A stretch of DNA of 64,000 nt from Streptomyces sp. RPT161. GTDB taxonomy: Bacteria > Actinomycetota > Actinomycetes > Streptomycetales > Streptomycetaceae. The notes under the pieces were generated by a model, which saw nothing but the letters and a program-made list of their open reading frames with translations, ran no database searches and had not been told where the DNA came from. Position 1 is the stretch's first letter. Every line of letters begins with the position of its first letter. Of the stretch, positions 1 to 64,000 are shown one piece after another. The stretch covers positions 1-64,000 of the forward strand of contig NZ_JAPZVN010000014.1 of assembly GCF_027533845.1 (NCBI RefSeq), read 5' to 3'. The position numbers and the translations under genes were made by a program.

Positions 1-5
1 TATTG

Positions 6-53
6 AATGGCTGTGGCCCCTGGATCCAGATCCAGGGGCCACAGCCATTTTTT
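6..53. terminator. Perfect 19-bp hairpin followed by T-run
   Basis: Positions 6-24 (AATGGCTGTGGCCCCTGGA) are exactly complementary to 31-49 with a 6-nt loop, and a run of six T follows on the + strand. This is a textbook intrinsic terminator for a gene entering from the left. It lies directly against the 3' end of the IS30 remnant and could stop transcription from either side. Confidence 0.75.
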
Positions 54-55
54 GT

Positions 56-431
56 ATGCCCGCACGAAAAGAGCTGCCAGTCCAGCGGAGTTCTCCGCGG
101 CCTGGACATAGAGGGCCTGGTAGACCGTCTCGTGGGTCACGTGCATCTCTGGCCGGTCGGGTAGGGCTGGCCGCAGGCCTGGCAGATCTACCGGGACGTA
201 CGCCTTCTCACGCAGCCGGTCGGCCATGTGGATGCGCTCGCCTCGCGCAGGTACCTGGAGGCCGGTGGGTCGGACGAGGACGGCCCGGTATCGGTGGTTG
301 ATACCGACGAGCCGGGCCGCCTCGTCCTAGCTGAGTCCTTGATCCACGAGCCGGAAGCATTGCTTCCGCTCGCGGACCAGTCTCCTTGGCCCCTGGGCCT
401 GTCCCCGGTTCTCCCTGATCTCGAAGTCCAT
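56..431 (-). pseudogene. IS30-family transposase remnant
   Basis: Read on the minus strand from ATG at 431, the frame gives VRERKQCFRLVDQGLS, then a TAG stop, then DEAARLVGINHRY. This resembles the N-terminal helix-turn-helix region of IS30-type transposases (family pattern REREAYFRLxxQGxSxxEACRLVGIN). Further down, in another stretch, VTHETVYQALYVQ matches the well-conserved HETIYQALYVQ segment of the same family. The DDE catalytic core is missing, the middle is shortened, there is an in-frame stop, and coding similarity ends at the hairpin near position 50. It is therefore a decayed, internally deleted copy. Terminal inverted repeats could not be assigned. Confidence 0.75.
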
Positions 432-503
432 CGCACCCCTTGAACTGGGGTGCTGCGTCGACCACTAGAACCTAAGAGTCAGGACGTGGGCCCTCTTTCT
501 GTC

Positions 504-1808
504 TCACTCCCGCGAGGCGGAAGCCGCGTACCCCTCGACACCGGCGGCACGAGCCAGTTCGACGTCGAGGCCTTCACGGCGAATGCGCTGGTCCATGTAG
601 AGCAGCGCGGTCATCCCGGCGCTGAGCGGAAAGGTGAGCGTGGTGCCCACGACGCCGCCGACGGCGATGATGATGAGGAAAGACCAGCTGATGTGTGAAC
701 CGGCTGCGAAGAAGCCGGCCATGTTGTCGCTGCCGACGATCTGGGCGATCACCGTGAACGGGATCGACACGATCGAGGTGACCACGAAAGCCAGGACCAC
801 GGCGAGGAGTTGCACGCCGAAGACCCGCCACCATGAGCCCCGTACCAGCTTGTAGGAGCGGGAGAGCGAGGCGAACACTCCCTGCTTCTCCAGCATCAGG
901 GCCGGAGACGACAGGCTCAGGCTGATGGTCAGCCAGACAGCGATGCCGCCGCCCACCACGGCGCCGAGTAGCGCCAGGCCCACACCCGCGCTCTCCGGTC
1001 CGAAGACCGCCAGGAGAATGCCGGGCGTGATGGCCACGCCGACTATCGCGAGGCCGATGGCCGGAATCAGCAATGTCAGCCCCAGCATGCGGACCAGCCG
1101 TGGCCGGGAGTCACGCCAGGCGTCGCCTGCAGTGACCGGTCGGCCCAGTACGGAACGGCTGACGATCATGGTGAGCATGGCTGTGGCGATGATCTGCCCG
1201 AGCATGCTGATGAGCGACGTCAGACCGGTTCCGGCCACCGAGTCTCCGAACGCCTTCAGCACGTCGCTGACGCTCGCGCTGGTGCCGTCGCGAAGTTTGT
1301 CCAGGCTCGGGTTGCTGGTGAAGAAGGAGCCGTTGACCGCGGTCGAGACCGCCTGCGTCACCACGGCGACGCCGAGCGAGATGCCGAGCACGGTGCGCCA
1401 GTGGGCGCGCATTGTGCCGATGGCGCCTTCGAGGATCTCCCCGACGGCCAGCGGACGTAGCGGAATCACACCTGGCCTGGGTGCCGGTGGCATCTGCTGC
1501 CAGTACGGCCCCGGCGCACCGCCCCAACCCGGTGTGCCCCACTGCGGCCCGGGGCCTGGCGGAGGCGGTGGGACGGAGCCGCCCGGTCCCGCCGGTGGCC
1601 GCGGCGGCGTACCGGACGCGTCCCAACTGGCGGGCGGCGGCTGGTTTTTGGACCACTGCGGGGGCACGGCGTCCTGAGGCGCGGGCTGCTCCGCTCCGGC
1701 GTCCGGCGCGCTGTGTTCGTCCCGGTCCGCCGGGTCGCCTTGCCCGGACGGTCCGGAAGAGCCGGCGGGGCCGGATCCGGGCGAAGCCCAGCCCGGAGAG
1801 TTGTTCAT
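504..1808 (-). CDS. Polytopic membrane protein, glycerophosphodiester phosphodiesterase membrane-domain type
   Basis: The 434-aa protein has a cytosolic N-terminus of about 110 residues rich in Pro, Gly and Gln, then about six hydrophobic segments (for example around residues 140-160, 195-220, 245-290 and 360-400). This looks like the membrane domain found fused to some glycerophosphoryl diester phosphodiesterases, but no phosphodiesterase catalytic domain is present, so no enzymatic role is claimed. The start at 1808 has a good AAGGAG ribosome site 7 nt upstream. It is transcribed divergently from mtnA across a 157-bp gap. Similar genes sit beside mtnA in other Streptomyces (recalled synteny). 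Function is unknown. Confidence 0.8.
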   Translation of the reverse strand: MNNSPGWASPGSGPAGSSGPSGQGDPADRDEHSAPDAGAEQPAPQDAVPPQWSKNQPPPASWDASGTPPRPPAGPGGSVPPPPPGPGPQWGTPGWGGAPGPYWQQMPPAPRPGVIPLRPLAVGEILEGAIGTMRAHWRTVLGISLGVAVVTQAVSTAVNGSFFTSNPSLDKLRDGTSASVSDVLKAFGDSVAGTGLTSLISMLGQIIATAMLTMIVSRSVLGRPVTAGDAWRDSRPRLVRMLGLTLLIPAIGLAIVGVAITPGILLAVFGPESAGVGLALLGAVVGGGIAVWLTISLSLSSPALMLEKQGVFASLSRSYKLVRGSWWRVFGVQLLAVVLAFVVTSIVSIPFTVIAQIVGSDNMAGFFAAGSHISWSFLIIIAVGGVVGTTLTFPLSAGMTALLYMDQRIRREGLDVELARAAGVEGYAASASRE

Positions 1809-1965
1809 CGGTGCTCCTTTTGTTACTGCGCGTCAGGACCTGTCGGGTCGACCCCCATCGGGCCCGCGGCCATCGTGCCATGGGCGGCGCGCACACGGTC
1901 CCGTCGTGAGGGGTGCCCTGTACGGGGCATTCAAAAGCGCCCCCCGGTCAGGGCAGACTGGACAG

Positions 1966-3102
1966 ATGGGTGATCAGTCCGTGGTATCTCTGGCCAACGA
2001 CTCACAGTCCGGTTCTCCGGTCCCCATCCCAACGCTGCGTTGGGAGGAGCCGCCCGAAGGGCCCGTGCTCATACTTCTCGACCAGACCCGACTCCCCGTG
2101 GAGGAAATCGAGCTGGTCTGCACCGACGTACAGGCGCTGGTGGACGCCATCCGCACCCTTGCGGTGCGCGGTGCGCCGGTGCTCGGGCTGGCGGGGGCGT
2201 ACGGGATCGCCCTCGCCGCCGCTCGCGGCTTCGACGTCGCCGAGGCCGAGCGGCAACTGGCGTCCGCCCGGCCGACCGCCGTCAACCTCGGCTACGGGGT
2301 GCGCCGCGCGGCGGCCGCGTACCGCAGTGCACTCGACACCACGGCGGACCCGCAGCGGGCCGCCCGGGCGACGCTCGCCGAGGCCCGCGCGCTGCACGCG
2401 GAGGACGCGGCGGCCAGCGAGCGCATGGCGAGCCATGGTCTGGCACTGCTGAAGAAGCTGGTGCCCGGCGGGGGTCTGCGGATCCTGACCCACTGCAACA
2501 CCGGTGCCCTGGTCTCCGGGGGCGCTGGTACCGCGTTCGCCGTGGCGCACGCCGCACACCGAGAGGGCCTGCTGCGCCGCCTGTGGGTGGACGAGACCAG
2601 GCCGCTGCTCCAGGGCGCCCGGCTGACCGCCTACGAGGCGGCGCGCGCCGACATGACGTACACGCTGCTCGCCGACAACGCGGCGGGCTCGCTGTTCGCG
2701 GACGGCGCCGTCGACGCGGTACTGATCGGCGCGGACCGGATCGCCGCCGACGGCTCGGTGGCGAACAAGGTCGGCAGCTATCCGCTCGCCGTGCTCGCCC
2801 ACCACCACAACGTGCCGTTCGTGGTGGTGGCCCCGACCACCACGGTGGACCTGGCCACCGCGGACGGCGCGTCGATCGAGGTCGAGCAGCGCCCAGGCCA
2901 CGAGGTCACGGAGATCGCCCACCCGATCGCCGAGGCCGGGTCCGGGATCGTCCTGGCACCGCTGGGCACCCAGGCGTACAACCCCGCGTTCGACATCACT
3001 CCCGCACCGTTGGTGACCGCACTGGTCACGGAGAACGGCGTCGCCTCTCCCGTAACAGCGGCCACGCTGGCCGCTCTAGCACCGTCTGATACGCGTCAAT
3101 GA
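1966..3102 (+). CDS. mtnA: S-methyl-5-thioribose-1-phosphate isomerase
   Basis: This enzyme converts methylthioribose-1-phosphate to methylthioribulose-1-phosphate in the cytosolic methionine salvage pathway. The 378-aa product has the eIF2B-like fold signatures: RGAP near residue 67, the catalytic cysteine in THCNTGA (C177), and the catalytic aspartate in IGADRIAADG (D257) followed by NKVGSYPLA. The C-terminus carries NPAFDITP, typical of MtnA. The frame is open to 1801, but similarity begins near residue 10 of the ATG-1966 protein, so that start is chosen; GTG at 1981 is an alternative. No other salvage genes lie nearby. Confidence 0.93.
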   Translation: MGDQSVVSLANDSQSGSPVPIPTLRWEEPPEGPVLILLDQTRLPVEEIELVCTDVQALVDAIRTLAVRGAPVLGLAGAYGIALAAARGFDVAEAERQLASARPTAVNLGYGVRRAAAAYRSALDTTADPQRAARATLAEARALHAEDAAASERMASHGLALLKKLVPGGGLRILTHCNTGALVSGGAGTAFAVAHAAHREGLLRRLWVDETRPLLQGARLTAYEAARADMTYTLLADNAAGSLFADGAVDAVLIGADRIAADGSVANKVGSYPLAVLAHHHNVPFVVVAPTTTVDLATADGASIEVEQRPGHEVTEIAHPIAEAGSGIVLAPLGTQAYNPAFDITPAPLVTALVTENGVASPVTAATLAALAPSDTRQ

Positions 3103-3148
3103 GGGGATCGGAGGGGCATCTTCAGCGCCGAGGCAGGTTCGAAACGTG

Positions 3149-3161
3149 AGGTGAGTCACCT
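3149..3161. promoter_or_regulatory. Palindrome AGGTGAGTCACCT upstream of mtrA
   Basis: A perfect 13-bp inverted repeat (AGGTGA-G-TCACCT) lies 40 nt before the preferred mtrA start. The same half-site TGA/TCA bases recur just downstream (TGACTCC). Its position fits an operator overlapping the mtrA promoter, but the binding protein is unknown. Confidence 0.35.
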
Positions 3162-3200
3162 GACTCCATAGGTCAGATGCGAAAATGGGATGATGTCGAT

Positions 3201-3878
3201 ATGAAGGGACGCGTCCTTGTCGTCGACGACGACACCGCACTGGCAGAGATGCTCGGCATCGTGCTGCGTGGAGAAGGTTTCGAGCCGTCGTTCGTATCGG
3301 ACGGCGACAAGGCCCTCGCCGCCTTCCGCGACACCAAGCCGGACCTGGTGCTCCTCGACCTGATGCTGCCAGGCCGGGACGGCATCGACGTATGCCGCCA
3401 GATCCGGGCCGAGTCCGGCGTACCCATTGTGATGCTCACTGCCAAGAGCGACACCGTGGACGTCGTGGTCGGCCTGGAATCCGGCGCCGACGACTATGTG
3501 ATCAAGCCGTTCAAGCCCAAGGAACTGGTCGCACGGGTACGGGCCCGGCTGCGCCGGGCCGAGGAGCCGACTCCGGAGCAGCTCGCCATCGGCGACCTGG
3601 TGATCGACGTGGCCGGGCACTCCGTCAAGCGCGACGGGCAGGCCATCGCGCTCACCCCGCTGGAGTTCGACCTGCTCGTCGCGCTCGCGCGCAAGCCCTG
3701 GCAGGTCTTCACCCGCGAGGTGCTGCTCGAACAGGTCTGGGGGTACCGGCACGCCGCCGACACCCGGCTGGTGAACGTACACGTTCAGCGGCTGCGGTCG
3801 AAGGTGGAGAAGGACCCGGAGCGCCCGGAGATCGTGGTGACCGTGCGCGGCGTCGGCTACAAGGCCGGGCCGGGCTGA
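3201..3878 (+). CDS. mtrA: Response regulator MtrA
   Basis: This is the OmpR/PhoB-type transcription factor of the actinobacterial MtrAB system, which links envelope state to cell division, cell-wall hydrolases and, in Streptomyces, development and antibiotic production. The receiver domain spans about residues 4-115, with the acidic pair DDD at 9-11, phosphoacceptor D53 in LLDLMLP, and the conserved K in KPFKPKEL. The winged-helix output domain (about 130-225) ends in VRGVGYKAG. ATG 3201 starts exactly at the conserved MKGRVLVVDDD; an upstream in-frame ATG at 3177 would add 8 residues. mtrB begins 8 nt after the stop, so the two are co-transcribed. Confidence 0.95.
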   Translation: MKGRVLVVDDDTALAEMLGIVLRGEGFEPSFVSDGDKALAAFRDTKPDLVLLDLMLPGRDGIDVCRQIRAESGVPIVMLTAKSDTVDVVVGLESGADDYVIKPFKPKELVARVRARLRRAEEPTPEQLAIGDLVIDVAGHSVKRDGQAIALTPLEFDLLVALARKPWQVFTREVLLEQVWGYRHAADTRLVNVHVQRLRSKVEKDPERPEIVVTVRGVGYKAGPG

Positions 3879-3885
3879 CATCGGG

Positions 3886-5970
3886 ATGCCCGCGGGCAAC
3901 GGCATCGAGGCGACGGGATCCGGGCAGGGCGCGGAGGCCGGGCCCTCGCATGCCGTGAACCAGGACCAGCAGCCGCCTGGCCATGAACGCGAGCGGCTGG
4001 AAAGCCGCCACGCCGACCCGCTGCGCGGGCTGCTGCCCGTACTGCGGTCGGCGCTGCGCTGGGCGCGGCGCCCGCTGCTTCCCGCGGCACGCCTGTACCG
4101 GCGCAACATCCAGGTAAGGGTGGTCGCCACCACCCTGCTGATGTCCCTCGCCGTCGTGCTGGTGCTGGGCATCGTCGTCATCGGGCAGGTCCGCAACGGG
4201 CTGCTGGAAGCCAAGACCGCCACCGCCCAGGGCCAGGCACTGGGCGGCTTCAACGTCGCCCAGTCGCTCGCCGCCAACTCCGGAGCCCCCGGCGACCCCA
4301 CCGGCACCACCAGCAACGGCACGCCGGCCGCGGGCCGCGGCCAGGTCGACCCCGGCACCTGGCTCACCAACCTCGTCCAGCAGCTCGCCAGCGGTGGCCA
4401 GGGCGTCTACTACGTGGTCGCGCTCAGCTCCGACGCCGACCAGCAGCCCTACCTCGTGGACAGCCCCAGCACCCGCGGACCGCGCGCCTCCGGCGACGTA
4501 CTGCCCGAGGACAGCGTCCCCGCAGACCTGCGCAACGCCGTCGCCCAGGAGTCCGGGGCGCACCAGAAGGAAACCCTCATCAAACGCGAGGGTGACGCGG
4601 ACGGCCAGCCGGGTCTGGTCATCGGCAAGCGACTCAACGACGCCAACGGCAAGGCGTACGAGCTGTACTACCTCTTCCCGTTCACCCAGGAGGAGAAGAC
4701 CCTCAGCCTCGTCGAGACCACCCTGGCGACCGCCGGTGTCTTCGTCGTCGGCCTGCTCGGCGCCATCGCCTGGCTGGTGGTGCGCCAGGTCGTCACCCCG
4801 GTCCGGATGGCCGCGGGCATCTCCGAGCGGCTCGCGGCCGGATTCCTCCAGGAACGGATGAAGGTCAGCGGCGAGGACGACATCGCACGGCTCGGCGAAT
4901 CGTTCAACAAGATGGCGCACACCCTCCAGACCAAGATCCAGCAGCTGGAGGAACTGTCCCGGATGCAGCGCCGGTTCGTCTCCGACGTCTCCCATGAACT
5001 GCGCACCCCGCTGACCACGGTCCGGATGGCCGCCGACGTCATCCACGACGGCCGAGAGGACTTCGACCCGGTCACCGCACGCTCCGCCGAACTCCTCCAG
5101 AGCCAGCTGGAACGTTTCGAGTCGCTGCTGTCCGACCTGCTGGAGATCAGCCGCTTCGACGCGGGCGCCGCCGCCCTCGACGCCGAGCCCATCGACCTGC
5201 GCGAGGTCGTACGGCGCGTGGTCGACGCGGCGGAACCCCTCGCCGAACGCAAGGGCAGCCGCGTCGTGGTGCGAGGTGCCGAACAGCCGATCGTCGCCGA
5301 GGCCGACGCCCGCCGCATCGAACGCGTGCTGCGCAACCTCGTGGTCAACGCCGTCGAGCACGGCGAAGGCCGCGACGTGATCGTCCGGCTCGCCTCCGCG
5401 GGCGGCGCCGTCGCCATCGCCGTACGGGACTACGGCGTCGGCCTCAAACCCGGCGAGGCCACCCGCGTCTTCAACCGCTTCTGGCGCGCCGACCCGGCCC
5501 GGGCCAGGACCACCGGCGGCACCGGCCTCGGCCTGTCCATCGCCGTCGAGGACGCCCGACTGCACGGCGGCTGGCTCCAGGCCTGGGGCGAACCCGGCGG
5601 CGGATCCCAGTTCCGGCTCACCCTGCCGCGCACCGCGGGCGAGTCCCTGCGCGGCTCACCGATCCCGCTGGAACCCGAGGACTCACGCCGCCAGCGCGCC
5701 GCCGCCAACCCCTCGAAGGCGCTTCGCGACGCGCACACCAGCGCAGCCGTGCCCGCCGCGAGGTCACCACTGCCCGCCGTACCCGCGCACCCAGCCCGCC
5801 CGCCCGCCGCCGACCCGGCCGCACTACCCGGCAGCGGGGCGAGGGTCGTCGGCCCCCGGACCACCGAGAGCGCACCGGCCGCACCGCCCACGGAACGCCC
5901 CGAACCGGCCAACACCACGGGCACCACAGCTGCGCCGGACGCCGTACGGAAGCAGGACGCGGACCGCTGA
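3886..5970 (+). CDS. mtrB: Sensor histidine kinase MtrB
   Basis: This membrane kinase partners MtrA. The 694-aa protein has a cytosolic N-terminal tail, TM1 near residues 80-103, an extracellular sensor region of about 180 residues, TM2 near 280-305, and a HAMP linker. The HisKA domain has phosphoacceptor H370 in SDVSHELRTPL. The ATPase domain has the N box LRNLVVNAVEHG, the G1 box DYGVGL and the G2 box GGTGLGLS. A Pro/Ala-rich tail of about 100 residues of unknown role follows the kinase core. The gene lies between mtrA (7-nt gap) and lpqB (35-nt gap), the conserved mtrA-mtrB-lpqB operon. Confidence 0.95.
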   Translation: MPAGNGIEATGSGQGAEAGPSHAVNQDQQPPGHERERLESRHADPLRGLLPVLRSALRWARRPLLPAARLYRRNIQVRVVATTLLMSLAVVLVLGIVVIGQVRNGLLEAKTATAQGQALGGFNVAQSLAANSGAPGDPTGTTSNGTPAAGRGQVDPGTWLTNLVQQLASGGQGVYYVVALSSDADQQPYLVDSPSTRGPRASGDVLPEDSVPADLRNAVAQESGAHQKETLIKREGDADGQPGLVIGKRLNDANGKAYELYYLFPFTQEEKTLSLVETTLATAGVFVVGLLGAIAWLVVRQVVTPVRMAAGISERLAAGFLQERMKVSGEDDIARLGESFNKMAHTLQTKIQQLEELSRMQRRFVSDVSHELRTPLTTVRMAADVIHDGREDFDPVTARSAELLQSQLERFESLLSDLLEISRFDAGAAALDAEPIDLREVVRRVVDAAEPLAERKGSRVVVRGAEQPIVAEADARRIERVLRNLVVNAVEHGEGRDVIVRLASAGGAVAIAVRDYGVGLKPGEATRVFNRFWRADPARARTTGGTGLGLSIAVEDARLHGGWLQAWGEPGGGSQFRLTLPRTAGESLRGSPIPLEPEDSRRQRAAANPSKALRDAHTSAAVPAARSPLPAVPAHPARPPAADPAALPGSGARVVGPRTTESAPAAPPTERPEPANTTGTTAAPDAVRKQDADR

Positions 5971-6005
5971 CCGGCCCACAGGGCCCAAGGGGAGGACACA
6001 CCGGC

Positions 6006-7847
6006 ATGTCGCAGCCCGACCGCCGCCGCACGCCCGACGAGCGGGGCACGCCCATCAAATGGGGCGTCACGTCCGGCGCACTGATGTGCTGCGCCCTCCT
6101 GCTCACCGGCTGCGCCACCATGCCGGACACCAGCGACGTGACCAAGGTCGGCAACGAGCAGCGGGCCGACTCCGACCCGCAGGTGCGGGTGTTCGGCGTA
6201 CAGCCGCAGAAGAACGAGCAGCCGATGCAGATCGTGCGCGGCTTCCTGGAGGCGACCACCAGCGACGAGGCCGACTACCAGACCGCGAAGAAGTACCTGA
6301 CCGGTCAGGCCGTCCAGTGGGATCCGTTCGCGCAGATCACCGTGCTGTCCGGCGGCCCCCAACTCGACCAGGAGCGCGCCAGCGAGGCACGCGAGGACAT
6401 CGGCACCACGATCACGCTCACCGGCGGGCAGGTCGCCACGGTCGACCGCAAGCACTCGTACTCGCCCGCCACGTCCGCCTACCGGACCAGCTACCACCTG
6501 GTCAAGGTCGCCGGAGAGTGGCGGATCGACAGCCTGCCGGACGGGCTGGTGCTCAGCGAGTCGGACTTCCAGCGCATCTACCGTTCAGTCAACTTGTACT
6601 ACTTCGCGCAGTTGGGGCCGGAGGAGTCGCAAATCCCGCTGGCGAAGGACGTGTTGGTGGCCGACCCGGTGTATGTGCGGCGGCGGATAGACCCGGTCAC
6701 CTCGACCGTGCAGGCCCTGCTGGCCGGTCCCAGCAACTGGCTGCAGCCGGTGGTCACTTCGGCGTTCCCGGCCGGGGCGTGGCTCAAGAGCCAGAAGGTC
6801 AGCCTCGACGACTCCGGCAAACTGCGGGTCCAACTCGGCGGCCCGGTGGCGCGTGCCGGACAGGGCCGGTGCCAGCGGATGGCGGCACAACTGCTGCACA
6901 CCGTCCAGGAGCAGTCGTCCACACAGGTCACCTCCATCGACGTGGTGGGACCTGACGGCGCCACCCTCTGCTCGTTGGGGCATGACCAGGCGCAGGCGTA
7001 CGCGCCCGCGCGCGTGGTGGGCAACGGCGCGCAGCAGTACTACGTGGACACCGACCACCGCATGGTCGCCGTCGCCGGAAACGCCGAGACCGCCCACCCG
7101 GTACCCGGCCCGTTCGGGGAGGCGTCGGCGCACCTGCAGTCCGTCGCCGTGACCCGCGACGGGCAGACCGCCGCAGGCGTCAGGGCCGACGGACGATCGC
7201 TGTACGTGGCCCCGCTGTCCTCCGGCGGCACCGCGCGTGAGGCGCTGACCAGTGAGGCCCGCGACCCGTCGCAGGGACTGTCCGCGCCCAGCTGGGACGG
7301 CCTGGGCAACCTGTGGGTCGCCGACCGCGACCCGCAGCACCAGCGGCTGCTGATGTGGCGCGACGGCAAGACCACCGAGGTGTCGGTGCCCAATCTCGCG
7401 GACGGCCAGATCAAGTCGCTGCGCGTCGCGGCCGACGGGGTACGGATCGCCCTGCTGATCCAGCAGGGCGGGCGCACCACGCTCCAACTGGGCCGCATCG
7501 AGCGCTCCGGAACCGCGCAGCAACCGCAGATCTCGGTGACCGAACTGCGCGCCGTGGCGCCGCAGTTGGACGATGTCGAGGCGGCCTCCTGGGCGGGCGA
7601 GAGCCGCCTGGTGGTGGTCGGCAAGCAGTCCCGCGGTGTGCAGCAGTTGCAGTACGTGGACACCGACGGCTCCGCCGCGTACACCCCGACCCTGCCGGGC
7701 ATCAGCAAGGTCTCCGCGGTCGCCGCCTTCGAGGACCAGCAGCGGCCGCTGCTGGTCGCCTCCGACGAAGGCATGTACCAACTGCCGATCGACGGTGACT
7801 GGCAGCAGGTGTCCCCGGACGGGACCGCACCGGTCTACCCGGGCTGA
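6006..7847 (+). CDS. lpqB: Lipoprotein LpqB, accessory to MtrAB
   Basis: LpqB is an outer-leaflet lipoprotein that, in mycobacteria, interacts with the MtrB sensor domain and modulates MtrA phosphorylation. The 613-aa protein has a signal peptide with lipobox LLTGC, placing the lipidated cysteine near residue 35. An N-terminal lipoprotein domain is followed by a GerMN-like domain (about 190-320) and the C-terminal LpqB domain, which looks like a beta-propeller. The ribosome site GGGGAGGA precedes ATG 6006 by about 10 nt. The length and gene order match the family. Confidence 0.93.
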   Translation: MSQPDRRRTPDERGTPIKWGVTSGALMCCALLLTGCATMPDTSDVTKVGNEQRADSDPQVRVFGVQPQKNEQPMQIVRGFLEATTSDEADYQTAKKYLTGQAVQWDPFAQITVLSGGPQLDQERASEAREDIGTTITLTGGQVATVDRKHSYSPATSAYRTSYHLVKVAGEWRIDSLPDGLVLSESDFQRIYRSVNLYYFAQLGPEESQIPLAKDVLVADPVYVRRRIDPVTSTVQALLAGPSNWLQPVVTSAFPAGAWLKSQKVSLDDSGKLRVQLGGPVARAGQGRCQRMAAQLLHTVQEQSSTQVTSIDVVGPDGATLCSLGHDQAQAYAPARVVGNGAQQYYVDTDHRMVAVAGNAETAHPVPGPFGEASAHLQSVAVTRDGQTAAGVRADGRSLYVAPLSSGGTAREALTSEARDPSQGLSAPSWDGLGNLWVADRDPQHQRLLMWRDGKTTEVSVPNLADGQIKSLRVAADGVRIALLIQQGGRTTLQLGRIERSGTAQQPQISVTELRAVAPQLDDVEAASWAGESRLVVVGKQSRGVQQLQYVDTDGSAAYTPTLPGISKVSAVAAFEDQQRPLLVASDEGMYQLPIDGDWQQVSPDGTAPVYPG

Positions 7848-7985
7848 CGCCCCGGGAGCATCGGCGCAGGGCCGTCCGTGCGGGGGCTCGTCGGGCGACT
7901 GGCGGACTTCGGGACCGCCTTGCGAGGGAATACGCCCGCCCTGGGCCTCCCCGAGCCCCCTGGGGCCTCCAGCCCCGTCTACGAG

Positions 7986-8009
7986 CTGTCCACAGCCCGG
8001 TTATCCACA
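7986..8009 (+). promoter_or_regulatory. Two DnaA-box-like 9-mers
   Basis: CTGTCCACA (7986-7994) and TTATCCACA (8001-8009) lie 15 nt apart on the same strand in the lpqB-comF gap. TTATCCACA is the canonical bacterial DnaA box and TTGTCCACA is the Streptomyces consensus. The pair sits 40 nt upstream of the preferred comF start, so it could bind DnaA as a regulator or titration site. There is no cluster of boxes and no AT-rich region, so this is not an origin. Confidence 0.45.
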
Positions 8010-8048
8010 GGGGTGGCCCCACCCCCGCCCCACCGGCACAGTAATCCC

Positions 8049-8876
8049 ATGCGGTCGTGGTGTCGGGAACTCGCCGATCTTGTACTACCCGTCGACTGCG
8101 CGGGCTGCGGCCGGGTTCGCAGCGCCCTGTGCGACGGCTGCCGGGAGAAGCTGTGCGACGCGGGCACGGTCCGGCGGGTCTGGCCGGACCCCGTGCCGCC
8201 GGGACTGCCCGCGGTCTACGCCGCGGGCGCGTACGAGGACCAGGTGCGCGCGGTGCTCCTCGCGCACAAGGAGCGCGGCGCACTGCGCCTCGCCGAGCCA
8301 CTCGGCGAGGCCCTGGCGGAGTCGGTGCGCGCGGCGATGCGGGGGGTGGGGGGAGGGGAGGGGGAGGGGGAGGCCCCCCACACCCCCCTGCTCCTGGTCC
8401 CCGTCCCCTCCGCTCGGCGGGCCACCGCGGCGCGGGGGCATGATCCGGCGCGGCGGGTGGCGTTGCGGGCGGCGCGAGAGTTGCGTCGCGGCGGGGTGTC
8501 GGCGCGGGTGCTGGCGGTGCTGCGGCAGCGGCGGCTGGTCGCCGATCAGGCGGGTCTTTCGGCGGCGGAGCGTCTGGAGAACCTGGCGGGTGCGCTGGAG
8601 GCGGTTTCCGGCAGTGGACGACTGCTGCGGGTCGGTCCTGTCGTGGTGGTGGACGACGTGATGACCACGGGCGCGTCGCTGGTGGAGGCGGCGCGTGCGG
8701 TGCGGGAGGCGGGCGGTCGGGTGTGTGCCGCCGCGGTGGTGGCCGCGACGCCGCGTGCGTTCGGGCTGGTGGGAGCGGTGCCGTCGGTGCGGCGGGTGAG
8801 CCCGCCGGAGGACTCGGCCGGCGGGCGCCGCTCGCGGGGGCGCGCCGGTGACCGGGGGCGCCGTCGGGAGCGGTGA
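8049..8876 (+). CDS. ComF-family phosphoribosyltransferase-like protein
   Basis: The 275-aa protein starts with a Cys-rich zinc-ribbon-like segment (CAGC and CDGC, residues 16-31) and has a phosphoribosyltransferase domain with the PRPP-binding motif VVVVDDVMTTGASL. ComF proteins act in natural transformation in some bacteria; in actinobacteria the role is undefined. The frame is open from GTG 7878, but ATG 8049 is preferred because the conserved LVLPVDCAGCG begins right after it and the upstream part is Pro-rich noncoding-like sequence containing DnaA boxes. A run of G-rich codons near residue 100 encodes a GGGEGEGE insertion that looks recent. It ends in a basic Arg-rich tail. Confidence 0.85.
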   Translation: MRSWCRELADLVLPVDCAGCGRVRSALCDGCREKLCDAGTVRRVWPDPVPPGLPAVYAAGAYEDQVRAVLLAHKERGALRLAEPLGEALAESVRAAMRGVGGGEGEGEAPHTPLLLVPVPSARRATAARGHDPARRVALRAARELRRGGVSARVLAVLRQRRLVADQAGLSAAERLENLAGALEAVSGSGRLLRVGPVVVVDDVMTTGASLVEAARAVREAGGRVCAAAVVAATPRAFGLVGAVPSVRRVSPPEDSAGGRRSRGRAGDRGRRRER

Positions 8877-9311
8877 TTACGCCTGGTCACAAGGGAATTG
8901 GAACCGACTGTGCCGGTGAGTCGTTGCTCGTAGTACGAGAGCGGATGCACCCGAACGGAGGTATAGCCCCACAGGGGGTGCCGACCTCGGCTTCCGAGGG
9001 CTATGTTCGGTTGTGAGGAGTGTCAGATGCTATGTCGCTGATCGCCGGGCTTGAAGGGAGTTGCGGCATTCGGTGTGCATGGCATCAGTCGTACTCCGCA
9101 CAGCCGGGCAGCAGCATTTCCACCGAATGGATGGGGTGTTGATCTTCCCCTCGGGGGAGGAGGAGGTGAAAGCCGCGACCTCGCTGCTCCGGAGGCGTCT
9201 GGGGCTGGTGGGGTGGCAGTGATCGCAGTGCCGGATGGGACTGGTGCCCGCCGGCCTTAGCGCAAGGGATGTGCCCCGCGCGCGCGGGGCTGTCCGGGAA
9301 CGGAGTTCTGC
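8877..9311 (+). promoter_or_regulatory. Leader region of hpf with ECF-type promoter motif and hairpins
   Basis: This 435-nt gap holds GGAAC (8900-8904), an 18-nt spacer and GTT (8923-8925), matching the GGAAT/C-N18-GTT pattern of Streptomyces SigR/ECF promoters. Downstream, CCGAAC (8951-8956) plus ATAGCCC (8963-8969) can pair with GGGCTAT-GTTCGG (8998-9010), while CCTCGG (8985-8990) can pair with CCGAGG (8994-8999), so two folds compete. An 18-bp perfect palindrome GCCCCGCGCGCGCGGGGC (9273-9290) lies just before the hpf ribosome site GGAG. No convincing gene is seen in it. Confidence 0.45.
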
Positions 9312-9989
9312 GTGGACATCGTCGTCAAGGGCCGTAAGACCGAAGTGCCCGAGCGGTTTCGCAAGCACGTGGCCGAGAAGCTGAAGCTGGAGAAGATCCA
9401 GAAGCTGGACGGCAAAGCGATCAGCCTGGATGTCGAAGTCTCCAAGGAGCACAACCCGCGGCTTGCCGACCGTTCCGACCGGGTGGAGATCACGCTGCAC
9501 TCCCGGGGCCCGGTGATCCGGGCCGAAGCGGCGGCGAGTGATCCGTACGCGGCGCTGGACGCGGCGACCAGCAAGTTGGAAGCGCAGCTGCGCAAGCTTG
9601 CCGACAAGCGGCACATGGCCCGTCGTGGCGGCCGTGCCGCGGTCAGTGTCGCCGAGTACACCGCGCCCCTGGCCACGCTCAGTGCGGAGGCGGGCGCGGA
9701 AGGCGCCGTCGGCGGCGTTCCCACCACCAAGGCGGGGCCGCTGGATGTCCAGGGTGAAGGCCCGCTGGTCGTCCGCGAGAAGACCCACGCCGCATCCCCG
9801 ATGACGCTCGACCAGGCGCTCTACGCGATGGAGCTGGTCGGACACGACTTCTACCTGTTCGTCGACTCCGAACGGCACCAACCGAGCGTGGTCTATCGGC
9901 GCCACGGCTATGACTACGGCGTCATCTACCTCAAGGAGGACCCCCAGGCAGAGCCTCCTACCGGCGCGGGTGGAGCGCTGCGTCGGTGA
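9312..9989 (+). CDS. hpf: Long-form ribosome hibernation promoting factor
   Basis: Long HPF binds the 30S decoding region and, through its C-terminal domain, joins two 70S ribosomes into inactive 100S dimers in stationary phase or stress. The 225-aa protein begins MDIVVKGRKTEVPERF, typical of the N-terminal HPF/YfiA domain (about residues 1-105). A low-complexity linker is followed by the C-terminal dimerization domain (about 165-220), recognisable by MTLDQALYAMELVGHDF and ending near YLKEDP. It starts at GTG 9312 with GGAG upstream. The gene stands alone behind a long leader, suggesting separate stress-dependent control. Confidence 0.93.
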   Translation: MDIVVKGRKTEVPERFRKHVAEKLKLEKIQKLDGKAISLDVEVSKEHNPRLADRSDRVEITLHSRGPVIRAEAAASDPYAALDAATSKLEAQLRKLADKRHMARRGGRAAVSVAEYTAPLATLSAEAGAEGAVGGVPTTKAGPLDVQGEGPLVVREKTHAASPMTLDQALYAMELVGHDFYLFVDSERHQPSVVYRRHGYDYGVIYLKEDPQAEPPTGAGGALRR

Positions 9990-10170
9990 TCGGAGCCGGT
10001 GGCGCCCCTGGCGAGTCCGGGGGCGCCGCTGTGTCCGTGGTTAACCGCGCGCCGTTGTACGGCGTGAAATCATGGTGGGAGTGCCAACCGGCCTGAGCTG
10101 GGGGATGGTTGGCCCGCCATCGCCGTGCAGTGCAGTTGCCTTGGGGCACTGGCCTGAGGGGGAGGAACCG

Positions 10171-10899
10171 ATGCCGGACAGCTTCGAGTCGGCGGCCGTC
10201 GAAGGGGACGACGGCCGGGGCAGGGGCGAGCGGCGCAGCGAGCCCATCAGGGTGCTGGTCGTGGACGATCACGCCCTGTTCCGGCGCGGTCTGGAGATCG
10301 TGCTGGCGCAGGAGGAGGACATCCAGGTCGTCGGTGAGGCCGGGGACGGGGCGGAGGCCGTTGAGAAGGCGGCCGATCTGCTGCCCGACATCGTGTTGAT
10401 GGATGTGCGGATGCCGCGGCGTGGCGGTATCGAGGCGTGTACGTCCATCAAGGAGGTGGCCCCCAGCGCGAAGATCATCATGCTGACGATCAGCGATGAG
10501 GAGGCCGACCTGTACGAGGCGATCAAGGCGGGGGCCACGGGGTATCTGCTCAAGGAGATCTCCACGGACGAGGTGTCGACGGCGATCCGCGCCGTTGCCG
10601 ATGGCCAGTCGCAGATCAGCCCGTCGATGGCGGCCAAGCTGCTCACCGAGTTCAAGTCGATGATCCAGCGCACCGACGAGCGCCGATTCGTGCCCGCTCC
10701 TCGGCTTACGGATCGCGAGTTGGAGGTGCTGAAGCTGGTCGCCACGGGGATGAACAACCGTGATATCGCCAAGGAGTTGTTCATCAGCGAGAACACCGTC
10801 AAGAACCATGTGCGCAACATCCTGGAGAAGTTGCAGTTGCACTCCCGGATGGAGGCGGTGGTCTACGCGATGCGAGAGAAGATTCTGGAGATCAGGTAG
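10171..10899 (+). CDS. Orphan NarL/LuxR-type response regulator
   Basis: The 243-aa protein has a receiver domain (residues about 30-150) with DDH near the start, phosphoacceptor D78 in VLMDVRMP, and the conserved K in YLLKEIS. It has a C-terminal LuxR helix-turn-helix (about 178-235) with LTDRELEVLKLVATGMNNRDIA and SENTVKNHVRNIL. The start at ATG 10171 is preferred because GGGGGAGGAA lies 5-8 nt upstream; the open frame extends to 10072 without such a site. No histidine kinase is adjacent, so it is an orphan or is paired elsewhere. Its position after hpf is conserved in Streptomyces (recalled). Target genes are unknown. Confidence 0.88.
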   Translation: MPDSFESAAVEGDDGRGRGERRSEPIRVLVVDDHALFRRGLEIVLAQEEDIQVVGEAGDGAEAVEKAADLLPDIVLMDVRMPRRGGIEACTSIKEVAPSAKIIMLTISDEEADLYEAIKAGATGYLLKEISTDEVSTAIRAVADGQSQISPSMAAKLLTEFKSMIQRTDERRFVPAPRLTDRELEVLKLVATGMNNRDIAKELFISENTVKNHVRNILEKLQLHSRMEAVVYAMREKILEIR

Positions 10900-10918
10900 C
10901 CCGCACGGGGCTTGCCCC

Positions 10919-12181
10919 TCACGCCAGTTGCCTCATCAGCTCGGCGGCCAGCTTGTGGTCGTCCATGCGCTCCACCCGTATCGTGTCGCAGCCCACCCAC
11001 TCCGCCGCCTCCTGTAGCGCCTTCGCCATGGGGGTCACGGCCTTGGGGCTGCTCACCGAGATCTGACGGGCCACGAGGGTGCGTCCCTCGCGTGCCGGGT
11101 CTACCCGGCCGACGAGTTTGCCGCCTGCCAGCAGTGGCATCGCGAAGTAGCCGTGTATGCGCTGGGGTTTGGGCACATACGCTTCCAGGCGGTGGGTGAA
11201 GTCGAAGATCCGCTGGGTGCGGGCGCGGTCCCAGATGAGGGAGTCGAACGGGGACAGCAAGGTGGTGCGGTGCCTGCCGCGCGGCTCGGTCGACAGTGCC
11301 GCGGGGTCGGCCCATGCCTCTGCGGTGCCGCCCCGTGCGGCGGCCTTGCGGCCGGTGGCCCACCCTTCGACCTCGACGGGCACCAGGCCGGTGTCCTCGA
11401 TCACCGCGTCGACCTGGTCGGCCTTGAGTCGGTGGTAGTCGGCCAGGTCGGCGCGGGTCGCCACGCCCAGTGCGGCGCCTGCCTGTGCGACCAGTCGGCG
11501 TAGGCATTCGGTGTCGGCCAGGTCGTCGTGCAGCAGGTCGCCGGGGACGGCGCGTTCGGCGAGGTCGTAGACCCGTTTCCAGCCGCGTCGCTGGGTGCAC
11601 ACCACCTCGCCGGTGTCCAGCAGCCATTCCACGGCGATCTTCGTCTCGGACCAGTCCCACCACGGTCCGCCGTTCTTGGCGCCGCCCAGTTCGGTGGAGG
11701 TCAGTGGTCCGTCGGCCTTCAGCCGGTCGAGCACCGCGGCGCAGGACCGCTCGGCGTCGTCCAGCACGTGCCAGCGGTGGCCCTTCGCGCGGCGGGCTCG
11801 GCGGCGGAAGGCGAAGTTCGGCCATTCCTCGATGGGCAGCACGCATGCCGCGTGTGACCAGTACTCGAAGGCCGCCGCGCCGGTGGCCTCGGGCGAGCGG
11901 CGGGGCGCCGGGACGTCGGCGCCCCAGTACGCCGATTCCACCGCGGTGCGTCCGACGCCGCCGAGCCGGGCGTAGGGGACGAGTTCGTGGGAGCGGGCCA
12001 GTACCGAGATCGTGTCCAACTGGACGGCGCCGAGCCGCCGCAGCGTTCCGCGTACTCCGCCTCGCCGGTCCGGTGCGCCGAGCAGCCCTTGGGCGCGCAG
12101 TGCTATCCGGCGGGCCTCGTCCGCGCGGAGCGTGGCCTCGGGGCGCCGGGTGGCGGGCGTGGTGCGCGGCGGATTCGTCAT
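10919..12181 (-). CDS. YcaQ/AlkX-type winged-helix DNA glycosylase
   Basis: This 420-aa protein belongs to the HTH_42 (YcaQ/AlkZ) superfamily, whose members remove alkylated bases and unhook interstrand crosslinks. AlkZ enzymes use a Q-x-Q catalytic motif and the YcaQ subgroup Q-x-D. Here the motif in GAVQLDTISVLARSHEL is Q54-L55-D56, pointing to the YcaQ branch. Other family features are YWGADVP, the long winged-helix array in the middle and LLSPFDSLIWDR near residue 290. ATG 12181 is chosen because the longer frame to 12211 lacks a ribosome site. It is convergent with the response regulator gene and just downstream of a GNAT gene on the same strand. Confidence 0.8.
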   Translation of the reverse strand: MTNPPRTTPATRRPEATLRADEARRIALRAQGLLGAPDRRGGVRGTLRRLGAVQLDTISVLARSHELVPYARLGGVGRTAVESAYWGADVPAPRRSPEATGAAAFEYWSHAACVLPIEEWPNFAFRRRARRAKGHRWHVLDDAERSCAAVLDRLKADGPLTSTELGGAKNGGPWWDWSETKIAVEWLLDTGEVVCTQRRGWKRVYDLAERAVPGDLLHDDLADTECLRRLVAQAGAALGVATRADLADYHRLKADQVDAVIEDTGLVPVEVEGWATGRKAAARGGTAEAWADPAALSTEPRGRHRTTLLSPFDSLIWDRARTQRIFDFTHRLEAYVPKPQRIHGYFAMPLLAGGKLVGRVDPAREGRTLVARQISVSSPKAVTPMAKALQEAAEWVGCDTIRVERMDDHKLAAELMRQLA

Positions 12182-12227
12182 GTGGATCAGCGTAGGGGGC
12201 ACCACTGACAACGCCGGGGGCGTGCGG

Positions 12228-12818
12228 TCAGGGACGCGGGTGGGGCAGGTACGGGGTGGCGGTCTCCAGTGACCAGTCGGAGGGCAGCAGCGCGCCGATC
12301 CACGCGTCGCGCCGGACGCCCTGGTGGACGATGCGGGCGCGCAGGGTGCCCTCCATCCGGAAGCCGGTCTTGAGGGCGACCGCCCGCGATCCGGCGTTGC
12401 CGACTTCGGCGTACCACTCCATGCGCTGCACGCCGAGTGCGGTGAAGGCCCACTGGCACGTGGCGCGTGCCGCCTCGACGGTGTAGCCGTGGCCGCGCTG
12501 TTCCCTGGCGGTCCAGTAGCCGAGTTCCGCCTGCCGCTCCTCGGTGTGCAGCAGCGCCAGCCGTACCAGGCCGACCGTGCCGACGAGCCGGCCGTCCGCC
12601 TTGGTGAACACGCCGAAGGGGTACTGGGTGTCGGTTCGCCACCCGTCCGGGGAGATCCGCTCGACGAACGTCTGTGCGTGTTCGGGCGTGTACGGGGAGG
12701 GTACGGAGGTCCAGCGCTGGATGTCCGGGTCCTGACAGGCGGTGTACACGGCCTCGGTGTCGCGCGGCTCCAGGGGGCGCAGGAGCAGGCGTTCGGTGGT
12801 CAGGGTGACGGGTTCCAT
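12228..12818 (-). CDS. GNAT-family N-acetyltransferase, RimJ/RimL type
   Basis: The 196-aa protein has the whole GNAT fold: [15 protein letters not shown] at the N-terminus, an acetyl-CoA-binding segment around [17 protein letters not shown] (motif A, R/Q-x-x-G-x-G/A), then [21 protein letters not shown], the NxxS motif typical of the RimJ/RimL subgroup that acetylates protein N-termini or small amines. The substrate cannot be read from sequence. The gene is upstream of and close to the YcaQ-type gene (46-nt gap) on the same strand and divergent from secA. Confidence 0.88.
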
Positions 12819-13044
12819 CGGAGGAGTATTTCCGGTCGCTTACCCCTTTGGACAGGTAATTTCCGTCACTGACCGGAGTGACAGCGCGCGGGTCCGACGG
12901 CGGACCTCCCGACGGGCTGGTGTCCTCGCTTACGATGGCCGGTGCAGCGGAGGCTGTAGACAGCTGTATACAGCCAAGCGAAACACCCGCTGTGCCCAGT
13001 GCGAGAGAAACGTGCCAGGCCCGACCGGCAAGGAGCCAGCCTAC
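12819..13044 (+). promoter_or_regulatory. secA promoter/leader region
   Basis: This gap holds an inverted repeat GTCACT-GACCGG-AGTGAC (12865-12882), a possible -10 element TACGAT near 12932-12937, and a leader hairpin formed by GGCTGTA and TACAGCC around 12950-12975. The ribosome site AAGGAG lies about 9 nt before GTG 13045. Either divergent gene could use the inverted repeat. Confidence 0.35.
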
Positions 13045-15828
<2,784 letters not shown>

Positions 15829-15841
15829 CGAGGGCGTGTAC

Positions 15842-15872
15842 AGGGCCGGGTTCCCGACGGAGGCCCGGCCCT
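15842..15872. terminator. Hairpin after secA
   Basis: AGGGCCGGG (15842-15850) pairs exactly with CCCGGCCCT (15864-15872) across a 13-nt loop, 13 nt after the secA stop and just before the 3' end of the convergent gene. There is no T-run, but GC-rich hairpins without U-tracts are common terminators in Streptomyces. It may serve both strands. Confidence 0.5.
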
Positions 15873-15878
15873 CGTGCG

Positions 15879-16400
15879 TCACCATGCCGGTGCCGCGCAT
15901 TCGAGGGCGGTGCAGCGCCAGCGGCGGTCGGTGCCGAGTTCCAGCCGGAACGCCAGTGCCCGCAGGGTGTCCCCGAAGCGGACCCGGGCGAACGCCTCGC
16001 GTACCCCGGGTGCGGGCGCGCGGTAGCCGCAGCCGTGGACTCGGGGGGCGGGGTGGCCTTTGGGCGGGCGCAGTGCGCCCTGGGAGGCGAGCTGCCACAG
16101 CCGTTCGTAGGCGGCCTCGCCGGATGTGTGGCCGAGCATCCAGGCGGCCGGGCGGCGGCCGCTGAGGACTTCCACCAGCCGGTCGGCGAACCACCAGTGC
16201 GGTTGCGCCTGCCGTGCCGTGTCGGCGCTGGTGTGGTGGCCGGGGCGGTGCGGCCGTGGTCCGGGGGAGCCCGGGCCTGGTGGGCCGGGGCGCCGGTTGT
16301 CGCGGCGGGCGGGCGGCGCGGTGACCGTCGGTGGCCGTCGGGCGGTGGTGCGGGCCGGGCGGCGGGCGTCCGCTGCCGGGTCGAAGGTGCTGGTGGTCAT
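15879..16400 (-). CDS. Rv3235-family protein
   Basis: The 173-aa protein has a disordered N-terminal half rich in Pro, Arg and Thr. The conserved C-terminal half contains WWFADRLVEVLSGRRPAAWML, GEAAYERLWQLA and a terminal RWRCTALECA segment, the pattern of the Rv3235 family named after Mycobacterium tuberculosis. Its role is unknown; the location beside secA is conserved in actinobacteria. The start at ATG 16400 has AGGGGAA upstream, whereas the much longer open frame reaching 17177 is an artefact of GC bias. It is convergent with secA. Confidence 0.8.
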   Translation of the reverse strand: MTTSTFDPAADARRPARTTARRPPTVTAPPARRDNRRPGPPGPGSPGPRPHRPGHHTSADTARQAQPHWWFADRLVEVLSGRRPAAWMLGHTSGEAAYERLWQLASQGALRPPKGHPAPRVHGCGYRAPAPGVREAFARVRFGDTLRALAFRLELGTDRRWRCTALECAAPAW

Positions 16401-16718
16401 CGCTGGGTTCCCCTGCTCTGCCTGGCGCAAGGTCGCCGGGCGGTTGCTGTCCGTGGTCGAGGAGACTTCTAGCGAGCGCGCGGCGACGGCGACAAGGACC
16501 GGCGGACCGGCGGGGAGGCGGCCGCGGAATTCACCTATCAGGGTGATGGGCGCGTGCTGGCGCGCCGGATCCGGCGCTTCCGGGGGCGGCGGGGCGACCG
16601 GCCGGGCCGGGACGCACCCCACGAAGGGGGACGCCCTGCCCGCACGGGTGACCGGCCGTGCGGGGCGCGACCGTATGCTGAGACCGTTCCTCATCGGTAC
16701 GGCCACGGAGCGGCAGCG
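16401..16718. other. Intergenic region between divergent genes
   Basis: This 318-nt region separates the Rv3235-family gene from the DUF6912 gene. The only structure noticed is a small inverted repeat TCACC-TATCAG-GGTGA (16531-16546), which on the minus strand also contains GATAGGT, a weak -10-like hexamer. Nothing else supported. Confidence 0.3.
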
Positions 16719-17225
16719 ATGCGCGTCTACATCCCCACGACCCTGCCCGGACTCGCCGAGGCCCACAAGGCGGGCGAGCTGGGTCCGGCACCGCTGGACG
16801 CGTACGCGGTCACGCCCGCGCTGCGTGAGTGGTACGTCTCGGACGACATCGAGGAACTGGAGTACGCGGCCCTTTCCCGGGCGGCGCAGGCCAGCCTGCG
16901 GCTGCTGGCCGGGGATGCCGCCGCGGCGCGCCGCCGCGTCGTGGTCGCGGTCGACGTGGCGGACGGCGCGGTGACCGCCGACCCGGACCGCGGACTGGAC
17001 CCGGCCGCGCTGGGCGTGGTGCGCCTGGCGGCGCCGGTGCCGCTGTCCAAGGCGGCCGCGGTGCACGTGGACGCCGAGGACGCCGAGCCGGACGTGGCGG
17101 CGGCCGCCGATGCGCTGGGCGCGGCTGACGCGGGCGACGACGACGCGCGGTTCGTGGTGGACGGCGCCGAGGACCACGAGCTGCTCTGGTACGCCACGCA
17201 GGAGATCCCGGCGCTGATCGGCTGA
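16719..17225 (+). CDS. DUF6912-family protein
   Basis: The 168-aa acidic protein begins MRVYIPTTLPGLAEAHKAGE and continues with AVTPALREWYVSDDIEELEY, the conserved core of a small family restricted to actinobacteria and listed as DUF6912. It ends HELLWYATQEIPAL. A variable Ala/Asp-rich region precedes that end. No catalytic motif, signal peptide or membrane segment is visible. The HAD gene follows 42 nt downstream, so the two may share a transcript. Function is unknown. Confidence 0.8.
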   Translation: MRVYIPTTLPGLAEAHKAGELGPAPLDAYAVTPALREWYVSDDIEELEYAALSRAAQASLRLLAGDAAAARRRVVVAVDVADGAVTADPDRGLDPAALGVVRLAAPVPLSKAAAVHVDAEDAEPDVAAAADALGAADAGDDDARFVVDGAEDHELLWYATQEIPALIG

Positions 17226-17267
17226 GCCCCGGCCCGATTGTCAGATCCCACCGGTACCGTCTTGAGC

Positions 17268-17921
17268 ATGACGGCTCACCTGGTCTGGGACTGGAACGGG
17301 ACCCTGCTCGACGACGTCGACGCGGTGGTCGAGGCGACGAACGCCTCGTTCGTCGAGATAGGCCTGCCGTCGATAACCCGCGAGCGGTACCGGGAGTTGT
17401 ACTGCGTGCCGGTGCCGCGGTTCTACGAGCGGCTGACCGGGCGGCTGCCGACGGAGGACGAGTGGCTGGTGATGGACGCGATATTCCACCGCCACTACTG
17501 GGCGCTGGCCGGCGGCTGTGGTCTGGCCGCCGGGGCCGTGGAACTGCTGGCGGCGGGCCGGGAGGCGGGGCGCACCCAGTCGCTGTGCTCGCTGGCGCCG
17601 CACGACCGGCTGGTGCCGCTGGTGCGCGAGCACGGCATCGAGTCGCACTTCGTCCGGGTGGACGGCCGGGTGGGCCGGTCCGGTGAGGGCAAGGCGGAGC
17701 ATCTGATACGCCACCTCGCGGCGCTCGACGGGGTCGAGCCGCGGCACACGGTGGTCATCGGTGACGCGGTGGACGACGCCGCGGCGGCGTCCGCGGCGGG
17801 CGTGCGGGCCGTGCTCTACACCGGGGGATCCCATGCCAGGGCCAGCCTGGAGGCGGCGGGTGTACCGGTGGTGGACAGCCTGGCGGAGGCGGTGGCGGAG
17901 GCGCAGCGTCTCGTCGGCTAG
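17268..17921 (+). CDS. HAD-superfamily hydrolase, phosphoglycolate-phosphatase-like
   Basis: The 217-aa protein carries HAD motif I as VWDWNGTLLDD (residues about 5-15), motif II around LCSLAPHD, the motif III lysine near GEGKAEHL, and motif IV in VVIGDAVDDAAAA. In motif I the second aspartate, usually the general acid/base (DxDxT), is Asn (D-W-N-G-T). This variant occurs in a known actinobacterial subgroup, so the enzyme may be slower or have a different substrate rather than be dead. The start at ATG 17268 is preferred over an upstream TTG. Confidence 0.82.
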   Translation: MTAHLVWDWNGTLLDDVDAVVEATNASFVEIGLPSITRERYRELYCVPVPRFYERLTGRLPTEDEWLVMDAIFHRHYWALAGGCGLAAGAVELLAAGREAGRTQSLCSLAPHDRLVPLVREHGIESHFVRVDGRVGRSGEGKAEHLIRHLAALDGVEPRHTVVIGDAVDDAAAASAAGVRAVLYTGGSHARASLEAAGVPVVDSLAEAVAEAQRLVG

Positions 17922-18318
17922 GGCGCGGCGTCCGGTCGGCCAGGGGAGGCTGCGTTCGGCGGAACCGGCGGGGTGGTGGCGCGCTTCGGCGGGTGGCCAT
18001 GGCGACGTGGCCATAGTGTCGACATCGACCTGTGTCTTTATACATAAAAGGTCGCTGACAGCTTCCCCGCGCGGAGAGATAGCCTTAGCTCCGTGATCAG
18101 CGCGATAGCCATCGGGGGCGACGGTGCCCCCGCGCGTCCGGGGCGGCACCACGCCCGGGTCGCCGCTGACCGTTACATCCGGGTCAAATCCTGGGACAAC
18201 CGCCCGGACATCCCTCACCTAGGCATAACGTCGTTCCCGAACGGCAATCCCGCGCCGGGGCGACCAGCCATCACACCTATTGACGTCACGCAACGGCGCG
18301 CGACAGGAGTCAGAGGAC
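17922..18318 (+). promoter_or_regulatory. Upstream region of glutamate dehydrogenase
   Basis: This 397-nt gap contains the direct repeat GTGGCCAT at 17993-18000 and 18007-18014 (14-nt period), followed by GTCGACATCGAC. An AT-rich stretch TTTATACATAAAA at about 18037-18049 follows. A candidate promoter is CTGACA (18055-18060) with TAGCCT about 19 nt downstream. A G/C hairpin (GGGGGC-GACG-GTGCCCCC, near 18114-18131) lies in the presumed leader. The ribosome site AGGAG lies 10-15 nt before ATG 18319. Confidence 0.35.
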
Positions 18319-21300
18319 ATGCAAACCAAGCTGGACGAAGCCAAGGCCGAGCTGCTCGACCGGGCGGCACGGGTAGCTGAGAACAGCCCGGCGGGGGGAG
18401 AACCTGGACCGGGCCTCGATACGACCGAGGCCGTCCAGACATTCCTCCAGCGTTACTACCTGCACACCGCCGCCGAGGACCTCGTGGACCGCGACCCGGT
18501 CGACGTGTACGGCGCCGCGATGTCGCACTACCGCCTCGCGGAGGTCCGCCCCCAGGGCACCGCCAACGTGCGCGTGCACACCCCCTCCGTGGAGGAGAAC
18601 GGCTGGACCTGTAGCCACACCGTCGTCGAGGTGGTCACCGACGACATGCCGTTCCTCGTCGACTCTGTCACCAACGAGCTGTCCCGCCAGGACCGGGCGA
18701 TCCACGTGGTGATCCACCCGCAGGTCGTCGTCCGCCGCGATGTCACCGGCAAGCTGCTGGAGATCATCGGCACCGGCAACCTCGTCGAGGCCGCCAGTGC
18801 CCGGCTGCCCGGCGCGGAGCTGCCGCACGACGCCTGCGTGGAGTCCTGGATCCACGTCGAGATCGACCGCGAGACAGACCGCGAGGACCTCCACCAGATC
18901 ACCTCTGACCTGCGCCGTGTGCTGTCCGACGTCCGCGAGTCCGTCGAGGACTGGACGAAGATGCGGGACGCCGCGCTGCGCGTCTCCGACGAACTGGCCG
19001 CCACCCCGCCGCCGCTGCCCGAGCTGGAGGTCAGCGAGGCCCGTGAGCTGCTGCGCTGGCTCGCCGACGACCACTTCACCTTCCTCGGGTACCGCGAGTA
19101 CCGGCTGGCCACCGAGCCCGGCCCGGACGGTACGCAGGAGGACGTGCTGACCGCGGTGCCCGGCACCGGTCTGGGCGTCCTGCGCTCCGACCCGCAGCAC
19201 CGGGTCAGCGAGGACGGCGGCCCGGCCTCGCCGTCCTTCAACCGGCTCCCGGCGGACGCCCGTGCCAAGGCGCGCGAGCCCAAGCTGCTGATCCTGACCA
19301 AGGCCAACAGCCGCGCCACCGTTCACCGTCCCTCGTACCTCGACTACGTCGGTGTGAAGACGTTCGACGCCGACGGCAACGTGACCGGTGAGCGTCGCTT
19401 CCTCGGCCTGTTCTCCTCGGCGGCCTACACCGAGTCGGTCTCCCGCATCCCGGTGATCCGCCGCAAGGTGCAGGAAGTGCTCTCCGGGGCGGGCTTCACC
19501 CCCGACAGCCACGACGGCCGCGACCTGGTGCAGATCCTGGAGACGTACCCGCGCGACGAGCTGTTCCAAACCAGCGCGGACGAGCTGCGTCCGATCGTCA
19601 CCAGCGTGCTGTACCTGCAGGAGCGCCGCAGGCTGCGGCTGTTCCTGCGCAAGGACGAGTACGGCCGCTACTACTCGGCGCTGGTCTACCTGCCGCGGGA
19701 CCGCTACACCACCGCGGTCCGGTTGCGGCTGACCGACATCCTGAAGGAAGAACTCCAGGGCCGCACCGTCGACTTCACCGCCTGGAACACCGAATCGGTG
19801 CTCTCCCGGCTGCACTTCGTCATCCGGGTCGCCCCGGGCACCCAGCTGCCCGAGCTGACCGACGCCGAGGTCGACCGCATCGAGGCCCGGCTGGTGGAGG
19901 CCGCCCGCTCCTGGGAGGACGGCTTCAACGAGGCGCTGGCCGCCGAGTGCGGCGAGGAGCGGGCCGCCGAGCTGTCCCGCCGCTACGCGCACGGCTTCCC
20001 CGAGGGCTACAAGGCCGACTTCACCCCGCGTACCGCCGTCGCCGACCTGCAGCACCTCGAACAGCTCAAGCCCGAGGGCGACTTCACGCTGTCGCTGTAC
20101 GAGCCGGTGGGCGCCACCCGCGGCGAGCGCCGCTTCAAGATCTACCGCACCGGCGCGCCGGTGTCGCTGTCGGCCGTGCTGCCGGTGCTCCAGCGGCTCG
20201 GTGTCGAGGTGGTCGACGAGCGCCCGTACGAGCTGAAGCGCTCGGACCACACCAGGGCGTGGGTGTACGACTTCGGCTTGCGCCTGGACCGCTCGGTCGG
20301 TGACATCGGCGATGACGCCCGTGAGCGGTTCCAGGAAGCGTTCGCCGCGGTGTGGACCGACCAGGCGGAGAACGACGGCTTCAACGCCCTTGTGCTGCGC
20401 GCCGGTTTGACCTGGCGGCAGGCGATGGTGCTGCGCGCCTACGCCAAGTACCTGCGGCAGGCGGGCGCCCCGTTCAGCCAGGACTACATGGAGGAGACCC
20501 TCCGCACCAACGTCCACACCACCCGGCTGCTGGTCAACCTCTTCCAGGCCAGGATGTCCCCGGAGCACCAGCGCGCGGGCTCCGAGCTGATCGACGGGCT
20601 GCTGGAGGAGCTGGACGGCGCGCTGGACCAGGTCGCCTCGCTGGACGAGGACCGGATCCTGCGGTCCTTCCTCACCCTGATCAAGGCGACGCTGCGCACC
20701 AACTACTTCCAGCACGACGCGGACGGCAAGCCGCACCCGTACCTGTCGATGAAGTTCGACCCGCAGGCGATCCCGGACCTGCCGGCGCCGCGCCCGGCGT
20801 ACGAGATCTGGGTGTACTCGCCGCGGGTCGAGGGCGTGCACCTGCGGTTCGGCAAGGTGGCGCGCGGTGGTCTGCGCTGGTCGGACCGGCGTGAGGACTT
20901 CCGCACCGAGGTGCTGGGCCTGGTCAAGGCGCAGATGGTGAAGAACACCGTGATCGTGCCGGTGGGCGCCAAGGGCGGCTTCGTCGGCAAGCGGCTGCCG
21001 GACCCGGCGGTCGACCGGGACGCGTGGTTGGCCGAGGGCATCGCCTCGTACAAGACGTTCATCTCCGGTCTGCTGGACATCACCGACAACCTGGTCGGCG
21101 GCGAGGTCGTGCCGCCGCACGACGTGGTCCGGCACGACGAGGACGACACGTACCTGGTGGTCGCCGCGGACAAGGGAACCGCGACGTTCTCCGACATCGC
21201 CAACGAGGTCGCGATCTCCTACGGCTTCTGGCTCGGCGACGCGTTCGCCTCCGGCGGGTCGGTGGGCTACGACCACAAGAAGATGGGCATCACCGCCCGC

Positions 21301-23274
21301 GGCGCCTGGGAGTCGGTCAAGCGGCACTTCCGCGAGATGGGCCACAACACCCAGGAAGAGGACTTCACCGTCGTCGGTGTCGGTGACATGTCCGGTGACG
21401 TGTTCGGCAACGGCATGCTGCTGTCCGAGCACATCCGGCTGGTCGCCGCCTTCGACCACCGGCACATCTTCATCGACCCGGACCCGGAGGCCGCCAGCTC
21501 GTACGCCGAGCGGCGCCGCCTGTTCGAGCTGCCGCGCAGCAGCTGGGCCGACTACGACAGCAAGCTGATCTCGGCGGGCGGCGGGGTGTTCCCGCGCAGC
21601 GCCAAGTCGATCGCCATCACCCCGCAGATCCGCAAGGCGCTGGGGCTGGCGGGCAACGTCGCCAAGCTGACTCCGGCCGAGCTGATGAAGGCGATCCTGC
21701 AGGCGCCGGTCGACCTGCTGTGGAACGGCGGCATCGGCACGTACGTCAAGGCCTCCACGGAGTCGCACGCCGACGTCGGCGACAAGGCCAACGACGCGAT
21801 CCGGGTGGACGGCTCGGACCTGCGGGTCAAGGTGGTCGGCGAGGGCGGCAACCTCGGTCTGACCCAGCTGGGCCGTATCGAGTTCGCCCGCAACGGCGGC
21901 CGGATCAACACCGACGCGATCGACAACAGCGCCGGTGTGGACGCCTCCGACCACGAGGTGAACATCAAGATCCTGCTCAACGCGGTCGTCTCGGACGGCG
22001 ACATGACCGTCAAGCAGCGCAACCAGCTGCTGGCGGAGATGACCGACGAGGTCGGCGCGCTGGTGCTGCGCAACAACTACGCGCAGAACGTGGCGCTGGC
22101 CAACAGCATGGCGCAGGCGGCGAGCCTGCTGCCCGCGCAGCAGCGGTACATCCGCCGCCTGGTGCGGGAGGGCAAGCTGGACCGGGCCCTGGAGTTCCTG
22201 CCCACCGACCGGCAGATCCGTGAGCGGCTCAGCGCCGGTCAGGGGCTGACGGATCCGGAGACCTGCGTTCTGCTGGCCTACGCGAAGATCACCACGGCGG
22301 CGGAGCTGATCGCCACCACGCTGCCGGACGACCCGTACCTGCGGGGGCTGCTCCACGCGTACTTCCCCAAGGCGCTGCGGGAGCGGTTCCCCGAGCAGGT
22401 CGACGGGCACGCGCTGCACCGCGAGATCATCACCACGCTGCTGGTCAACGACACGATCAACACCGCCGGTACGACCTTCCTGCACCGCATGAAGGAGGAG
22501 ACCGGCGCCTCGACCGAGGAGATCGTCCGGGCGCACACCGCGGCCCGCACGATCTTCGACATGGCGCGGATCTGGGACGAGGTGGAGTCCCTGGACAACG
22601 TGGTGGCCGCGGATGTGCTCACCCGCGTCCGGCTGCACTCGCGACGCCTGGTCGAGCGCGGCACCCGCTGGCTGCTCAACAACCGGCCGCAGCCGCTGGA
22701 GATCGCCGAGACCATCGAGTTCTTCAGCGAGGGCGTGGCCACGGTGTGGGGTCAGCTGCCGAAGCTGCTGCGCGGCGCGGACCTGGAGTGGTACCAGGGC
22801 ATCCACGACGAGCTGACCGGTGCCGGGGTGCCGGAGGAGCTGGCGACGCGGGTGGCGGGCTTCTCATCGGTCTTCCCCGCGCTGGACATCGTCGCGGTGG
22901 CGGACCGGGTGCAGAAGGATCCGCTGGATGTCGCCGAGGTCTACTACGACCTCGCCGACCGGCTGCGGATCACCCAACTGCTGGACCGCATCATCGAGTT
23001 GCCGCGCGCCGACCGGTGGCAGTCGATGGCCCGGGCCGCGATCCGCGAGGACCTGTTCGCCGCCCACGCGGCACTGACCCAGGACGTGCTGTCGGCGGGC
23101 AACGGCTCGGCGACGCCGGAGCAGCGGTTCGCCGCCTGGGAGCAGAGGAACACGGCCCTGCTGGGCCGGGCCCGCACCACCCTGGAGGAGATCCAGAGCT
23201 CGGACTCGTTCGACCTGGCGAACCTATCGGTGGCCATGCGGACCATGCGTACGCTGCTGCGCACGCACAGCTGA
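18319..23274 (+). CDS. NAD-specific glutamate dehydrogenase, large type
   Basis: This 1651-aa protein belongs to the giant (about 180 kDa) NAD-glutamate dehydrogenase family first described in Streptomyces clavuligerus, which oxidatively deaminates glutamate to 2-oxoglutarate and ammonium for catabolism. The N-terminal 700 residues hold ACT-like regulatory segments. The catalytic domain includes GGLRWSDRREDFRTEVLGL (about residue 850) and VGAKGGFVGK with the substrate-binding lysines. The nucleotide-binding region has NGGIGTY and GEGGNLGLTQ. The start at ATG 18319 follows AGGAG; the open frame to 18280 is not needed. It is monocistronic, with tandem hairpins downstream. Confidence 0.94.
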   Translation: MQTKLDEAKAELLDRAARVAENSPAGGEPGPGLDTTEAVQTFLQRYYLHTAAEDLVDRDPVDVYGAAMSHYRLAEVRPQGTANVRVHTPSVEENGWTCSHTVVEVVTDDMPFLVDSVTNELSRQDRAIHVVIHPQVVVRRDVTGKLLEIIGTGNLVEAASARLPGAELPHDACVESWIHVEIDRETDREDLHQITSDLRRVLSDVRESVEDWTKMRDAALRVSDELAATPPPLPELEVSEARELLRWLADDHFTFLGYREYRLATEPGPDGTQEDVLTAVPGTGLGVLRSDPQHRVSEDGGPASPSFNRLPADARAKAREPKLLILTKANSRATVHRPSYLDYVGVKTFDADGNVTGERRFLGLFSSAAYTESVSRIPVIRRKVQEVLSGAGFTPDSHDGRDLVQILETYPRDELFQTSADELRPIVTSVLYLQERRRLRLFLRKDEYGRYYSALVYLPRDRYTTAVRLRLTDILKEELQGRTVDFTAWNTESVLSRLHFVIRVAPGTQLPELTDAEVDRIEARLVEAARSWEDGFNEALAAECGEERAAELSRRYAHGFPEGYKADFTPRTAVADLQHLEQLKPEGDFTLSLYEPVGATRGERRFKIYRTGAPVSLSAVLPVLQRLGVEVVDERPYELKRSDHTRAWVYDFGLRLDRSVGDIGDDARERFQEAFAAVWTDQAENDGFNALVLRAGLTWRQAMVLRAYAKYLRQAGAPFSQDYMEETLRTNVHTTRLLVNLFQARMSPEHQRAGSELIDGLLEELDGALDQVASLDEDRILRSFLTLIKATLRTNYFQHDADGKPHPYLSMKFDPQAIPDLPAPRPAYEIWVYSPRVEGVHLRFGKVARGGLRWSDRREDFRTEVLGLVKAQMVKNTVIVPVGAKGGFVGKRLPDPAVDRDAWLAEGIASYKTFISGLLDITDNLVGGEVVPPHDVVRHDEDDTYLVVAADKGTATFSDIANEVAISYGFWLGDAFASGGSVGYDHKKMGITARGAWESVKRHFREMGHNTQEEDFTVVGVGDMSGDVFGNGMLLSEHIRLVAAFDHRHIFIDPDPEAASSYAERRRLFELPRSSWADYDSKLISAGGGVFPRSAKSIAITPQIRKALGLAGNVAKLTPAELMKAILQAPVDLLWNGGIGTYVKASTESHADVGDKANDAIRVDGSDLRVKVVGEGGNLGLTQLGRIEFARNGGRINTDAIDNSAGVDASDHEVNIKILLNAVVSDGDMTVKQRNQLLAEMTDEVGALVLRNNYAQNVALANSMAQAASLLPAQQRYIRRLVREGKLDRALEFLPTDRQIRERLSAGQGLTDPETCVLLAYAKITTAAELIATTLPDDPYLRGLLHAYFPKALRERFPEQVDGHALHREIITTLLVNDTINTAGTTFLHRMKEETGASTEEIVRAHTAARTIFDMARIWDEVESLDNVVAADVLTRVRLHSRRLVERGTRWLLNNRPQPLEIAETIEFFSEGVATVWGQLPKLLRGADLEWYQGIHDELTGAGVPEELATRVAGFSSVFPALDIVAVADRVQKDPLDVAEVYYDLADRLRITQLLDRIIELPRADRWQSMARAAIREDLFAAHAALTQDVLSAGNGSATPEQRFAAWEQRNTALLGRARTTLEEIQSSDSFDLANLSVAMRTMRTLLRTHS

Positions 23275-23282
23275 GCCGAAAG

Positions 23283-23333
23283 GGGCGCGGGGCTCTGCCC
23301 CGCGCCCGCTTTGGGGCCGCGCGTTGCGGCCCC
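23283..23333 (+). terminator. Tandem GC-rich hairpins after glutamate dehydrogenase
   Basis: GGGCGCGGGGC (23283-23293) pairs with GCCCCGCGCCC (23297-23307) over a 3-nt loop, and GGGGCCGC pairs with GCGGCCCC between 23313 and 23333. No U-tract follows. The position between convergent genes supports a terminator role. Confidence 0.6.
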
Positions 23334-23408
23334 GGCGCCTGCGGACCGCTCTTGGGGCCCGCGCCTCCGGCCTGAGCCTCCGCCGGGGTGTGCCCCAACT
23401 CCCGGGGT

Positions 23409-24950
23409 TCAGCGGGGCGTTGGGGTCAGCCGTACCAGTCGTTCGCCTGTCTGCGGGCTTGTCGCGACCAGCTTGCCGCCTGCGGGGAGGGGCTGGCCGT
23501 GGTCCAGCAGGGCCCAGGCGGCGTGGTAGCGGGTGGCCACCAGGTGCTGGACGGCTGGGGTGGCGTGGGGGGAGAAGTAGACGCGTACGTCGTGGCTGCG
23601 GCGGTTGCGGACGGCCACGGGCAGGGATGGGTCGGGCCAGGCGCCGGAGACCAGGAAGATCCCGTAGGCGGGCAGGACGTGGGTCGCGCGGTAGTCGTCG
23701 CTGAGGACGACATCGCCGACGGGGATGTGGTCGCTCGCCCAGCGGTAGCTGGGCCAGGTGGCCAGGTGCTGCAGATGGGGGATCTGCACGATGGAGCCGG
23801 TCTGCACCGCCAGCCCGATCGCCGCCGCCCCGGCCGCGACCGCCGCCATCACCCTGCGGGCCAGGCCCCACGGGCGGGCCCGCACCAGCTCCACGGCCAG
23901 GGCGAACTGCGGGGGAGCGAGCAGCAGCCCGAAGATCCGCCCGTAGGTGTAGCGACCGCTGAACCAGCCGTACGCCGCGATGGCGATGTCCGCCAGCCAC
24001 AGCAACGGCAGCGGGTCCAGACGGTGCCGCCGGAAGCGCAGCCACAACGCGGGTACCCCGACCAGGCTCAGCCCGTACCAGGTGATCAGCCGCCGCCCGT
24101 ACAGCTGTTTGTGGAACTTGTCGACGGTGGTGTCCCCGGCGAGCGCGAAGACGTCGTAGTACGGCCAGGCGACGGCCAGGACGACGGCCACCGCGACGGT
24201 GAGCGCCCAGCGGGCGGCGACCGTGCGGTCCCAGTTCCGCTGCCAGCCGACGACGATCGCGGCGATCCCGGCCGCCGCGCCGATGGACGTGATCGGGTGG
24301 ATCAGCAGGATCAGCCCCATGCACACCCCGATCACGGCATGCGTCAGCAGCCCCGCTCGGGCGCGTGCGGCCCGCGCGGTCAGCGCCCAGGTGTGCAGGG
24401 TCAGCGCGATCGCGAAGGTCGAGGGGAACGTCACGTTCCGGGTGAGCGCGCCCGGGTTGAGGAAGCCGCTCCATGCCGCCGGCCGGATCCCCCACAGCAG
24501 CATCAGTGCGGCGAGCGCCAGCACCGGAACCCAGCGGTTCCTGCTCAGTGTGCGGGAGAACGCGGCGACACCGGCCAGGAAGAAGGCCAGGTTGACCGGC
24601 GCCCATCCCTTGAGGACCTGCCAGCCCGCCAGCCCGGTCACCTTGGCGATCAGGCCGAGCAGGACGATCAGCGGCGAGTAGTACGGGCTGTTGTCGCCGG
24701 AGACGTCGACCAGCGGGTTCGCCGGGTGCAGCGGATCGGCCTTGATCCGGTCGATCGCCGAGGCGTGCTGGCCGAAGTCGGAGATGATGTTGTTCCGCCA
24801 GGCCAGGACGGTGATCAGGACCAGGAAGGCCGTGGCGGCCAGGGCGTAGGGGCTTGGCCGCCAGCGCGCCAGCCGGGCGGCACCGCCCGCGCGCGGCTCC
24901 CGCCGCCTGGCGCCCGTACTGCCGCCGTCCGTTGTCAACACACCCGCCAT
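23409..24950 (-). CDS. Polytopic membrane protein, GT-C glycosyltransferase-like
   Basis: The 513-aa protein has about 11-12 hydrophobic segments. After the first one, the presumed outer loop carries NNIISDFGQHASAID, an acidic site placed as in GT-C enzymes that use lipid-linked sugars. A further outer-loop motif is GDNSPYYSPLI. The C-terminal 120 residues (from about SYRWASDHIPVGDVVLSDD) look like a soluble extracytoplasmic domain. This topology suggests transfer of a sugar to an envelope acceptor, but no named family is certain. ATG 24950 has GGGAGGG upstream and is chosen over ATG 25067. The gene lies near two other envelope-glycan genes. Confidence 0.7.
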   Translation of the reverse strand: MAGVLTTDGGSTGARRREPRAGGAARLARWRPSPYALAATAFLVLITVLAWRNNIISDFGQHASAIDRIKADPLHPANPLVDVSGDNSPYYSPLIVLLGLIAKVTGLAGWQVLKGWAPVNLAFFLAGVAAFSRTLSRNRWVPVLALAALMLLWGIRPAAWSGFLNPGALTRNVTFPSTFAIALTLHTWALTARAARARAGLLTHAVIGVCMGLILLIHPITSIGAAAGIAAIVVGWQRNWDRTVAARWALTVAVAVVLAVAWPYYDVFALAGDTTVDKFHKQLYGRRLITWYGLSLVGVPALWLRFRRHRLDPLPLLWLADIAIAAYGWFSGRYTYGRIFGLLLAPPQFALAVELVRARPWGLARRVMAAVAAGAAAIGLAVQTGSIVQIPHLQHLATWPSYRWASDHIPVGDVVLSDDYRATHVLPAYGIFLVSGAWPDPSLPVAVRNRRSHDVRVYFSPHATPAVQHLVATRYHAAWALLDHGQPLPAGGKLVATSPQTGERLVRLTPTPR

Positions 24951-25319
24951 GAACCCTCCCGCACGTCCTCGGGGCGCGTCGCGGCGCCCACCGACAATGA
25001 CCGCGCGCGGGTTACGGGCAGGAGGCGAACGGGCCGCCGCCAGCCAACGGCAGGTGGTCGGTTTCACGGTCGGCCGGGTTTCCGTCGGCGCCCGGACCGG
25101 GCCGGGTGTCCGCGCGGCCCGAGAGGGAGGGATTCCCCCAGGTTTCGGCGCGTCGTCCGCCGGTCACTCAATAGGGCGGATTGACGGATGCGCCGGTTTC
25201 GAGAGCCCGTCCGTTACCTCCGAATGGCCTGATTAGTCGTATGAGTCATGTCACCCGTAGGGGTTATCCGGGCCCGCCCCCTTGCGAACTGGGGTGGGGT
25301 GCTCACTAGCGTCTTCACA
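24951..25319. other. Divergent intergenic region
   Basis: This 369-nt stretch separates the GT-C-like gene and the acyltransferase gene. It becomes AT-richer near 25220-25260 (TGATTAGTCGTATGAGTCATG), which is the most likely promoter zone. No clear -35/-10 pair or operator was found, and no gene is supported. Confidence 0.3.
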
Positions 25320-26411
25320 GTGACCACAGCCGACACTTTGCAGAAGAACGGATCAGCCTCCGGGGCACCGGAGGTGGACTCCCCGGCGCGGCCCGCCACG
25401 GCGGCCGGAACAAGGCCGAAGCGTGACCCCTTCTTCGACAACGCGAAGTTCCTGCTGGTGGTCCTGGTCGTCATCGGTCACAACTGGTATCCGCTGATCA
25501 GCCACACACGGGCGGTCAAGGCCGCGTACCTGGTGGTCTACTCCTTCCACATGCCCGCGTTCATCCTGCTGAGCGGGTACTTCTCGCGGAGCTTCGAGGC
25601 GCGCCCCGACCAGGTGCGCAAACTGATCAAGACGGTCCTGGTGCCGTACCTGATCTTCGAGACGTTCTATCTGGCGGTGGTCGCCGAGGCGGACGGTCAT
25701 CCGTTCAAGATGGATCTGACCTACCCCAGTTACCTGTGCTGGTTCCTGATCGCGCTGTTCGTTTGGCGGTTGACCACGCCGGTGTGGCGGGCGATGCCGC
25801 AGCCGCTGCTGGTGTCGGTGCTGGTCTCGGTGGTCGCCGGGTTGACGAACGTCAGTACCGATCTGGCGCTTTCCCGCGTGCTGCAGTTCCTGCCGTGGTT
25901 CGTGGCGGGCCTGTTGATGAAGCCGGAGCACTTCCGCTGGCTGCGACGCCGCGCGGTACGGCTGTGGGCCGCCGCGGCGCTGGTCATCGCCCTGCCGGTG
26001 GCGTACATCCTGGCGCCCACCGCCAACGCGGACTGGCTGTCCATGGAGTACGGCGCCACCGATCTGCACGTCGGCGCAGTGGAGTACGTGGCCATCAGGG
26101 CCGCGCTGTTCGCCGTGGGCGCGGTGCTGGTCGGCGCGGCGCTGGCGCTGGTGCCCGCCCGTCACCTGTGGCTGACCGCCCTGGGCACGGTGACCATGTA
26201 CCCGTACCTGCTGCACGGGCTGATCGTGAAGTCCGCGCAGGCGAACGGGTTGTACGACCTGGTGGCCAACTCCGGGCCGCCCGCGGTCATCACGTTGACG
26301 GTCGGGGCGGTCGCGCTGGCGCTGCTGCTGACCACGCCGCCGGTGCGCAAGATCGCGCGCTGGGCAGTGGAGCCGTCGTTCCGCCGTCCGCGCCAGGTGT
26401 TCGGCCGCTGA
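25320..26411 (+). CDS. Acyltransferase-3 family membrane protein
   Basis: The 363-aa protein starts with a short hydrophilic tail, then DPFFDNAKFLLVVLVVIGHN, whose His is the putative catalytic residue of membrane acyltransferases (NodX/OatA type). HMPAFILLSGYFSR follows as the second family signature, with about ten membrane segments. Such enzymes move acetyl or succinyl groups onto cell-surface sugars or lipids; the acceptor is not readable. GTG 25320 is the likely start. The last 122 bp overlap the 3' end of the convergent glycosyltransferase gene, which is unusual. Confidence 0.85.
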   Translation: MTTADTLQKNGSASGAPEVDSPARPATAAGTRPKRDPFFDNAKFLLVVLVVIGHNWYPLISHTRAVKAAYLVVYSFHMPAFILLSGYFSRSFEARPDQVRKLIKTVLVPYLIFETFYLAVVAEADGHPFKMDLTYPSYLCWFLIALFVWRLTTPVWRAMPQPLLVSVLVSVVAGLTNVSTDLALSRVLQFLPWFVAGLLMKPEHFRWLRRRAVRLWAAAALVIALPVAYILAPTANADWLSMEYGATDLHVGAVEYVAIRAALFAVGAVLVGAALALVPARHLWLTALGTVTMYPYLLHGLIVKSAQANGLYDLVANSGPPAVITLTVGAVALALLLTTPPVRKIARWAVEPSFRRPRQVFGR

Positions 26412-28689
26412 GGCCGATCGGCCTGTTGCCCCCAGCGGAGCGCTCAGCGCTCCGCTGACCGCCGTTCGCGCACGCGCCGGGCGGCGGGGCCGGGGTGCGG
26501 TCCGAAAGCGGCAGCACCGGCGGTACGCCGTCCGCCTGCCGCTCCCCCAGGAACACCCGCCGGACCACCCGCTCCGCGGCGTGACCGTCGTCGTAGCGGC
26601 AGAAGCGGGCCCGGAACGCGGCGCGCAGCTCGGCGGCGCGCGGGCCGCACCAGGCGCCGCTGGTGAACGCCTCGATCAACGCTTCCTCGTCCTCGGCGAC
26701 GATGCCCGGCGGCTCGGCGGTGATGTCGAAGTACGTGCCACGGGCCGCCCGGTAGGCCGCCCAGTCCCCGGCGTGGACGACGATCGGCCGGTCCAGGTTG
26801 GCGTAGTCGAACATGACGGACGAGTAGTCGGTGAGCAACCCGTCCGCGGCCAGGCAGAGTTCCTCGACCGAGGGGTGCCCGGAGACGTCGATGACGGTGG
26901 CCGCGTCGTCTGCCGGGGCCGTTGTCAGTGGCTGCTGGTAGAAGTAGTGGGAGCGGACCAGCAGGACGAACCGCGGCCCGAGGGCGCGGGCCAGGCGTCC
27001 GAGATCCAGTAGGGGGACCTGGCCGCGGCGGTAGTCGCGGTGGGTGGGGGCGTACAGAAGGGCGGTGGTGCCGGTGGTGATACCGAGGCGGTCGCGGATC
27101 CGCAGCACATCCTCGGCGCTGGCGCGGTACAGGGCGTCGTTGCGCGGATAGCCGTACTCCAGGGTGGTGTAGGACGCGGGGTAGGCGCGCTCCCACACCA
27201 AGGTGGAGTGGCGGTTGGCGGACAGCACGTAGTCCCAGCGGTCCGCGTGGGTCATCAGCCGCTCGAAGTCGGTGCCCGCCCCCGCGGCGGGATAGTCCCG
27301 CAGGTCCAGGCCCATGTGCTTGAGCGGTGTGCCGTGGTGGGTCTGTACATGGATCTGACCGGGCCGTTTGACCAGCCGGTGCGTGAAGTTGACGTTGTTG
27401 ACCAGGTACTTGGCCCGGGCCAGCGCCGTCCAGTAGGCGGCGGAGCCGGGGTGCAGCCGTCGTACGCCCTCAGGCAGGGTGTGCGCGAACTCGGGGGTGG
27501 TGATCCATGCGGTACGGATGTGCGGGGCCAGTTGGCGGACGGCGGCCTCGATGGCGGCGGGGTTGCATGAGTAGCCGCGGTTCCAGTAGGCGGCGAACAC
27601 CGCCAGGTCGGGGTCGATACGGCGGTGCGCCTGGAGGCGGTAGTGCGCCAGGAGCAGCCCCGCCCGCAGCTTCCGGTACGCCGCCCGGGCCGCGTCGCGC
27701 GCCGCCCGGCCCAACTGGTCGACGCGCCACAGCAGTCGGTAGGTCCGTCCGGCGCCGAGTCTGGTCAGCAGGTAGCGCACCGCGCCGCGCCGGGACGCCG
27801 CCGGGTGCCGTTGGGCCGGGCGGTGGCGGTGGTACTGCGCACGGCAGCGGCGGAAGTACTCGGCGCGGGCCGAACGCGGCAGCCTGCCGGGCGTGTTGTA
27901 GACCGTGCCCAGGTGGTCCAGCATCCGCTCGAACAGGACCGGTCGCCACCGTGCCAGTTCGGGGCGCTCGTCGAGGAAGGCGAAGACCCGGTCGTACTGG
28001 TCGAAGATGTCGAAGTGGCGGCGGCTGGTGGTGGACAGGATGTTGCCGCGCCGGCGCTGCCGGTAGTGCAGGCAGACCTGGTCGAGCACCGCGATCGACT
28101 CGGCGGCCAGCAGTGTGGGGTACGTCCAGGGGGTGTCCTCGTAGAAGCCGGCGGGGAACGTCAGGCCCAGCCGGGCGATGTACTCGCGGCGGTACGCCTT
28201 GTTGCAGGCGATCATCAACAGCCGCAGCAGTTCGGGGCGGTCGTCGAGGGTGAACACCGGGGGGCCCGACTGGCCGAGGTGGTGCGACAGGGCGTTGCGC
28301 CGCGCCTCGCCGGTCCAGTACGTGCGGTCGTAGTCGTAGACCAGCACATCGGGGTCACCGGTGTGCCGGAGCCGGTCGGCGATGGCGCGCAGGGCGCCGG
28401 GCGCGAAGGTGTCGTCGCCGTCGAGGAACAACAGGTAGTCGCCGCTGGCACGGGCCATCCCGGCGTTGCGGGCCGGGCCGAGGCCGCGGTTGCGCGGCAG
28501 GTGCACGGGGACCACCCGGCGGTCGCGGGCCGCGAAGTCGTCGATGATCTCGCCGGAGCCGTCCGGCGAGTGGTCGTCGACGGCGATGACCTCGAAGTCC
28601 GGGTACTCCTGGGCGAGCACGGACTCCAGGCACTCGGACAGGTACGCCTGGACCTGGTAGGCGGGAACGATGACGCTGAAGCGGGTCAC
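26290..28689 (-). CDS. Bifunctional GT2 glycosyltransferase / CDP-glycerol glycerophosphotransferase
   Basis: The 799-aa protein fuses two catalytic parts. Residues 1-about 330 form a GT-A family 2 transferase with FSVIVPAYQVQAY, DDHSPDGS (38-45) and the metal-binding DGDD at 90-93. Residues about 410-715 match CDP-glycerol:poly(glycerophosphate) glycerophosphotransferases (TagB/TagF type), with HHGTPLKHMG (451-460) and LLTDYSSVMFDYA (618-630). Such enzymes build wall teichoic-acid or related phosphate polymers on the inner membrane face. The Pro/Ala-rich tail from about 720 is not conserved-looking, and its last 40 residues are encoded antisense to the acyltransferase. GTG 28689 is preceded by GAAGGGA. 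Confidence 0.88.
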   Translation of the reverse strand: MTRFSVIVPAYQVQAYLSECLESVLAQEYPDFEVIAVDDHSPDGSGEIIDDFAARDRRVVPVHLPRNRGLGPARNAGMARASGDYLLFLDGDDTFAPGALRAIADRLRHTGDPDVLVYDYDRTYWTGEARRNALSHHLGQSGPPVFTLDDRPELLRLLMIACNKAYRREYIARLGLTFPAGFYEDTPWTYPTLLAAESIAVLDQVCLHYRQRRRGNILSTTSRRHFDIFDQYDRVFAFLDERPELARWRPVLFERMLDHLGTVYNTPGRLPRSARAEYFRRCRAQYHRHRPAQRHPAASRRGAVRYLLTRLGAGRTYRLLWRVDQLGRAARDAARAAYRKLRAGLLLAHYRLQAHRRIDPDLAVFAAYWNRGYSCNPAAIEAAVRQLAPHIRTAWITTPEFAHTLPEGVRRLHPGSAAYWTALARAKYLVNNVNFTHRLVKRPGQIHVQTHHGTPLKHMGLDLRDYPAAGAGTDFERLMTHADRWDYVLSANRHSTLVWERAYPASYTTLEYGYPRNDALYRASAEDVLRIRDRLGITTGTTALLYAPTHRDYRRGQVPLLDLGRLARALGPRFVLLVRSHYFYQQPLTTAPADDAATVIDVSGHPSVEELCLAADGLLTDYSSVMFDYANLDRPIVVHAGDWAAYRAARGTYFDITAEPPGIVAEDEEALIEAFTSGAWCGPRAAELRAAFRARFCRYDDGHAAERVVRRVFLGERQADGVPPVLPLSDRTPAPPPGACANGGQRSAERSAGGNRPIGLSGRTPGADGGTTAPLPSARSCAPAAWSAAAPARPPRPST

Positions 28690-28804
28690 GGCACATCCCT
28701 TCCAGGAAGGAAACTGCTCAGGTCCCTGCCCGGTTACGGCCCCCGCCGCACTCGGCGGGGCCGCCCGGATCCGGACCGCCCCGCCAACGGGCCACGCCTG
28801 GCGG

Positions 28805-29680
28805 CTACTTGACGGCACCCGCCATGACGCCGGAGACGAACTGGCGCTGGAAGGCGAAGAACACCACCAGCGGAATGACCATGGAGACGAACGCGCCGGG
28901 GGCGAGGACGTCGATGTTGTTGCCGAACTGCCGCACCTGCTGCTGCAACGCCACGGTGATCGGCGCCGAGTCGCTGTTGGCGAAGATCAGCGCCACCAGC
29001 ATGTCGTTCCACACCCACAGGAACTGGAAGATGCCGAGCGAGGCGATGGCCGGGCCGCCCAGCGGCAGCACCACGGTGCTGAAGATCCGTAGCTCGCCCG
29101 CTCCGTCCAGCCGGGCCGCCTCCAGCAGCTCGCGGGGGATCTCCGCGAAGAAGTTCCGCAGCAGGAAGATCGCGAAGGGCAGGCCGAAGGCGGTGTGGAA
29201 CAGCACCACACCGGTGATCGAGCCGAAGATCCCGATGTCGCCGAAGAGCCTGGCCACCGGGATCAGCGCGATCTGCACCGGCACCACCAGCAGTCCGACC
29301 ACGGCCAGGAACCACCAGTCGCGCCCCCGGAAGTCCAGCCAGGCGAACGCGTATCCGGCGAGCGCGCCGATCACCACCACCAGCACGGTGGCCGGGACGG
29401 TGATGTAGAGCGTGTTCAGCAGCGAGTGGGTGATGGCGGAATTGCCCAGCAGCGTACGGAAGTTGGTGAGGGTCAGCTGTGAGGGGGCGGTGAGGACCCG
29501 CCACCAGCCGGAGGTGGCGATGTCGGCGTTGCCGCGCAACGAGGACAGCAGCAGCCCGACCGTCGGCATCAGCCAGAACAGCGCGATCACGATCAGCGCG
29601 ACTCGCAGCAGGCCGCCGCCCGCCCGGCTGGCCAGCCGGGCCGCCAGGGCCGGTGTGCGCCGTACCGGGGCGGTGGTCAC
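28805..29680 (-). CDS. Sugar ABC transporter permease, MalG type
   Basis: The 291-aa inner-membrane protein has six hydrophobic segments and the ATPase-coupling EAA loop as EAARLDGAGELRIFSTVVLP. The C-terminus ends QFVSGVMAGAVK, the signature of MalG-type carbohydrate permeases. GTG 29680 overlaps the stop of the upstream permease by 4 nt, so the two are translationally coupled. No ATPase gene is nearby; Streptomyces sugar importers of this kind usually share the MsiK ATPase (established for several systems, inferred here). The transported sugar is unknown. Confidence 0.92.
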   Translation of the reverse strand: MTTAPVRRTPALAARLASRAGGGLLRVALIVIALFWLMPTVGLLLSSLRGNADIATSGWWRVLTAPSQLTLTNFRTLLGNSAITHSLLNTLYITVPATVLVVVIGALAGYAFAWLDFRGRDWWFLAVVGLLVVPVQIALIPVARLFGDIGIFGSITGVVLFHTAFGLPFAIFLLRNFFAEIPRELLEAARLDGAGELRIFSTVVLPLGGPAIASLGIFQFLWVWNDMLVALIFANSDSAPITVALQQQVRQFGNNIDVLAPGAFVSMVIPLVVFFAFQRQFVSGVMAGAVK

Positions 29681-31032
29681 CGGCGTCGCTCCCTTCTGAT
29701 CCGGCGGATGTTGAAGACCATCACGGGCAGTACGAGGAGCAGCAGCAGGACGGATATGGCGCTGCCCACGCCCTGGTCGTCGCCGCCGCCGAAGGAGGTC
29801 AGATACAGCTTCAGGGCCAGCACCATCGCGTTGTTCTGGGTGGCGCCCGGGGCGATGATGTAGACCAGATCGAAGATCTTCAGGACGTTGATCATCAGCG
29901 TGACCAGCACCACGGCCAGTACCGGTGCCAGCAGCGGCACGGTGATCCTGCGGAACACCTGCCACTCGTTGGCGCCGTCCACCCGCGCGGCCTCCAGCAG
30001 TTCCCGTGGCACACCGGCGAGCCCGGCCGCGATCAGCACCATCGCGAAGCCCGCCCACATCCACACATAGGCGCCGATGATCGACGGGGTCACCAGCGTC
30101 GGGCCGAGCCAGTCGACGCCGCCGTACTTCGCCGCGAAGTTCGAGGCGGGCAGCCGCAGTCGGGCGCCCGCCGCGGCGGCGGGCAGCGTGAACGTGCCAT
30201 CGGCCGCGGTCCTGGCGGACGCCACCACGCGCCCGCCCCTGACCGCCTGCACGGTGACGCCCTTCAGGGCCTTCTCACCGGGGTCGATGACGCCGGGCCG
30301 GCCGCCACCGCCCGGATGGAAGTCCAGCCACACCGTGCCGGTGATGCCGCCGCCGTGCGGCGGTGCTGCCTGCTCGGCGCCGGGCGGCAGCTTCGTCTCC
30401 GGGATGCCGACCAGCGGCAGCAGCGCCGGGGTTCCGGGCCGCGCCGTGGACCGGGTGGTGTACGAGCCGCCCCCACTCGGCACCAGATCGGCGCCGGGGC
30501 GCGGCCGGGCGCCCGGGTACACCGAGCTGGGCGAGAACACGTCGTGGACCCCGGCGACCACCGCGTTGGCCACGCCCTGGCTCGGGTCCTGCTCGTAGAC
30601 CAGCCGGAAGATGATCCCCGCCGCCAGCATGGAGATCGCCATCGGCATGAAGACCACCAGCTTGAACGCCGTTCCCCAGCGCACCCGTTCGGTGAGCACG
30701 GCGAAGATCAGCCCCAGCGCGGTGGTGATCGACGGGGCGACCACCACCCAGACCGCGTTGTTCTTGATCGCCGTCAGGGTCCCGGGGTCGGAGAAGACCG
30801 TGCCGTAGTTCCGCATCCCCACGAAGCCGGAGCCGCCCGCGTCGTAGAGGCTGCGCACGATCGAGTAGCCGATCGGATAGACCACCAGCGCGCCGAGCAG
30901 CACCAGCGTGGGCAGCAGGAACAACACCGCCACCCAGGGCCGGGACCGTACAAGTCCCCTGCGGGCGCGGGGCGTTGCGGCCGACGGCGTGCCGGGACCG
31001 GCCGCGCCGGGTGCGGCCATCGAGGCGGACAT
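29677..31032 (-). CDS. Sugar ABC transporter permease, MalF type, with inserted extracellular domain
   Basis: The 451-aa protein has TM1 at about 32-55, further segments at 92-115 and 123-146, then an extra extracellular stretch of about 145 residues (165-310), and the last segments with the EAA loop EAARVDGANEWQVFRRITVP at 347-366. The insert holds a prealbumin/SdrD-B-like Ig fold at about 228-297: TGTVWLDFHPGGGG, VIDPGEKALKGVTVQAV and TAADGTFTLP. Ordinary MalF-type permeases in Gram-positive bacteria are about 300 aa. The domain could contact the binding protein or peptidoglycan. It starts 6 nt after the binding-protein gene and overlaps the next gene. Confidence 0.88.
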   Translation of the reverse strand: MSASMAAPGAAGPGTPSAATPRARRGLVRSRPWVAVLFLLPTLVLLGALVVYPIGYSIVRSLYDAGGSGFVGMRNYGTVFSDPGTLTAIKNNAVWVVVAPSITTALGLIFAVLTERVRWGTAFKLVVFMPMAISMLAAGIIFRLVYEQDPSQGVANAVVAGVHDVFSPSSVYPGARPRPGADLVPSGGGSYTTRSTARPGTPALLPLVGIPETKLPPGAEQAAPPHGGGITGTVWLDFHPGGGGRPGVIDPGEKALKGVTVQAVRGGRVVASARTAADGTFTLPAAAAGARLRLPASNFAAKYGGVDWLGPTLVTPSIIGAYVWMWAGFAMVLIAAGLAGVPRELLEAARVDGANEWQVFRRITVPLLAPVLAVVLVTLMINVLKIFDLVYIIAPGATQNNAMVLALKLYLTSFGGGDDQGVGSAISVLLLLLVLPVMVFNIRRIRRERRR

Positions 31033-31038
31033 CGCCGG

Positions 31039-32409
31039 TCAGCCGTTCCCGTACGCCTTGGCGGCATCGGCCTCCAGCGCCTTCTGCGCGCCCGCCACGT
31101 CGCTGGGATTGGCGAGGAAGTCCTGGAGGTCCTTCCACTCGCCCTCGCCCTTGGTGCCGCCGAAGGCCGCCGGGGCCTGGTCCGACATATCGAAGCGGAA
31201 GTCGTTCCCGGCATCGATCAGTGCCTTGGCGATACCCCGTGTCACATCGTCCGGATACACCGACGGGTCGAGGGACTTGTCGGGGGAGAGGAAGCCGCCC
31301 TGCTGCGCCCAGATCTTCGCCGCGTCCGGTGTCGCCAGGAAGGTCAGCAGTGCCTGAGCGCCCTTGGTGTCCTTCAGGGCCACCGCGATGTCCGCGCCGA
31401 CGGTCACCGGCGGCTTGCCGTCGCCGACCGCGGGGAACGGGAAGACCTCGGCGTCGGTGCCGATCTTCGCCTTGGTGTCGGACTCGATGAACCCGGCGAC
31501 GAAATCCCCCTCGTACACCATCGCCGCCCCGGGCGGGTTGCCGGTGAATGTCTGGGTGACCGACTTGGGGAAATCTGTTTGGAGCGCGCCCTTATGTCCG
31601 CCCGCGAGCAGCTGGTCCTTACCGAAAAGCTGGCCGAGAGTGGTCAGCGCGTCCTTCACCGACGGGTCGGTCCACTTGATCTTGTGCTGCGTGAGCTCGT
31701 CGTACTTCTGTGGGCCCGCCTGGCTCAGATAGACGTTCTCGAACCAGTCGGTCAGCGGCCAGCCGTCCGCACCGCCCACCGAGACCGGAGGGATGCCCGA
31801 ATCGGATATCGTCTGGGCGGTCTTGAGGAAATCCGCCCAGGTCTTCGGCACGCTGACGCCCGCCGACTGGAAGGCGGCCGTGTTGAACCAGATCAGCGAC
31901 TTGTTGGCGGCCTTGAACGGCACGCCGTACTGCTTGCCGTTGTACGCGCCCAACTTCTGCCAGCCCTGGACGTAGTTGGCGTCCAACTGGGCCCGCACAT
32001 CGGCGTTGACCGGCTTGATCCAGCCCCTCTGCGCGAACTGGTCCAGCACACCGGGTTGAGCGAGCAGCGCGACGTCCGGCGGCTGGCCGCCCTCGATCTT
32101 CGTGCCGAGGAAGGTGGACTCACTGTCCCCGGTCGGTGTGAAGGTGACCGACGCGCCGGTGCGCTTCTCGAACTCGGCGAGCACCTTCTCCATGTTCTGC
32201 TGTTCCGGGCCCGTCCACACCGCGGCCAACTCCAGGTGCTGACCGTGCAGATCCGGCAGCTTCACGGAGGACTGGCTTCCGCCGGTGCCCGGTGACTGGC
32301 CGCCGTTGTCGCTCTTGCCGCCACCGCCGCCGCAGCCTGCGGCGCCGAGTGCGAGCGCGGCCACCGCCGTGATGGCGAGCGCGGCATGAGCCGTGCGCGA
32401 GGTACGCAT
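31039..32409 (-). CDS. Sugar ABC transporter substrate-binding lipoprotein
   Basis: The 456-aa protein is a family 1 extracellular solute-binding protein. Its signal peptide ends with lipobox LGAAGC, so it is anchored by a lipidated cysteine near residue 26, followed by a Gly/Ser-rich spacer. The mature part has the expected order: GQHLELAAVWTGPEQ, FEKRTG, the hinge segment GVPFKAANKSLIWFN, and YEGDFVAGFI. It feeds the two permeases downstream. The ligand cannot be assigned, and no LacI or ROK regulator lies next to the operon. The ribosome site GGGGGAGGGG precedes ATG 32409. Confidence 0.92.
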   Translation of the reverse strand: MRTSRTAHAALAITAVAALALGAAGCGGGGGKSDNGGQSPGTGGSQSSVKLPDLHGQHLELAAVWTGPEQQNMEKVLAEFEKRTGASVTFTPTGDSESTFLGTKIEGGQPPDVALLAQPGVLDQFAQRGWIKPVNADVRAQLDANYVQGWQKLGAYNGKQYGVPFKAANKSLIWFNTAAFQSAGVSVPKTWADFLKTAQTISDSGIPPVSVGGADGWPLTDWFENVYLSQAGPQKYDELTQHKIKWTDPSVKDALTTLGQLFGKDQLLAGGHKGALQTDFPKSVTQTFTGNPPGAAMVYEGDFVAGFIESDTKAKIGTDAEVFPFPAVGDGKPPVTVGADIAVALKDTKGAQALLTFLATPDAAKIWAQQGGFLSPDKSLDPSVYPDDVTRGIAKALIDAGNDFRFDMSDQAPAAFGGTKGEGEWKDLQDFLANPSDVAGAQKALEADAAKAYGNG

Positions 32410-32541
32410 CTGCCCCTCCCCCTGCCTGCCGGAACCGTGCGACAGTCGTACGCCCGCCGCTCAGCCCCCGCAAGGCCGCCTGCGCGGCCAAGGGGGCGAT
32501 CGTGACCGTGTTGTAAGGCAATTGACGGGGAGTCGGGCGCG

Positions 32542-35500
32542 TCAGACGAGCAGAACCGGTGCGTCGGCCCCCGACGACTCCGCGGCCCGTTGCAGCGCGC
32601 TGGCGAGCAGCGCCAAATCCGTCGGCCCGTTGCCCAGTTCACGTACCGGCCGCCGGGTCGGCGGATCCCCCATCCGCTCCCATTCCACCGGTACGACGGT
32701 GGGCCGCAGCGTGGCGGTGCGCGGGATCCGTCCACTGACCCGGCCCGCCTGGAACGGCGTCACCGCCCCGTCCGGCCTGCGCAGGTACCCGCGTCCCGGC
32801 TGCTGTTCGGCCAGCGCGGCGGGTTCCTCCACATGCACCAGCAGGGCCGCGGACTCCGGGTCCTCGGTGCGCAGCGCGATCCTCAGCCGGGCGCGGTCGT
32901 CCGCCTCGGTGCCCGCCGTACGCTCCGGTCGTCCGGTCGCCACCACCAGGTGAACGCCCAGCGGGGCCCCGGCCCGGGCCAGCGACTCCACCGCCCGCAC
33001 CACCGAGCCCGCCGCCGGGCGGCCCGGGCTGCCGAGCGCGGGGGCGGTGAGCGCGTCGAAGTCGTCCACCACGACGACCAGTCGGGGCAGTTCCGCCGCG
33101 GCCTTGCTGCGCAGTTTCACCGCGCCCTCGGCGGAGGGCTGCTGCGCGCCGGTGTCGGTGCGCGGCGCCGCCAACCGCTCGGCGAACCGGTGCGTTGCGT
33201 GCCAGGAGTCGAAGGACTCGCCGTCCAGCAACTCCTCGCGGCGCTTCAGCTCGGCCGTCAACGCCTGGGCGAACTCCCGCATACGGGAGGGGTCGGAGGC
33301 GGCCAGATACGTCGAGACATGCGGCAGGTCAGTACAGACCCGCAGGCCCTCGCCGCGCTCTGGCGCACCGTCGACCAGTACCAGCGCCAACTGGTCCGGC
33401 CGGGCGGCGGCCGCCAGCGCCGCCGCCACCGAGCGCAGCAGCTCGGTCTTGCCCGCGCCCGGTGCGCCGCCGACCAGCAGGTGCGGGCCCTCGGCGGCCA
33501 GGTCCACGGCGACCGTGCCCTCCGGCCCGACCCCCAACGCGGCCCGGGGCGCGGTGGGTTCGTCAGTCCAGCGCGCGGAGATCTTCGACGGGGTCGCCAG
33601 CGCGAGGTCCAACTGGTCCAGCAGCCGGGCGGTTTCCGGCAGCGCGCTACGCGCCCGGCGCCCCATGCCGTCCGCCTCCCGCAGCGGCGCCAGCGCCCGC
33701 CCGAACCGCTCGGCCCAGGCGTCCGACACCGCGTCCACCACCGCGTGCGACGGGCCGTCCGGGGTGAGCGCCAGGGTCGTCGCAACATCGCCCTCCAACC
33801 GGGCGAGCGCACCGCAGCGGGCCGCCAGCCGGTCCGCCGACTCGGCCAGGCAGACCAGATGGATCCCGGCGGCCGGGCCCGCCTGCGCCAGCCGCGCCAC
33901 CGACTCGCGCAGCGCGGTGGAACCGGGGTCTCCGTCCACCACCACGACCGTGTACGGGCCGGAGCGTCCTGCCGCCAACGCGGCCACCGCCTCCGGCTCC
34001 GCCGAGGGCCAGCCGGTGCCCAGCGGCCCCTCGTCCAGCCTTCGGGCCAGCTCGCCGGTGCGCGCCTGGGCCTGCTCGCGGTCGAAGGCGAGCAGCAGCC
34101 GGCAGTCCTGGCCGTGCGCCGGACGCAGATGCGGCAGCCAGTTCAGCCAGGACCACTCGTCGGCCCGCTGGTCCGCGCCACGTGAGCGGTCCGCGCTGAT
34201 CAGCACCAGTTCCAGGGTGGCGGGGGAGTGCAGTGCGCACAGCTGTGCCACCACCGAGCGGGCCAGGCCGCTCAGCCGCGGCCGGGGGCCGACGATCCCC
34301 AGCGAGCCCGCGCCGCGCAGGCCGACGGTGACCGGCACCGAGGGCAGCGGGCCGTCGTCGGTCGGCAGATCGGTGCTGCCCAGCCGGACCGCCAGCGCGT
34401 CGGGGTGGTCGCAGCCGCGCTCCCACAGCCGTGGTCCCGGGCCCAGCGCGGTCACCAGTACGGCGGCCGGGTCGGGCGCCCGCTCCCGTAGCGCGGCGGC
34501 CTCGGCGGCCAGCCGGTCCTGCCCGGTACGGGCGCGGTCACCGCGTCCGGCGGCGCGGCCCGAGGCGAGCCGCCGGGCCAGGGCGCCTATGGCGCCGGAC
34601 AGCCCGCCGCGCGCGGCCGTGGCCTCGCCGAGCACACCGCCGCGCCCGGCCAGCGTCACCGCGTCCCGCGCGACGGCCGCCAGCCGATCGCGGGTGGCGG
34701 CACGGGAAGTGTGGGCGTCCGCCTCGGGCGCGGTGAGATCGGTTTCGGGTGCTTCCGCCGGGCCGGGTGCGGGGGTTGCGCCGGTTCCGGCGCTGTCCGG
34801 GCCGGGGGCGTCCGCCGCCGCCCCGGGAGGCCGGGTGGGGCGGGCGACGGGGCTGGTGCCGGTGGCGTGGGTGGTGCGGGCTTCGGGGGCGGCGGCACGT
34901 GGCTGGTTCACGCCGGTTTCCGGGGAGCCGGTTCGGGCGTCCTCGTCGGCACCGCGCGCCGCCGTGCGTTCCGCGCCGAACTCACTTGTACGCGAGGGCG
35001 GTTGACCGGCGCCGGCCGGGCCGCCCGAGGCTGTCGGGTCCGCGCCCTGGCCGGTTCCATGACCGGAACCGGAGCCGCCCGACGGCCCGCGGGGCGCGGG
35101 TACCCGCGCGTAGGACCCCGTTCCGTACCCCGTGGGGGACGGCAGGACGACCTGGAGGTGCCCCTCGTTGTCGGGCACGACGACGAGGCCCGCGGGCGGG
35201 CCGTCGGCCGGATCCAGCCGGAGCGTGGACTCGCCGATCCGCAGCAGCGCGCCGGGCGGCAGCGGTACCGGGCGGTCGTCCACCGGGCGGCCGTCGACCC
35301 GGGTGCCGTTGGTGGAGCCCAGGTCGGCGACCGTGATCTGGCCGCCGGGGTCGACCGTCACCACACAGTGCAGCCGGGAGACGTCCGGATCGTCGATCGG
35401 TACGTCGGCCTCCAGCGATCTGCCGATCCGCACCTGGCCGCCGTGCAGCAGGTGCACCCCGCCCGCGTCGGGACCGCCGACCACCTGGAGGCGGGCGGCG

Positions 35501-35781
35501 GCTTCCGGATCGTCGTGCTCCGGCTCGGCCGCGGTGTGCACCGACAGCACCGCGCCGTCCACCAGAGGCGGTATGCCCAGCCGCGCGGTCTGCGGATCGA
35601 GTCGTTCCGCTCCCGCGTACAGCGCCACCGCGGAGCCGGACGAGCGCACCGGCTGCCCGGATCCGACACTGGCCGCGAGTGCGCCCGCCACCGTGCCGAG
35701 CGCCGTGTCCGCCGGAGCGGTCACGAGCACGTCACAGGCACGGCCGCTGCGCGGCCCCAGGACGGTCAGCCGGATCTGCAT
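32542..35781 (-). CDS. FHA-domain FtsK/EssC-like ATPase
   Basis: The 1079-aa protein starts with a ubiquitin-like/EssC-type N-terminal domain (1-85), then an FHA phosphothreonine-binding domain (about 97-188; GRS at 120-122, SRLH at 135-138, GSTNGT at 155-160). A disordered Pro/Ala/Thr-rich linker runs to about 400. Two FtsK/SpoIIIE-type ATPase modules follow. The first, near GIVGPRPRLSGLARSVV, lacks the GK[ST] P-loop. The second has intact Walker A GGAPGAGKTELL (about 768-780) and Walker B LVVVVDDFD. This resembles cytosolic EssC/EccC ATPases but without membrane segments. It is divergent from the pkaA-type kinase, a likely source of phosphothreonine ligands. Confidence 0.85.
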   Translation of the reverse strand: MQIRLTVLGPRSGRACDVLVTAPADTALGTVAGALAASVGSGQPVRSSGSAVALYAGAERLDPQTARLGIPPLVDGAVLSVHTAAEPEHDDPEAAARLQVVGGPDAGGVHLLHGGQVRIGRSLEADVPIDDPDVSRLHCVVTVDPGGQITVADLGSTNGTRVDGRPVDDRPVPLPPGALLRIGESTLRLDPADGPPAGLVVVPDNEGHLQVVLPSPTGYGTGSYARVPAPRGPSGGSGSGHGTGQGADPTASGGPAGAGQPPSRTSEFGAERTAARGADEDARTGSPETGVNQPRAAAPEARTTHATGTSPVARPTRPPGAAADAPGPDSAGTGATPAPGPAEAPETDLTAPEADAHTSRAATRDRLAAVARDAVTLAGRGGVLGEATAARGGLSGAIGALARRLASGRAAGRGDRARTGQDRLAAEAAALRERAPDPAAVLVTALGPGPRLWERGCDHPDALAVRLGSTDLPTDDGPLPSVPVTVGLRGAGSLGIVGPRPRLSGLARSVVAQLCALHSPATLELVLISADRSRGADQRADEWSWLNWLPHLRPAHGQDCRLLLAFDREQAQARTGELARRLDEGPLGTGWPSAEPEAVAALAAGRSGPYTVVVVDGDPGSTALRESVARLAQAGPAAGIHLVCLAESADRLAARCGALARLEGDVATTLALTPDGPSHAVVDAVSDAWAERFGRALAPLREADGMGRRARSALPETARLLDQLDLALATPSKISARWTDEPTAPRAALGVGPEGTVAVDLAAEGPHLLVGGAPGAGKTELLRSVAAALAAAARPDQLALVLVDGAPERGEGLRVCTDLPHVSTYLAASDPSRMREFAQALTAELKRREELLDGESFDSWHATHRFAERLAAPRTDTGAQQPSAEGAVKLRSKAAAELPRLVVVVDDFDALTAPALGSPGRPAAGSVVRAVESLARAGAPLGVHLVVATGRPERTAGTEADDRARLRIALRTEDPESAALLVHVEEPAALAEQQPGRGYLRRPDGAVTPFQAGRVSGRIPRTATLRPTVVPVEWERMGDPPTRRPVRELGNGPTDLALLASALQRAAESSGADAPVLLV

Positions 35782-36238
35782 CGTCGTCCGCGTCCCTTCT
35801 CACCCGAGAAGCCCGGCAGGGGCGCCGTCCCCCACCGCGTCGTACGGGAGGCATCCTCCCACCTGCCACTGACACTCCGCCCCCGGCGGCCCGTATAACG
35901 ATCTTGAACGGTCGGCGACCGGTGCGTTTCGGACGTATTTCGATCACCGCCGGGATCGAAAACTTCGTTCCGTGGTGAACGCGGATGCGGGCCCGGACGT
36001 TCACACAGGAGTGCCCGGCTGCCGGGCAACCGATCGCCGGTCCGTCGCGTCCTAGCCAGAAGCCCCATGTCACGGCCGTCACGCCGTCGGTCCCACAGAG
36101 CGCGGACCGGTACGGCGGCTCGGCATTACAGTGGGCGAACGGGCCATCGACGCCACGGCGCGCAACCCCCGGCGAGGGCGGGGGCGACCGGCGGGCGGGT
36201 CCGGCAAGGGATGTCGACCACGACTGGGAGCGCATGAC
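35782..36238. promoter_or_regulatory. Divergent promoter region with inverted repeat
   Basis: This 457-nt gap separates the FHA-FtsK gene and the first kinase. TTCGATC (35939-35945) and GATCGAA (35954-35960) form a perfect 7-bp inverted repeat with an 8-nt spacer in the AT-richest part of the gap, a plausible shared operator. The ribosome site GGGAG (36226-36230) serves GTG 36239. No other gene is supported. Confidence 0.4.
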
Positions 36239-37903
36239 GTGCGGCCGGTAGGCAGCAAGTACCTGCTAGAGGAGCCGCTCGGGCGGGGTGCCACGGGCAC
36301 GGTCTGGCGTGGCCGGGTGCGCGAGGCGGCCGACCCCGTGGAGGGCACCGCGTCGCAGGCCGGGGAGGCCGTGGCGATCAAGGTGCTCAAGGAGGAGCTG
36401 GCCGGCGATCCGGACGTGGTGATGCGCTTCCTGCGGGAGCGCTCGGTCCTGCTGCGGCTGACCCATCCGAACATCGTGCGCACCCGTGACCTGGTGGTCG
36501 AGGGTGAGCTGCTGGCCCTGGTGATGGACCTGGTCAACGGTCCTGACCTGCACCGCTATGTGCGGGAGAACGGGCCGTTCAGCCCGATGGGCGCCGCGCT
36601 GCTCACCGCGGGCATCGCCGACGCGCTCGCGGCCAGCCACGCCGACGGTGTGGTGCACCGCGACCTGAAGCCCGCCAACGTCCTGCTGGCCAGCAGTGCG
36701 GACGGCTCCCAGATGCATCCGATGCTCACCGACTTCGGCATCGCGCGGCTCGCCGACTCCCCGGGCGTCACCCGCACGCATGAATTCGTCGGTACGCCCG
36801 CCTATGTGGCGCCGGAGTCCGCCGAGGGCAAGCCGCAGACCTCCGCGGTGGACATCTACGGCGCGGGCATCCTGATGTACGAGCTGGTCACCGGGCATCC
36901 GCCGTTCCGTGGCGAGAGCGCGCTCGAAGTGCTGCACCAGCACCTGAGCGAGGAGCCGCGTCGCCCCTCGACCGTGCCCGAGCCGCTGTGGACGGTGATC
37001 GAGCACTGTCTGCGGAAGAACCCGGACGAGCGCCCCAGCGCCGAGAACCTGGCCCGAGCGCTGCGCGTCGTCGGCCACGGCATCGGCGTGCACGCCACCC
37101 CGGCCGCGGCCGAGGCCGCGCTGGGGGTCGCCGCCCTGCTCGCCCCGGACCCGGCACCTGCTCAGGTGCCCGGCACGGGAGTGGGCACCGGTGCCGGGCG
37201 GGGACCGGCGGGCGCCGCCGATCCGACGCAGGTGCTGCCCACCGGCGCCGCCGCGCCGTACGGCCAGTACGGGCAGCCGCAGTACGACCCCAACGGCGCG
37301 ACCAGCGTGCTGCCGCACTCCGCGCCCACCATGGGCGGCGACGGCACCCGGGTGATGCCGCCGCTGCCGGACGCCACCCCGGCGGCCCAGGCGCAGCAGT
37401 CCCAACAGCCGCAGGGGCCGCACCCCTGGGAGTCCCAGCTCAACGCCGCCCGCAGCCGCAACGAGCAGACCGAGCTGCAGTACCTCGACCCCAGCCAGGA
37501 CCCGCTGCGCCGCCGCCCGCGCCGCCAGCCCGCCGCCGCGCCGCAGCAGCCCTACCAGCAGCCGCAGCCCCGCTACCAGCAGCCCCAGCCGCAGCCGCGC
37601 TACGAGCCGCAGCCTCAGCGCTACGAGCCGCAGCGCCGCCCGGAGCGCGAACCGGCGCCGCGCCGCGAGCCGCGCCAGCGCACCCCGATGCGGATCCCGG
37701 GCCTGGGCTGCCTCAAGGGCTGCCTGTTCATGATCTTCATCCTGGTGGTGATCGCCGTACTGGTGTGGAACTTCACGCCGGTGCCCGACTGGGTCGCCAA
37801 GGGGCAGAGCTGGTACGACGCCACGTCCGGCTGGATCAGCTCCGCCTGGCACTGGGTCTCCGCCCTCGGCCGCAGCTCGAACCGGATGATCGGCAACGGC
37901 TGA
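36239..37903 (+). CDS. pkaA: Membrane Ser/Thr protein kinase, PkaA type
   Basis: The 554-aa protein has an N-terminal Hanks-type kinase domain with P-loop GRGATGTVW (15-23), ATP-orienting K48 in VAIKVLKEE, catalytic D142 in VHRDLKPAN and DFG at 165-167. A Pro/Gln/Arg-rich juxtamembrane region follows, then a single membrane span near 505-525 (CLFMIFILVVIAVLVW) and a short outer tail. GTG 36239 is chosen because GGGAG lies 8 nt upstream and the kinase domain starts at once. In S. coelicolor two kinases next to prfB are named pkaA and pkaB; the symbol here rests on this gene order. PASTA domains are absent. Confidence 0.88.
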   Translation: MRPVGSKYLLEEPLGRGATGTVWRGRVREAADPVEGTASQAGEAVAIKVLKEELAGDPDVVMRFLRERSVLLRLTHPNIVRTRDLVVEGELLALVMDLVNGPDLHRYVRENGPFSPMGAALLTAGIADALAASHADGVVHRDLKPANVLLASSADGSQMHPMLTDFGIARLADSPGVTRTHEFVGTPAYVAPESAEGKPQTSAVDIYGAGILMYELVTGHPPFRGESALEVLHQHLSEEPRRPSTVPEPLWTVIEHCLRKNPDERPSAENLARALRVVGHGIGVHATPAAAEAALGVAALLAPDPAPAQVPGTGVGTGAGRGPAGAADPTQVLPTGAAAPYGQYGQPQYDPNGATSVLPHSAPTMGGDGTRVMPPLPDATPAAQAQQSQQPQGPHPWESQLNAARSRNEQTELQYLDPSQDPLRRRPRRQPAAAPQQPYQQPQPRYQQPQPQPRYEPQPQRYEPQRRPEREPAPRREPRQRTPMRIPGLGCLKGCLFMIFILVVIAVLVWNFTPVPDWVAKGQSWYDATSGWISSAWHWVSALGRSSNRMIGNG

Positions 37904-38142
37904 CGGGCAACGGGCGGTTGACGAGGCGGGTCCTGTGGAGTGATCCAGGGGCCCGCCTGGCGCCAACTCTGGAGATTTGTCGACTTCCTGAGGGTGATTT
38001 CCCCCGCAGAAGCCGCACTCGCCACCATCCGATGCCCCCAACGCGCCGTCAGCCGCGTAGCTTTGTCGGCAACGCGTGTCGCCGGGGCCGCCCAACGGGC
38101 CGTCGGACGGCGACAGGTGACGTCGGATGAGTCGGAGCAGCC

Positions 38143-40302
38143 TTGGCACGGAAGATCGGCAGCCGGTACACCGCCCAGCAGGTGCTCGGGCGGGGTTCCG
38201 CCGGAACGGTATGGCTGGGTGAGGGGCCCGAAGGTCCGGTCGCCATCAAGCTGTTGCGCGAGGACCTCGCCTCCGACCAGGACCTGGTCGGCCGGTTCGT
38301 CCAGGAGCGCACCGCACTGCTCTCCCTCGACCACCCGCGCATCGTCGGCATCCGCGACCTGGTGGTCGACGGCTCGGACCTGGCGCTGGTGATGGACCTG
38401 GTGCGCGGCTCCGACCTGCGCTCCCGGCTGGAGCGCGAGCGCCGCCTGGCGCCCGAGGCCGCGGTCGCCATCGCCGCGGACGTCGCCGACGCCCTGGCCG
38501 CCGCCCACGCCGCGGGCGTCGTCCACCGCGACGTCAAGCCGGAGAACGTGCTGCTGGACGCCGCCGCGCCGACCGGCCCCGGCGGCGCCCCGCCCGCGCT
38601 GCTCACCGACTTCGGCATCGCCCGCCTGGTGGACTCCCCGCGCCGCACCCGGGCCACCCGCATCATCGGCACCCCCGACTACCTCGCCCCGGAGATCATC
38701 GAGGGCCTGCCGCCGCGCGCCAGCGTCGACATCTACGCGCTGGCCACCGTGCTCTACGAACTCCTCGCCGGGTTCACCCCCTTCGGCGGTGGCCACCCCG
38801 GCGCCGTACTGCGCCGCCATGTCACCGAGACCGTCAGCCCGATCCCCGGTGCCCCCGAGGCGCTGTGGCAGGTCCTGGCGCAGTGCCTGGCCAAGGCGCC
38901 GGCCTCCCGGCTGACCGCGGGCGAGCTCGGGGAGCGGCTGCGCGCCCTGCTGCCCGAACTGGCCGGGCTGCCGCCGCTGGAGGTGACGGCACCGGCCGGG
39001 GCCGCCGACACCGACGAGACGGCCCGTACGGACCGGCAGGAGGGCGCCGGGCCCGAGCCGCGGGCCGCCGCCCCGCGCGCCCGCCGCGGCGCGGTACCGC
39101 TGGTCAGGGGAGCCGCCCCGGACTCCAGTCGGGACACCCACACCAGCATCAAGCTGCCCACCGCCGACGAGCTGGCCGCCTACCGCGACTCCGGCGGCCA
39201 CCGCGGGCCGCACCGGCACCGGGCGGTGTCCGACGCGGTGCGCAGGCGGCGGCTGAAGCTGGCCGCCGCCGCGACGGCGGCCGTGGTCGCGGCGGGCATC
39301 GGCGGCTGGGCGGTCGCCTCCGGCGGCGGCGACAAGTCCAACTCGCGCGAGGACCACCATCCCGGTGACACCCCGCACAGCGGCACCCCGACCGCCCCCA
39401 CCGCGGGCGCCGCCTCCCCGCAGGGCCACACCGGTGCGCCCGCCGCGCTGCCGCACTGGTCCGGTTTCCAGGACGCACCCCGGTCCGGTGTGCCACTGGT
39501 CGGCGGGCCGCGGGCGATCGTGCTCTCCGGCATCACGTACGTCTTCGCCCGCGGCACCGACCAGAACGTCTGGTACCTCACCCGGGACGCGGCCACCGGC
39601 CAGTACGGCGCCTGGCAGCGGCTCAGCGGCATACACACCGCCGACGACCCCGCAGTCGTGACCGCCCGCCCCGGCCAGCTCGACCTGTTCGCGCTCGGCA
39701 CCGACCACCTGCTGTACCGCAGGACGCTGGCGGGCGGGGTGTGGAACCAGTGGTACATGGTCGACGAGCGCACCACCTTCGACGCCGCTCCCGCCGCCGC
39801 CTCCTCCGAGCCCGGCCGTATCGACCTGGTCGGCCGCACCGGCGGCGACCTGGTCACCGCCTCCCTGGTCGGCGACCGCTGGAACGCCTGGGCGGTGGTG
39901 CCCACGGCGGGCCGCATCACCGCCGCCCCCGGCCTGGTCTCCCGCGCCCCCGGCACCCTGGACGCCTTCGTCGTGCGGCAGTCCGACGGCGCCGTGCTGC
40001 GCCTCCCGTACGCCCACGGGGCCTGGCGGCCGCTCCAGGTCGTCGGCGGGCTGGACGCCACCGGCCGCCCCGAGCCGGTCTACGCCGGGGGCCGCGAGTA
40101 CGTGCTGGCCCCCTCCGGCGGCGGCCTGGCCCAGGCCGTCAGCCCGCAGGACGGCGCCGACTGGACGGTGGCCGACGTGGCCCAGGACCCCGGCGCCGGC
40201 GGCTCCGGCGCGGCCGTGGCGGCCAGCGGCCGCGGTCTGGAGGCCTGGGTCCGCACCAACGGCGGCACCCTCTCCCGCGCGGTCGGCTCCGCACAGCAGT
40301 AG
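38143..40302 (+). CDS. pkaB: Membrane Ser/Thr protein kinase with extracellular propeller-like domain, PkaB type
   Basis: The 719-aa protein starts at TTG 38143 (GGAG 6 nt upstream, reads MARKIGSRYTAQQVLGRG). The kinase domain has GRGSAGTVW, K36, D130 in VHRDVKPEN, and DFG at 156-158. A linker and one membrane span (about 370-390, LKLAAAATAAVVAAGIGGWA) lead to an outer domain (about 440-719) with repeats such as DQNVWYLTRDA, WQRLSG and VYAGGREYVLAPS, resembling PLL/tectonin-like beta-propellers that bind glycans. As recalled, S. coelicolor PkaB is much shorter (about 417 aa), so the outer domain is a lineage feature. The outer domain could sense wall material; that is inference. Confidence 0.85.
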   Translation: MARKIGSRYTAQQVLGRGSAGTVWLGEGPEGPVAIKLLREDLASDQDLVGRFVQERTALLSLDHPRIVGIRDLVVDGSDLALVMDLVRGSDLRSRLERERRLAPEAAVAIAADVADALAAAHAAGVVHRDVKPENVLLDAAAPTGPGGAPPALLTDFGIARLVDSPRRTRATRIIGTPDYLAPEIIEGLPPRASVDIYALATVLYELLAGFTPFGGGHPGAVLRRHVTETVSPIPGAPEALWQVLAQCLAKAPASRLTAGELGERLRALLPELAGLPPLEVTAPAGAADTDETARTDRQEGAGPEPRAAAPRARRGAVPLVRGAAPDSSRDTHTSIKLPTADELAAYRDSGGHRGPHRHRAVSDAVRRRRLKLAAAATAAVVAAGIGGWAVASGGGDKSNSREDHHPGDTPHSGTPTAPTAGAASPQGHTGAPAALPHWSGFQDAPRSGVPLVGGPRAIVLSGITYVFARGTDQNVWYLTRDAATGQYGAWQRLSGIHTADDPAVVTARPGQLDLFALGTDHLLYRRTLAGGVWNQWYMVDERTTFDAAPAAASSEPGRIDLVGRTGGDLVTASLVGDRWNAWAVVPTAGRITAAPGLVSRAPGTLDAFVVRQSDGAVLRLPYAHGAWRPLQVVGGLDATGRPEPVYAGGREYVLAPSGGGLAQAVSPQDGADWTVADVAQDPGAGGSGAAVAASGRGLEAWVRTNGGTLSRAVGSAQQ

Positions 40303-40546
40303 CCCCCGAGGCGGCCGTCCCAAGATCCTTCCCTCCGCGCCCTCGCGCGTGACCTTCCGCCCCCGCCCGTGGGATGGGCACCGCTTCAACCGGGGCCGCG
40401 CCTTCCGCTGACGGCCCCGCCGAAGATCCTCACCGGCCCTGGGAACGCCCTCCCGCAGGGAGTCCCCGCGGGCCGCGCCGTACGGTCCGTACCGGGCTCA
40501 TCGCACCAGAGGCATGGACCGCGCGGCGCACCGGTACGCTGGTGGC

Positions 40547-42951
<2,405 letters not shown>

Positions 42952-42991
42952 CGCCACCCAGGCGAATGTGCGGGGGTGACCACGCACACGT

Positions 42992-43033
42992 GAGGGGCCT
43001 GGGGCGTACGGATTCCGTAGCCCCAGGCCCCTC
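42992..43033. terminator. Long bidirectional hairpin
   Basis: GAGGGGCCTGGGGC (42992-43005) pairs exactly with GCCCCAGGCCCCTC (43020-43033), and the loop itself can pair (TACGGA with TCCGTA). It sits between convergent genes, 41 nt after the surface-protein stop and 28 nt beyond the end of the small zinc-ribbon gene. Confidence 0.8.
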
Positions 43034-43061
43034 GTTACTCCAGCGTGTGGCGTACCGCCCG

Positions 43062-43250
43062 TTACGCGGCCTGGCGTATCACCAGCGCCACCGCGATCAG
43101 CGCGATGAGCAGCGCCATCAGCGTGGCCGGGGTCAGCGCGCCGAACGGGCTCTCCTGGTGCAGCCGCTCCCGGTTGGCCCGGCAGACGGCGCAGCGCCCC
43201 TCAGAGACCGGTCCAGCGCAGTTGGCGCACACCAGTCGGTCGCATGTCAT
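43062..43250 (-). CDS. Small zinc-ribbon membrane protein
   Basis: The 62-aa protein begins MTCDRLVCANCAGPVSEGRC and contains two CxxC pairs (CANC, CAVC), forming a likely zinc ribbon. A charged helix and one C-terminal membrane span (LMALLIALIAVALVI) follow. GAGGAGGA lies 6-8 nt before ATG 43250, strong support for translation. It is divergent from ftsE with 313 nt between them. Comparable small proteins occur near ftsEX in other Streptomyces (recalled). Function is unknown. Confidence 0.78.
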   Translation of the reverse strand: MTCDRLVCANCAGPVSEGRCAVCRANRERLHQESPFGALTPATLMALLIALIAVALVIRQAA

Positions 43251-43563
43251 GCGATGTCCTCCTCACCCTTTTCAACGCCATCGGGCGTCGACGGGTTCCC
43301 GGGTGGTGGTCCCGGTTGTTCTCCGGCGCCTCGTGCACTGCTATTCCTCCACTGTGCCAGTTCCCGCACGATTCGGCGCGCCCCGTACCACCGTGCACTC
43401 CAGCGGGTGCGTCCGATGCACGCTTTGTCCGTGTATCGCTGGTGAGGAAGCCCCCAAACCACCGACGGCGCCTGCGCGGTCGCGCGCGCTTCGCGTAAGG
43501 TCGGCGCACCGGGAGAGCCGCGCTACCGGCTGTCCGTCCCCCTAGGCCGACCCTGGTGCAGCT
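43251..43563. other. Divergent promoter region of the zinc-ribbon gene and ftsEX
   Basis: This 313-nt region should hold promoters in both directions. A possible + strand -10 is TAAGGT near 43496. No convincing -35 or operator and no gene were found. Confidence 0.3.
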
Positions 43564-44253
43564 GTGATCCGATTCGACAATGTCAGCAAGACCTACCCGA
43601 AGCAGAACCGCCCGGCCCTCCGCGATGTGTCGCTGGAGATCGAGAAGGGCGAGTTCGTCTTCCTGGTGGGTTCCTCCGGCTCCGGGAAGTCCACCTTCCT
43701 GCGGTTGATGCTCCGCGAGGAGCGCACCGACACCGGCGCCGTCCACGTACTCGGCAAGGACCTGGGCCGGTTGTCCAACTGGAAGCTGCCGCATCTGCGG
43801 CGCCAAGTGGGCACGATCTTCCAGGACTTCCGGTTGCTGCCCAACAAGACCGTGGCGCAGAACGTGGCGTTCGCGCTGGAGGTCATCGGCAAGCCGCGCG
43901 GCACCATCCGCAAGACCGTCCCCGAGGTGCTCGACCTGGTCGGCCTGGCGGGCAAGGACGACCGGATGCCGGGCGAGCTGTCCGGCGGTGAGCAGCAGCG
44001 GGTGGCGATCGCCCGGGCGTTCGTCAACCGGCCGCTGCTGCTGATCGCCGACGAGCCGACCGGCAACCTCGACCCGCAGACCTCGGTGGGCATCATGAAG
44101 CTGCTGGACCGGATCAACCGGACGGGCACCACGGTCGTGATGGCCACCCACGACCAGCAGATCGTCGACCAGATGCGCAAGCGCGTCATCGAGTTGGAGA
44201 AGGGGCGACTGGTCCGCGACCAGTCGCGCGGTGTCTACGGCTACCAGCACTAG
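43564..44253 (+). CDS. ftsE: Cell-division ABC ATPase FtsE
   Basis: FtsE is the cytosolic ATPase of the FtsEX complex, which transmits a signal across the membrane to activate peptidoglycan hydrolases at the septum. The 229-aa protein has Walker [10 protein letters not shown], a Q loop in FQDFRLLP, the ABC signature [14 protein letters not shown], Walker [13 protein letters not shown] and the H loop in MATHDQQ. It begins at GTG 43564 and is followed after 36 nt by ftsX, forming an operon. Confidence 0.95.
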
Positions 44254-44289
44254 CCCCGTTCCGCAGCCGCAGCCACCAGAAAGGTCACC

Positions 44290-45207
44290 ATGCGCGCCCA
44301 GTTCGTCCTGTCGGAGATCGGCGTCGGTCTCCGGCGCAACCTCACCATGACATTCGCGGTGATCGTCTCCGTCGCCCTCTCCCTCGCCCTGGCGGGAGGC
44401 TCCTGGCTCGCCCGCGAGCAGGTGAGCCACATGAAGGGCTACTGGTACGACAAGGTCCAGGTGTCGATCTTCCTGTGCAACAAGACCGATGGAACGGACA
44501 CCGCCAACTGCTCGAAGGGCGCGGTCACTCCGGAGCAGATGGCCCAGATCAAGTCCGACCTGAGCAAGTTGCCGGTGGTCGACAAGATCTACACGGAGTC
44601 GCCGCAGGAGGCGTACCAGCACTACAAGCAGCAGTTCGCCGGACAGGCGGGCATCGACCTGCTGACGCCGGACCAGATGCAGTGGTCGTTCCGGGTCAAG
44701 CTCAAGGACCCGCAGCAGTACAACGTGATCTCCAGCGCCTTCGACGGCCGCCCCGGCGTCCAATCGGTGCAGGATCAAAGGAAGTTGCTGGACAACCTGT
44801 TCGGCCTGCTCAACGGCATGACGTATGTCGCCCTGGCGGTACTGGCGTTCATGCTCACCGTCGCCATGCTGCTGATCGTCAACACGGTGCGCGTCTCGGC
44901 GTTCAGCCGCCGCCGGGAGACCGGCATCATGCGGCTGGTCGGCGCGTCCAGCTTCTACATCCAGATGCCGTTCATCATGGAGGCGGCGCTGGCCGGGCTG
45001 ATCGGCGGCGGCCTCGCCTGCGGAATGCTGCTGGCCGGGCGGTACTTCCTGATCGACGGCGGGCTGAAGCTCCAGTCCAAGATCCAGCTGATCCAGTTCC
45101 TGGGCTGGGGCGACGTCATCAGGGTGCTGCCGTTGGTGTTGGTGGTCGGCGTGCTGATGCCCTCCCTTGCGGCTTTCTTCACGCTACGCAAGTACCTGAA
45201 GGTGTGA
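44290..45207 (+). CDS. ftsX: Cell-division membrane protein FtsX
   Basis: The 305-aa protein has the FtsX plan: TM1 at about 22-42 (MTFAVIVSVALSLALAGG), a large outer domain (about 45-175) that contacts hydrolases or their activators, then three membrane spans at about 180-200, 228-250 and 275-295. AGAAAGG lies upstream of ATG 44290. The outer loop includes cysteines (FLCNK and TANC) that could form a disulfide. It pairs with FtsE and is followed by an S41 protease gene 91 nt downstream. Confidence 0.94.
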   Translation: MRAQFVLSEIGVGLRRNLTMTFAVIVSVALSLALAGGSWLAREQVSHMKGYWYDKVQVSIFLCNKTDGTDTANCSKGAVTPEQMAQIKSDLSKLPVVDKIYTESPQEAYQHYKQQFAGQAGIDLLTPDQMQWSFRVKLKDPQQYNVISSAFDGRPGVQSVQDQRKLLDNLFGLLNGMTYVALAVLAFMLTVAMLLIVNTVRVSAFSRRRETGIMRLVGASSFYIQMPFIMEAALAGLIGGGLACGMLLAGRYFLIDGGLKLQSKIQLIQFLGWGDVIRVLPLVLVVGVLMPSLAAFFTLRKYLKV

Positions 45208-45298
45208 CAGGCATGTACGGGCCGCCCACCAGCCGGGCTTCCGTACGCCCCGGTGTTCTCCATGCCGGGGCGTACAGCCCTGCCCTACACTCCCGACC

Positions 45299-46492
45299 AT
45301 GTCCGGCCCCACGATGTTCGTGAGGCCCCAGCGGATCCGCCGCGGGGCGACCCTGACGCTTGTCTTCGGTGCGGTGCTGGCGACCGGCGCGGCCACCGGA
45401 GCCTTCAGCCAGCCCGAAGCGAATCCGATACCGCGGCACACCGCACCTGTCCGGGCGGCCACCGCCCAGTTGGGCACCACCGACATCGCGCGGGCCATCG
45501 ACGACGGCAAGGTCGGCCCGCGGGCCGCCGCCGAACTCGTCAGCCGCAGCGGCGACCGCTGGTCGTCGTTCTACACCGCGCAGGAGTACGAGGGCTTCCA
45601 GCAGGAGTTGGACGGCCGGTACGTGGGCGTAGGACTGTGGGTGCGGCGTGACACCGACGGCCGCATAGCGGTCTCCCGTGTCCAGTCCGCCAGCCCGGCG
45701 GAGCGCGCGGGGCTGCGCGTCGGCGACTGGCTGCGCACCATCGACGGCCGGGGGGTGACCGGCGGCGCGGTGACCGACGTGGTGGCCCGGCTGCGCGGCG
45801 TCGACCCCGCCGACCCGGACGACGCGCCCGCCCCGCGCCCCGGCAGCGAGGTCCGGCTGGGCCTTGACCGGGACGGAGACGACTGGACGGTCACCGTGCG
45901 CCGCGCGGAGCTGACCACCGAACCGGTGACCGTGACCCAACCCTGGGCCGGTGTCACCGAGATCGGCATCGACTCCTTCGTGCACGGCGTCGCCGACCAG
46001 GTGCGCGCCGCCCTCGCGCACGGCGACCACCACCAGGGCGTCCTGCTGGACCTGCGCGGCAACTCCGGCGGCTTGGTCACCGAGGCGGTCGACGTGGCCT
46101 CCGCCTTCCTCGACGGGGGCCTGGTGGCCACCTACGACGTGCACGGCGAGCAGCACTCGCTGTACGCCAGCGGTTCCGGTGACACCGCGACGCCGCTGGT
46201 CGTCCTGGTCGACGGCGGCACGATGAGCGCCGCGGAGCTGCTCACCGGCGCGCTGCAGGACCGCGGGCGGGCGGTGGTGGTCGGCTGCCGCACCTTCGGC
46301 AAGGGGTCGGTGCAGATGCCCAGCACGCTGCCGGACGGCTCGGTGGCCGAACTGACCGTCGGCCACTACCGCACTCCGACCGGACGCGCGGTCGACGGGC
46401 AGGGCATCACCCCCGATCTGACCGTCCGCGGTCGGCAGAGCGCCCAGACCGAGGCGAGGACGGTATTCAGTGGCCTCGGGGCCCGGTCGTAG
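45299..46492 (+). CDS. S41-family C-terminal processing protease
   Basis: The 397-aa protein has an N-terminal signal or membrane anchor (about 18-38), a PDZ domain at about 110-200 (RVQSASPAERAGLRVGDWL) and the tail-specific protease core. The Ser/Lys dyad is S310 in GGTMSAAEL and K335 in TFGKGSVQ. These secreted proteases trim or degrade envelope proteins and often control cell-wall hydrolases. The position between ftsEX and smpB is conserved in Streptomyces (recalled), which suggests a link with FtsEX-driven wall processing; that link is inferred. Confidence 0.9.
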   Translation: MSGPTMFVRPQRIRRGATLTLVFGAVLATGAATGAFSQPEANPIPRHTAPVRAATAQLGTTDIARAIDDGKVGPRAAAELVSRSGDRWSSFYTAQEYEGFQQELDGRYVGVGLWVRRDTDGRIAVSRVQSASPAERAGLRVGDWLRTIDGRGVTGGAVTDVVARLRGVDPADPDDAPAPRPGSEVRLGLDRDGDDWTVTVRRAELTTEPVTVTQPWAGVTEIGIDSFVHGVADQVRAALAHGDHHQGVLLDLRGNSGGLVTEAVDVASAFLDGGLVATYDVHGEQHSLYASGSGDTATPLVVLVDGGTMSAAELLTGALQDRGRAVVVGCRTFGKGSVQMPSTLPDGSVAELTVGHYRTPTGRAVDGQGITPDLTVRGRQSAQTEARTVFSGLGARS

Positions 46493-46510
46493 TGGGAGAA
46501 TGACCTGGCT

Positions 46511-46990
46511 ATGGCTAAAGAGACGGGTCGCAAGCTGATCGCGCAGAACAAGAAGGCGCGGCACGACTACCACATCCTGGACACCTACGAGGCGGGCCTG
46601 GTGCTGACCGGCACCGAGGTCAAGTCGCTGCGCCAGGGGCGGGCTTCACTGGTGGACGGCTTCGCACAGCTCGACGGTGGCGAGGCGTGGCTGCACAACG
46701 TGCACATCCCCGAGTACAGCCAGGGGACGTGGACGAACCACTCCGCGCGTCGCAAGCGCAAGCTGCTGCTGCACCGGGCGGAGATCGACAAGCTGGTCGG
46801 CAAGACCCAGGAGACGGGTCACACGCTTGTCCCGTTGCAGCTGTACTTCAAGGACGGCCGGGCCAAGGTCGAGATCGCGCTCGCCAAGGGCAAGAAGGAC
46901 TACGACAAGCGGCAGACGCTGCGCGAGAAGCAGGACCGGCGCGAGGCGGAGCGGGCGATCTCGGCGGCCCGCCGCCGCCAGCGGCACTGA
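46511..46990 (+). CDS. smpB: tmRNA-binding protein SmpB
   Basis: SmpB binds the tRNA-like part of tmRNA and brings it to stalled ribosomes for trans-translation. The 159-aa protein shows the family features: [55 protein letters not shown], and a basic Lys/Arg-rich tail needed for decoding-centre entry. It is 18 nt after the protease gene and 80 nt before ssrA, so both trans-translation components are together. Confidence 0.95.
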
Positions 46991-47013
46991 GCCGGGTCCG
47001 GGCCGGAATAGGC

Positions 47014-47043
47014 TGGCACCGGCATCCGTTGATCCAGTATGAT
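47014..47043 (+). promoter_or_regulatory. Likely tmRNA promoter
   Basis: TATGAT (47038-47043) matches the -10 hexamer of the main sigma factor, with TGGCAC (47014-47019) about 18 nt upstream as a weak -35. Transcription would begin near 47050, 20 nt before the mature tmRNA 5' end, leaving a leader for RNase P to remove. Confidence 0.45.
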
Positions 47044-47070
47044 GGCGCCAGCTCATTGAGAAGTGAACAT

Positions 47071-47448
47071 GGGGATGATCGGTTTCGACTGCGGTTGTTG
47101 AGGCAGGGGAAGCGAGCCGAGGAACGCGGTAATGATCTCGTAAACCATCTACCGCAAAAAAATAATCGCCAACACCAAGCGCGATTCCTTCGCCCTCGCT
47201 GCCTGATCTAACAGACAGCGACTTTGCGAAGTGTCAGCCCGGGGCTGTTCCCGACCCGGATCCTGGCATCAGCTAGGGAACTCAACCACTGGGCCCGGCC
47301 ACGGGGCCTAGTGGGAAAGCAAACAGTGGCTGGGCCCGTCGGCAGCTTGTCTGCGTGACTGCCGGGGCCGAGAAAAGCACAGCAGACTGCGCTCGGAGAA
47401 GCCCTGGTTCTGCACCGTAGGACGCGGGTTCGATTCCCGCCATCTCCA
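47071..47448 (+). ncRNA. ssrA: Transfer-messenger RNA (tmRNA)
   Basis: The 5' end GGGGATGATCGGTTTCGAC and the 3' end with GGTTCGATTCCCGCC and CATCTCC-A form the tRNA-Ala-like acceptor and T arm: GGGGATG pairs with CATCTCC, discriminator A at 47448, CCA not encoded. The mRNA-like part reads GCC AAC ACC ... GCC TGA at 47168-47206, giving tag ANTKRDSFALAA, typical of Streptomyces. The tag marks stalled proteins for proteolysis. The remainder folds into the usual pseudoknot ring. Confidence 0.97.
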
Positions 47449-47454
47449 CTTGAG

Positions 47455-47508
47455 CGAGGGCGAAGTGTGTTCGCGGAAAGCGCGAACCGCTTCGCCCTCG
47501 TTGCTTTT
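47455..47508 (+). terminator. tmRNA terminator
   Basis: CGAGGGCGAAG (47455-47465) pairs with CTTCGCCCTCG (47490-47500), enclosing a second stem GTTCGCG/CGCGAAC (47469-47487). A TTGCTTTT tract follows. It starts 7 nt after the mature tmRNA end. Confidence 0.85.
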
Positions 47509-47768
47509 GCGCGGCTTCGCCGCGCGTGGCGCGGGCTTTGCCACCCGCACCCCCTTGCGGGCTCACCGGCCGAGTAGCGCTGGCCGCTGCCGGGGTTACC
47601 GCCCCCTTTTCGGTGGCCCCTTGGACGGACACCCAGAACGGTTCACCCGTGAGAAAACGCCCGTACTCATATACGGTGACAGGCTGCTCCTCAAGGAGTG
47701 GGCTCCCGCGGAGTGACACCACTCCCGCACGGAGTGTGAAGGAAGCAAGGCAAGAAGGGGGTCCGTGC
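47509..47768 (+). other. Upstream region of the HelD-type gene
   Basis: This gap between the tmRNA terminator and the ATPase gene contains a small inverted repeat CCGTA...TACGG (around 47670-47686) and a purine-rich ribosome site AAGAAGGGGG before GTG 47769. I saw no clear rifamycin-associated-type palindrome. The frame is open upstream, but that part looks noncoding. Confidence 0.3.
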
Positions 47769-50117
47769 GTGAGCGCGCAGGACGCGCAGGACGTGGCCGA
47801 GGACGCGGGCCACATCGCGCAGGAGGCGGCCGGGCTCGCGGTCGTCGACCGCGAGCTGGCGGCTGAGCAGCGCCATCTCGACCGCGTCTACCGCCGCCTG
47901 GAAGAGAAGATCCACGAGGCGGAGTTCCTGGTGGACGACGCGGAGAAGCGCGGCCAGGTCGGTACCCCGGGCGCGCTGGCCGAACGCGACGCGCAGGTGT
48001 TCCAGGCGGGGATGCACCTCAACCGGCTCAACTCCGAGTTCGAGGACTTCCTCTTCGGCCGCATCGACCTGCTGCGCGGCAGGGACGGCAGGCGCGGCCC
48101 GGACGGCGCGTTCACCGCGACCGAGGTCGCCGAGGACGCGGTGCGCCCGGACAACACCGCCGACATCGCGGAGACCCTGCACATCGGCCGGATAGGGGTG
48201 CTAGACGCCGACTACTCGCCGCTGGTCATCGACTGGCGGGCGCCCGCCGCCGCGCCGTTCTACCGCTCCACCCCCAAGGACCCCGGCCGGGTGGTGCGCC
48301 GCCGGGTGATCCGCAGCAAGGGCCGCCGGGTGCTCGGCGTCGAGGACGACCTGATGCGCCCGGAGCTGGCCACCACGCTGGCGGGCGAGGAACTGGCCAT
48401 CGTCGGCGACGGCGCGCTGATGGCCTCCCTCGGCCGGGCCCGCAGCCACACGATGCGCGACATCGTGGCGAGCATCCAGGCCGAGCAGGACATGGTGATC
48501 CGCGCGCCCGCCCCGGGCGTCACCGAGGTCACCGGCGGTCCCGGTACCGGCAAGACCGCGGTGGCGCTGCACCGGGCCGCCTACCTGCTCTACCAGGACC
48601 GGCGCCGGTACTCCGGCGGCATCCTGGTGGTCAGCCCGACACCGCTGCTGGTCTCGTACACCGAGGGCGTGCTGCCCTCGCTCGGCGAGGAGGGCCAGGT
48701 CGCGATCCGCGCGGTCGGCTCGCTGGTCGAGGGCGCCGAGGCGACCACCTACGACAGCCCGGCGGTGGCCCGGATCAAGGGTTCGTCCCGCATGCTCCCG
48801 GTGCTGCGCAAGGCCGCCAGGGGCGCGCTGGACCTCGGCGGCGCGGCGCCCACCTCGCTGCGGGTGGTGGCGTTCGGCCGCAGGCTGGAGCTGGACGAGC
48901 GGGAGCTGGCCGACATCCGCCGCAGCGTACTCGCCGGTACCGCGCCGCTGAACCTGATGCGACCGCGCGCCCGCCGGCTGTTGCTGGACGCGCTGTGGGC
49001 GAAGTCCGGGCGCGGCACGCATCTGGCGGACCCGGAGCTGATCGCCGAGGCCCGCGAGGGGTTCGACGAGGACGTGGCGACCGAGGACGACTTCCTCGTG
49101 TTCCTCGAAGCCTGGTGGCCGGTGCTCACCCCGCGCCGGGTGCTGGCGGTCATGGCCGACGAGAAGCGGCTGGGCCGGTGGGCGCGCCGCACGCTGAACC
49201 CGCGTGAGGTCCGGCAGCTGGCCCGCTCGCTGGCCCGTGTGGACGAGCGGGGCCACGGGCCGCTGAGCGTGCACGACGTGGCGCTGCTGGACGAACTGCG
49301 GGTGCTGCTGGGCGCCGCGCCGCGCCCGGTCAGGCCGCGCGAGGTGGACCCGCTGGACGAGCTGACCGGTCTGGACGAGGTGACCACCTACGCCGACCGC
49401 ACCTACGCCGCCCGCCGCACCCGTGCCGAGCGGCTGGAGCAGGAGCGCACCGAGTACGCGCACGTCATCGTGGACGAGGCGCAGGACCTGACGCCGATGC
49501 AGTGGCGGATGGTCGCCCGCCGGGGCACCAGCGCCACCTGGACCGTGGTCGGCGACCCGGCGCAGAGCTCGTGGAGCGACCCGGACGAGGCGGCGCGCGC
49601 CCGTGACGAGGCGCTGGGTGCCCGGGTCCGCCGCCGCTTCACGCTGACCGTCAACTACCGCAACCCGGCGGAGATCGCGGAGCTGGCGGCGAAGGTGCTG
49701 CGGTTGGCGATGCCGGGCATGGAGTCGCCCACCGCGGTGCGCTCGACCGGGGTGGTGCCGCGATTCGCCCTCGCCGAGGGGGAGTTGGGGCAGACCGTAC
49801 GGGCCGAGGCTCGGCGGCTGCTGGCCGAGGTCGAGGGCACGGTCGGTGTGGTGGTGGCGATGGGCCGCCGGGCGGAGGCGCGGCAGTGGCTGGCCGGGCT
49901 CGGGGACCGCGTGGTGCCGCTGGGCAGTCTGGAGGCCAAGGGCCTGGAGTACGACGCCACGGTGGTGGTCTCGCCCGCCGAGATCGCCGACGAGTCCCCG
50001 GCCGGGCTGCGGGTGCTGTACGTGGCGCTGACCCGGGCGACCCAGCAGCTCACCGTGATCGCCGGGGAGCGGGACCAGCCCGACGAGGCCGGTGTGCCCG
50101 ATCTGCTGCGGGACTGA
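47769..50117 (+). CDS. HelD-type RNA polymerase-recycling ATPase (UvrD/Rep superfamily 1)
   Basis: The 782-aa protein opens with an acidic coiled-coil-like N-terminal arm (1-90, rich in Glu and Arg), as in HelD proteins that reach into RNA polymerase channels. It then has a superfamily-1 ATPase core with Walker A GGPGTGKTAV (K262), Walker B VIVDEAQDLTPMQW, GDPAQ, VNYRNPAEI and the C-terminal VALTRATQQL. HelD frees stalled or DNA-bound RNA polymerase, and HelR relatives in Streptomyces give rifamycin tolerance; which subtype this is cannot be decided here. GTG 47769 has AAGGGGG upstream. Confidence 0.88.
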   Translation: MSAQDAQDVAEDAGHIAQEAAGLAVVDRELAAEQRHLDRVYRRLEEKIHEAEFLVDDAEKRGQVGTPGALAERDAQVFQAGMHLNRLNSEFEDFLFGRIDLLRGRDGRRGPDGAFTATEVAEDAVRPDNTADIAETLHIGRIGVLDADYSPLVIDWRAPAAAPFYRSTPKDPGRVVRRRVIRSKGRRVLGVEDDLMRPELATTLAGEELAIVGDGALMASLGRARSHTMRDIVASIQAEQDMVIRAPAPGVTEVTGGPGTGKTAVALHRAAYLLYQDRRRYSGGILVVSPTPLLVSYTEGVLPSLGEEGQVAIRAVGSLVEGAEATTYDSPAVARIKGSSRMLPVLRKAARGALDLGGAAPTSLRVVAFGRRLELDERELADIRRSVLAGTAPLNLMRPRARRLLLDALWAKSGRGTHLADPELIAEAREGFDEDVATEDDFLVFLEAWWPVLTPRRVLAVMADEKRLGRWARRTLNPREVRQLARSLARVDERGHGPLSVHDVALLDELRVLLGAAPRPVRPREVDPLDELTGLDEVTTYADRTYAARRTRAERLEQERTEYAHVIVDEAQDLTPMQWRMVARRGTSATWTVVGDPAQSSWSDPDEAARARDEALGARVRRRFTLTVNYRNPAEIAELAAKVLRLAMPGMESPTAVRSTGVVPRFALAEGELGQTVRAEARRLLAEVEGTVGVVVAMGRRAEARQWLAGLGDRVVPLGSLEAKGLEYDATVVVSPAEIADESPAGLRVLYVALTRATQQLTVIAGERDQPDEAGVPDLLRD

Positions 50118-50127
50118 GCACGGTACG

Positions 50128-50163
50128 GCGAAGGGCGCCCCTCGATCGAGGGGCGCCCTTCGC
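50128..50163. terminator. 36-nt perfect palindrome after the HelD-type gene
   Basis: The sequence is self-complementary from 50128 to 50163 (GCGAAGGGCGCCCCTCGA and its complement), 11 nt after the stop. It gives an 16-18-bp stem with almost no loop and no T-run, as in many Streptomyces terminators. Confidence 0.75.
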
Positions 50164-50493
50164 GTCAAGCCTGTGACACCGACCCGCCATGCTCGCCTCG
50201 CGGCAAGAGGTCGCTCGTAGCGACAATGGTTGGGCCCGGGGGCTTGGATCGAGCCGGTGCCGTAACCAGACTAACAAACGTTGCGGGTTGGCCATTCCTG
50301 TTGCGGGAATTGGCCGTCGGAGGCGGCCCGGACGGCGTACGGCGGCCTTTGACCGCCCGCTGGTGTCTCGCATAGCGGAATTACTTTTCCGTGATGTGGG
50401 GCTGGTTACCGCCTACCCGTCAGTAGGTGCGACCATCGAGTGTCGCGTGCCCGACCCATGGACACGACACGGAAAATGCGGAGGAAAGTCGGC
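50164..50493 (+). promoter_or_regulatory. Upstream region of malic enzyme with direct repeats
   Basis: The repeats GTTGCGGG-TT-GGCC (50280-50293) and GTTGCGGG-AATT-GGCC (50300-50315) start 20 nt apart, two helical turns, which suits cooperative binding of a regulator. The second half of each also forms an inverted pair (GGCCATTCC with GGGAATTGGCC). The ribosome site GGAGGA precedes ATG 50494. No gene was found in this region. Confidence 0.4.
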
Positions 50494-51936
50494 ATGGCAA
50501 CGGCGCCGAGCGTCTCTTACTCGATCACGGTCCGTCTGGAGGTCCCCGCGAGCGGGACCGCGGTCAGTCAGCTCACCACCGCGGTGGAGTCGTCCGGCGG
50601 GTCCGTCACCGGCCTCGACGTCACCGCCTCCGGACACGAGAAACTCCGTATCGACGTGACCATCGCGGCCACCTCGACCGCGCACGCCGACCAGATAGTC
50701 GACAAGCTGCGCGGCATCGAGGGTCTGGCCATCGGCAAGGTCTCCGACCGTACCTTCCTGATGCACCTCGGCGGCAAGATCGAGATGGCGTCCAAGCACC
50801 CCATCCGCAACCGTGACGACCTGTCGATGGTCTACACCCCGGGCGTCGCCCGGGTCTGCATGGCGATCGCCAACAACCCTGACGACGCACGCCGGTTGAC
50901 CATCAAGCGCAACAGCGTCGCGGTCGTCACCGACGGCTCCGCGGTGCTCGGCCTGGGCAACATCGGCCCCAAGGCCGCGCTGCCGGTGATGGAGGGCAAG
51001 GCGGCCCTCTTCAAGCGCTTCGCGGGCATCGACGCCTGGCCGATCTGCCTGGACACCCAGGACACCGACGCCATCGTGGAGATCGTCAAGGCCATCGCCC
51101 CCGGCTTCGCGGGCATCAACCTGGAGGACATCTCCGCTCCCCGCTGCTTCGAGATCGAGGCACGGCTGCGTGAGGCGCTGGACATCCCGGTCTTCCACGA
51201 TGACCAGCACGGCACCGCGATCGTCGTGCTCGCCGCGCTGACCAACGCGCTGCGGGTGGTCGGCAAGAAGATCGAGGACATACGCGTCGTCATGTCCGGT
51301 GCGGGCGCGGCCGGCACCGCGATCCTCAAGCTGCTGCTCGCGGCGGGTGTCAAGCACGCCGTCGTGGCCGACATCCACGGCGTGGTGCACAGCGGCCGCA
51401 GCGACCTGGTGGACGCCGACCCCGAGTCGCCGCTGCGCTGGATCGCCGACAACACCAACCCGGAGAACGTGACCGGCACGCTCAGGGAGGCGGTGCGCGG
51501 CGCCGACGTGTTCATCGGCGTCTCCGCCCCCAACGTGCTGGACGGCGCGGACGTGGCCGCCATGGCCGACGGCGCGATCGTCTTCGCCCTGGCCAACCCC
51601 GACCCCGAGGTCGACCCGGCGGTGGCCCGGGAGACCGCCGCGGTGGTCGCCACCGGCCGCAGTGACTTCCCGAACCAGATCAACAACGTGCTGGTCTTCC
51701 CGGGCGTCTTCCGCGGCCTGCTGGACGCGCAGTCGCGTACTGTGAACACCGAGATGATGCTGGCCGCCGCCCGGGCCCTGGCGGAGGTCGTCGGCGACGA
51801 CCAGATCAACGCCAACTACATCATTCCGAGCGTCTTCAACGACAAGGTGGCCAGCGCCGTCGCGGAGGCGGTCCGCGAGGCCGCCAAGGCGCAGGGTGTG
51901 GCCGCCCCGCACTCGATGCCGAACGACGTCCGGTAG
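50494..51936 (+). CDS. Malic enzyme with N-terminal ACT domain
   Basis: The enzyme decarboxylates malate to pyruvate, producing reduced NAD(P). Residues about 8-80 form an ACT regulatory domain (SYSITVRLEV ... GLDVTASGHEKLRIDVTI), which is unusual for malic enzymes and suggests amino-acid or other small-ligand control. The catalytic part has SMVYTPGVARVC, NSVAVVTDGSAVLGLGNIG, the metal-site DDQHGTAIV, the dinucleotide fold MSGAGAAGTAI, and FALANPDPEV. Cofactor preference cannot be settled from sequence alone. ATG 50494 is chosen for GGAGGA 9 nt upstream. It is followed by hupA on the same strand. Confidence 0.92.
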   Translation: MATAPSVSYSITVRLEVPASGTAVSQLTTAVESSGGSVTGLDVTASGHEKLRIDVTIAATSTAHADQIVDKLRGIEGLAIGKVSDRTFLMHLGGKIEMASKHPIRNRDDLSMVYTPGVARVCMAIANNPDDARRLTIKRNSVAVVTDGSAVLGLGNIGPKAALPVMEGKAALFKRFAGIDAWPICLDTQDTDAIVEIVKAIAPGFAGINLEDISAPRCFEIEARLREALDIPVFHDDQHGTAIVVLAALTNALRVVGKKIEDIRVVMSGAGAAGTAILKLLLAAGVKHAVVADIHGVVHSGRSDLVDADPESPLRWIADNTNPENVTGTLREAVRGADVFIGVSAPNVLDGADVAAMADGAIVFALANPDPEVDPAVARETAAVVATGRSDFPNQINNVLVFPGVFRGLLDAQSRTVNTEMMLAAARALAEVVGDDQINANYIIPSVFNDKVASAVAEAVREAAKAQGVAAPHSMPNDVR

Positions 51937-52237
51937 GCGAGCCCGCGCGTCGCTGCCGGTCGCGGCTGTGCAGCCCCTAAAGTTGCCGCAGCCGCGGCCG
52001 GAGAATCCCTGCGCTGCGCTGTCAGCAGCGGACGGAGCGTCACCAAGCCACCACGGTGGCGCTTTTCGTGTGACTCTCGCGGGCGCCGGATTGGCTTTCC
52101 CGCCGCAGGTACGGGCAGGATGCGTACCCGGGCGAGAGGTTCTTGCGGCAGCCCCGGACCATTGGTGTCCGAGTGGCTTGGCAGCATCGGCTTCAAACTC
52201 ACGCCTTAATGGCAAGAAAAACACGGGAGTACGAATT
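51937..52237 (+). promoter_or_regulatory. Malic-enzyme terminator and hupA promoter region
   Basis: A short stem GCCACC-AC-GGTGGC followed by GCTTTT (about 52055-52075) looks like the terminator of the malic enzyme gene. The rest should carry the hupA promoter; the sequence becomes AT-rich just before the gene (ATGGCAAGAAAAACACGGGAG), and GGGAG (52225-52229) is the ribosome site. Confidence 0.45.
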
Positions 52238-52519
52238 ATGAACCGCAGTGAGCTGGTGGCCGCAGTGGCTGACCGCGCCGAGGTGACCCGCAAGGATGCC
52301 GACGCCGTGCTGGCCGCTTTCGCCGAGACCGTCGGCGAGGTCGTCGCCAAGGGCGACGAGAAGGTCACCATCCCTGGCTTCCTGACCTTCGAGCGCACCC
52401 ACCGTGCCGCTCGCACCGCGCGCAACCCGCAGACCGGCGACCCCATCGAGATCCCGGCCGGGTACACCGTCAAGGTCGCCGCGGGCTCCAAGCTCAAGGA
52501 AGCCGCGAAGGGCAAGTAA
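52238..52519 (+). CDS. hupA: HU-type nucleoid-associated protein
   Basis: HU binds and bends DNA without sequence preference and compacts the nucleoid. The 93-aa protein begins MNRSELVAAVADRAEVTRKDAD and has the beta-arm signature GFLTFERTHRAARTARNPQTG, including the RNPxTG tip that intercalates into the minor groove. It lacks the long Lys-rich tail of the second Streptomyces HU (HupS), so it corresponds to HupA, the growth-phase form; its position between malic enzyme and murA agrees. GGGAG lies 8 nt upstream. Confidence 0.95.
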   Translation: MNRSELVAAVADRAEVTRKDADAVLAAFAETVGEVVAKGDEKVTIPGFLTFERTHRAARTARNPQTGDPIEIPAGYTVKVAAGSKLKEAAKGK

Positions 52520-52536
52520 CACTCGCCCTCTACCTT

Positions 52537-52584
52537 GACGGGCTAAGCCCGTCCCCCAGGGCGGCCACCTCCGGGTGGCCGCCC
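52537..52584. terminator. Two hairpins between hupA and murA
   Basis: GACGGGC (52537-52543) pairs with GCCCGTC (52547-52553), and GGGCGGCCACC (52559-52569) pairs with GGTGGCCGCCC (52574-52584). They end hupA and probably also murA transcripts from the opposite strand. Confidence 0.75.
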
Positions 52585-52741
52585 TTACGCATGGGTGAGT
52601 CGTTGTCTCCCGCGGCGAGCCCCAGGCTCTGGGGGCGCCCTCAGCCCCGGGGCGCCCCGAAGGACTGCGGGTGCTTCCCCAGGCCGTCTACAGGGGAAGG
52701 CGCCCCGCCTGCGGGCGCGGCCCGCCGCGGGGCGGCGCAGG

Positions 52742-54076
52742 TCAGACCGTGACGGCCGTCGGGAGTTCGACGTGCGCGCCCAGGGCCCGGAGCTTGTCCA
52801 TGAAGTTCTCGTAGCCGCGGTTGATCAGGTCGATGCCGTGCACCCGCGACGTCCCCTCCGCCGCCAGCGCGGCGATGAGGTAGGAGAAGCCGCCCCGCAG
52901 ATCAGGAATGACCAGATCCGCACCCTGCAGCTTCGTCGGCCCGGACACCACCGCGGAGTGCAGGAAGTTGCGCTGTCCGAAGCGGCACGGCGTACCGCCC
53001 AGGCACTCCCGGTACAGCTGGATGTGCGCGCCCATCTGGTTCAGCGCCGAGGTGAAACCGAGGCGCGACTCGTACACCGTCTCGTGCACGATCGACAGCC
53101 CCGACGCCTGCGTCAGCGCCACCACCAGCGGCTGCTGCCAGTCGGTCTGGAAACCGGGGTGCACGTCCGTCTCCAGCGCGATGGCGTTCAGCGCGCCGCC
53201 GGGGTGCCAGAACCGGATGCCCTCGTCGTCGATCTCGAACGCGCCGCCGACCTTGCGGTAGACGTTGAGGAACGTCATCATCTCGCGCTGGCTGGCGCCG
53301 CGTACGTACACGTCGCCCTTGGTCGCCAGCGCCGCGCTGGCCCAGGACGCCGACTCCAGGCGGTCCGGCAGCGCCCGGTGGTTGTAGCCGCCGAGCGTGT
53401 CCACACCGGTGATCCGGATCGTCCGGTCGGTGTCCATGGAGATGATCGCGCCCATCTTCTGCAGTACGCAGATCAGGTCCTCGATCTCCGGCTCCACGGC
53501 CGCGTTCGACAGCTCGGTCACGCCCTCCGCGAGGACGGCCGTCAGCAGCACCTGCTCGGTCGCGCCGACCGACGGGTACGGCAGCTGGATCCTGGTGCCG
53601 CGCAGGCGGTGCGGCGCCTCCAGGTACAGGCCCTCGGGCCGCTTGTCGATGGTCGCGCCGAACTGCCGCAGCACCTCGAAGTGGAAGTCGATCGGCCGCC
53701 CGCCGATGTCGCAGCCGCCCAAGCCCGGGATGAAGGCGTGGCCCAGGCGGTGCAGCAGCGGCCCGCAGAACAGGATCGGGATGCGCGAGGAGCCCGCGTG
53801 CGCGTCGATGTCCGCGACGTTCGCGCTCTCCACGTGCGAGGGGTCGAGCACCAGCTCACCCGGCCCCTCGCCGGGGCCGACGGTGACGCCGTGCAGCTGC
53901 AGCAGCCCGCGCACCACCCTTACGTCTCGAATGTCCGGAACATTGCGCAGGCGGCTCGGCCCACTGCCGAGCAGGGCGGCCACCATGGCCTTGGGTACGA
54001 GGTTCTTCGCACCGCGCACACGGATCTCGCCCTCAAGCGGGGTGCCGCCGTGGACAAGCAGGATGTCGTCGGTCAT
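52742..54076 (-). CDS. murA: UDP-N-acetylglucosamine 1-carboxyvinyltransferase
   Basis: MurA makes the first committed peptidoglycan precursor, adding enolpyruvate from PEP to UDP-GlcNAc, in the cytosol. The 444-aa protein has K24-N25 in VRGAKN and the active-site loop IPGLGGCDIGGRP with C122, the residue fosfomycin alkylates. Keeping Cys rather than Asp predicts fosfomycin sensitivity of the enzyme. The end shows LVIPDLRGGFSYLIAALAA and the conserved INRGYENF. It is divergent from the YqgE gene. Confidence 0.94.
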   Translation of the reverse strand: MTDDILLVHGGTPLEGEIRVRGAKNLVPKAMVAALLGSGPSRLRNVPDIRDVRVVRGLLQLHGVTVGPGEGPGELVLDPSHVESANVADIDAHAGSSRIPILFCGPLLHRLGHAFIPGLGGCDIGGRPIDFHFEVLRQFGATIDKRPEGLYLEAPHRLRGTRIQLPYPSVGATEQVLLTAVLAEGVTELSNAAVEPEIEDLICVLQKMGAIISMDTDRTIRITGVDTLGGYNHRALPDRLESASWASAALATKGDVYVRGASQREMMTFLNVYRKVGGAFEIDDEGIRFWHPGGALNAIALETDVHPGFQTDWQQPLVVALTQASGLSIVHETVYESRLGFTSALNQMGAHIQLYRECLGGTPCRFGQRNFLHSAVVSGPTKLQGADLVIPDLRGGFSYLIAALAAEGTSRVHGIDLINRGYENFMDKLRALGAHVELPTAVTV

Positions 54077-54448
54077 GGGGCTCGCGTTCCTGGAGACGTG
54101 GCAGGACGGGGGAGAGGCGATACGCCTGACGTCCGCACGGGGTCCGTACGTACGTCGGTCCGCGCCCTACACGCAGCAACTCCCGACCGGTAGTCGGGGC
54201 GCGGCACCGGAAGAAATGGTAATGCGCTCAGCGACCGCCCCCGTCAAGCCGGTGCACGGCTCGGCCCCCTTGTCACGGAGGTGCAGCACATTGCTCACCA
54301 CGTTGTCACGCACCGCCGGGAGCACGAACCGGAATCGGCCACCCGGGCGCACCGCGACACCCGGCGGCGGGTACGCGGAGGTTTCCTGCGCCGAGTGATC
54401 CCGGTGAGAACTGCCCACACCGGGCCCGGATGCGGGATCATGTTGGTC
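54077..54448. other. Divergent region between murA and the YqgE gene
   Basis: This 372-nt stretch contains two copies of TTGTCACG about 34 nt apart (near 54269 and 54303), separated by GCACATTGCTCACC. They could be promoter or operator elements. No gene is supported. Confidence 0.3.
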
Positions 54449-55027
54449 ATGACGGAGGTGTCCTCGCTCACCGGTCGGCTCCTCGTGGCGACCCCGGCCC
54501 TGGCGGACCCGAACTTCGACCGGGCGGTGGTTCTCCTCCTCGACCACGACGAGGAGGGGACGCTCGGCGTCGTCCTCAACCGGCCGACCCCGGTGGGCGT
54601 CGGTGATGTGCTGGAGGCGTGGGCGCAGCTGGCGGGCGTCCCGCAGGTGGTGTTCCAGGGCGGCCCCGTCTCGCTGGACTCGGCGCTCGGCCTGGCGGTG
54701 GTGCCCGGCGAGGCGCGGGAGGACGGAGAGGGCGAGCCGCTGGGCTGGCGGCGGGTGCACGGCGCGATCGGCCTGGTCGACCTGGAGGCGCCGCCGGAGC
54801 TGCTCGCCGCCGAGCTGGGCTCGTTGCGGATCTTCGCCGGGTACTCCGGCTGGGGGCCCGGCCAGCTGGAGGACGAGCTGGTGGAGGGCGCGTGGTACGT
54901 GGTCGAGTCCGAGCCGGGAGACGTCTCCTCGCCCGACCCCGAGCGGTTGTGGCGCTCCGTGCTGCGCCGTCAACGCAACGAGTTGGCGATGGTGGCCACC
55001 TACCCGGACGATCCGTCGCTCAATTAG
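54449..55027 (+). CDS. YqgE/AlgH-family protein
   Basis: The 192-aa protein has the whole UPF0301/AlgH pattern: LTGRLLVATPALADPNFDRAV at the start, GTLGVVLNRPTPVGVGDVL, FQGGPVSLDSALGLAV and FAGYSGWGPGQLEDELVEG. The biochemical role of the family is not established. ATG 54449 is chosen since similarity starts at MTEVSSLTG; the frame remains open to 54281. The DUF3039 gene follows after 36 nt on the same strand. Confidence 0.9.
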   Translation: MTEVSSLTGRLLVATPALADPNFDRAVVLLLDHDEEGTLGVVLNRPTPVGVGDVLEAWAQLAGVPQVVFQGGPVSLDSALGLAVVPGEAREDGEGEPLGWRRVHGAIGLVDLEAPPELLAAELGSLRIFAGYSGWGPGQLEDELVEGAWYVVESEPGDVSSPDPERLWRSVLRRQRNELAMVATYPDDPSLN

Positions 55028-55063
55028 GCCGGTCGGCGGGTCGGTCAATTAGGCTAGTTCGAC

Positions 55064-55345
55064 ATGAGCACTCTTGAGCCCGAGCGCGGGGCGGGTACCG
55101 GAACCCTTGTCGAGCCGACGCCCCAGGTGTCGCACGGCGATGGCGACCACGAGCGCTTCGCCCACTACGTACAGAAGGACAAGATCATGGAGAGCGCGCT
55201 CTCCGGATCGCCGGTGGTCGCGCTCTGCGGCAAGGTCTGGGTTCCCGGACGCGACCCCAAGAAGTACCCGGTCTGCCCGATGTGCAAGGAGATCTTCGAG
55301 TCGATGGAGATCGGCGGCGGAGACAAGGACAAGGGCGGCAAGTAG
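55064..55345 (+). CDS. DUF3039-family protein
   Basis: The 93-aa protein contains HERFAHYVQKDKIMESALS, VVALCGKVWVPGRDPKKYPVC and PMCKEIFE, the signature of the actinobacterial DUF3039 family. The spaced cysteines (CGK, CPMC) suggest metal binding. Function is unknown. Confidence 0.88.
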   Translation: MSTLEPERGAGTGTLVEPTPQVSHGDGDHERFAHYVQKDKIMESALSGSPVVALCGKVWVPGRDPKKYPVCPMCKEIFESMEIGGGDKDKGGK

Positions 55346-55428
55346 CGGCCCCTACGGCCCCCAACTGACGCAGACGGCCGCCGTCCCGCCCGCCGGGCCG
55401 GCGGTCGCGTCCTGACCCGGCACCTGGC

Positions 55429-55626
55429 CTAGTCGACCGCCGCGTCCCGGAGCATGGACTGCGCGTAGCGCGCGGCCTCGGACAGCGCGCGGCACAACTC
55501 GCAGTGCAGCACGGGCGCCTGCTCGCCGGTGAGCCCGGTCATGGTGAGCCGTACTCCCGTGGCGAAGCAGCGGAAGCAGGTGTCGTTGCGGAGGCGGAAG
55601 AGGTCGATGCGGCGATCTTTTCGCAT
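55429..55626 (-). CDS. Small Cys-rich hypothetical protein
   Basis: The 65-aa protein reads MRKDRRIDLFRLRNDTCFRC and later HCELCRALSEAARYAQSML. Two CxxC pairs (CFRC, CELC) form a probable zinc knuckle, and a helix follows. ATG 55626 is the likely start, as the upstream 15 codons of the open frame are Arg/Gly-rich. Similar small genes next to DUF3039 genes occur in Streptomyces (recalled). It is not otherwise recognised. Confidence 0.65.
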   Translation of the reverse strand: MRKDRRIDLFRLRNDTCFRCFATGVRLTMTGLTGEQAPVLHCELCRALSEAARYAQSMLRDAAVD

Positions 55627-55759
55627 CGCACCGCCGCCGCGTGCCGCGTACCGCCCGCGCGGGTGACGCACGGGTGAACCACTGGACTTCGCGGCCAGGA
55701 GATGAGATGTCCCGTCGCCGACTTCAGCTCACCGCCGCGGTCGTCCAGACTGGTCGGTC

Positions 55760-57460
55760 ATGGATCTCATCCCGGCACCCACCCGACTGCTCGCGGCGCC
55801 CGACGACACTCCCTTCACGCTGGACGACTCCACGTTGATCGACGCCGCCCCCGGCACCGAGGGCACGGCGCGCTGGCTGCGGGCCACGTTGGGCGCGGCG
55901 GCCGGGCTGACCCTGGCGCCCGGTACGGACGGGCCCGCCATCCGGCTGCGCACCGACGGCGCACTGGCCGCCGAGGGGTACCGTCTGGCGGTGCGAGCCG
56001 ACGGGATCGGCATCACCGGCGGCGGGCCCGCCGGAGTCTTCTGGGGCGCCCAGACGCTGCGCCAACTCCTCGGGCCGCGCGCCTTCCGCCGGGCACCGCT
56101 CGACGGCACGGCGCTGCGGGTGCCGTGCGTCAGCGTCGAGGACGCGCCGCGCTTCGGCTGGCGCGGCTTCCTGCTCGACGTCGCACGGCACTTCATGCCC
56201 AAGGACGTGGTGCTGCGCTACGTCGACCTGCTCGCGGCGCACAAACTCAACGTGCTGCACCTGCACTTGACGGACGACCAGGGCTGGCGGATCGAGATCA
56301 GGCGCCATCCACGGCTGACCGAGGTCGGCGCGTGGCGTACCCGGACCAAGGTGGGTCTGCGGGAGTCGACGCTGTGGGACGAGCGGCCGCACGGCGGCTA
56401 CTACACACAGGACGACATCCGGGAGATCGTCGCGTACGCGGCCGAGCGGCACATCACCGTCGTCCCCGAGATCGACGTCCCGGGGCACTCGCAGGCCGCC
56501 ATCGCCGCCTACCCCGAGCTGGGCAACCAGGACGTCGTCGACACCGCCGCCCTTCCCGTGCTGACCAGTTGGGGCGTCAACCCCAACGTACTGGCCCCCA
56601 CTGACAGCACGCTGCGGTTCTACGAGGACGTGTTGACGGAGGTGCTGGAGCTGTTCCCGTCCACGTTCGTGCACATCGGCGGGGACGAGTGCCCCAAGGA
56701 CCAGTGGCGGCGGTCGAAGGCAGCGCAAGCGCGGATCGAGGAACTGGGCCTGGCCGACGAGGACGAGTTGCAGAGCTGGTTCATCCGGCACTTCGACCGC
56801 TGGCTGGCGGACCGCGGCCGCCGTCTCATCGGCTGGGACGAGATCCTCGAGGGCGGCGGCCGGGCCAAAGGGCGTGCCGCCGCCGAAAACGACGAGGAAC
56901 GCCGGGAGGGGGCGCAAGCGCCCGCCGGGCAGGTGACGGAGCACGGACTCTCTCCCGGCGCGGCCGTCTCCTCCTGGCGCGGCTACGCGGGCGGGATCGC
57001 CGCCGCCCAGGCCGGACATGACGTCGTGATGTGCCCCGAGCAGCAGGTCTATCTGGACCACCGGCAGCACGGCGGCGACGACGAACCGGTGCCCATCGGC
57101 TACGTGCGAACCCTGGAGGACGTCTACCGGTTCGAGCCGGTACCGCCGCAACTCGACGGCGAGCAGGCCCGGCACGTCATCGGCACCCAGGCGAACCTGT
57201 GGACGGAGACCCTCGACTCGGTGCGCGCCGTGGACTACCTGGCCTTCCCGCGGCTTGCCGCCTTCGCCGAGGTGGCCTGGTCCCGGCTGCCCGCCCCCGA
57301 GCTGCGCGACTACGAGGACTTCACGGTCCGAATGGCGGCACACTACCGGCGACTTGACGCACTCGGCGTCGAATACCGGCCGCCCGCCGGGCCGCACCCC
57401 TGGCAGCGGCGCCCCGGCGTCATCGGACGCCCGATCGAAGGGGCGCCCCCAATCGTGTGA
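55760..57460 (+). CDS. Beta-N-acetylhexosaminidase, GH20
   Basis: The 566-aa enzyme releases terminal beta-linked GlcNAc or GalNAc. The N-terminal domain (about 1-125) is the GH20b type. The catalytic barrel starts at FGWRGFLLDVARHFMPKDVV and includes LHLTDDQGWRIEI and the catalytic pair D309-E310 in HIGGDECPK. No signal peptide is visible at the N-terminus, so it is probably cytosolic, acting on imported chitin or wall fragments. A loop of about 35 residues around GRAKGRAAAENDEERREGAQ, between EILEGG and SPGAAVSSWRG, looks like an insertion. ATG 55760 directly begins the conserved LIPAPTRL. Confidence 0.9.
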   Translation: MDLIPAPTRLLAAPDDTPFTLDDSTLIDAAPGTEGTARWLRATLGAAAGLTLAPGTDGPAIRLRTDGALAAEGYRLAVRADGIGITGGGPAGVFWGAQTLRQLLGPRAFRRAPLDGTALRVPCVSVEDAPRFGWRGFLLDVARHFMPKDVVLRYVDLLAAHKLNVLHLHLTDDQGWRIEIRRHPRLTEVGAWRTRTKVGLRESTLWDERPHGGYYTQDDIREIVAYAAERHITVVPEIDVPGHSQAAIAAYPELGNQDVVDTAALPVLTSWGVNPNVLAPTDSTLRFYEDVLTEVLELFPSTFVHIGGDECPKDQWRRSKAAQARIEELGLADEDELQSWFIRHFDRWLADRGRRLIGWDEILEGGGRAKGRAAAENDEERREGAQAPAGQVTEHGLSPGAAVSSWRGYAGGIAAAQAGHDVVMCPEQQVYLDHRQHGGDDEPVPIGYVRTLEDVYRFEPVPPQLDGEQARHVIGTQANLWTETLDSVRAVDYLAFPRLAAFAEVAWSRLPAPELRDYEDFTVRMAAHYRRLDALGVEYRPPAGPHPWQRRPGVIGRPIEGAPPIV

Positions 57461-57756
57461 GCCGGGGCGCATCATCTCGCCGTCGCACGGGCGGTACTGG
57501 CACGGTGGGGCGGCAGGCGAAACCGCACAACGCGCCCGAAGTGCGCCAAAGCTCAAGTAAGGGAGAGGTGATGGTCATCGGGACCATCGGTCCTCACGCG
57601 GACAGAACCACCCTTCATGGACCCTCGGGTTGATCGGCCCGGAACATGTGCCAGAGTTGCCGTGACCGGGCTGTCAGCACGTACCGTACGGCGACGGGCC
57701 GGTATGGGCCGCGACAAGGCCGGATGGGCTGTGGGCGCCGTGGAAGGGACAGCTCC
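57461..57756 (+). other. Upstream region of the molybdenum-hydroxylase-like operon
   Basis: This 296-nt gap contains a possible small ORF (57571-57633) described separately. A GACCATCGGTC inverted motif lies within that ORF. GGAAGGGA just before GTG 57757 is the ribosome site of the FAD-subunit gene. Confidence 0.3.
57571..57633 (+). CDS. Possible 20-aa small ORF
   Basis: ATG 57571 is preceded at once by GGGAGAGGTG, a strong ribosome-binding sequence, and reads MVIGTIGPHADRTTLHGPSG before a TGA. It ends 123 nt before the FAD-subunit gene. It could be a leader peptide or a chance ORF; only the ribosome site supports it. Confidence 0.25.
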   Translation: MVIGTIGPHADRTTLHGPSG

Positions 57757-58659
57757 GTGAGCACGTACGCACGGCAGACGGGACGCACGGTGACGCTGCC
57801 CGCCTCGCTCGACGAGGCGGTGGCGGCGCTCGCCGCGCTGCCCACGGCCGTGCCGGTGGCCGGTGGCACCGATCTGATGGTCGCCGTCAACTCCGGTCTG
57901 CTGCGCCCCGCGGGACTCGTCGGACTGGGCCGGATCAGCGAGATCCGCGGCTGGCAGTACGCCGACGGGCACGCCCTGCTCGGCGCCGGACTCACCCATG
58001 CCCGCATGGGACGGCCCGACTTCGCCGCGCTCATCCCCGCCCTCGCCGCCGCGGCGCGCGCCGCCGGTCCGCCGCAGATCCGCAACGCCGGGACGCTGGG
58101 CGGCAACATCGCCACCGCCGCGCCGACCGGTGACGCGCTGCCGGTGCTCGCCGCGCTGGAGGCCAGTGTCGTCCTGGCCGGTCCGAGCGGCACCCGGGAG
58201 GTCCCGGTAAGCCACCTGCTGACCGGAATGGATCCGCTGCGCCCCGGTGAACTCCTGGCGTTCGTAAGGGCTCCGCTGCTGCACGCCCCGCAGGTCTTCC
58301 TGAAGGCGACCGCGCGCACCGGCCCCGGCCGGGCCATGGCGTCGGTCGCCTTGGTGCTCGACCCGGCGCGCCGCGGGGTGCGGTGCGCGGTCGGCGCGGT
58401 GGCGCCGATGCCGCTGCGCCCGTTGGAGGCCGAGCGGTGGGTGGCCTCGCTGATCGACTGGGACGGCGCACGCACCCTGGACCCGCGGGTGTGCACCGCG
58501 TTCGGCGATTATGTGGCCATGGCCTGCATCCCGGACCCGGCGGGCGACCCGGCGGATCCGGCGGGTCAGGACGCGGGCGCGCTGCCGCCCGCGGTCGCGC
58601 ATCTGCGGCGTACGGTGGCCGCACTGGCCCGTCGGGCACTGGGGAGGGCACTTTCGTGA
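57757..58659 (+). CDS. FAD-binding subunit of a molybdenum-hydroxylase-like complex
   Basis: The 300-aa protein matches the medium (CoxM/XdhB-like) subunit: SLDEAVAALAALPTAVPVAGGTDLMVAVNSG, with the AGGTDL FAD pyrophosphate loop, and RNAGTLGGNIATAAPTGDALPVL, the second FAD motif. In active homologues it passes electrons from the 2Fe-2S subunit to NAD or another acceptor. GTG 57757 is chosen for GAAGGGA upstream. The stop overlaps the next start as GTGA, so the genes are coupled. Confidence 0.88.
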   Translation: MSTYARQTGRTVTLPASLDEAVAALAALPTAVPVAGGTDLMVAVNSGLLRPAGLVGLGRISEIRGWQYADGHALLGAGLTHARMGRPDFAALIPALAAAARAAGPPQIRNAGTLGGNIATAAPTGDALPVLAALEASVVLAGPSGTREVPVSHLLTGMDPLRPGELLAFVRAPLLHAPQVFLKATARTGPGRAMASVALVLDPARRGVRCAVGAVAPMPLRPLEAERWVASLIDWDGARTLDPRVCTAFGDYVAMACIPDPAGDPADPAGQDAGALPPAVAHLRRTVAALARRALGRALS

Positions 58660-59834
58660 GCGATGACGGGACGACGGGTGCGGGCATGAACGGACAGCCC
58701 GAGCACGGCTTCGCGCCGGGGGACGGCGTGTGGCAGCCGCTGGCGCCCGGCGGTGAGTACGACGCCGACGCGACCATGCACGTCTCGTTCGCCGAGCGGT
58801 TCCACGACCTGGCGGCCACACCGTCCGGCACGGATCCGCTGGCCGCCCCCGGCCACGGCTACGTTCCGCCGCAGGAGGCGGCCGGTTGGGCCGCGCCCAC
58901 GGACGTCACCGGTCCCACCGGGTCCGGTGAGTGGCCGATGCCGTTCGCGCCGGACGCCGGACAGGGCGCCGCCGACCCGGTCGCCACCCAGCAGTGGACG
59001 ATCCCGTTCGCGGACGACCCCGGTGACGAGTCCGGCGAGTACTCGGTCGGGCAGATGGTGGCCACCCCGCGCGAGCCCGCACACGTCGCGCTCGACGAGT
59101 GGCCCGACCAGACCACCACGGAGGAGGCGGAAACCGGCCCGGTCCCGGCGGCAGTTGACGCTCCGGCCGAGCCGCACACCGCGCCGGAGGCCGAGGCGTA
59201 CACCGCGCCGGAGGCCGAGGCAGCGCCGCCCGCCGCCGAGGCAGACCCGCACAGCGAACACCCCGTCACCTCCTACGTGCTGCGGGTCAACGGCGCCGAC
59301 CGGCCGGTCACCGACGCCTGGCTCGGCGAGTCCCTGCTGTACGTGCTGCGCGAACGGCTCGGCCTCGCCGGCGCCAAGGACGGCTGCGAGCAGGGTGAGT
59401 GCGGCGCCTGCTCGGTACAGGTCGACGGACGGCTGGTCGCCTCCTGTCTGATGCCCGCGGCCACCGCCGCCGGCTGCGATGTGCGCACCGTCGAGGGTCT
59501 GGCCCGGGACGGCCGGCTCTCCGACGTACAGCAGGCGTTGGCCGACTGCGGCGCGGTGCAGTGCGGCTTCTGCGTTCCCGGCCTCGCGATGACCCTGCAC
59601 GACCTGCTCGCGGGCAACCACCGGCCGACCGAACTGGAGACCCGGCAGGCGCTCAGCGGCAACCTGTGCCGCTGCTCGGGCTACCAGGGCGTGCTCGACG
59701 CCGTGCGGCAGGTGGTCGCCGCCCGCGCCGCGGCGGACGAGGACGAGGAGAGCCCGGCCCCGGCGCCGGAGAACGTGACTCCGCTGATCCCGCACCAGGC
59801 CTCTGGCGCGGCGGACGACGGAGGACTGGTATGA
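58656..59834 (+). CDS. 2Fe-2S subunit with long N-terminal extension
   Basis: The C-terminal part (from about residue 207) is a standard CoxS-type subunit: plant-type 2Fe-2S site CEQGECGACSVQVDG with a fourth cysteine in VASCLMPA, and the second cluster CGAVQCGFCVPG and NLCRCSGYQG. It is preceded by about 205 residues of acidic, Pro/Ala/Glu-rich sequence with short aromatic motifs (WQPL, WPMPFAPD, WTIPFADD). Ordinary subunits have about 160-170 residues in total. GTG 58656 overlaps the previous stop by 4 nt; internal starts such as the ATG near 58686 would not remove the extension. Role of the extension is unknown. Confidence 0.85.
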   Translation: MSDDGTTGAGMNGQPEHGFAPGDGVWQPLAPGGEYDADATMHVSFAERFHDLAATPSGTDPLAAPGHGYVPPQEAAGWAAPTDVTGPTGSGEWPMPFAPDAGQGAADPVATQQWTIPFADDPGDESGEYSVGQMVATPREPAHVALDEWPDQTTTEEAETGPVPAAVDAPAEPHTAPEAEAYTAPEAEAAPPAAEADPHSEHPVTSYVLRVNGADRPVTDAWLGESLLYVLRERLGLAGAKDGCEQGECGACSVQVDGRLVASCLMPAATAAGCDVRTVEGLARDGRLSDVQQALADCGAVQCGFCVPGLAMTLHDLLAGNHRPTELETRQALSGNLCRCSGYQGVLDAVRQVVAARAAADEDEESPAPAPENVTPLIPHQASGAADDGGLV

Positions 59835-59871
59835 CGCCCGCCAGCGGCAGCGGCGAGATCGGAGACAAGTC

Positions 59872-62274
59872 ATGACAGCGGCGCGTGGCGCCTCCGTTGA
59901 GGGTGGTGGTGGGCGACAGGAGGGAATGAGCGGCGTGCGTGGCACCTCCGCCGGGGACGCGGCGACCGGACCCGGCGCGGCGACCGCGCTGCCCACCGTG
60001 GCCGTTCCGTCCATCACCGTGGAGAGCCAGCACGGCCTCGGCGCCTCCCTGCTGCCGGCCGACGCGGCGGCGAAGACCCAGGGTGTCTTCCCGTACGCCG
60101 CCGACCTGTGGGCCGAGGGCCTGCTGTGGGCCGCGGTACTGCGCTCCCCGCACCCGCACGCCCGCATCGTCTCGATCGACACCACGCACGCCGCCGAGAT
60201 GCCCGGCGTCCGCGCGGTCATCACGCACGCGGACGTGCCGGGCGACGCCATGCACGGCCGCCGGGTCGCCGACCGCCCGGTCTTCGCGCACGACATCGTC
60301 CGCCACCACGGCGAGCCGATCGCCGCGGTGGCCGCCGACCACCCCGACACCGCGCGGCTGGCCGCCGCCGCGATCACCGTCGAGTACGAGGTGCTGGAAC
60401 CGGTCACCGACCCCGAGAAGGCGTTCGCGGCACCGCCGTTGCACCCGGACGGCAATCTGATCCGGCACATCCCGCTGCGCTTCGGCGACCCCGCGGCGTC
60501 CGGCGAGGTGGTGGTCGAGGGTGTCTACCGGGTCGGCCGCCAGGACCCGGCCCCGATCGGCGCCGAGGCCGGACTCGCCGTGCCTCGCCCGGACGGCGGG
60601 GTCGAGCTGTACGTGGCCTCCACCGACCCGCACGCCGACCGGGACATGGCCGCCGCCTGCTTCGGACTTGAGACCGACCGGGTCAAGGTGGTGGTCACCG
60701 GGGTGCCCGGTGCGATGGCCGACCGGGAGGATCCCGGCTTCCAACTGCCGCTCGGACTGCTGGCGTTGAGGACCGGCCACCCGGTCAAGCTGGTCGCCAC
60801 CCGGGAGGAGTCCTTCCTCGGGCACGCCCACCGGCATCCGGCGCTGCTGCGCTACCGGCACCACGCCGACGCCGAGGGCAGGCTCGTCAAGGTCGAGGCG
60901 CAGTTGCTGCTGGACGCGGGCGCCTACGCGGACGCCTCGTCCGACGCGCTGGCCGCCGCGGTGGCGTTCGCCGCCGGTCCCTATGTCGTCCCGCACGTCT
61001 TCGTCGAGGGCTGGGCGGTGCGCACCAACAACCCGCCGTCCGGGCATGTGCGCGGTGAGGGCGCGATGCAGGTGTGCGCCGCTTACGAGGGACAGATGGA
61101 CAAGCTCGCCGCCAAGCTCGGCCTCGACCCGGCCGAACTGCGGATGCGCAACGTCATGGCCACCGGCGATCTGCTGCCCACCGGTCAGACCGTGACCTGC
61201 CCGGCACCGGTGGCCGAACTGCTCAAGGCGGTACGGGACGCCGAGCTGCCGCCGCTGCCGTCCGCCGAGGACGAGGCGGAGTGGCTGCTGCCGGGCGGCC
61301 CGGAGGGCGCGGGTGAGCCGGGCGCGGTGCGCCGCGGGGTCGGTTACGCGCTGGGCATGGTGCACATGCTGGGCGCCGAGGGGCACGACGAGGTGTCCAC
61401 GGCGACGGTCCGGGTGCAGGACGGCGTCGCGACAGTGATCTGCTCGGCGGTGGAGACCGGCCAGGGCTTCGCCACCCTCGCCCGGCAGATCGTGCAGGAG
61501 GTGCTCGGGGTGGAGGAGGTGGCGGTGCTGCCCGCCGACACCGACCAGCCGCCCGCCGGACCGTCCGCCCGCGGTCGGCACACCTGGGTGTCCGGCGGCG
61601 CGGTGGAGCGCGCCGCGAAGATGGTCCGCACCCAGCTGCTGCAGCCGCTGGCCGCCACGTTCGGGATGTCGGTGGAGCTGCTGACCATCGCCGACGGCAA
61701 GATCACCTCGTACGACGGGGTGCTCAGCACCACTGTCGCCGAGACACTGCAGGGCAAGGAACTGTGGGCCACCGCACAGTGCCGCCCGCACCCCACGGAG
61801 AAGCTGGACGAGACCGGCCAGGGGGACGCCTTCGTCGGACTGGCCTTCGCGGCGATCCGGGCCGTGGTGGACGTCGACATCGAGCTGGGCACTGTCCGGG
61901 TGGTGGACATGGCCGTCGCCCAGGACGTGGGCCGGGTGCTCAACCCCCGGCAGGTCGCGGCCCGCATCGAGGCGGGGGTCACACAGGGCGTTGGCATGGC
62001 GCTCATGGAGGACCTGCGCACCGCTCAGGGCGCGGTCAGGCGGCCGTCGCTCACCGGCTACGCGCTGCCCACCGCGCTGGACGCGCCGCCGGTGCGGATC
62101 GTGAAGCTGGTCGAGGAGCGGGACGTGGTGGCGCCCTTCGGGGCGAAGGCGGTGAGCGCGGTACCCGTGGTGGTCTCGCCCGCGGCGGTCGCGGCGGCGG
62201 TACGGGCCGCCACCGGCCGGCCGGTGGGACGGCTGCCGATCCGCCCGCAGACGGCGGCGGCCCGGCAGGCGTGA
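59872..62274 (+). CDS. Molybdopterin-binding large-subunit homologue with degenerate active-site motifs
   Basis: The 800-aa protein aligns with xanthine-dehydrogenase/CO-dehydrogenase large subunits: RSPHPHARIVSIDTTHA, KLVATREESFLGHAHRHP, ETGQGFATLARQIVQEVLG and VDMAVAQDVGRVLNPRQV. Three expected sites are altered. The GGGFG loop before the REE segment is replaced by VPGAMADRED. The RGFGxPQ motif reads RGEGAMQV. The GxKGxGE(P/L)P segment with the catalytic Glu reads GAKAVSAVP. GQG, near the cofactor, is kept. So it is either a non-hydroxylating Mo protein or an inactive paralogue. ATG 59872 follows GGAGAC. Partners lie directly upstream. Confidence 0.85.
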   Translation: MTAARGASVEGGGGRQEGMSGVRGTSAGDAATGPGAATALPTVAVPSITVESQHGLGASLLPADAAAKTQGVFPYAADLWAEGLLWAAVLRSPHPHARIVSIDTTHAAEMPGVRAVITHADVPGDAMHGRRVADRPVFAHDIVRHHGEPIAAVAADHPDTARLAAAAITVEYEVLEPVTDPEKAFAAPPLHPDGNLIRHIPLRFGDPAASGEVVVEGVYRVGRQDPAPIGAEAGLAVPRPDGGVELYVASTDPHADRDMAAACFGLETDRVKVVVTGVPGAMADREDPGFQLPLGLLALRTGHPVKLVATREESFLGHAHRHPALLRYRHHADAEGRLVKVEAQLLLDAGAYADASSDALAAAVAFAAGPYVVPHVFVEGWAVRTNNPPSGHVRGEGAMQVCAAYEGQMDKLAAKLGLDPAELRMRNVMATGDLLPTGQTVTCPAPVAELLKAVRDAELPPLPSAEDEAEWLLPGGPEGAGEPGAVRRGVGYALGMVHMLGAEGHDEVSTATVRVQDGVATVICSAVETGQGFATLARQIVQEVLGVEEVAVLPADTDQPPAGPSARGRHTWVSGGAVERAAKMVRTQLLQPLAATFGMSVELLTIADGKITSYDGVLSTTVAETLQGKELWATAQCRPHPTEKLDETGQGDAFVGLAFAAIRAVVDVDIELGTVRVVDMAVAQDVGRVLNPRQVAARIEAGVTQGVGMALMEDLRTAQGAVRRPSLTGYALPTALDAPPVRIVKLVEERDVVAPFGAKAVSAVPVVVSPAAVAAAVRAATGRPVGRLPIRPQTAAARQA

Positions 62275-62435
62275 GAGCGGCCGTCGGACTTGGTCCGGTT
62301 TGCCCGCCGGGGCCCTGAAATGCGTCATGGTCGTGATACTGACGGTGACGAGCGGGTGCCCCGCGTGTGAGCCTCCGCATAGGGCGCAGGTCACTTACGA
62401 AGGCGTGTAGTGGACGCATAAAGGTGCCGTCAACA
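62275..62435. other. Gap after the molybdenum-hydroxylase-like operon
   Basis: The 161 nt before the terminator can be read as short ORFs on both strands. A 27-codon + strand ORF at 62327-62410 contains CPAC, and a minus-strand frame beginning at 62394 contains CALC. Neither has a good ribosome site. A short transcript ending at 62464 is possible. Confidence 0.25.
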
Positions 62436-62464
62436 GGGCCGCCACGGGCTGTGGCGGCCCTTTT
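62436..62464 (+). terminator. Intrinsic terminator
   Basis: GGGCCGCCAC (62436-62445) pairs exactly with GTGGCGGCCC (62451-62460) across loop GGGCT and is followed by TTTT. One of the few terminators here with a clear U-tract. Confidence 0.88.
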
Positions 62465-62533
62465 CGCGCCCGCTGGCCGACCCCGTTTCCACTAGTGCGG
62501 ATAGTAGGTCACATCTTTGCCAGCGGATTTTCC

Positions 62534-62652
62534 GGTCGCTAAGAATTGCCGAGCCGCAGGGCGCCGTGGGACATGAACGCGGCGCCTATCGCCGAAAAAG
62601 CGAAGGCGTCGCCCGGACTATGTGCCGGACGGGCGACTGCGGCTCAGCGACC
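62534..62652 (+). ncRNA. Structured 5' leader, candidate riboswitch-like element
   Basis: A 119-nt segment just before the SLT gene closes on itself. P1 is GGTCGCT (62534-62540) with AGCGACC (62646-62652). P2 is GAGCCGCAG (62551-62559) with CTGCGGCTC (62637-62645). Inside are a hairpin GGCGCCG/CGGCGCC (62560-62586), a short stem CGCC/GGCG (62590-62608) and a stem TCGCCCG/CGGGCGA (62609-62636). The P1-P2 junction keeps 10 unpaired bases (AAGAATTGCC) on one side only. The ribosome site starts 2 nt after P1. Streptomyces lytic-enzyme genes are known to carry c-di-AMP riboswitches, but the hallmark sequences of that class are not visible here. Confidence 0.55.
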
Positions 62653-62674
62653 TGGAAGAGGAACCAACTCAGCC

Positions 62675-63424
62675 ATGCCCATGCCCGCCTTTCCCGCTCT
62701 CAACCGCATGACCCGGACGACCCTGACGCACCTCGACGGCCTGACCCGGAAGCACAAGCTCTCCGCGGCCGGTGTCGCCGTTGCCGGCGCCTCAGTCCTG
62801 GCCTTCACGGTCGCTCCGGGATCGGCGCACGCAGCCAACCTCAGCAACCCGGTGATGTCCGCCGCCATGGCGTTCAGCACGTCGGACGCCGGCTCCGCCC
62901 CCCAGAGCCAGCAGGCCAGCATCTCGCAGCAGGTCGCCGAGGCCGTCAAGCCGGTCAAGGACCACGCCTCGGCCCAGCACCAGGCCGCGCGGAACAAGGC
63001 CGACGAGGCCCGGCGCAACGAGCCGCAGGCCGCGAACCGCTCGGAGTCCCGCCCGGCCGCCCCGGCGCAGGCCGCTCCGGCCCAGCCCGCCCCGGTGTCG
63101 TACCCGAACAACCTGGACGGCTGGATCCGGCAGGCGCTGGACATCATGCACAAGAACGGCATCCCGGGTACCTACGACGGCATCAAGCGCAACATCCTGC
63201 GCGAGTCCAGCGGTGACCCGAACGCCATCAACAACTGGGACATCAACGCCCGGAACGGGATCCCGTCCAAGGGCCTGCTCCAGGTGATCGACCCGACGTT
63301 CAACGCGTACCACGTCGCCGGAACCTCCCACAACATCTGGGACCCGGTCGCCAACATCGTGGCCGCGTGCAATTACGCCGCGAACCGCTACGGCTCGATG
63401 GACAACGTGAACTCGGCCTACTGA
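62675..63424 (+). CDS. Secreted SLT-domain lytic transglycosylase
   Basis: The 249-aa precursor has a long Sec signal peptide (membrane core about 30-48, cleavage likely after AHA), a Gln/Ala-rich spacer and a C-terminal soluble-lytic-transglycosylase domain (about 150-249). The catalytic Glu is in NILRESSGDPNAINNWD, followed by SKGLLQVIDPTFNAY and NIVAACNYAANRYGS. It should cleave peptidoglycan glycan strands outside the cell. ATG 62675 is preceded by GGAAGAGGAA; ATG 62681 is possible. The structured leader just upstream suggests RNA-level control. Confidence 0.9.
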   Translation: MPMPAFPALNRMTRTTLTHLDGLTRKHKLSAAGVAVAGASVLAFTVAPGSAHAANLSNPVMSAAMAFSTSDAGSAPQSQQASISQQVAEAVKPVKDHASAQHQAARNKADEARRNEPQAANRSESRPAAPAQAAPAQPAPVSYPNNLDGWIRQALDIMHKNGIPGTYDGIKRNILRESSGDPNAINNWDINARNGIPSKGLLQVIDPTFNAYHVAGTSHNIWDPVANIVAACNYAANRYGSMDNVNSAY

Positions 63425-63445
63425 CGGGTCCCATGGCGCCAATAA

Positions 63446-63483
63446 ACGCGGTGCCGGTAGTGAATTCACTACCGGCACCGCGT
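63446..63483 (+). terminator. 38-nt perfect palindrome after the SLT gene
   Basis: The sequence is exactly self-complementary from 63446 to 63483 around GAATTC, giving an extended stem 22 nt after the stop. It would end the SLT transcript. Confidence 0.8.
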
Positions 63484-63536
63484 TCTCCGCTTTTCGCGGG
63501 GATTGCTCCAGCCGCTTCCCCGGCCGCATTTCACGG

Positions 63537-63608
63537 AGGCCGTGGCGGGAATCGAACCCGCGTAACTCGCTTTGCAGGCGAGCCCCTGAACCACTCGGGC
63601 ACACGGCC
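63537..63608 (-). tRNA. tRNA-Cys (GCA)
   Basis: On the minus strand the acceptor GGCCGTG (from 63608) pairs with CACGGCC, discriminator U at 63537. The anticodon arm reads CTCGCCTGCAAAGCGAG with anticodon GCA, and the T arm is GCGGG-TTCGATT-CCCGC. CCA is not encoded. The length is 72 nt. Confidence 0.95.
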
Positions 63609-63786
63609 GTGTTGATGCCCTAGACCATAGGCCCGCGCCCCGGGGCGGGGTCAACGGTCGCGCGCGGGGCGCAACGTGACCGCCACACCGCGTTCACGAA
63701 CCGGCGGCGGGCCTACGACGATCGGACGACGAGGAACCCGACCACGGCCAGGCGCCGCCGAGCCCCTGGCGACCTACGCTGCCGCC

Positions 63787-64000
63787 ATGACCGCGCTGAA
63801 CGGACCTCTCAACGAGCAACGCACACCGCCCATATCGGGCACCGACGACCGGGCGGAGACGGTGCTGAGCCGCCGCTACCGCGCGTTGACGCTGGGGATC
63901 GTCTCGGTCGTGCTGCTGGTCGCCTTCGAGGCGACCGCCGTCGGCACCGCGATGCCGGTCGCCGCCCGCGATCTGCACGGGCTGTCGCTGTACGGCTTCG
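63787..64000 (+). CDS. MFS transporter, 5' part only
   Basis: An ORF from ATG 63787 runs off the window end. The visible 71 residues have a hydrophilic N-terminus and a first membrane span with YRALTLGIVSVVLLVAFEAT, then AVGTAMPVAARDLHG and LSLYGF. This is the DHA2-like drug-exporter pattern (AFExTAVGTAMPxAARDL) common in Streptomyces. The substrate is unknown and the rest of the gene is outside the window. Confidence 0.8.
   Translation, partial: MTALNGPLNEQRTPPISGTDDRAETVLSRRYRALTLGIVSVVLLVAFEATAVGTAMPVAARDLHGLSLYGF

Follow-up and report, generated by a model that had tools for sequence, protein, structure and literature searches.

The stretch in front of the SLT transglycosylase gene of Streptomyces sp. 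RPT161 raises the question of whether a structured RNA leader precedes this gene and, if so, where it begins, to which class it belongs and what it could do. The window analysed here is the whole 64,000-nt stretch of contig on which the gene lies, and the features discussed are collected in Table 1. The C-terminal domain of the encoded protein P0001 is an SLT domain (Pfam PF01464, 29.7 bits against a cut-off of 21.3). According to the first-pass annotation, made from the letters alone, positions 62534-62652 form a closed RNA leader with perfect outer stems of seven and nine base pairs, three inner stems and a one-sided 10-nt bulge, ending just before the ribosome site. The minimum-energy fold of these 119 nt reaches -68.3 kcal/mol, compared with -47.7 ± 3.8 for 200 shuffles, none of which folds as low (z = -5.43); folded from the predicted transcription start, the leader still gives a z of -4.5. 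The fold reproduces the 7-bp outer stem (GGTCGCT/AGCGACC), the 10 unpaired nucleotides on one side (62541-62550), the three inner stems (10, 3 and 8 bp) and the end 2 nt before GAAGAGG. The second stem, named P1 here, is 8 bp long rather than nine, the ninth pair (62559-62637) being possible as an alternative only. That the outer stems are longer than expected by chance is borne out by 5,000 single-base shuffles of each stretch: an end-joining stem of 7 bp arises in 1.7% of those of 62534-62652, and one of 8 bp in 0.6% of those of 62551-62654.

Table 1. Features of the leader locus (positions in the window; strand relative to the window as read)
Feature	Positions	Strand	Remark
Left copy of CCACTA-N7-TMGTANGTSAC, inverted relative to the right copy	62390..62413	-	zero mismatches; putative regulator site
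Right copy of CCACTA-N7-TMGTANGTSAC	62489..62512	+	zero mismatches; overlaps the upstream edge of the conserved block
Block GTCACAYNTTTGCC-N6-TTTT-N3-G-N-CGCTAASAATT	62508..62547	+	conserved among relatives
Predicted -35 hexamer TTGCCA	62517..62522	+	promoter scan
Originally proposed outer stem, 5' arm	62534..62540	+	in promoter spacer; unsupported as RNA
Predicted -10 hexamer AAGAAT	62541..62546	+	promoter scan; originally proposed 10-nt bulge starts here
Predicted transcription start region	62551..62554	+	inferred from the -10 box and the S. lividans distance
P1, 5' arm GAGCCGCA	62551..62558	+	at predicted mRNA 5' end
P2, 5' arm	62559..62568	+	counterpart helix covaries in main Streptomyces group
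P2, 3' arm	62578..62587	+	
Small 3-bp hairpin	62591..62607	+	predicted fold
8-bp hairpin (62608-62615/62630-62637)	62608..62637	+	predicted fold
P1, 3' arm TGCGGCTC	62638..62645	+	
Originally proposed outer stem, 3' arm	62646..62652	+	transcribed; pairing with 62534-62540 unsupported
Ribosome-binding site GAAGAGG	62655..62661	+	sequence
SLT gene, 249-aa protein P0001	62675..63424	+	transglycosylase SLT domain; secreted by the look of the N-terminus

Two further structures were seen by eye around the gene. A 38-nt perfect palindrome (63446-63483) follows immediately on the stop codon of the SLT gene and precedes a tRNA gene encoded on the opposite strand; it is perhaps the SLT transcription terminator. 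A GC-rich hairpin followed by TTTT (62436-62464) lies between an upstream molybdopterin-dehydrogenase-like gene (named by eye) and the SLT promoter; the terminator scan, which needs five T, does not count it.

The most obvious candidate class is the c-di-AMP riboswitch (RF00379, ydaO/yuaA), which likewise forms the leader of cell-wall hydrolase genes, both in this genome and in S. lividans. Two reports describe c-di-AMP riboswitches as controlling cell-wall-hydrolase-like genes (PMC8079986, PMC10117811), and the S. lividans study places one of six such leaders before SLIV_15360, annotated only as 'transglycosylase' (PMC8079986). The same genome provides a positive control in the form of six RF00379 copies scoring 40.9-95.8 bits; the frames after five of them encode, by eye, M23-like and NlpC/P60-like peptidases and an Rpf/LysM-like protein. 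By comparison, RF00379 has no match at its gathering threshold (38 bits) in the whole window or in 20 homologous loci, and none up to an E-value of 10 in 62380-62700. Membership of the c-di-AMP family, including the divergent membership suggested at first, is therefore rejected. The same annotation had already remarked that the leader lacks the core of that class, and the core stretches of the six true copies are indeed absent; the helix, moreover, starts here at the predicted +1 region. Among the other Rfam families, no match covers the leader, and a leader from the main Streptomyces group gives a single match (E = 1.7), far below the cut-off.

The boundaries of the leader depend on the promoter. 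Positions 62280-62700 hold a single sigma-70-like site (0.1 ± 0.3 in shuffles), made of TTGCCA and AAGAAT separated by an 18-nt spacer. This is pattern evidence: the hexamers agree with the E. coli consensus at 9 of 12 positions, and the spacing falls within the 16-18 nt range. The promoter is presumably HrdB-like. As in the TAnnnT form given for the -10 box of sigma-70-type streptomycete promoters in PMC8079986, A stands at position 2 and T at position 6, although the T at position 1 is missing from AAGAAT. The bulge proposed at first consists of this -10 box plus four nucleotides, and the outer stem has its 5' arm within the spacer; neither should therefore be present in the RNA. In S. lividans, the distance from the -10 hexamer to the start is 6.3 nt on average, with a range of 4-9 nt (PMC8079986), which would place the start here within the region given in Table 1.

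The promoter hexamers are embedded in the conserved block. With at most three mismatches, it occurs in 232 of 394 family genomes, from 6 of 17 genera. A class-wide sample of another scope, also of 394 genomes, gives 34 matches, all within the 40 family rows, and none in the 354 others; the reversed control pattern yields zero among the matches listed. BLAST with a 201-nt query matches 110 of 297 family genomes, often only in part, and these genomes represent 8 of 17 genera. The exact block pattern occurs in at least 120 stretches of genome contigs, and the 80 listed come from Streptomyces, Kitasatospora and Streptantibioticus. In the samples searched, the block is thus restricted to Streptomycetaceae. 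Conservation around the block spans about 60 nt, and because the pattern fixes the internal spacing, conservation inside the block is partly imposed. Thirty of the 31 loci found by BLAST (L001-L031) differ from the spacing-fixed pattern by one substitution at most, the exception, L004, being a weak match elsewhere; of 20 further stretches, 17 match the box and three (L164, L165 and L171) do not. At up to five mismatches, 167 box matches were found in 177 loci, some genomes occurring twice, and 146 of them are followed by a reading frame with an SLT motif (a text motif, not a Pfam match); the 21 lacking such a frame lie apparently mostly in short or end-cut stretches. One genome (G264) carries seven copies of the block, six of them identical, on contigs C2, C5 and C9, while most matching genomes show one. 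A hairpin around ATTTT, between the -35 and -10 boxes, was considered and set aside, as none of its internal column pairs is among the best 45 of the 3,686 scored in the leader alignment.

Compared with a sigma-70-type promoter, the conserved block reaches well past both hexamers, so a dedicated regulator is likely to act besides that promoter. A candidate site is the paired upstream motif. Among the 157 homologous loci whose upstream sequence extends over 290 nt or more, 156 carry its left copy (at most three mismatches), 148 of them distinct; none of 785 single-base shuffles does. The right copy is found in 146 of the 157. In 145 of these 156 loci, the GTCACA box and the far end of the left copy are 105-106 or 116-119 nt apart. 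In the genome as a whole, the motif occurs at 10 places with at most two mismatches, compared with 17 for the reversed control, and therefore only the five places with zero mismatches were used. Two of these are the copies described here, one lies at a LysM-SLT paralogue (L180) and two near contig ends. In the latter two (L181 and L182, on contigs C51 and C67), additional GTGAC...TCACA half-sites come after the left motif; a repeated element may have interrupted the assembly here. With regard to known regulators, CutR was rejected, its motif (TAWATAAA) bearing no resemblance, and the MtrA sites are described as a consensus of 7 bp or as direct repeats of loose conservation, in a form that offers no letters to compare with the paired motif.

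The conserved GCCGCTAASAATTGC stretch could also be read as RNA, with transcription starting further upstream and the 10-nt bulge forming a conserved unpaired core, an idea to which the 60-nt conservation and the two perfect stems flanking the block in the window lend some appeal. It nevertheless conflicts with the promoter scan match, with the fixed spacing in 30 of 31 loci and with the LysM-SLT paralogue of the same genome (domains by eye), which also carries the left motif and in which a TTG lies 23 nt from TAAGAAT, exactly as in the window. Length variation among the leaders, furthermore, begins right after AATT, and the outer stem on which this reading draws is not kept among relatives, as described below. 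A start further upstream is, thus, distinctly unlikely.

Conservation of the helices was analysed in 134 distinct leaders from the 146 loci, cut at the chosen start codon (corrected for a few). To keep pairing from guiding the alignment, the 5' portion was aligned independently of the portion preceding the ribosome site, and 3,686 column pairs were scored over the 80 sequences less than 92% identical. Two P1 pairs rank third and fourth, and are the best pairs between the two blocks, the first and second both lying inside the 5' block. One of these P1 positions is paired in all 80 leaders (GC 70, CG 9, GT 1), and the other in 57 of 80 (TA 22, AT 17, CG 16, TG 2). Across the 134 leaders, P1 has standard pairs in 646 of 714 cells (90%), compared with up to 54% for slid versions; one of its six pairs can be scored in 44 rows only, the alignment having split that column. 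The 7-bp outer stem, proposed as part of the element, is paired in 543 of 932 cells (58%), with slid versions reaching 51%. The events inferred on the protein tree amount, for P1, to 5 double-compensatory changes, 12 one-sided pair-keeping changes, 20 breaks and 10 restorations, and, for the outer stem, to 2 double and 13 one-sided pair-keeping changes, 35 breaks and 30 restorations. The proposed structured RNA leader before a lytic transglycosylase gene thus stands, although its boundaries have to be moved: in the comparison of homologues, the conserved helix is P1, the next one in from the outer stem. Covariation fails to support the outer stem and supports the second, although the signal is weak in the clade to which the window belongs.

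In all 134 leaders, P1 starts 6-8 nt downstream of the -10 box (7 nt in 113 of them); given the mean of 6.3 nt in S. lividans, its first base probably falls among the first few nucleotides of the mRNA. The predicted helix of the paralogue (CCGCAG/CTGCGG) likewise starts 7 nt after its -10 box. At the other end, 11-18 nt separate the end region of the P1 3' arm from AGAGG. Folding single sequences gives P1 a mean probability above 0.5 in 45 of the 80 leaders, and P1 is favoured in 3 of 9 leaders of the group with GTCC/GGAC arms, these groups being rough text rules that misplace some leaders. A reading of the leader as coding sequence, through a TTG frame at 62546 running into the SLT gene, was rejected because the predicted leader lengths are distributed about evenly over the residues modulo 3 (41, 50 and 43 of 134) and because 36 of 134 leaders have an in-frame stop ahead of the start codon.

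High-GC leaders fold strongly as a rule, and the fold could be of this ordinary kind, without function, with P1 conserved through shared ancestry. The weak covariation within the window's clade alone would fit such an origin. The z values of -4.5 to -5.4 against shuffles nevertheless speak for something more, as do the high ranks of P1 pairs from separately aligned arms and the three pair types (TA, CG and AT) at one P1 position, which makes functionless folding unlikely.

The interior of the leader was compared in two alignments, one with 31 of the 42 leaders of the main Streptomyces group and one with 19 of the 20 assigned by a text rule to the window's clade (L022 being left out). For the main group, the unaided RNAalifold prediction contains P1 and a long P2, together with a small hairpin that covers the ribosome site. 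P1 is invariant there, and therefore shows no covariation, while four P2 pairs are changed on both sides (18 of 500 shuffles score as high); the ten cells changed on both sides all fall in P2, a number reached by none of 500 shuffles. In the window's clade, RNAalifold predicts P2 and not P1, although 85.1% of the P1 cells are paired, one pair occurring as UA 8, CG 3, UG 2 and AU 1, with 5 unpaired. The covariation score of the whole structure (0.073) is equalled in this clade by the structure slid by +2, and pairs changed on both sides are no more frequent than in shuffles (476 of 500). On inspection, the interior differs between clades in sequence, length and architecture.

These differences bear on the proposal that the leader represents a new riboswitch class, for a cell-wall or second-messenger ligand. 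A multi-helix domain adjoining the ribosome site of a cell-wall hydrolase gene is what would be expected of one, and the c-di-AMP riboswitches on similar genes, SLIV_15360 included, constitute a precedent (PMC8079986, PMC10117811). A ligand-binding RNA should, however, share its core, and inspection of the leaders listed among the 134 and of the two clade alignments reveals no unpaired core common to all clades; together with the varying interiors and the lack of an Rfam match, this renders a new class highly improbable. The features of the leader fit a structural clamp on the mRNA better than a switch that senses a metabolite.

The ribosome site itself suggests another mode of action. In the main group, the ribosome site is contained in a GAGGTC to which a GACCTC segment, overlapping the GAGCGAC of P1, is complementary; part of the resulting hairpin appears in the RNAalifold prediction, and 97.8% of its cells pair. 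P1 and this hairpin could, thus, form a ligand-free translation switch, decided by temperature, salt, RNA chaperones or ribosome loading, in line with the low median unpaired probability predicted for the ribosome site (0.25-0.36 by group). Such low values may nevertheless be ordinary for high-GC genes, and the predicted fold of the window has no hairpin of the GACCTC/GAGGTC type: its ribosome site is placed in a loop closed by three base pairs and is only partly accessible across the ensemble (mean unpaired probability 0.43). A switch acting primarily on translation is, on balance, somewhat unlikely.

The reading favoured here, tentatively and with a probability of roughly 0.45, is that of a 5'-terminal structured leader, or clamp, within a promoter-leader cassette of SLT transglycosylase genes in Streptomyces and its near relatives. 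The promoter with its strongly conserved 40-bp block would start transcription at about 62551-62554, and the first RNA bases would then pair, as P1, just upstream of the ribosome site; the helix is drawn from comparison and its place at the 5' end from the promoter. P1 would close nearly the whole 5' UTR into one domain, whose interior would be free to change, holding the upstream RNA away while leaving the ribosome site outside the closed domain. With its 5' end paired, the message may be attacked slowly by enzymes needing a free 5' end, such as the pyrophosphohydrolase, RNase J and a 5'-sensing RNase E, and opening of P1 would shorten its life. In the main group, opening of P1 may also allow the competing hairpin to form over the ribosome site; since GACCTC overlaps a P1 arm and pairs with the GAGGTC of that site, translation could be reduced as well. 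One can go further and imagine a cell-wall checkpoint, in which the first bases of the mRNA and the segment opposing the ribosome site compete for the same strand, and a cell-wall-stress signal (protein or ligand) sets P1, gating the synthesis of the lytic transglycosylase with no conserved aptamer core; this is a long shot.

The clamp reading itself has precedents in the 5'-terminal stabilisers known from the ompA and papA leaders of E. coli and the aprE leader of B. subtilis. In such stabilisers the helix lies at or within about 2 nt of the 5' end. Like these, the present leader would combine a paired 5' end and a strong leader structure with a gene for a secreted or envelope protein. It differs from them in that its closing helix joins the predicted first bases to those before the ribosome site and encloses several stems. 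Work by Emory in 1992 and by Bouvet and Belasco in 1992 reportedly found 5'-terminal base pairing to stabilise E. coli mRNAs. RppH of B. subtilis needs at least two unpaired 5' nucleotides (PMC3997798), and Streptomyces possesses RNase J together with an RNase E homologue with tabulated 5'-sensing residues (PMC10126417). By analogy with the E. coli and B. subtilis cases, a stabilising role may be proposed for the clamp.

No earlier description of this leader was found among the titles and abstract openings listed from the open-access literature, and, with no Rfam match either, we take it to be an undescribed element of a known kind. Cell-wall hydrolases need tight limits, and the RNA-based control found described for them in Streptomyces is the c-di-AMP riboswitch. 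The present leader adds a second RNA element, of unrelated structure, on a different hydrolase gene. Should the clamp prove functional, it would be a compact case, with numerous natural variants to compare, for testing whether message life in high-GC actinobacteria depends on pairing of the 5' end.
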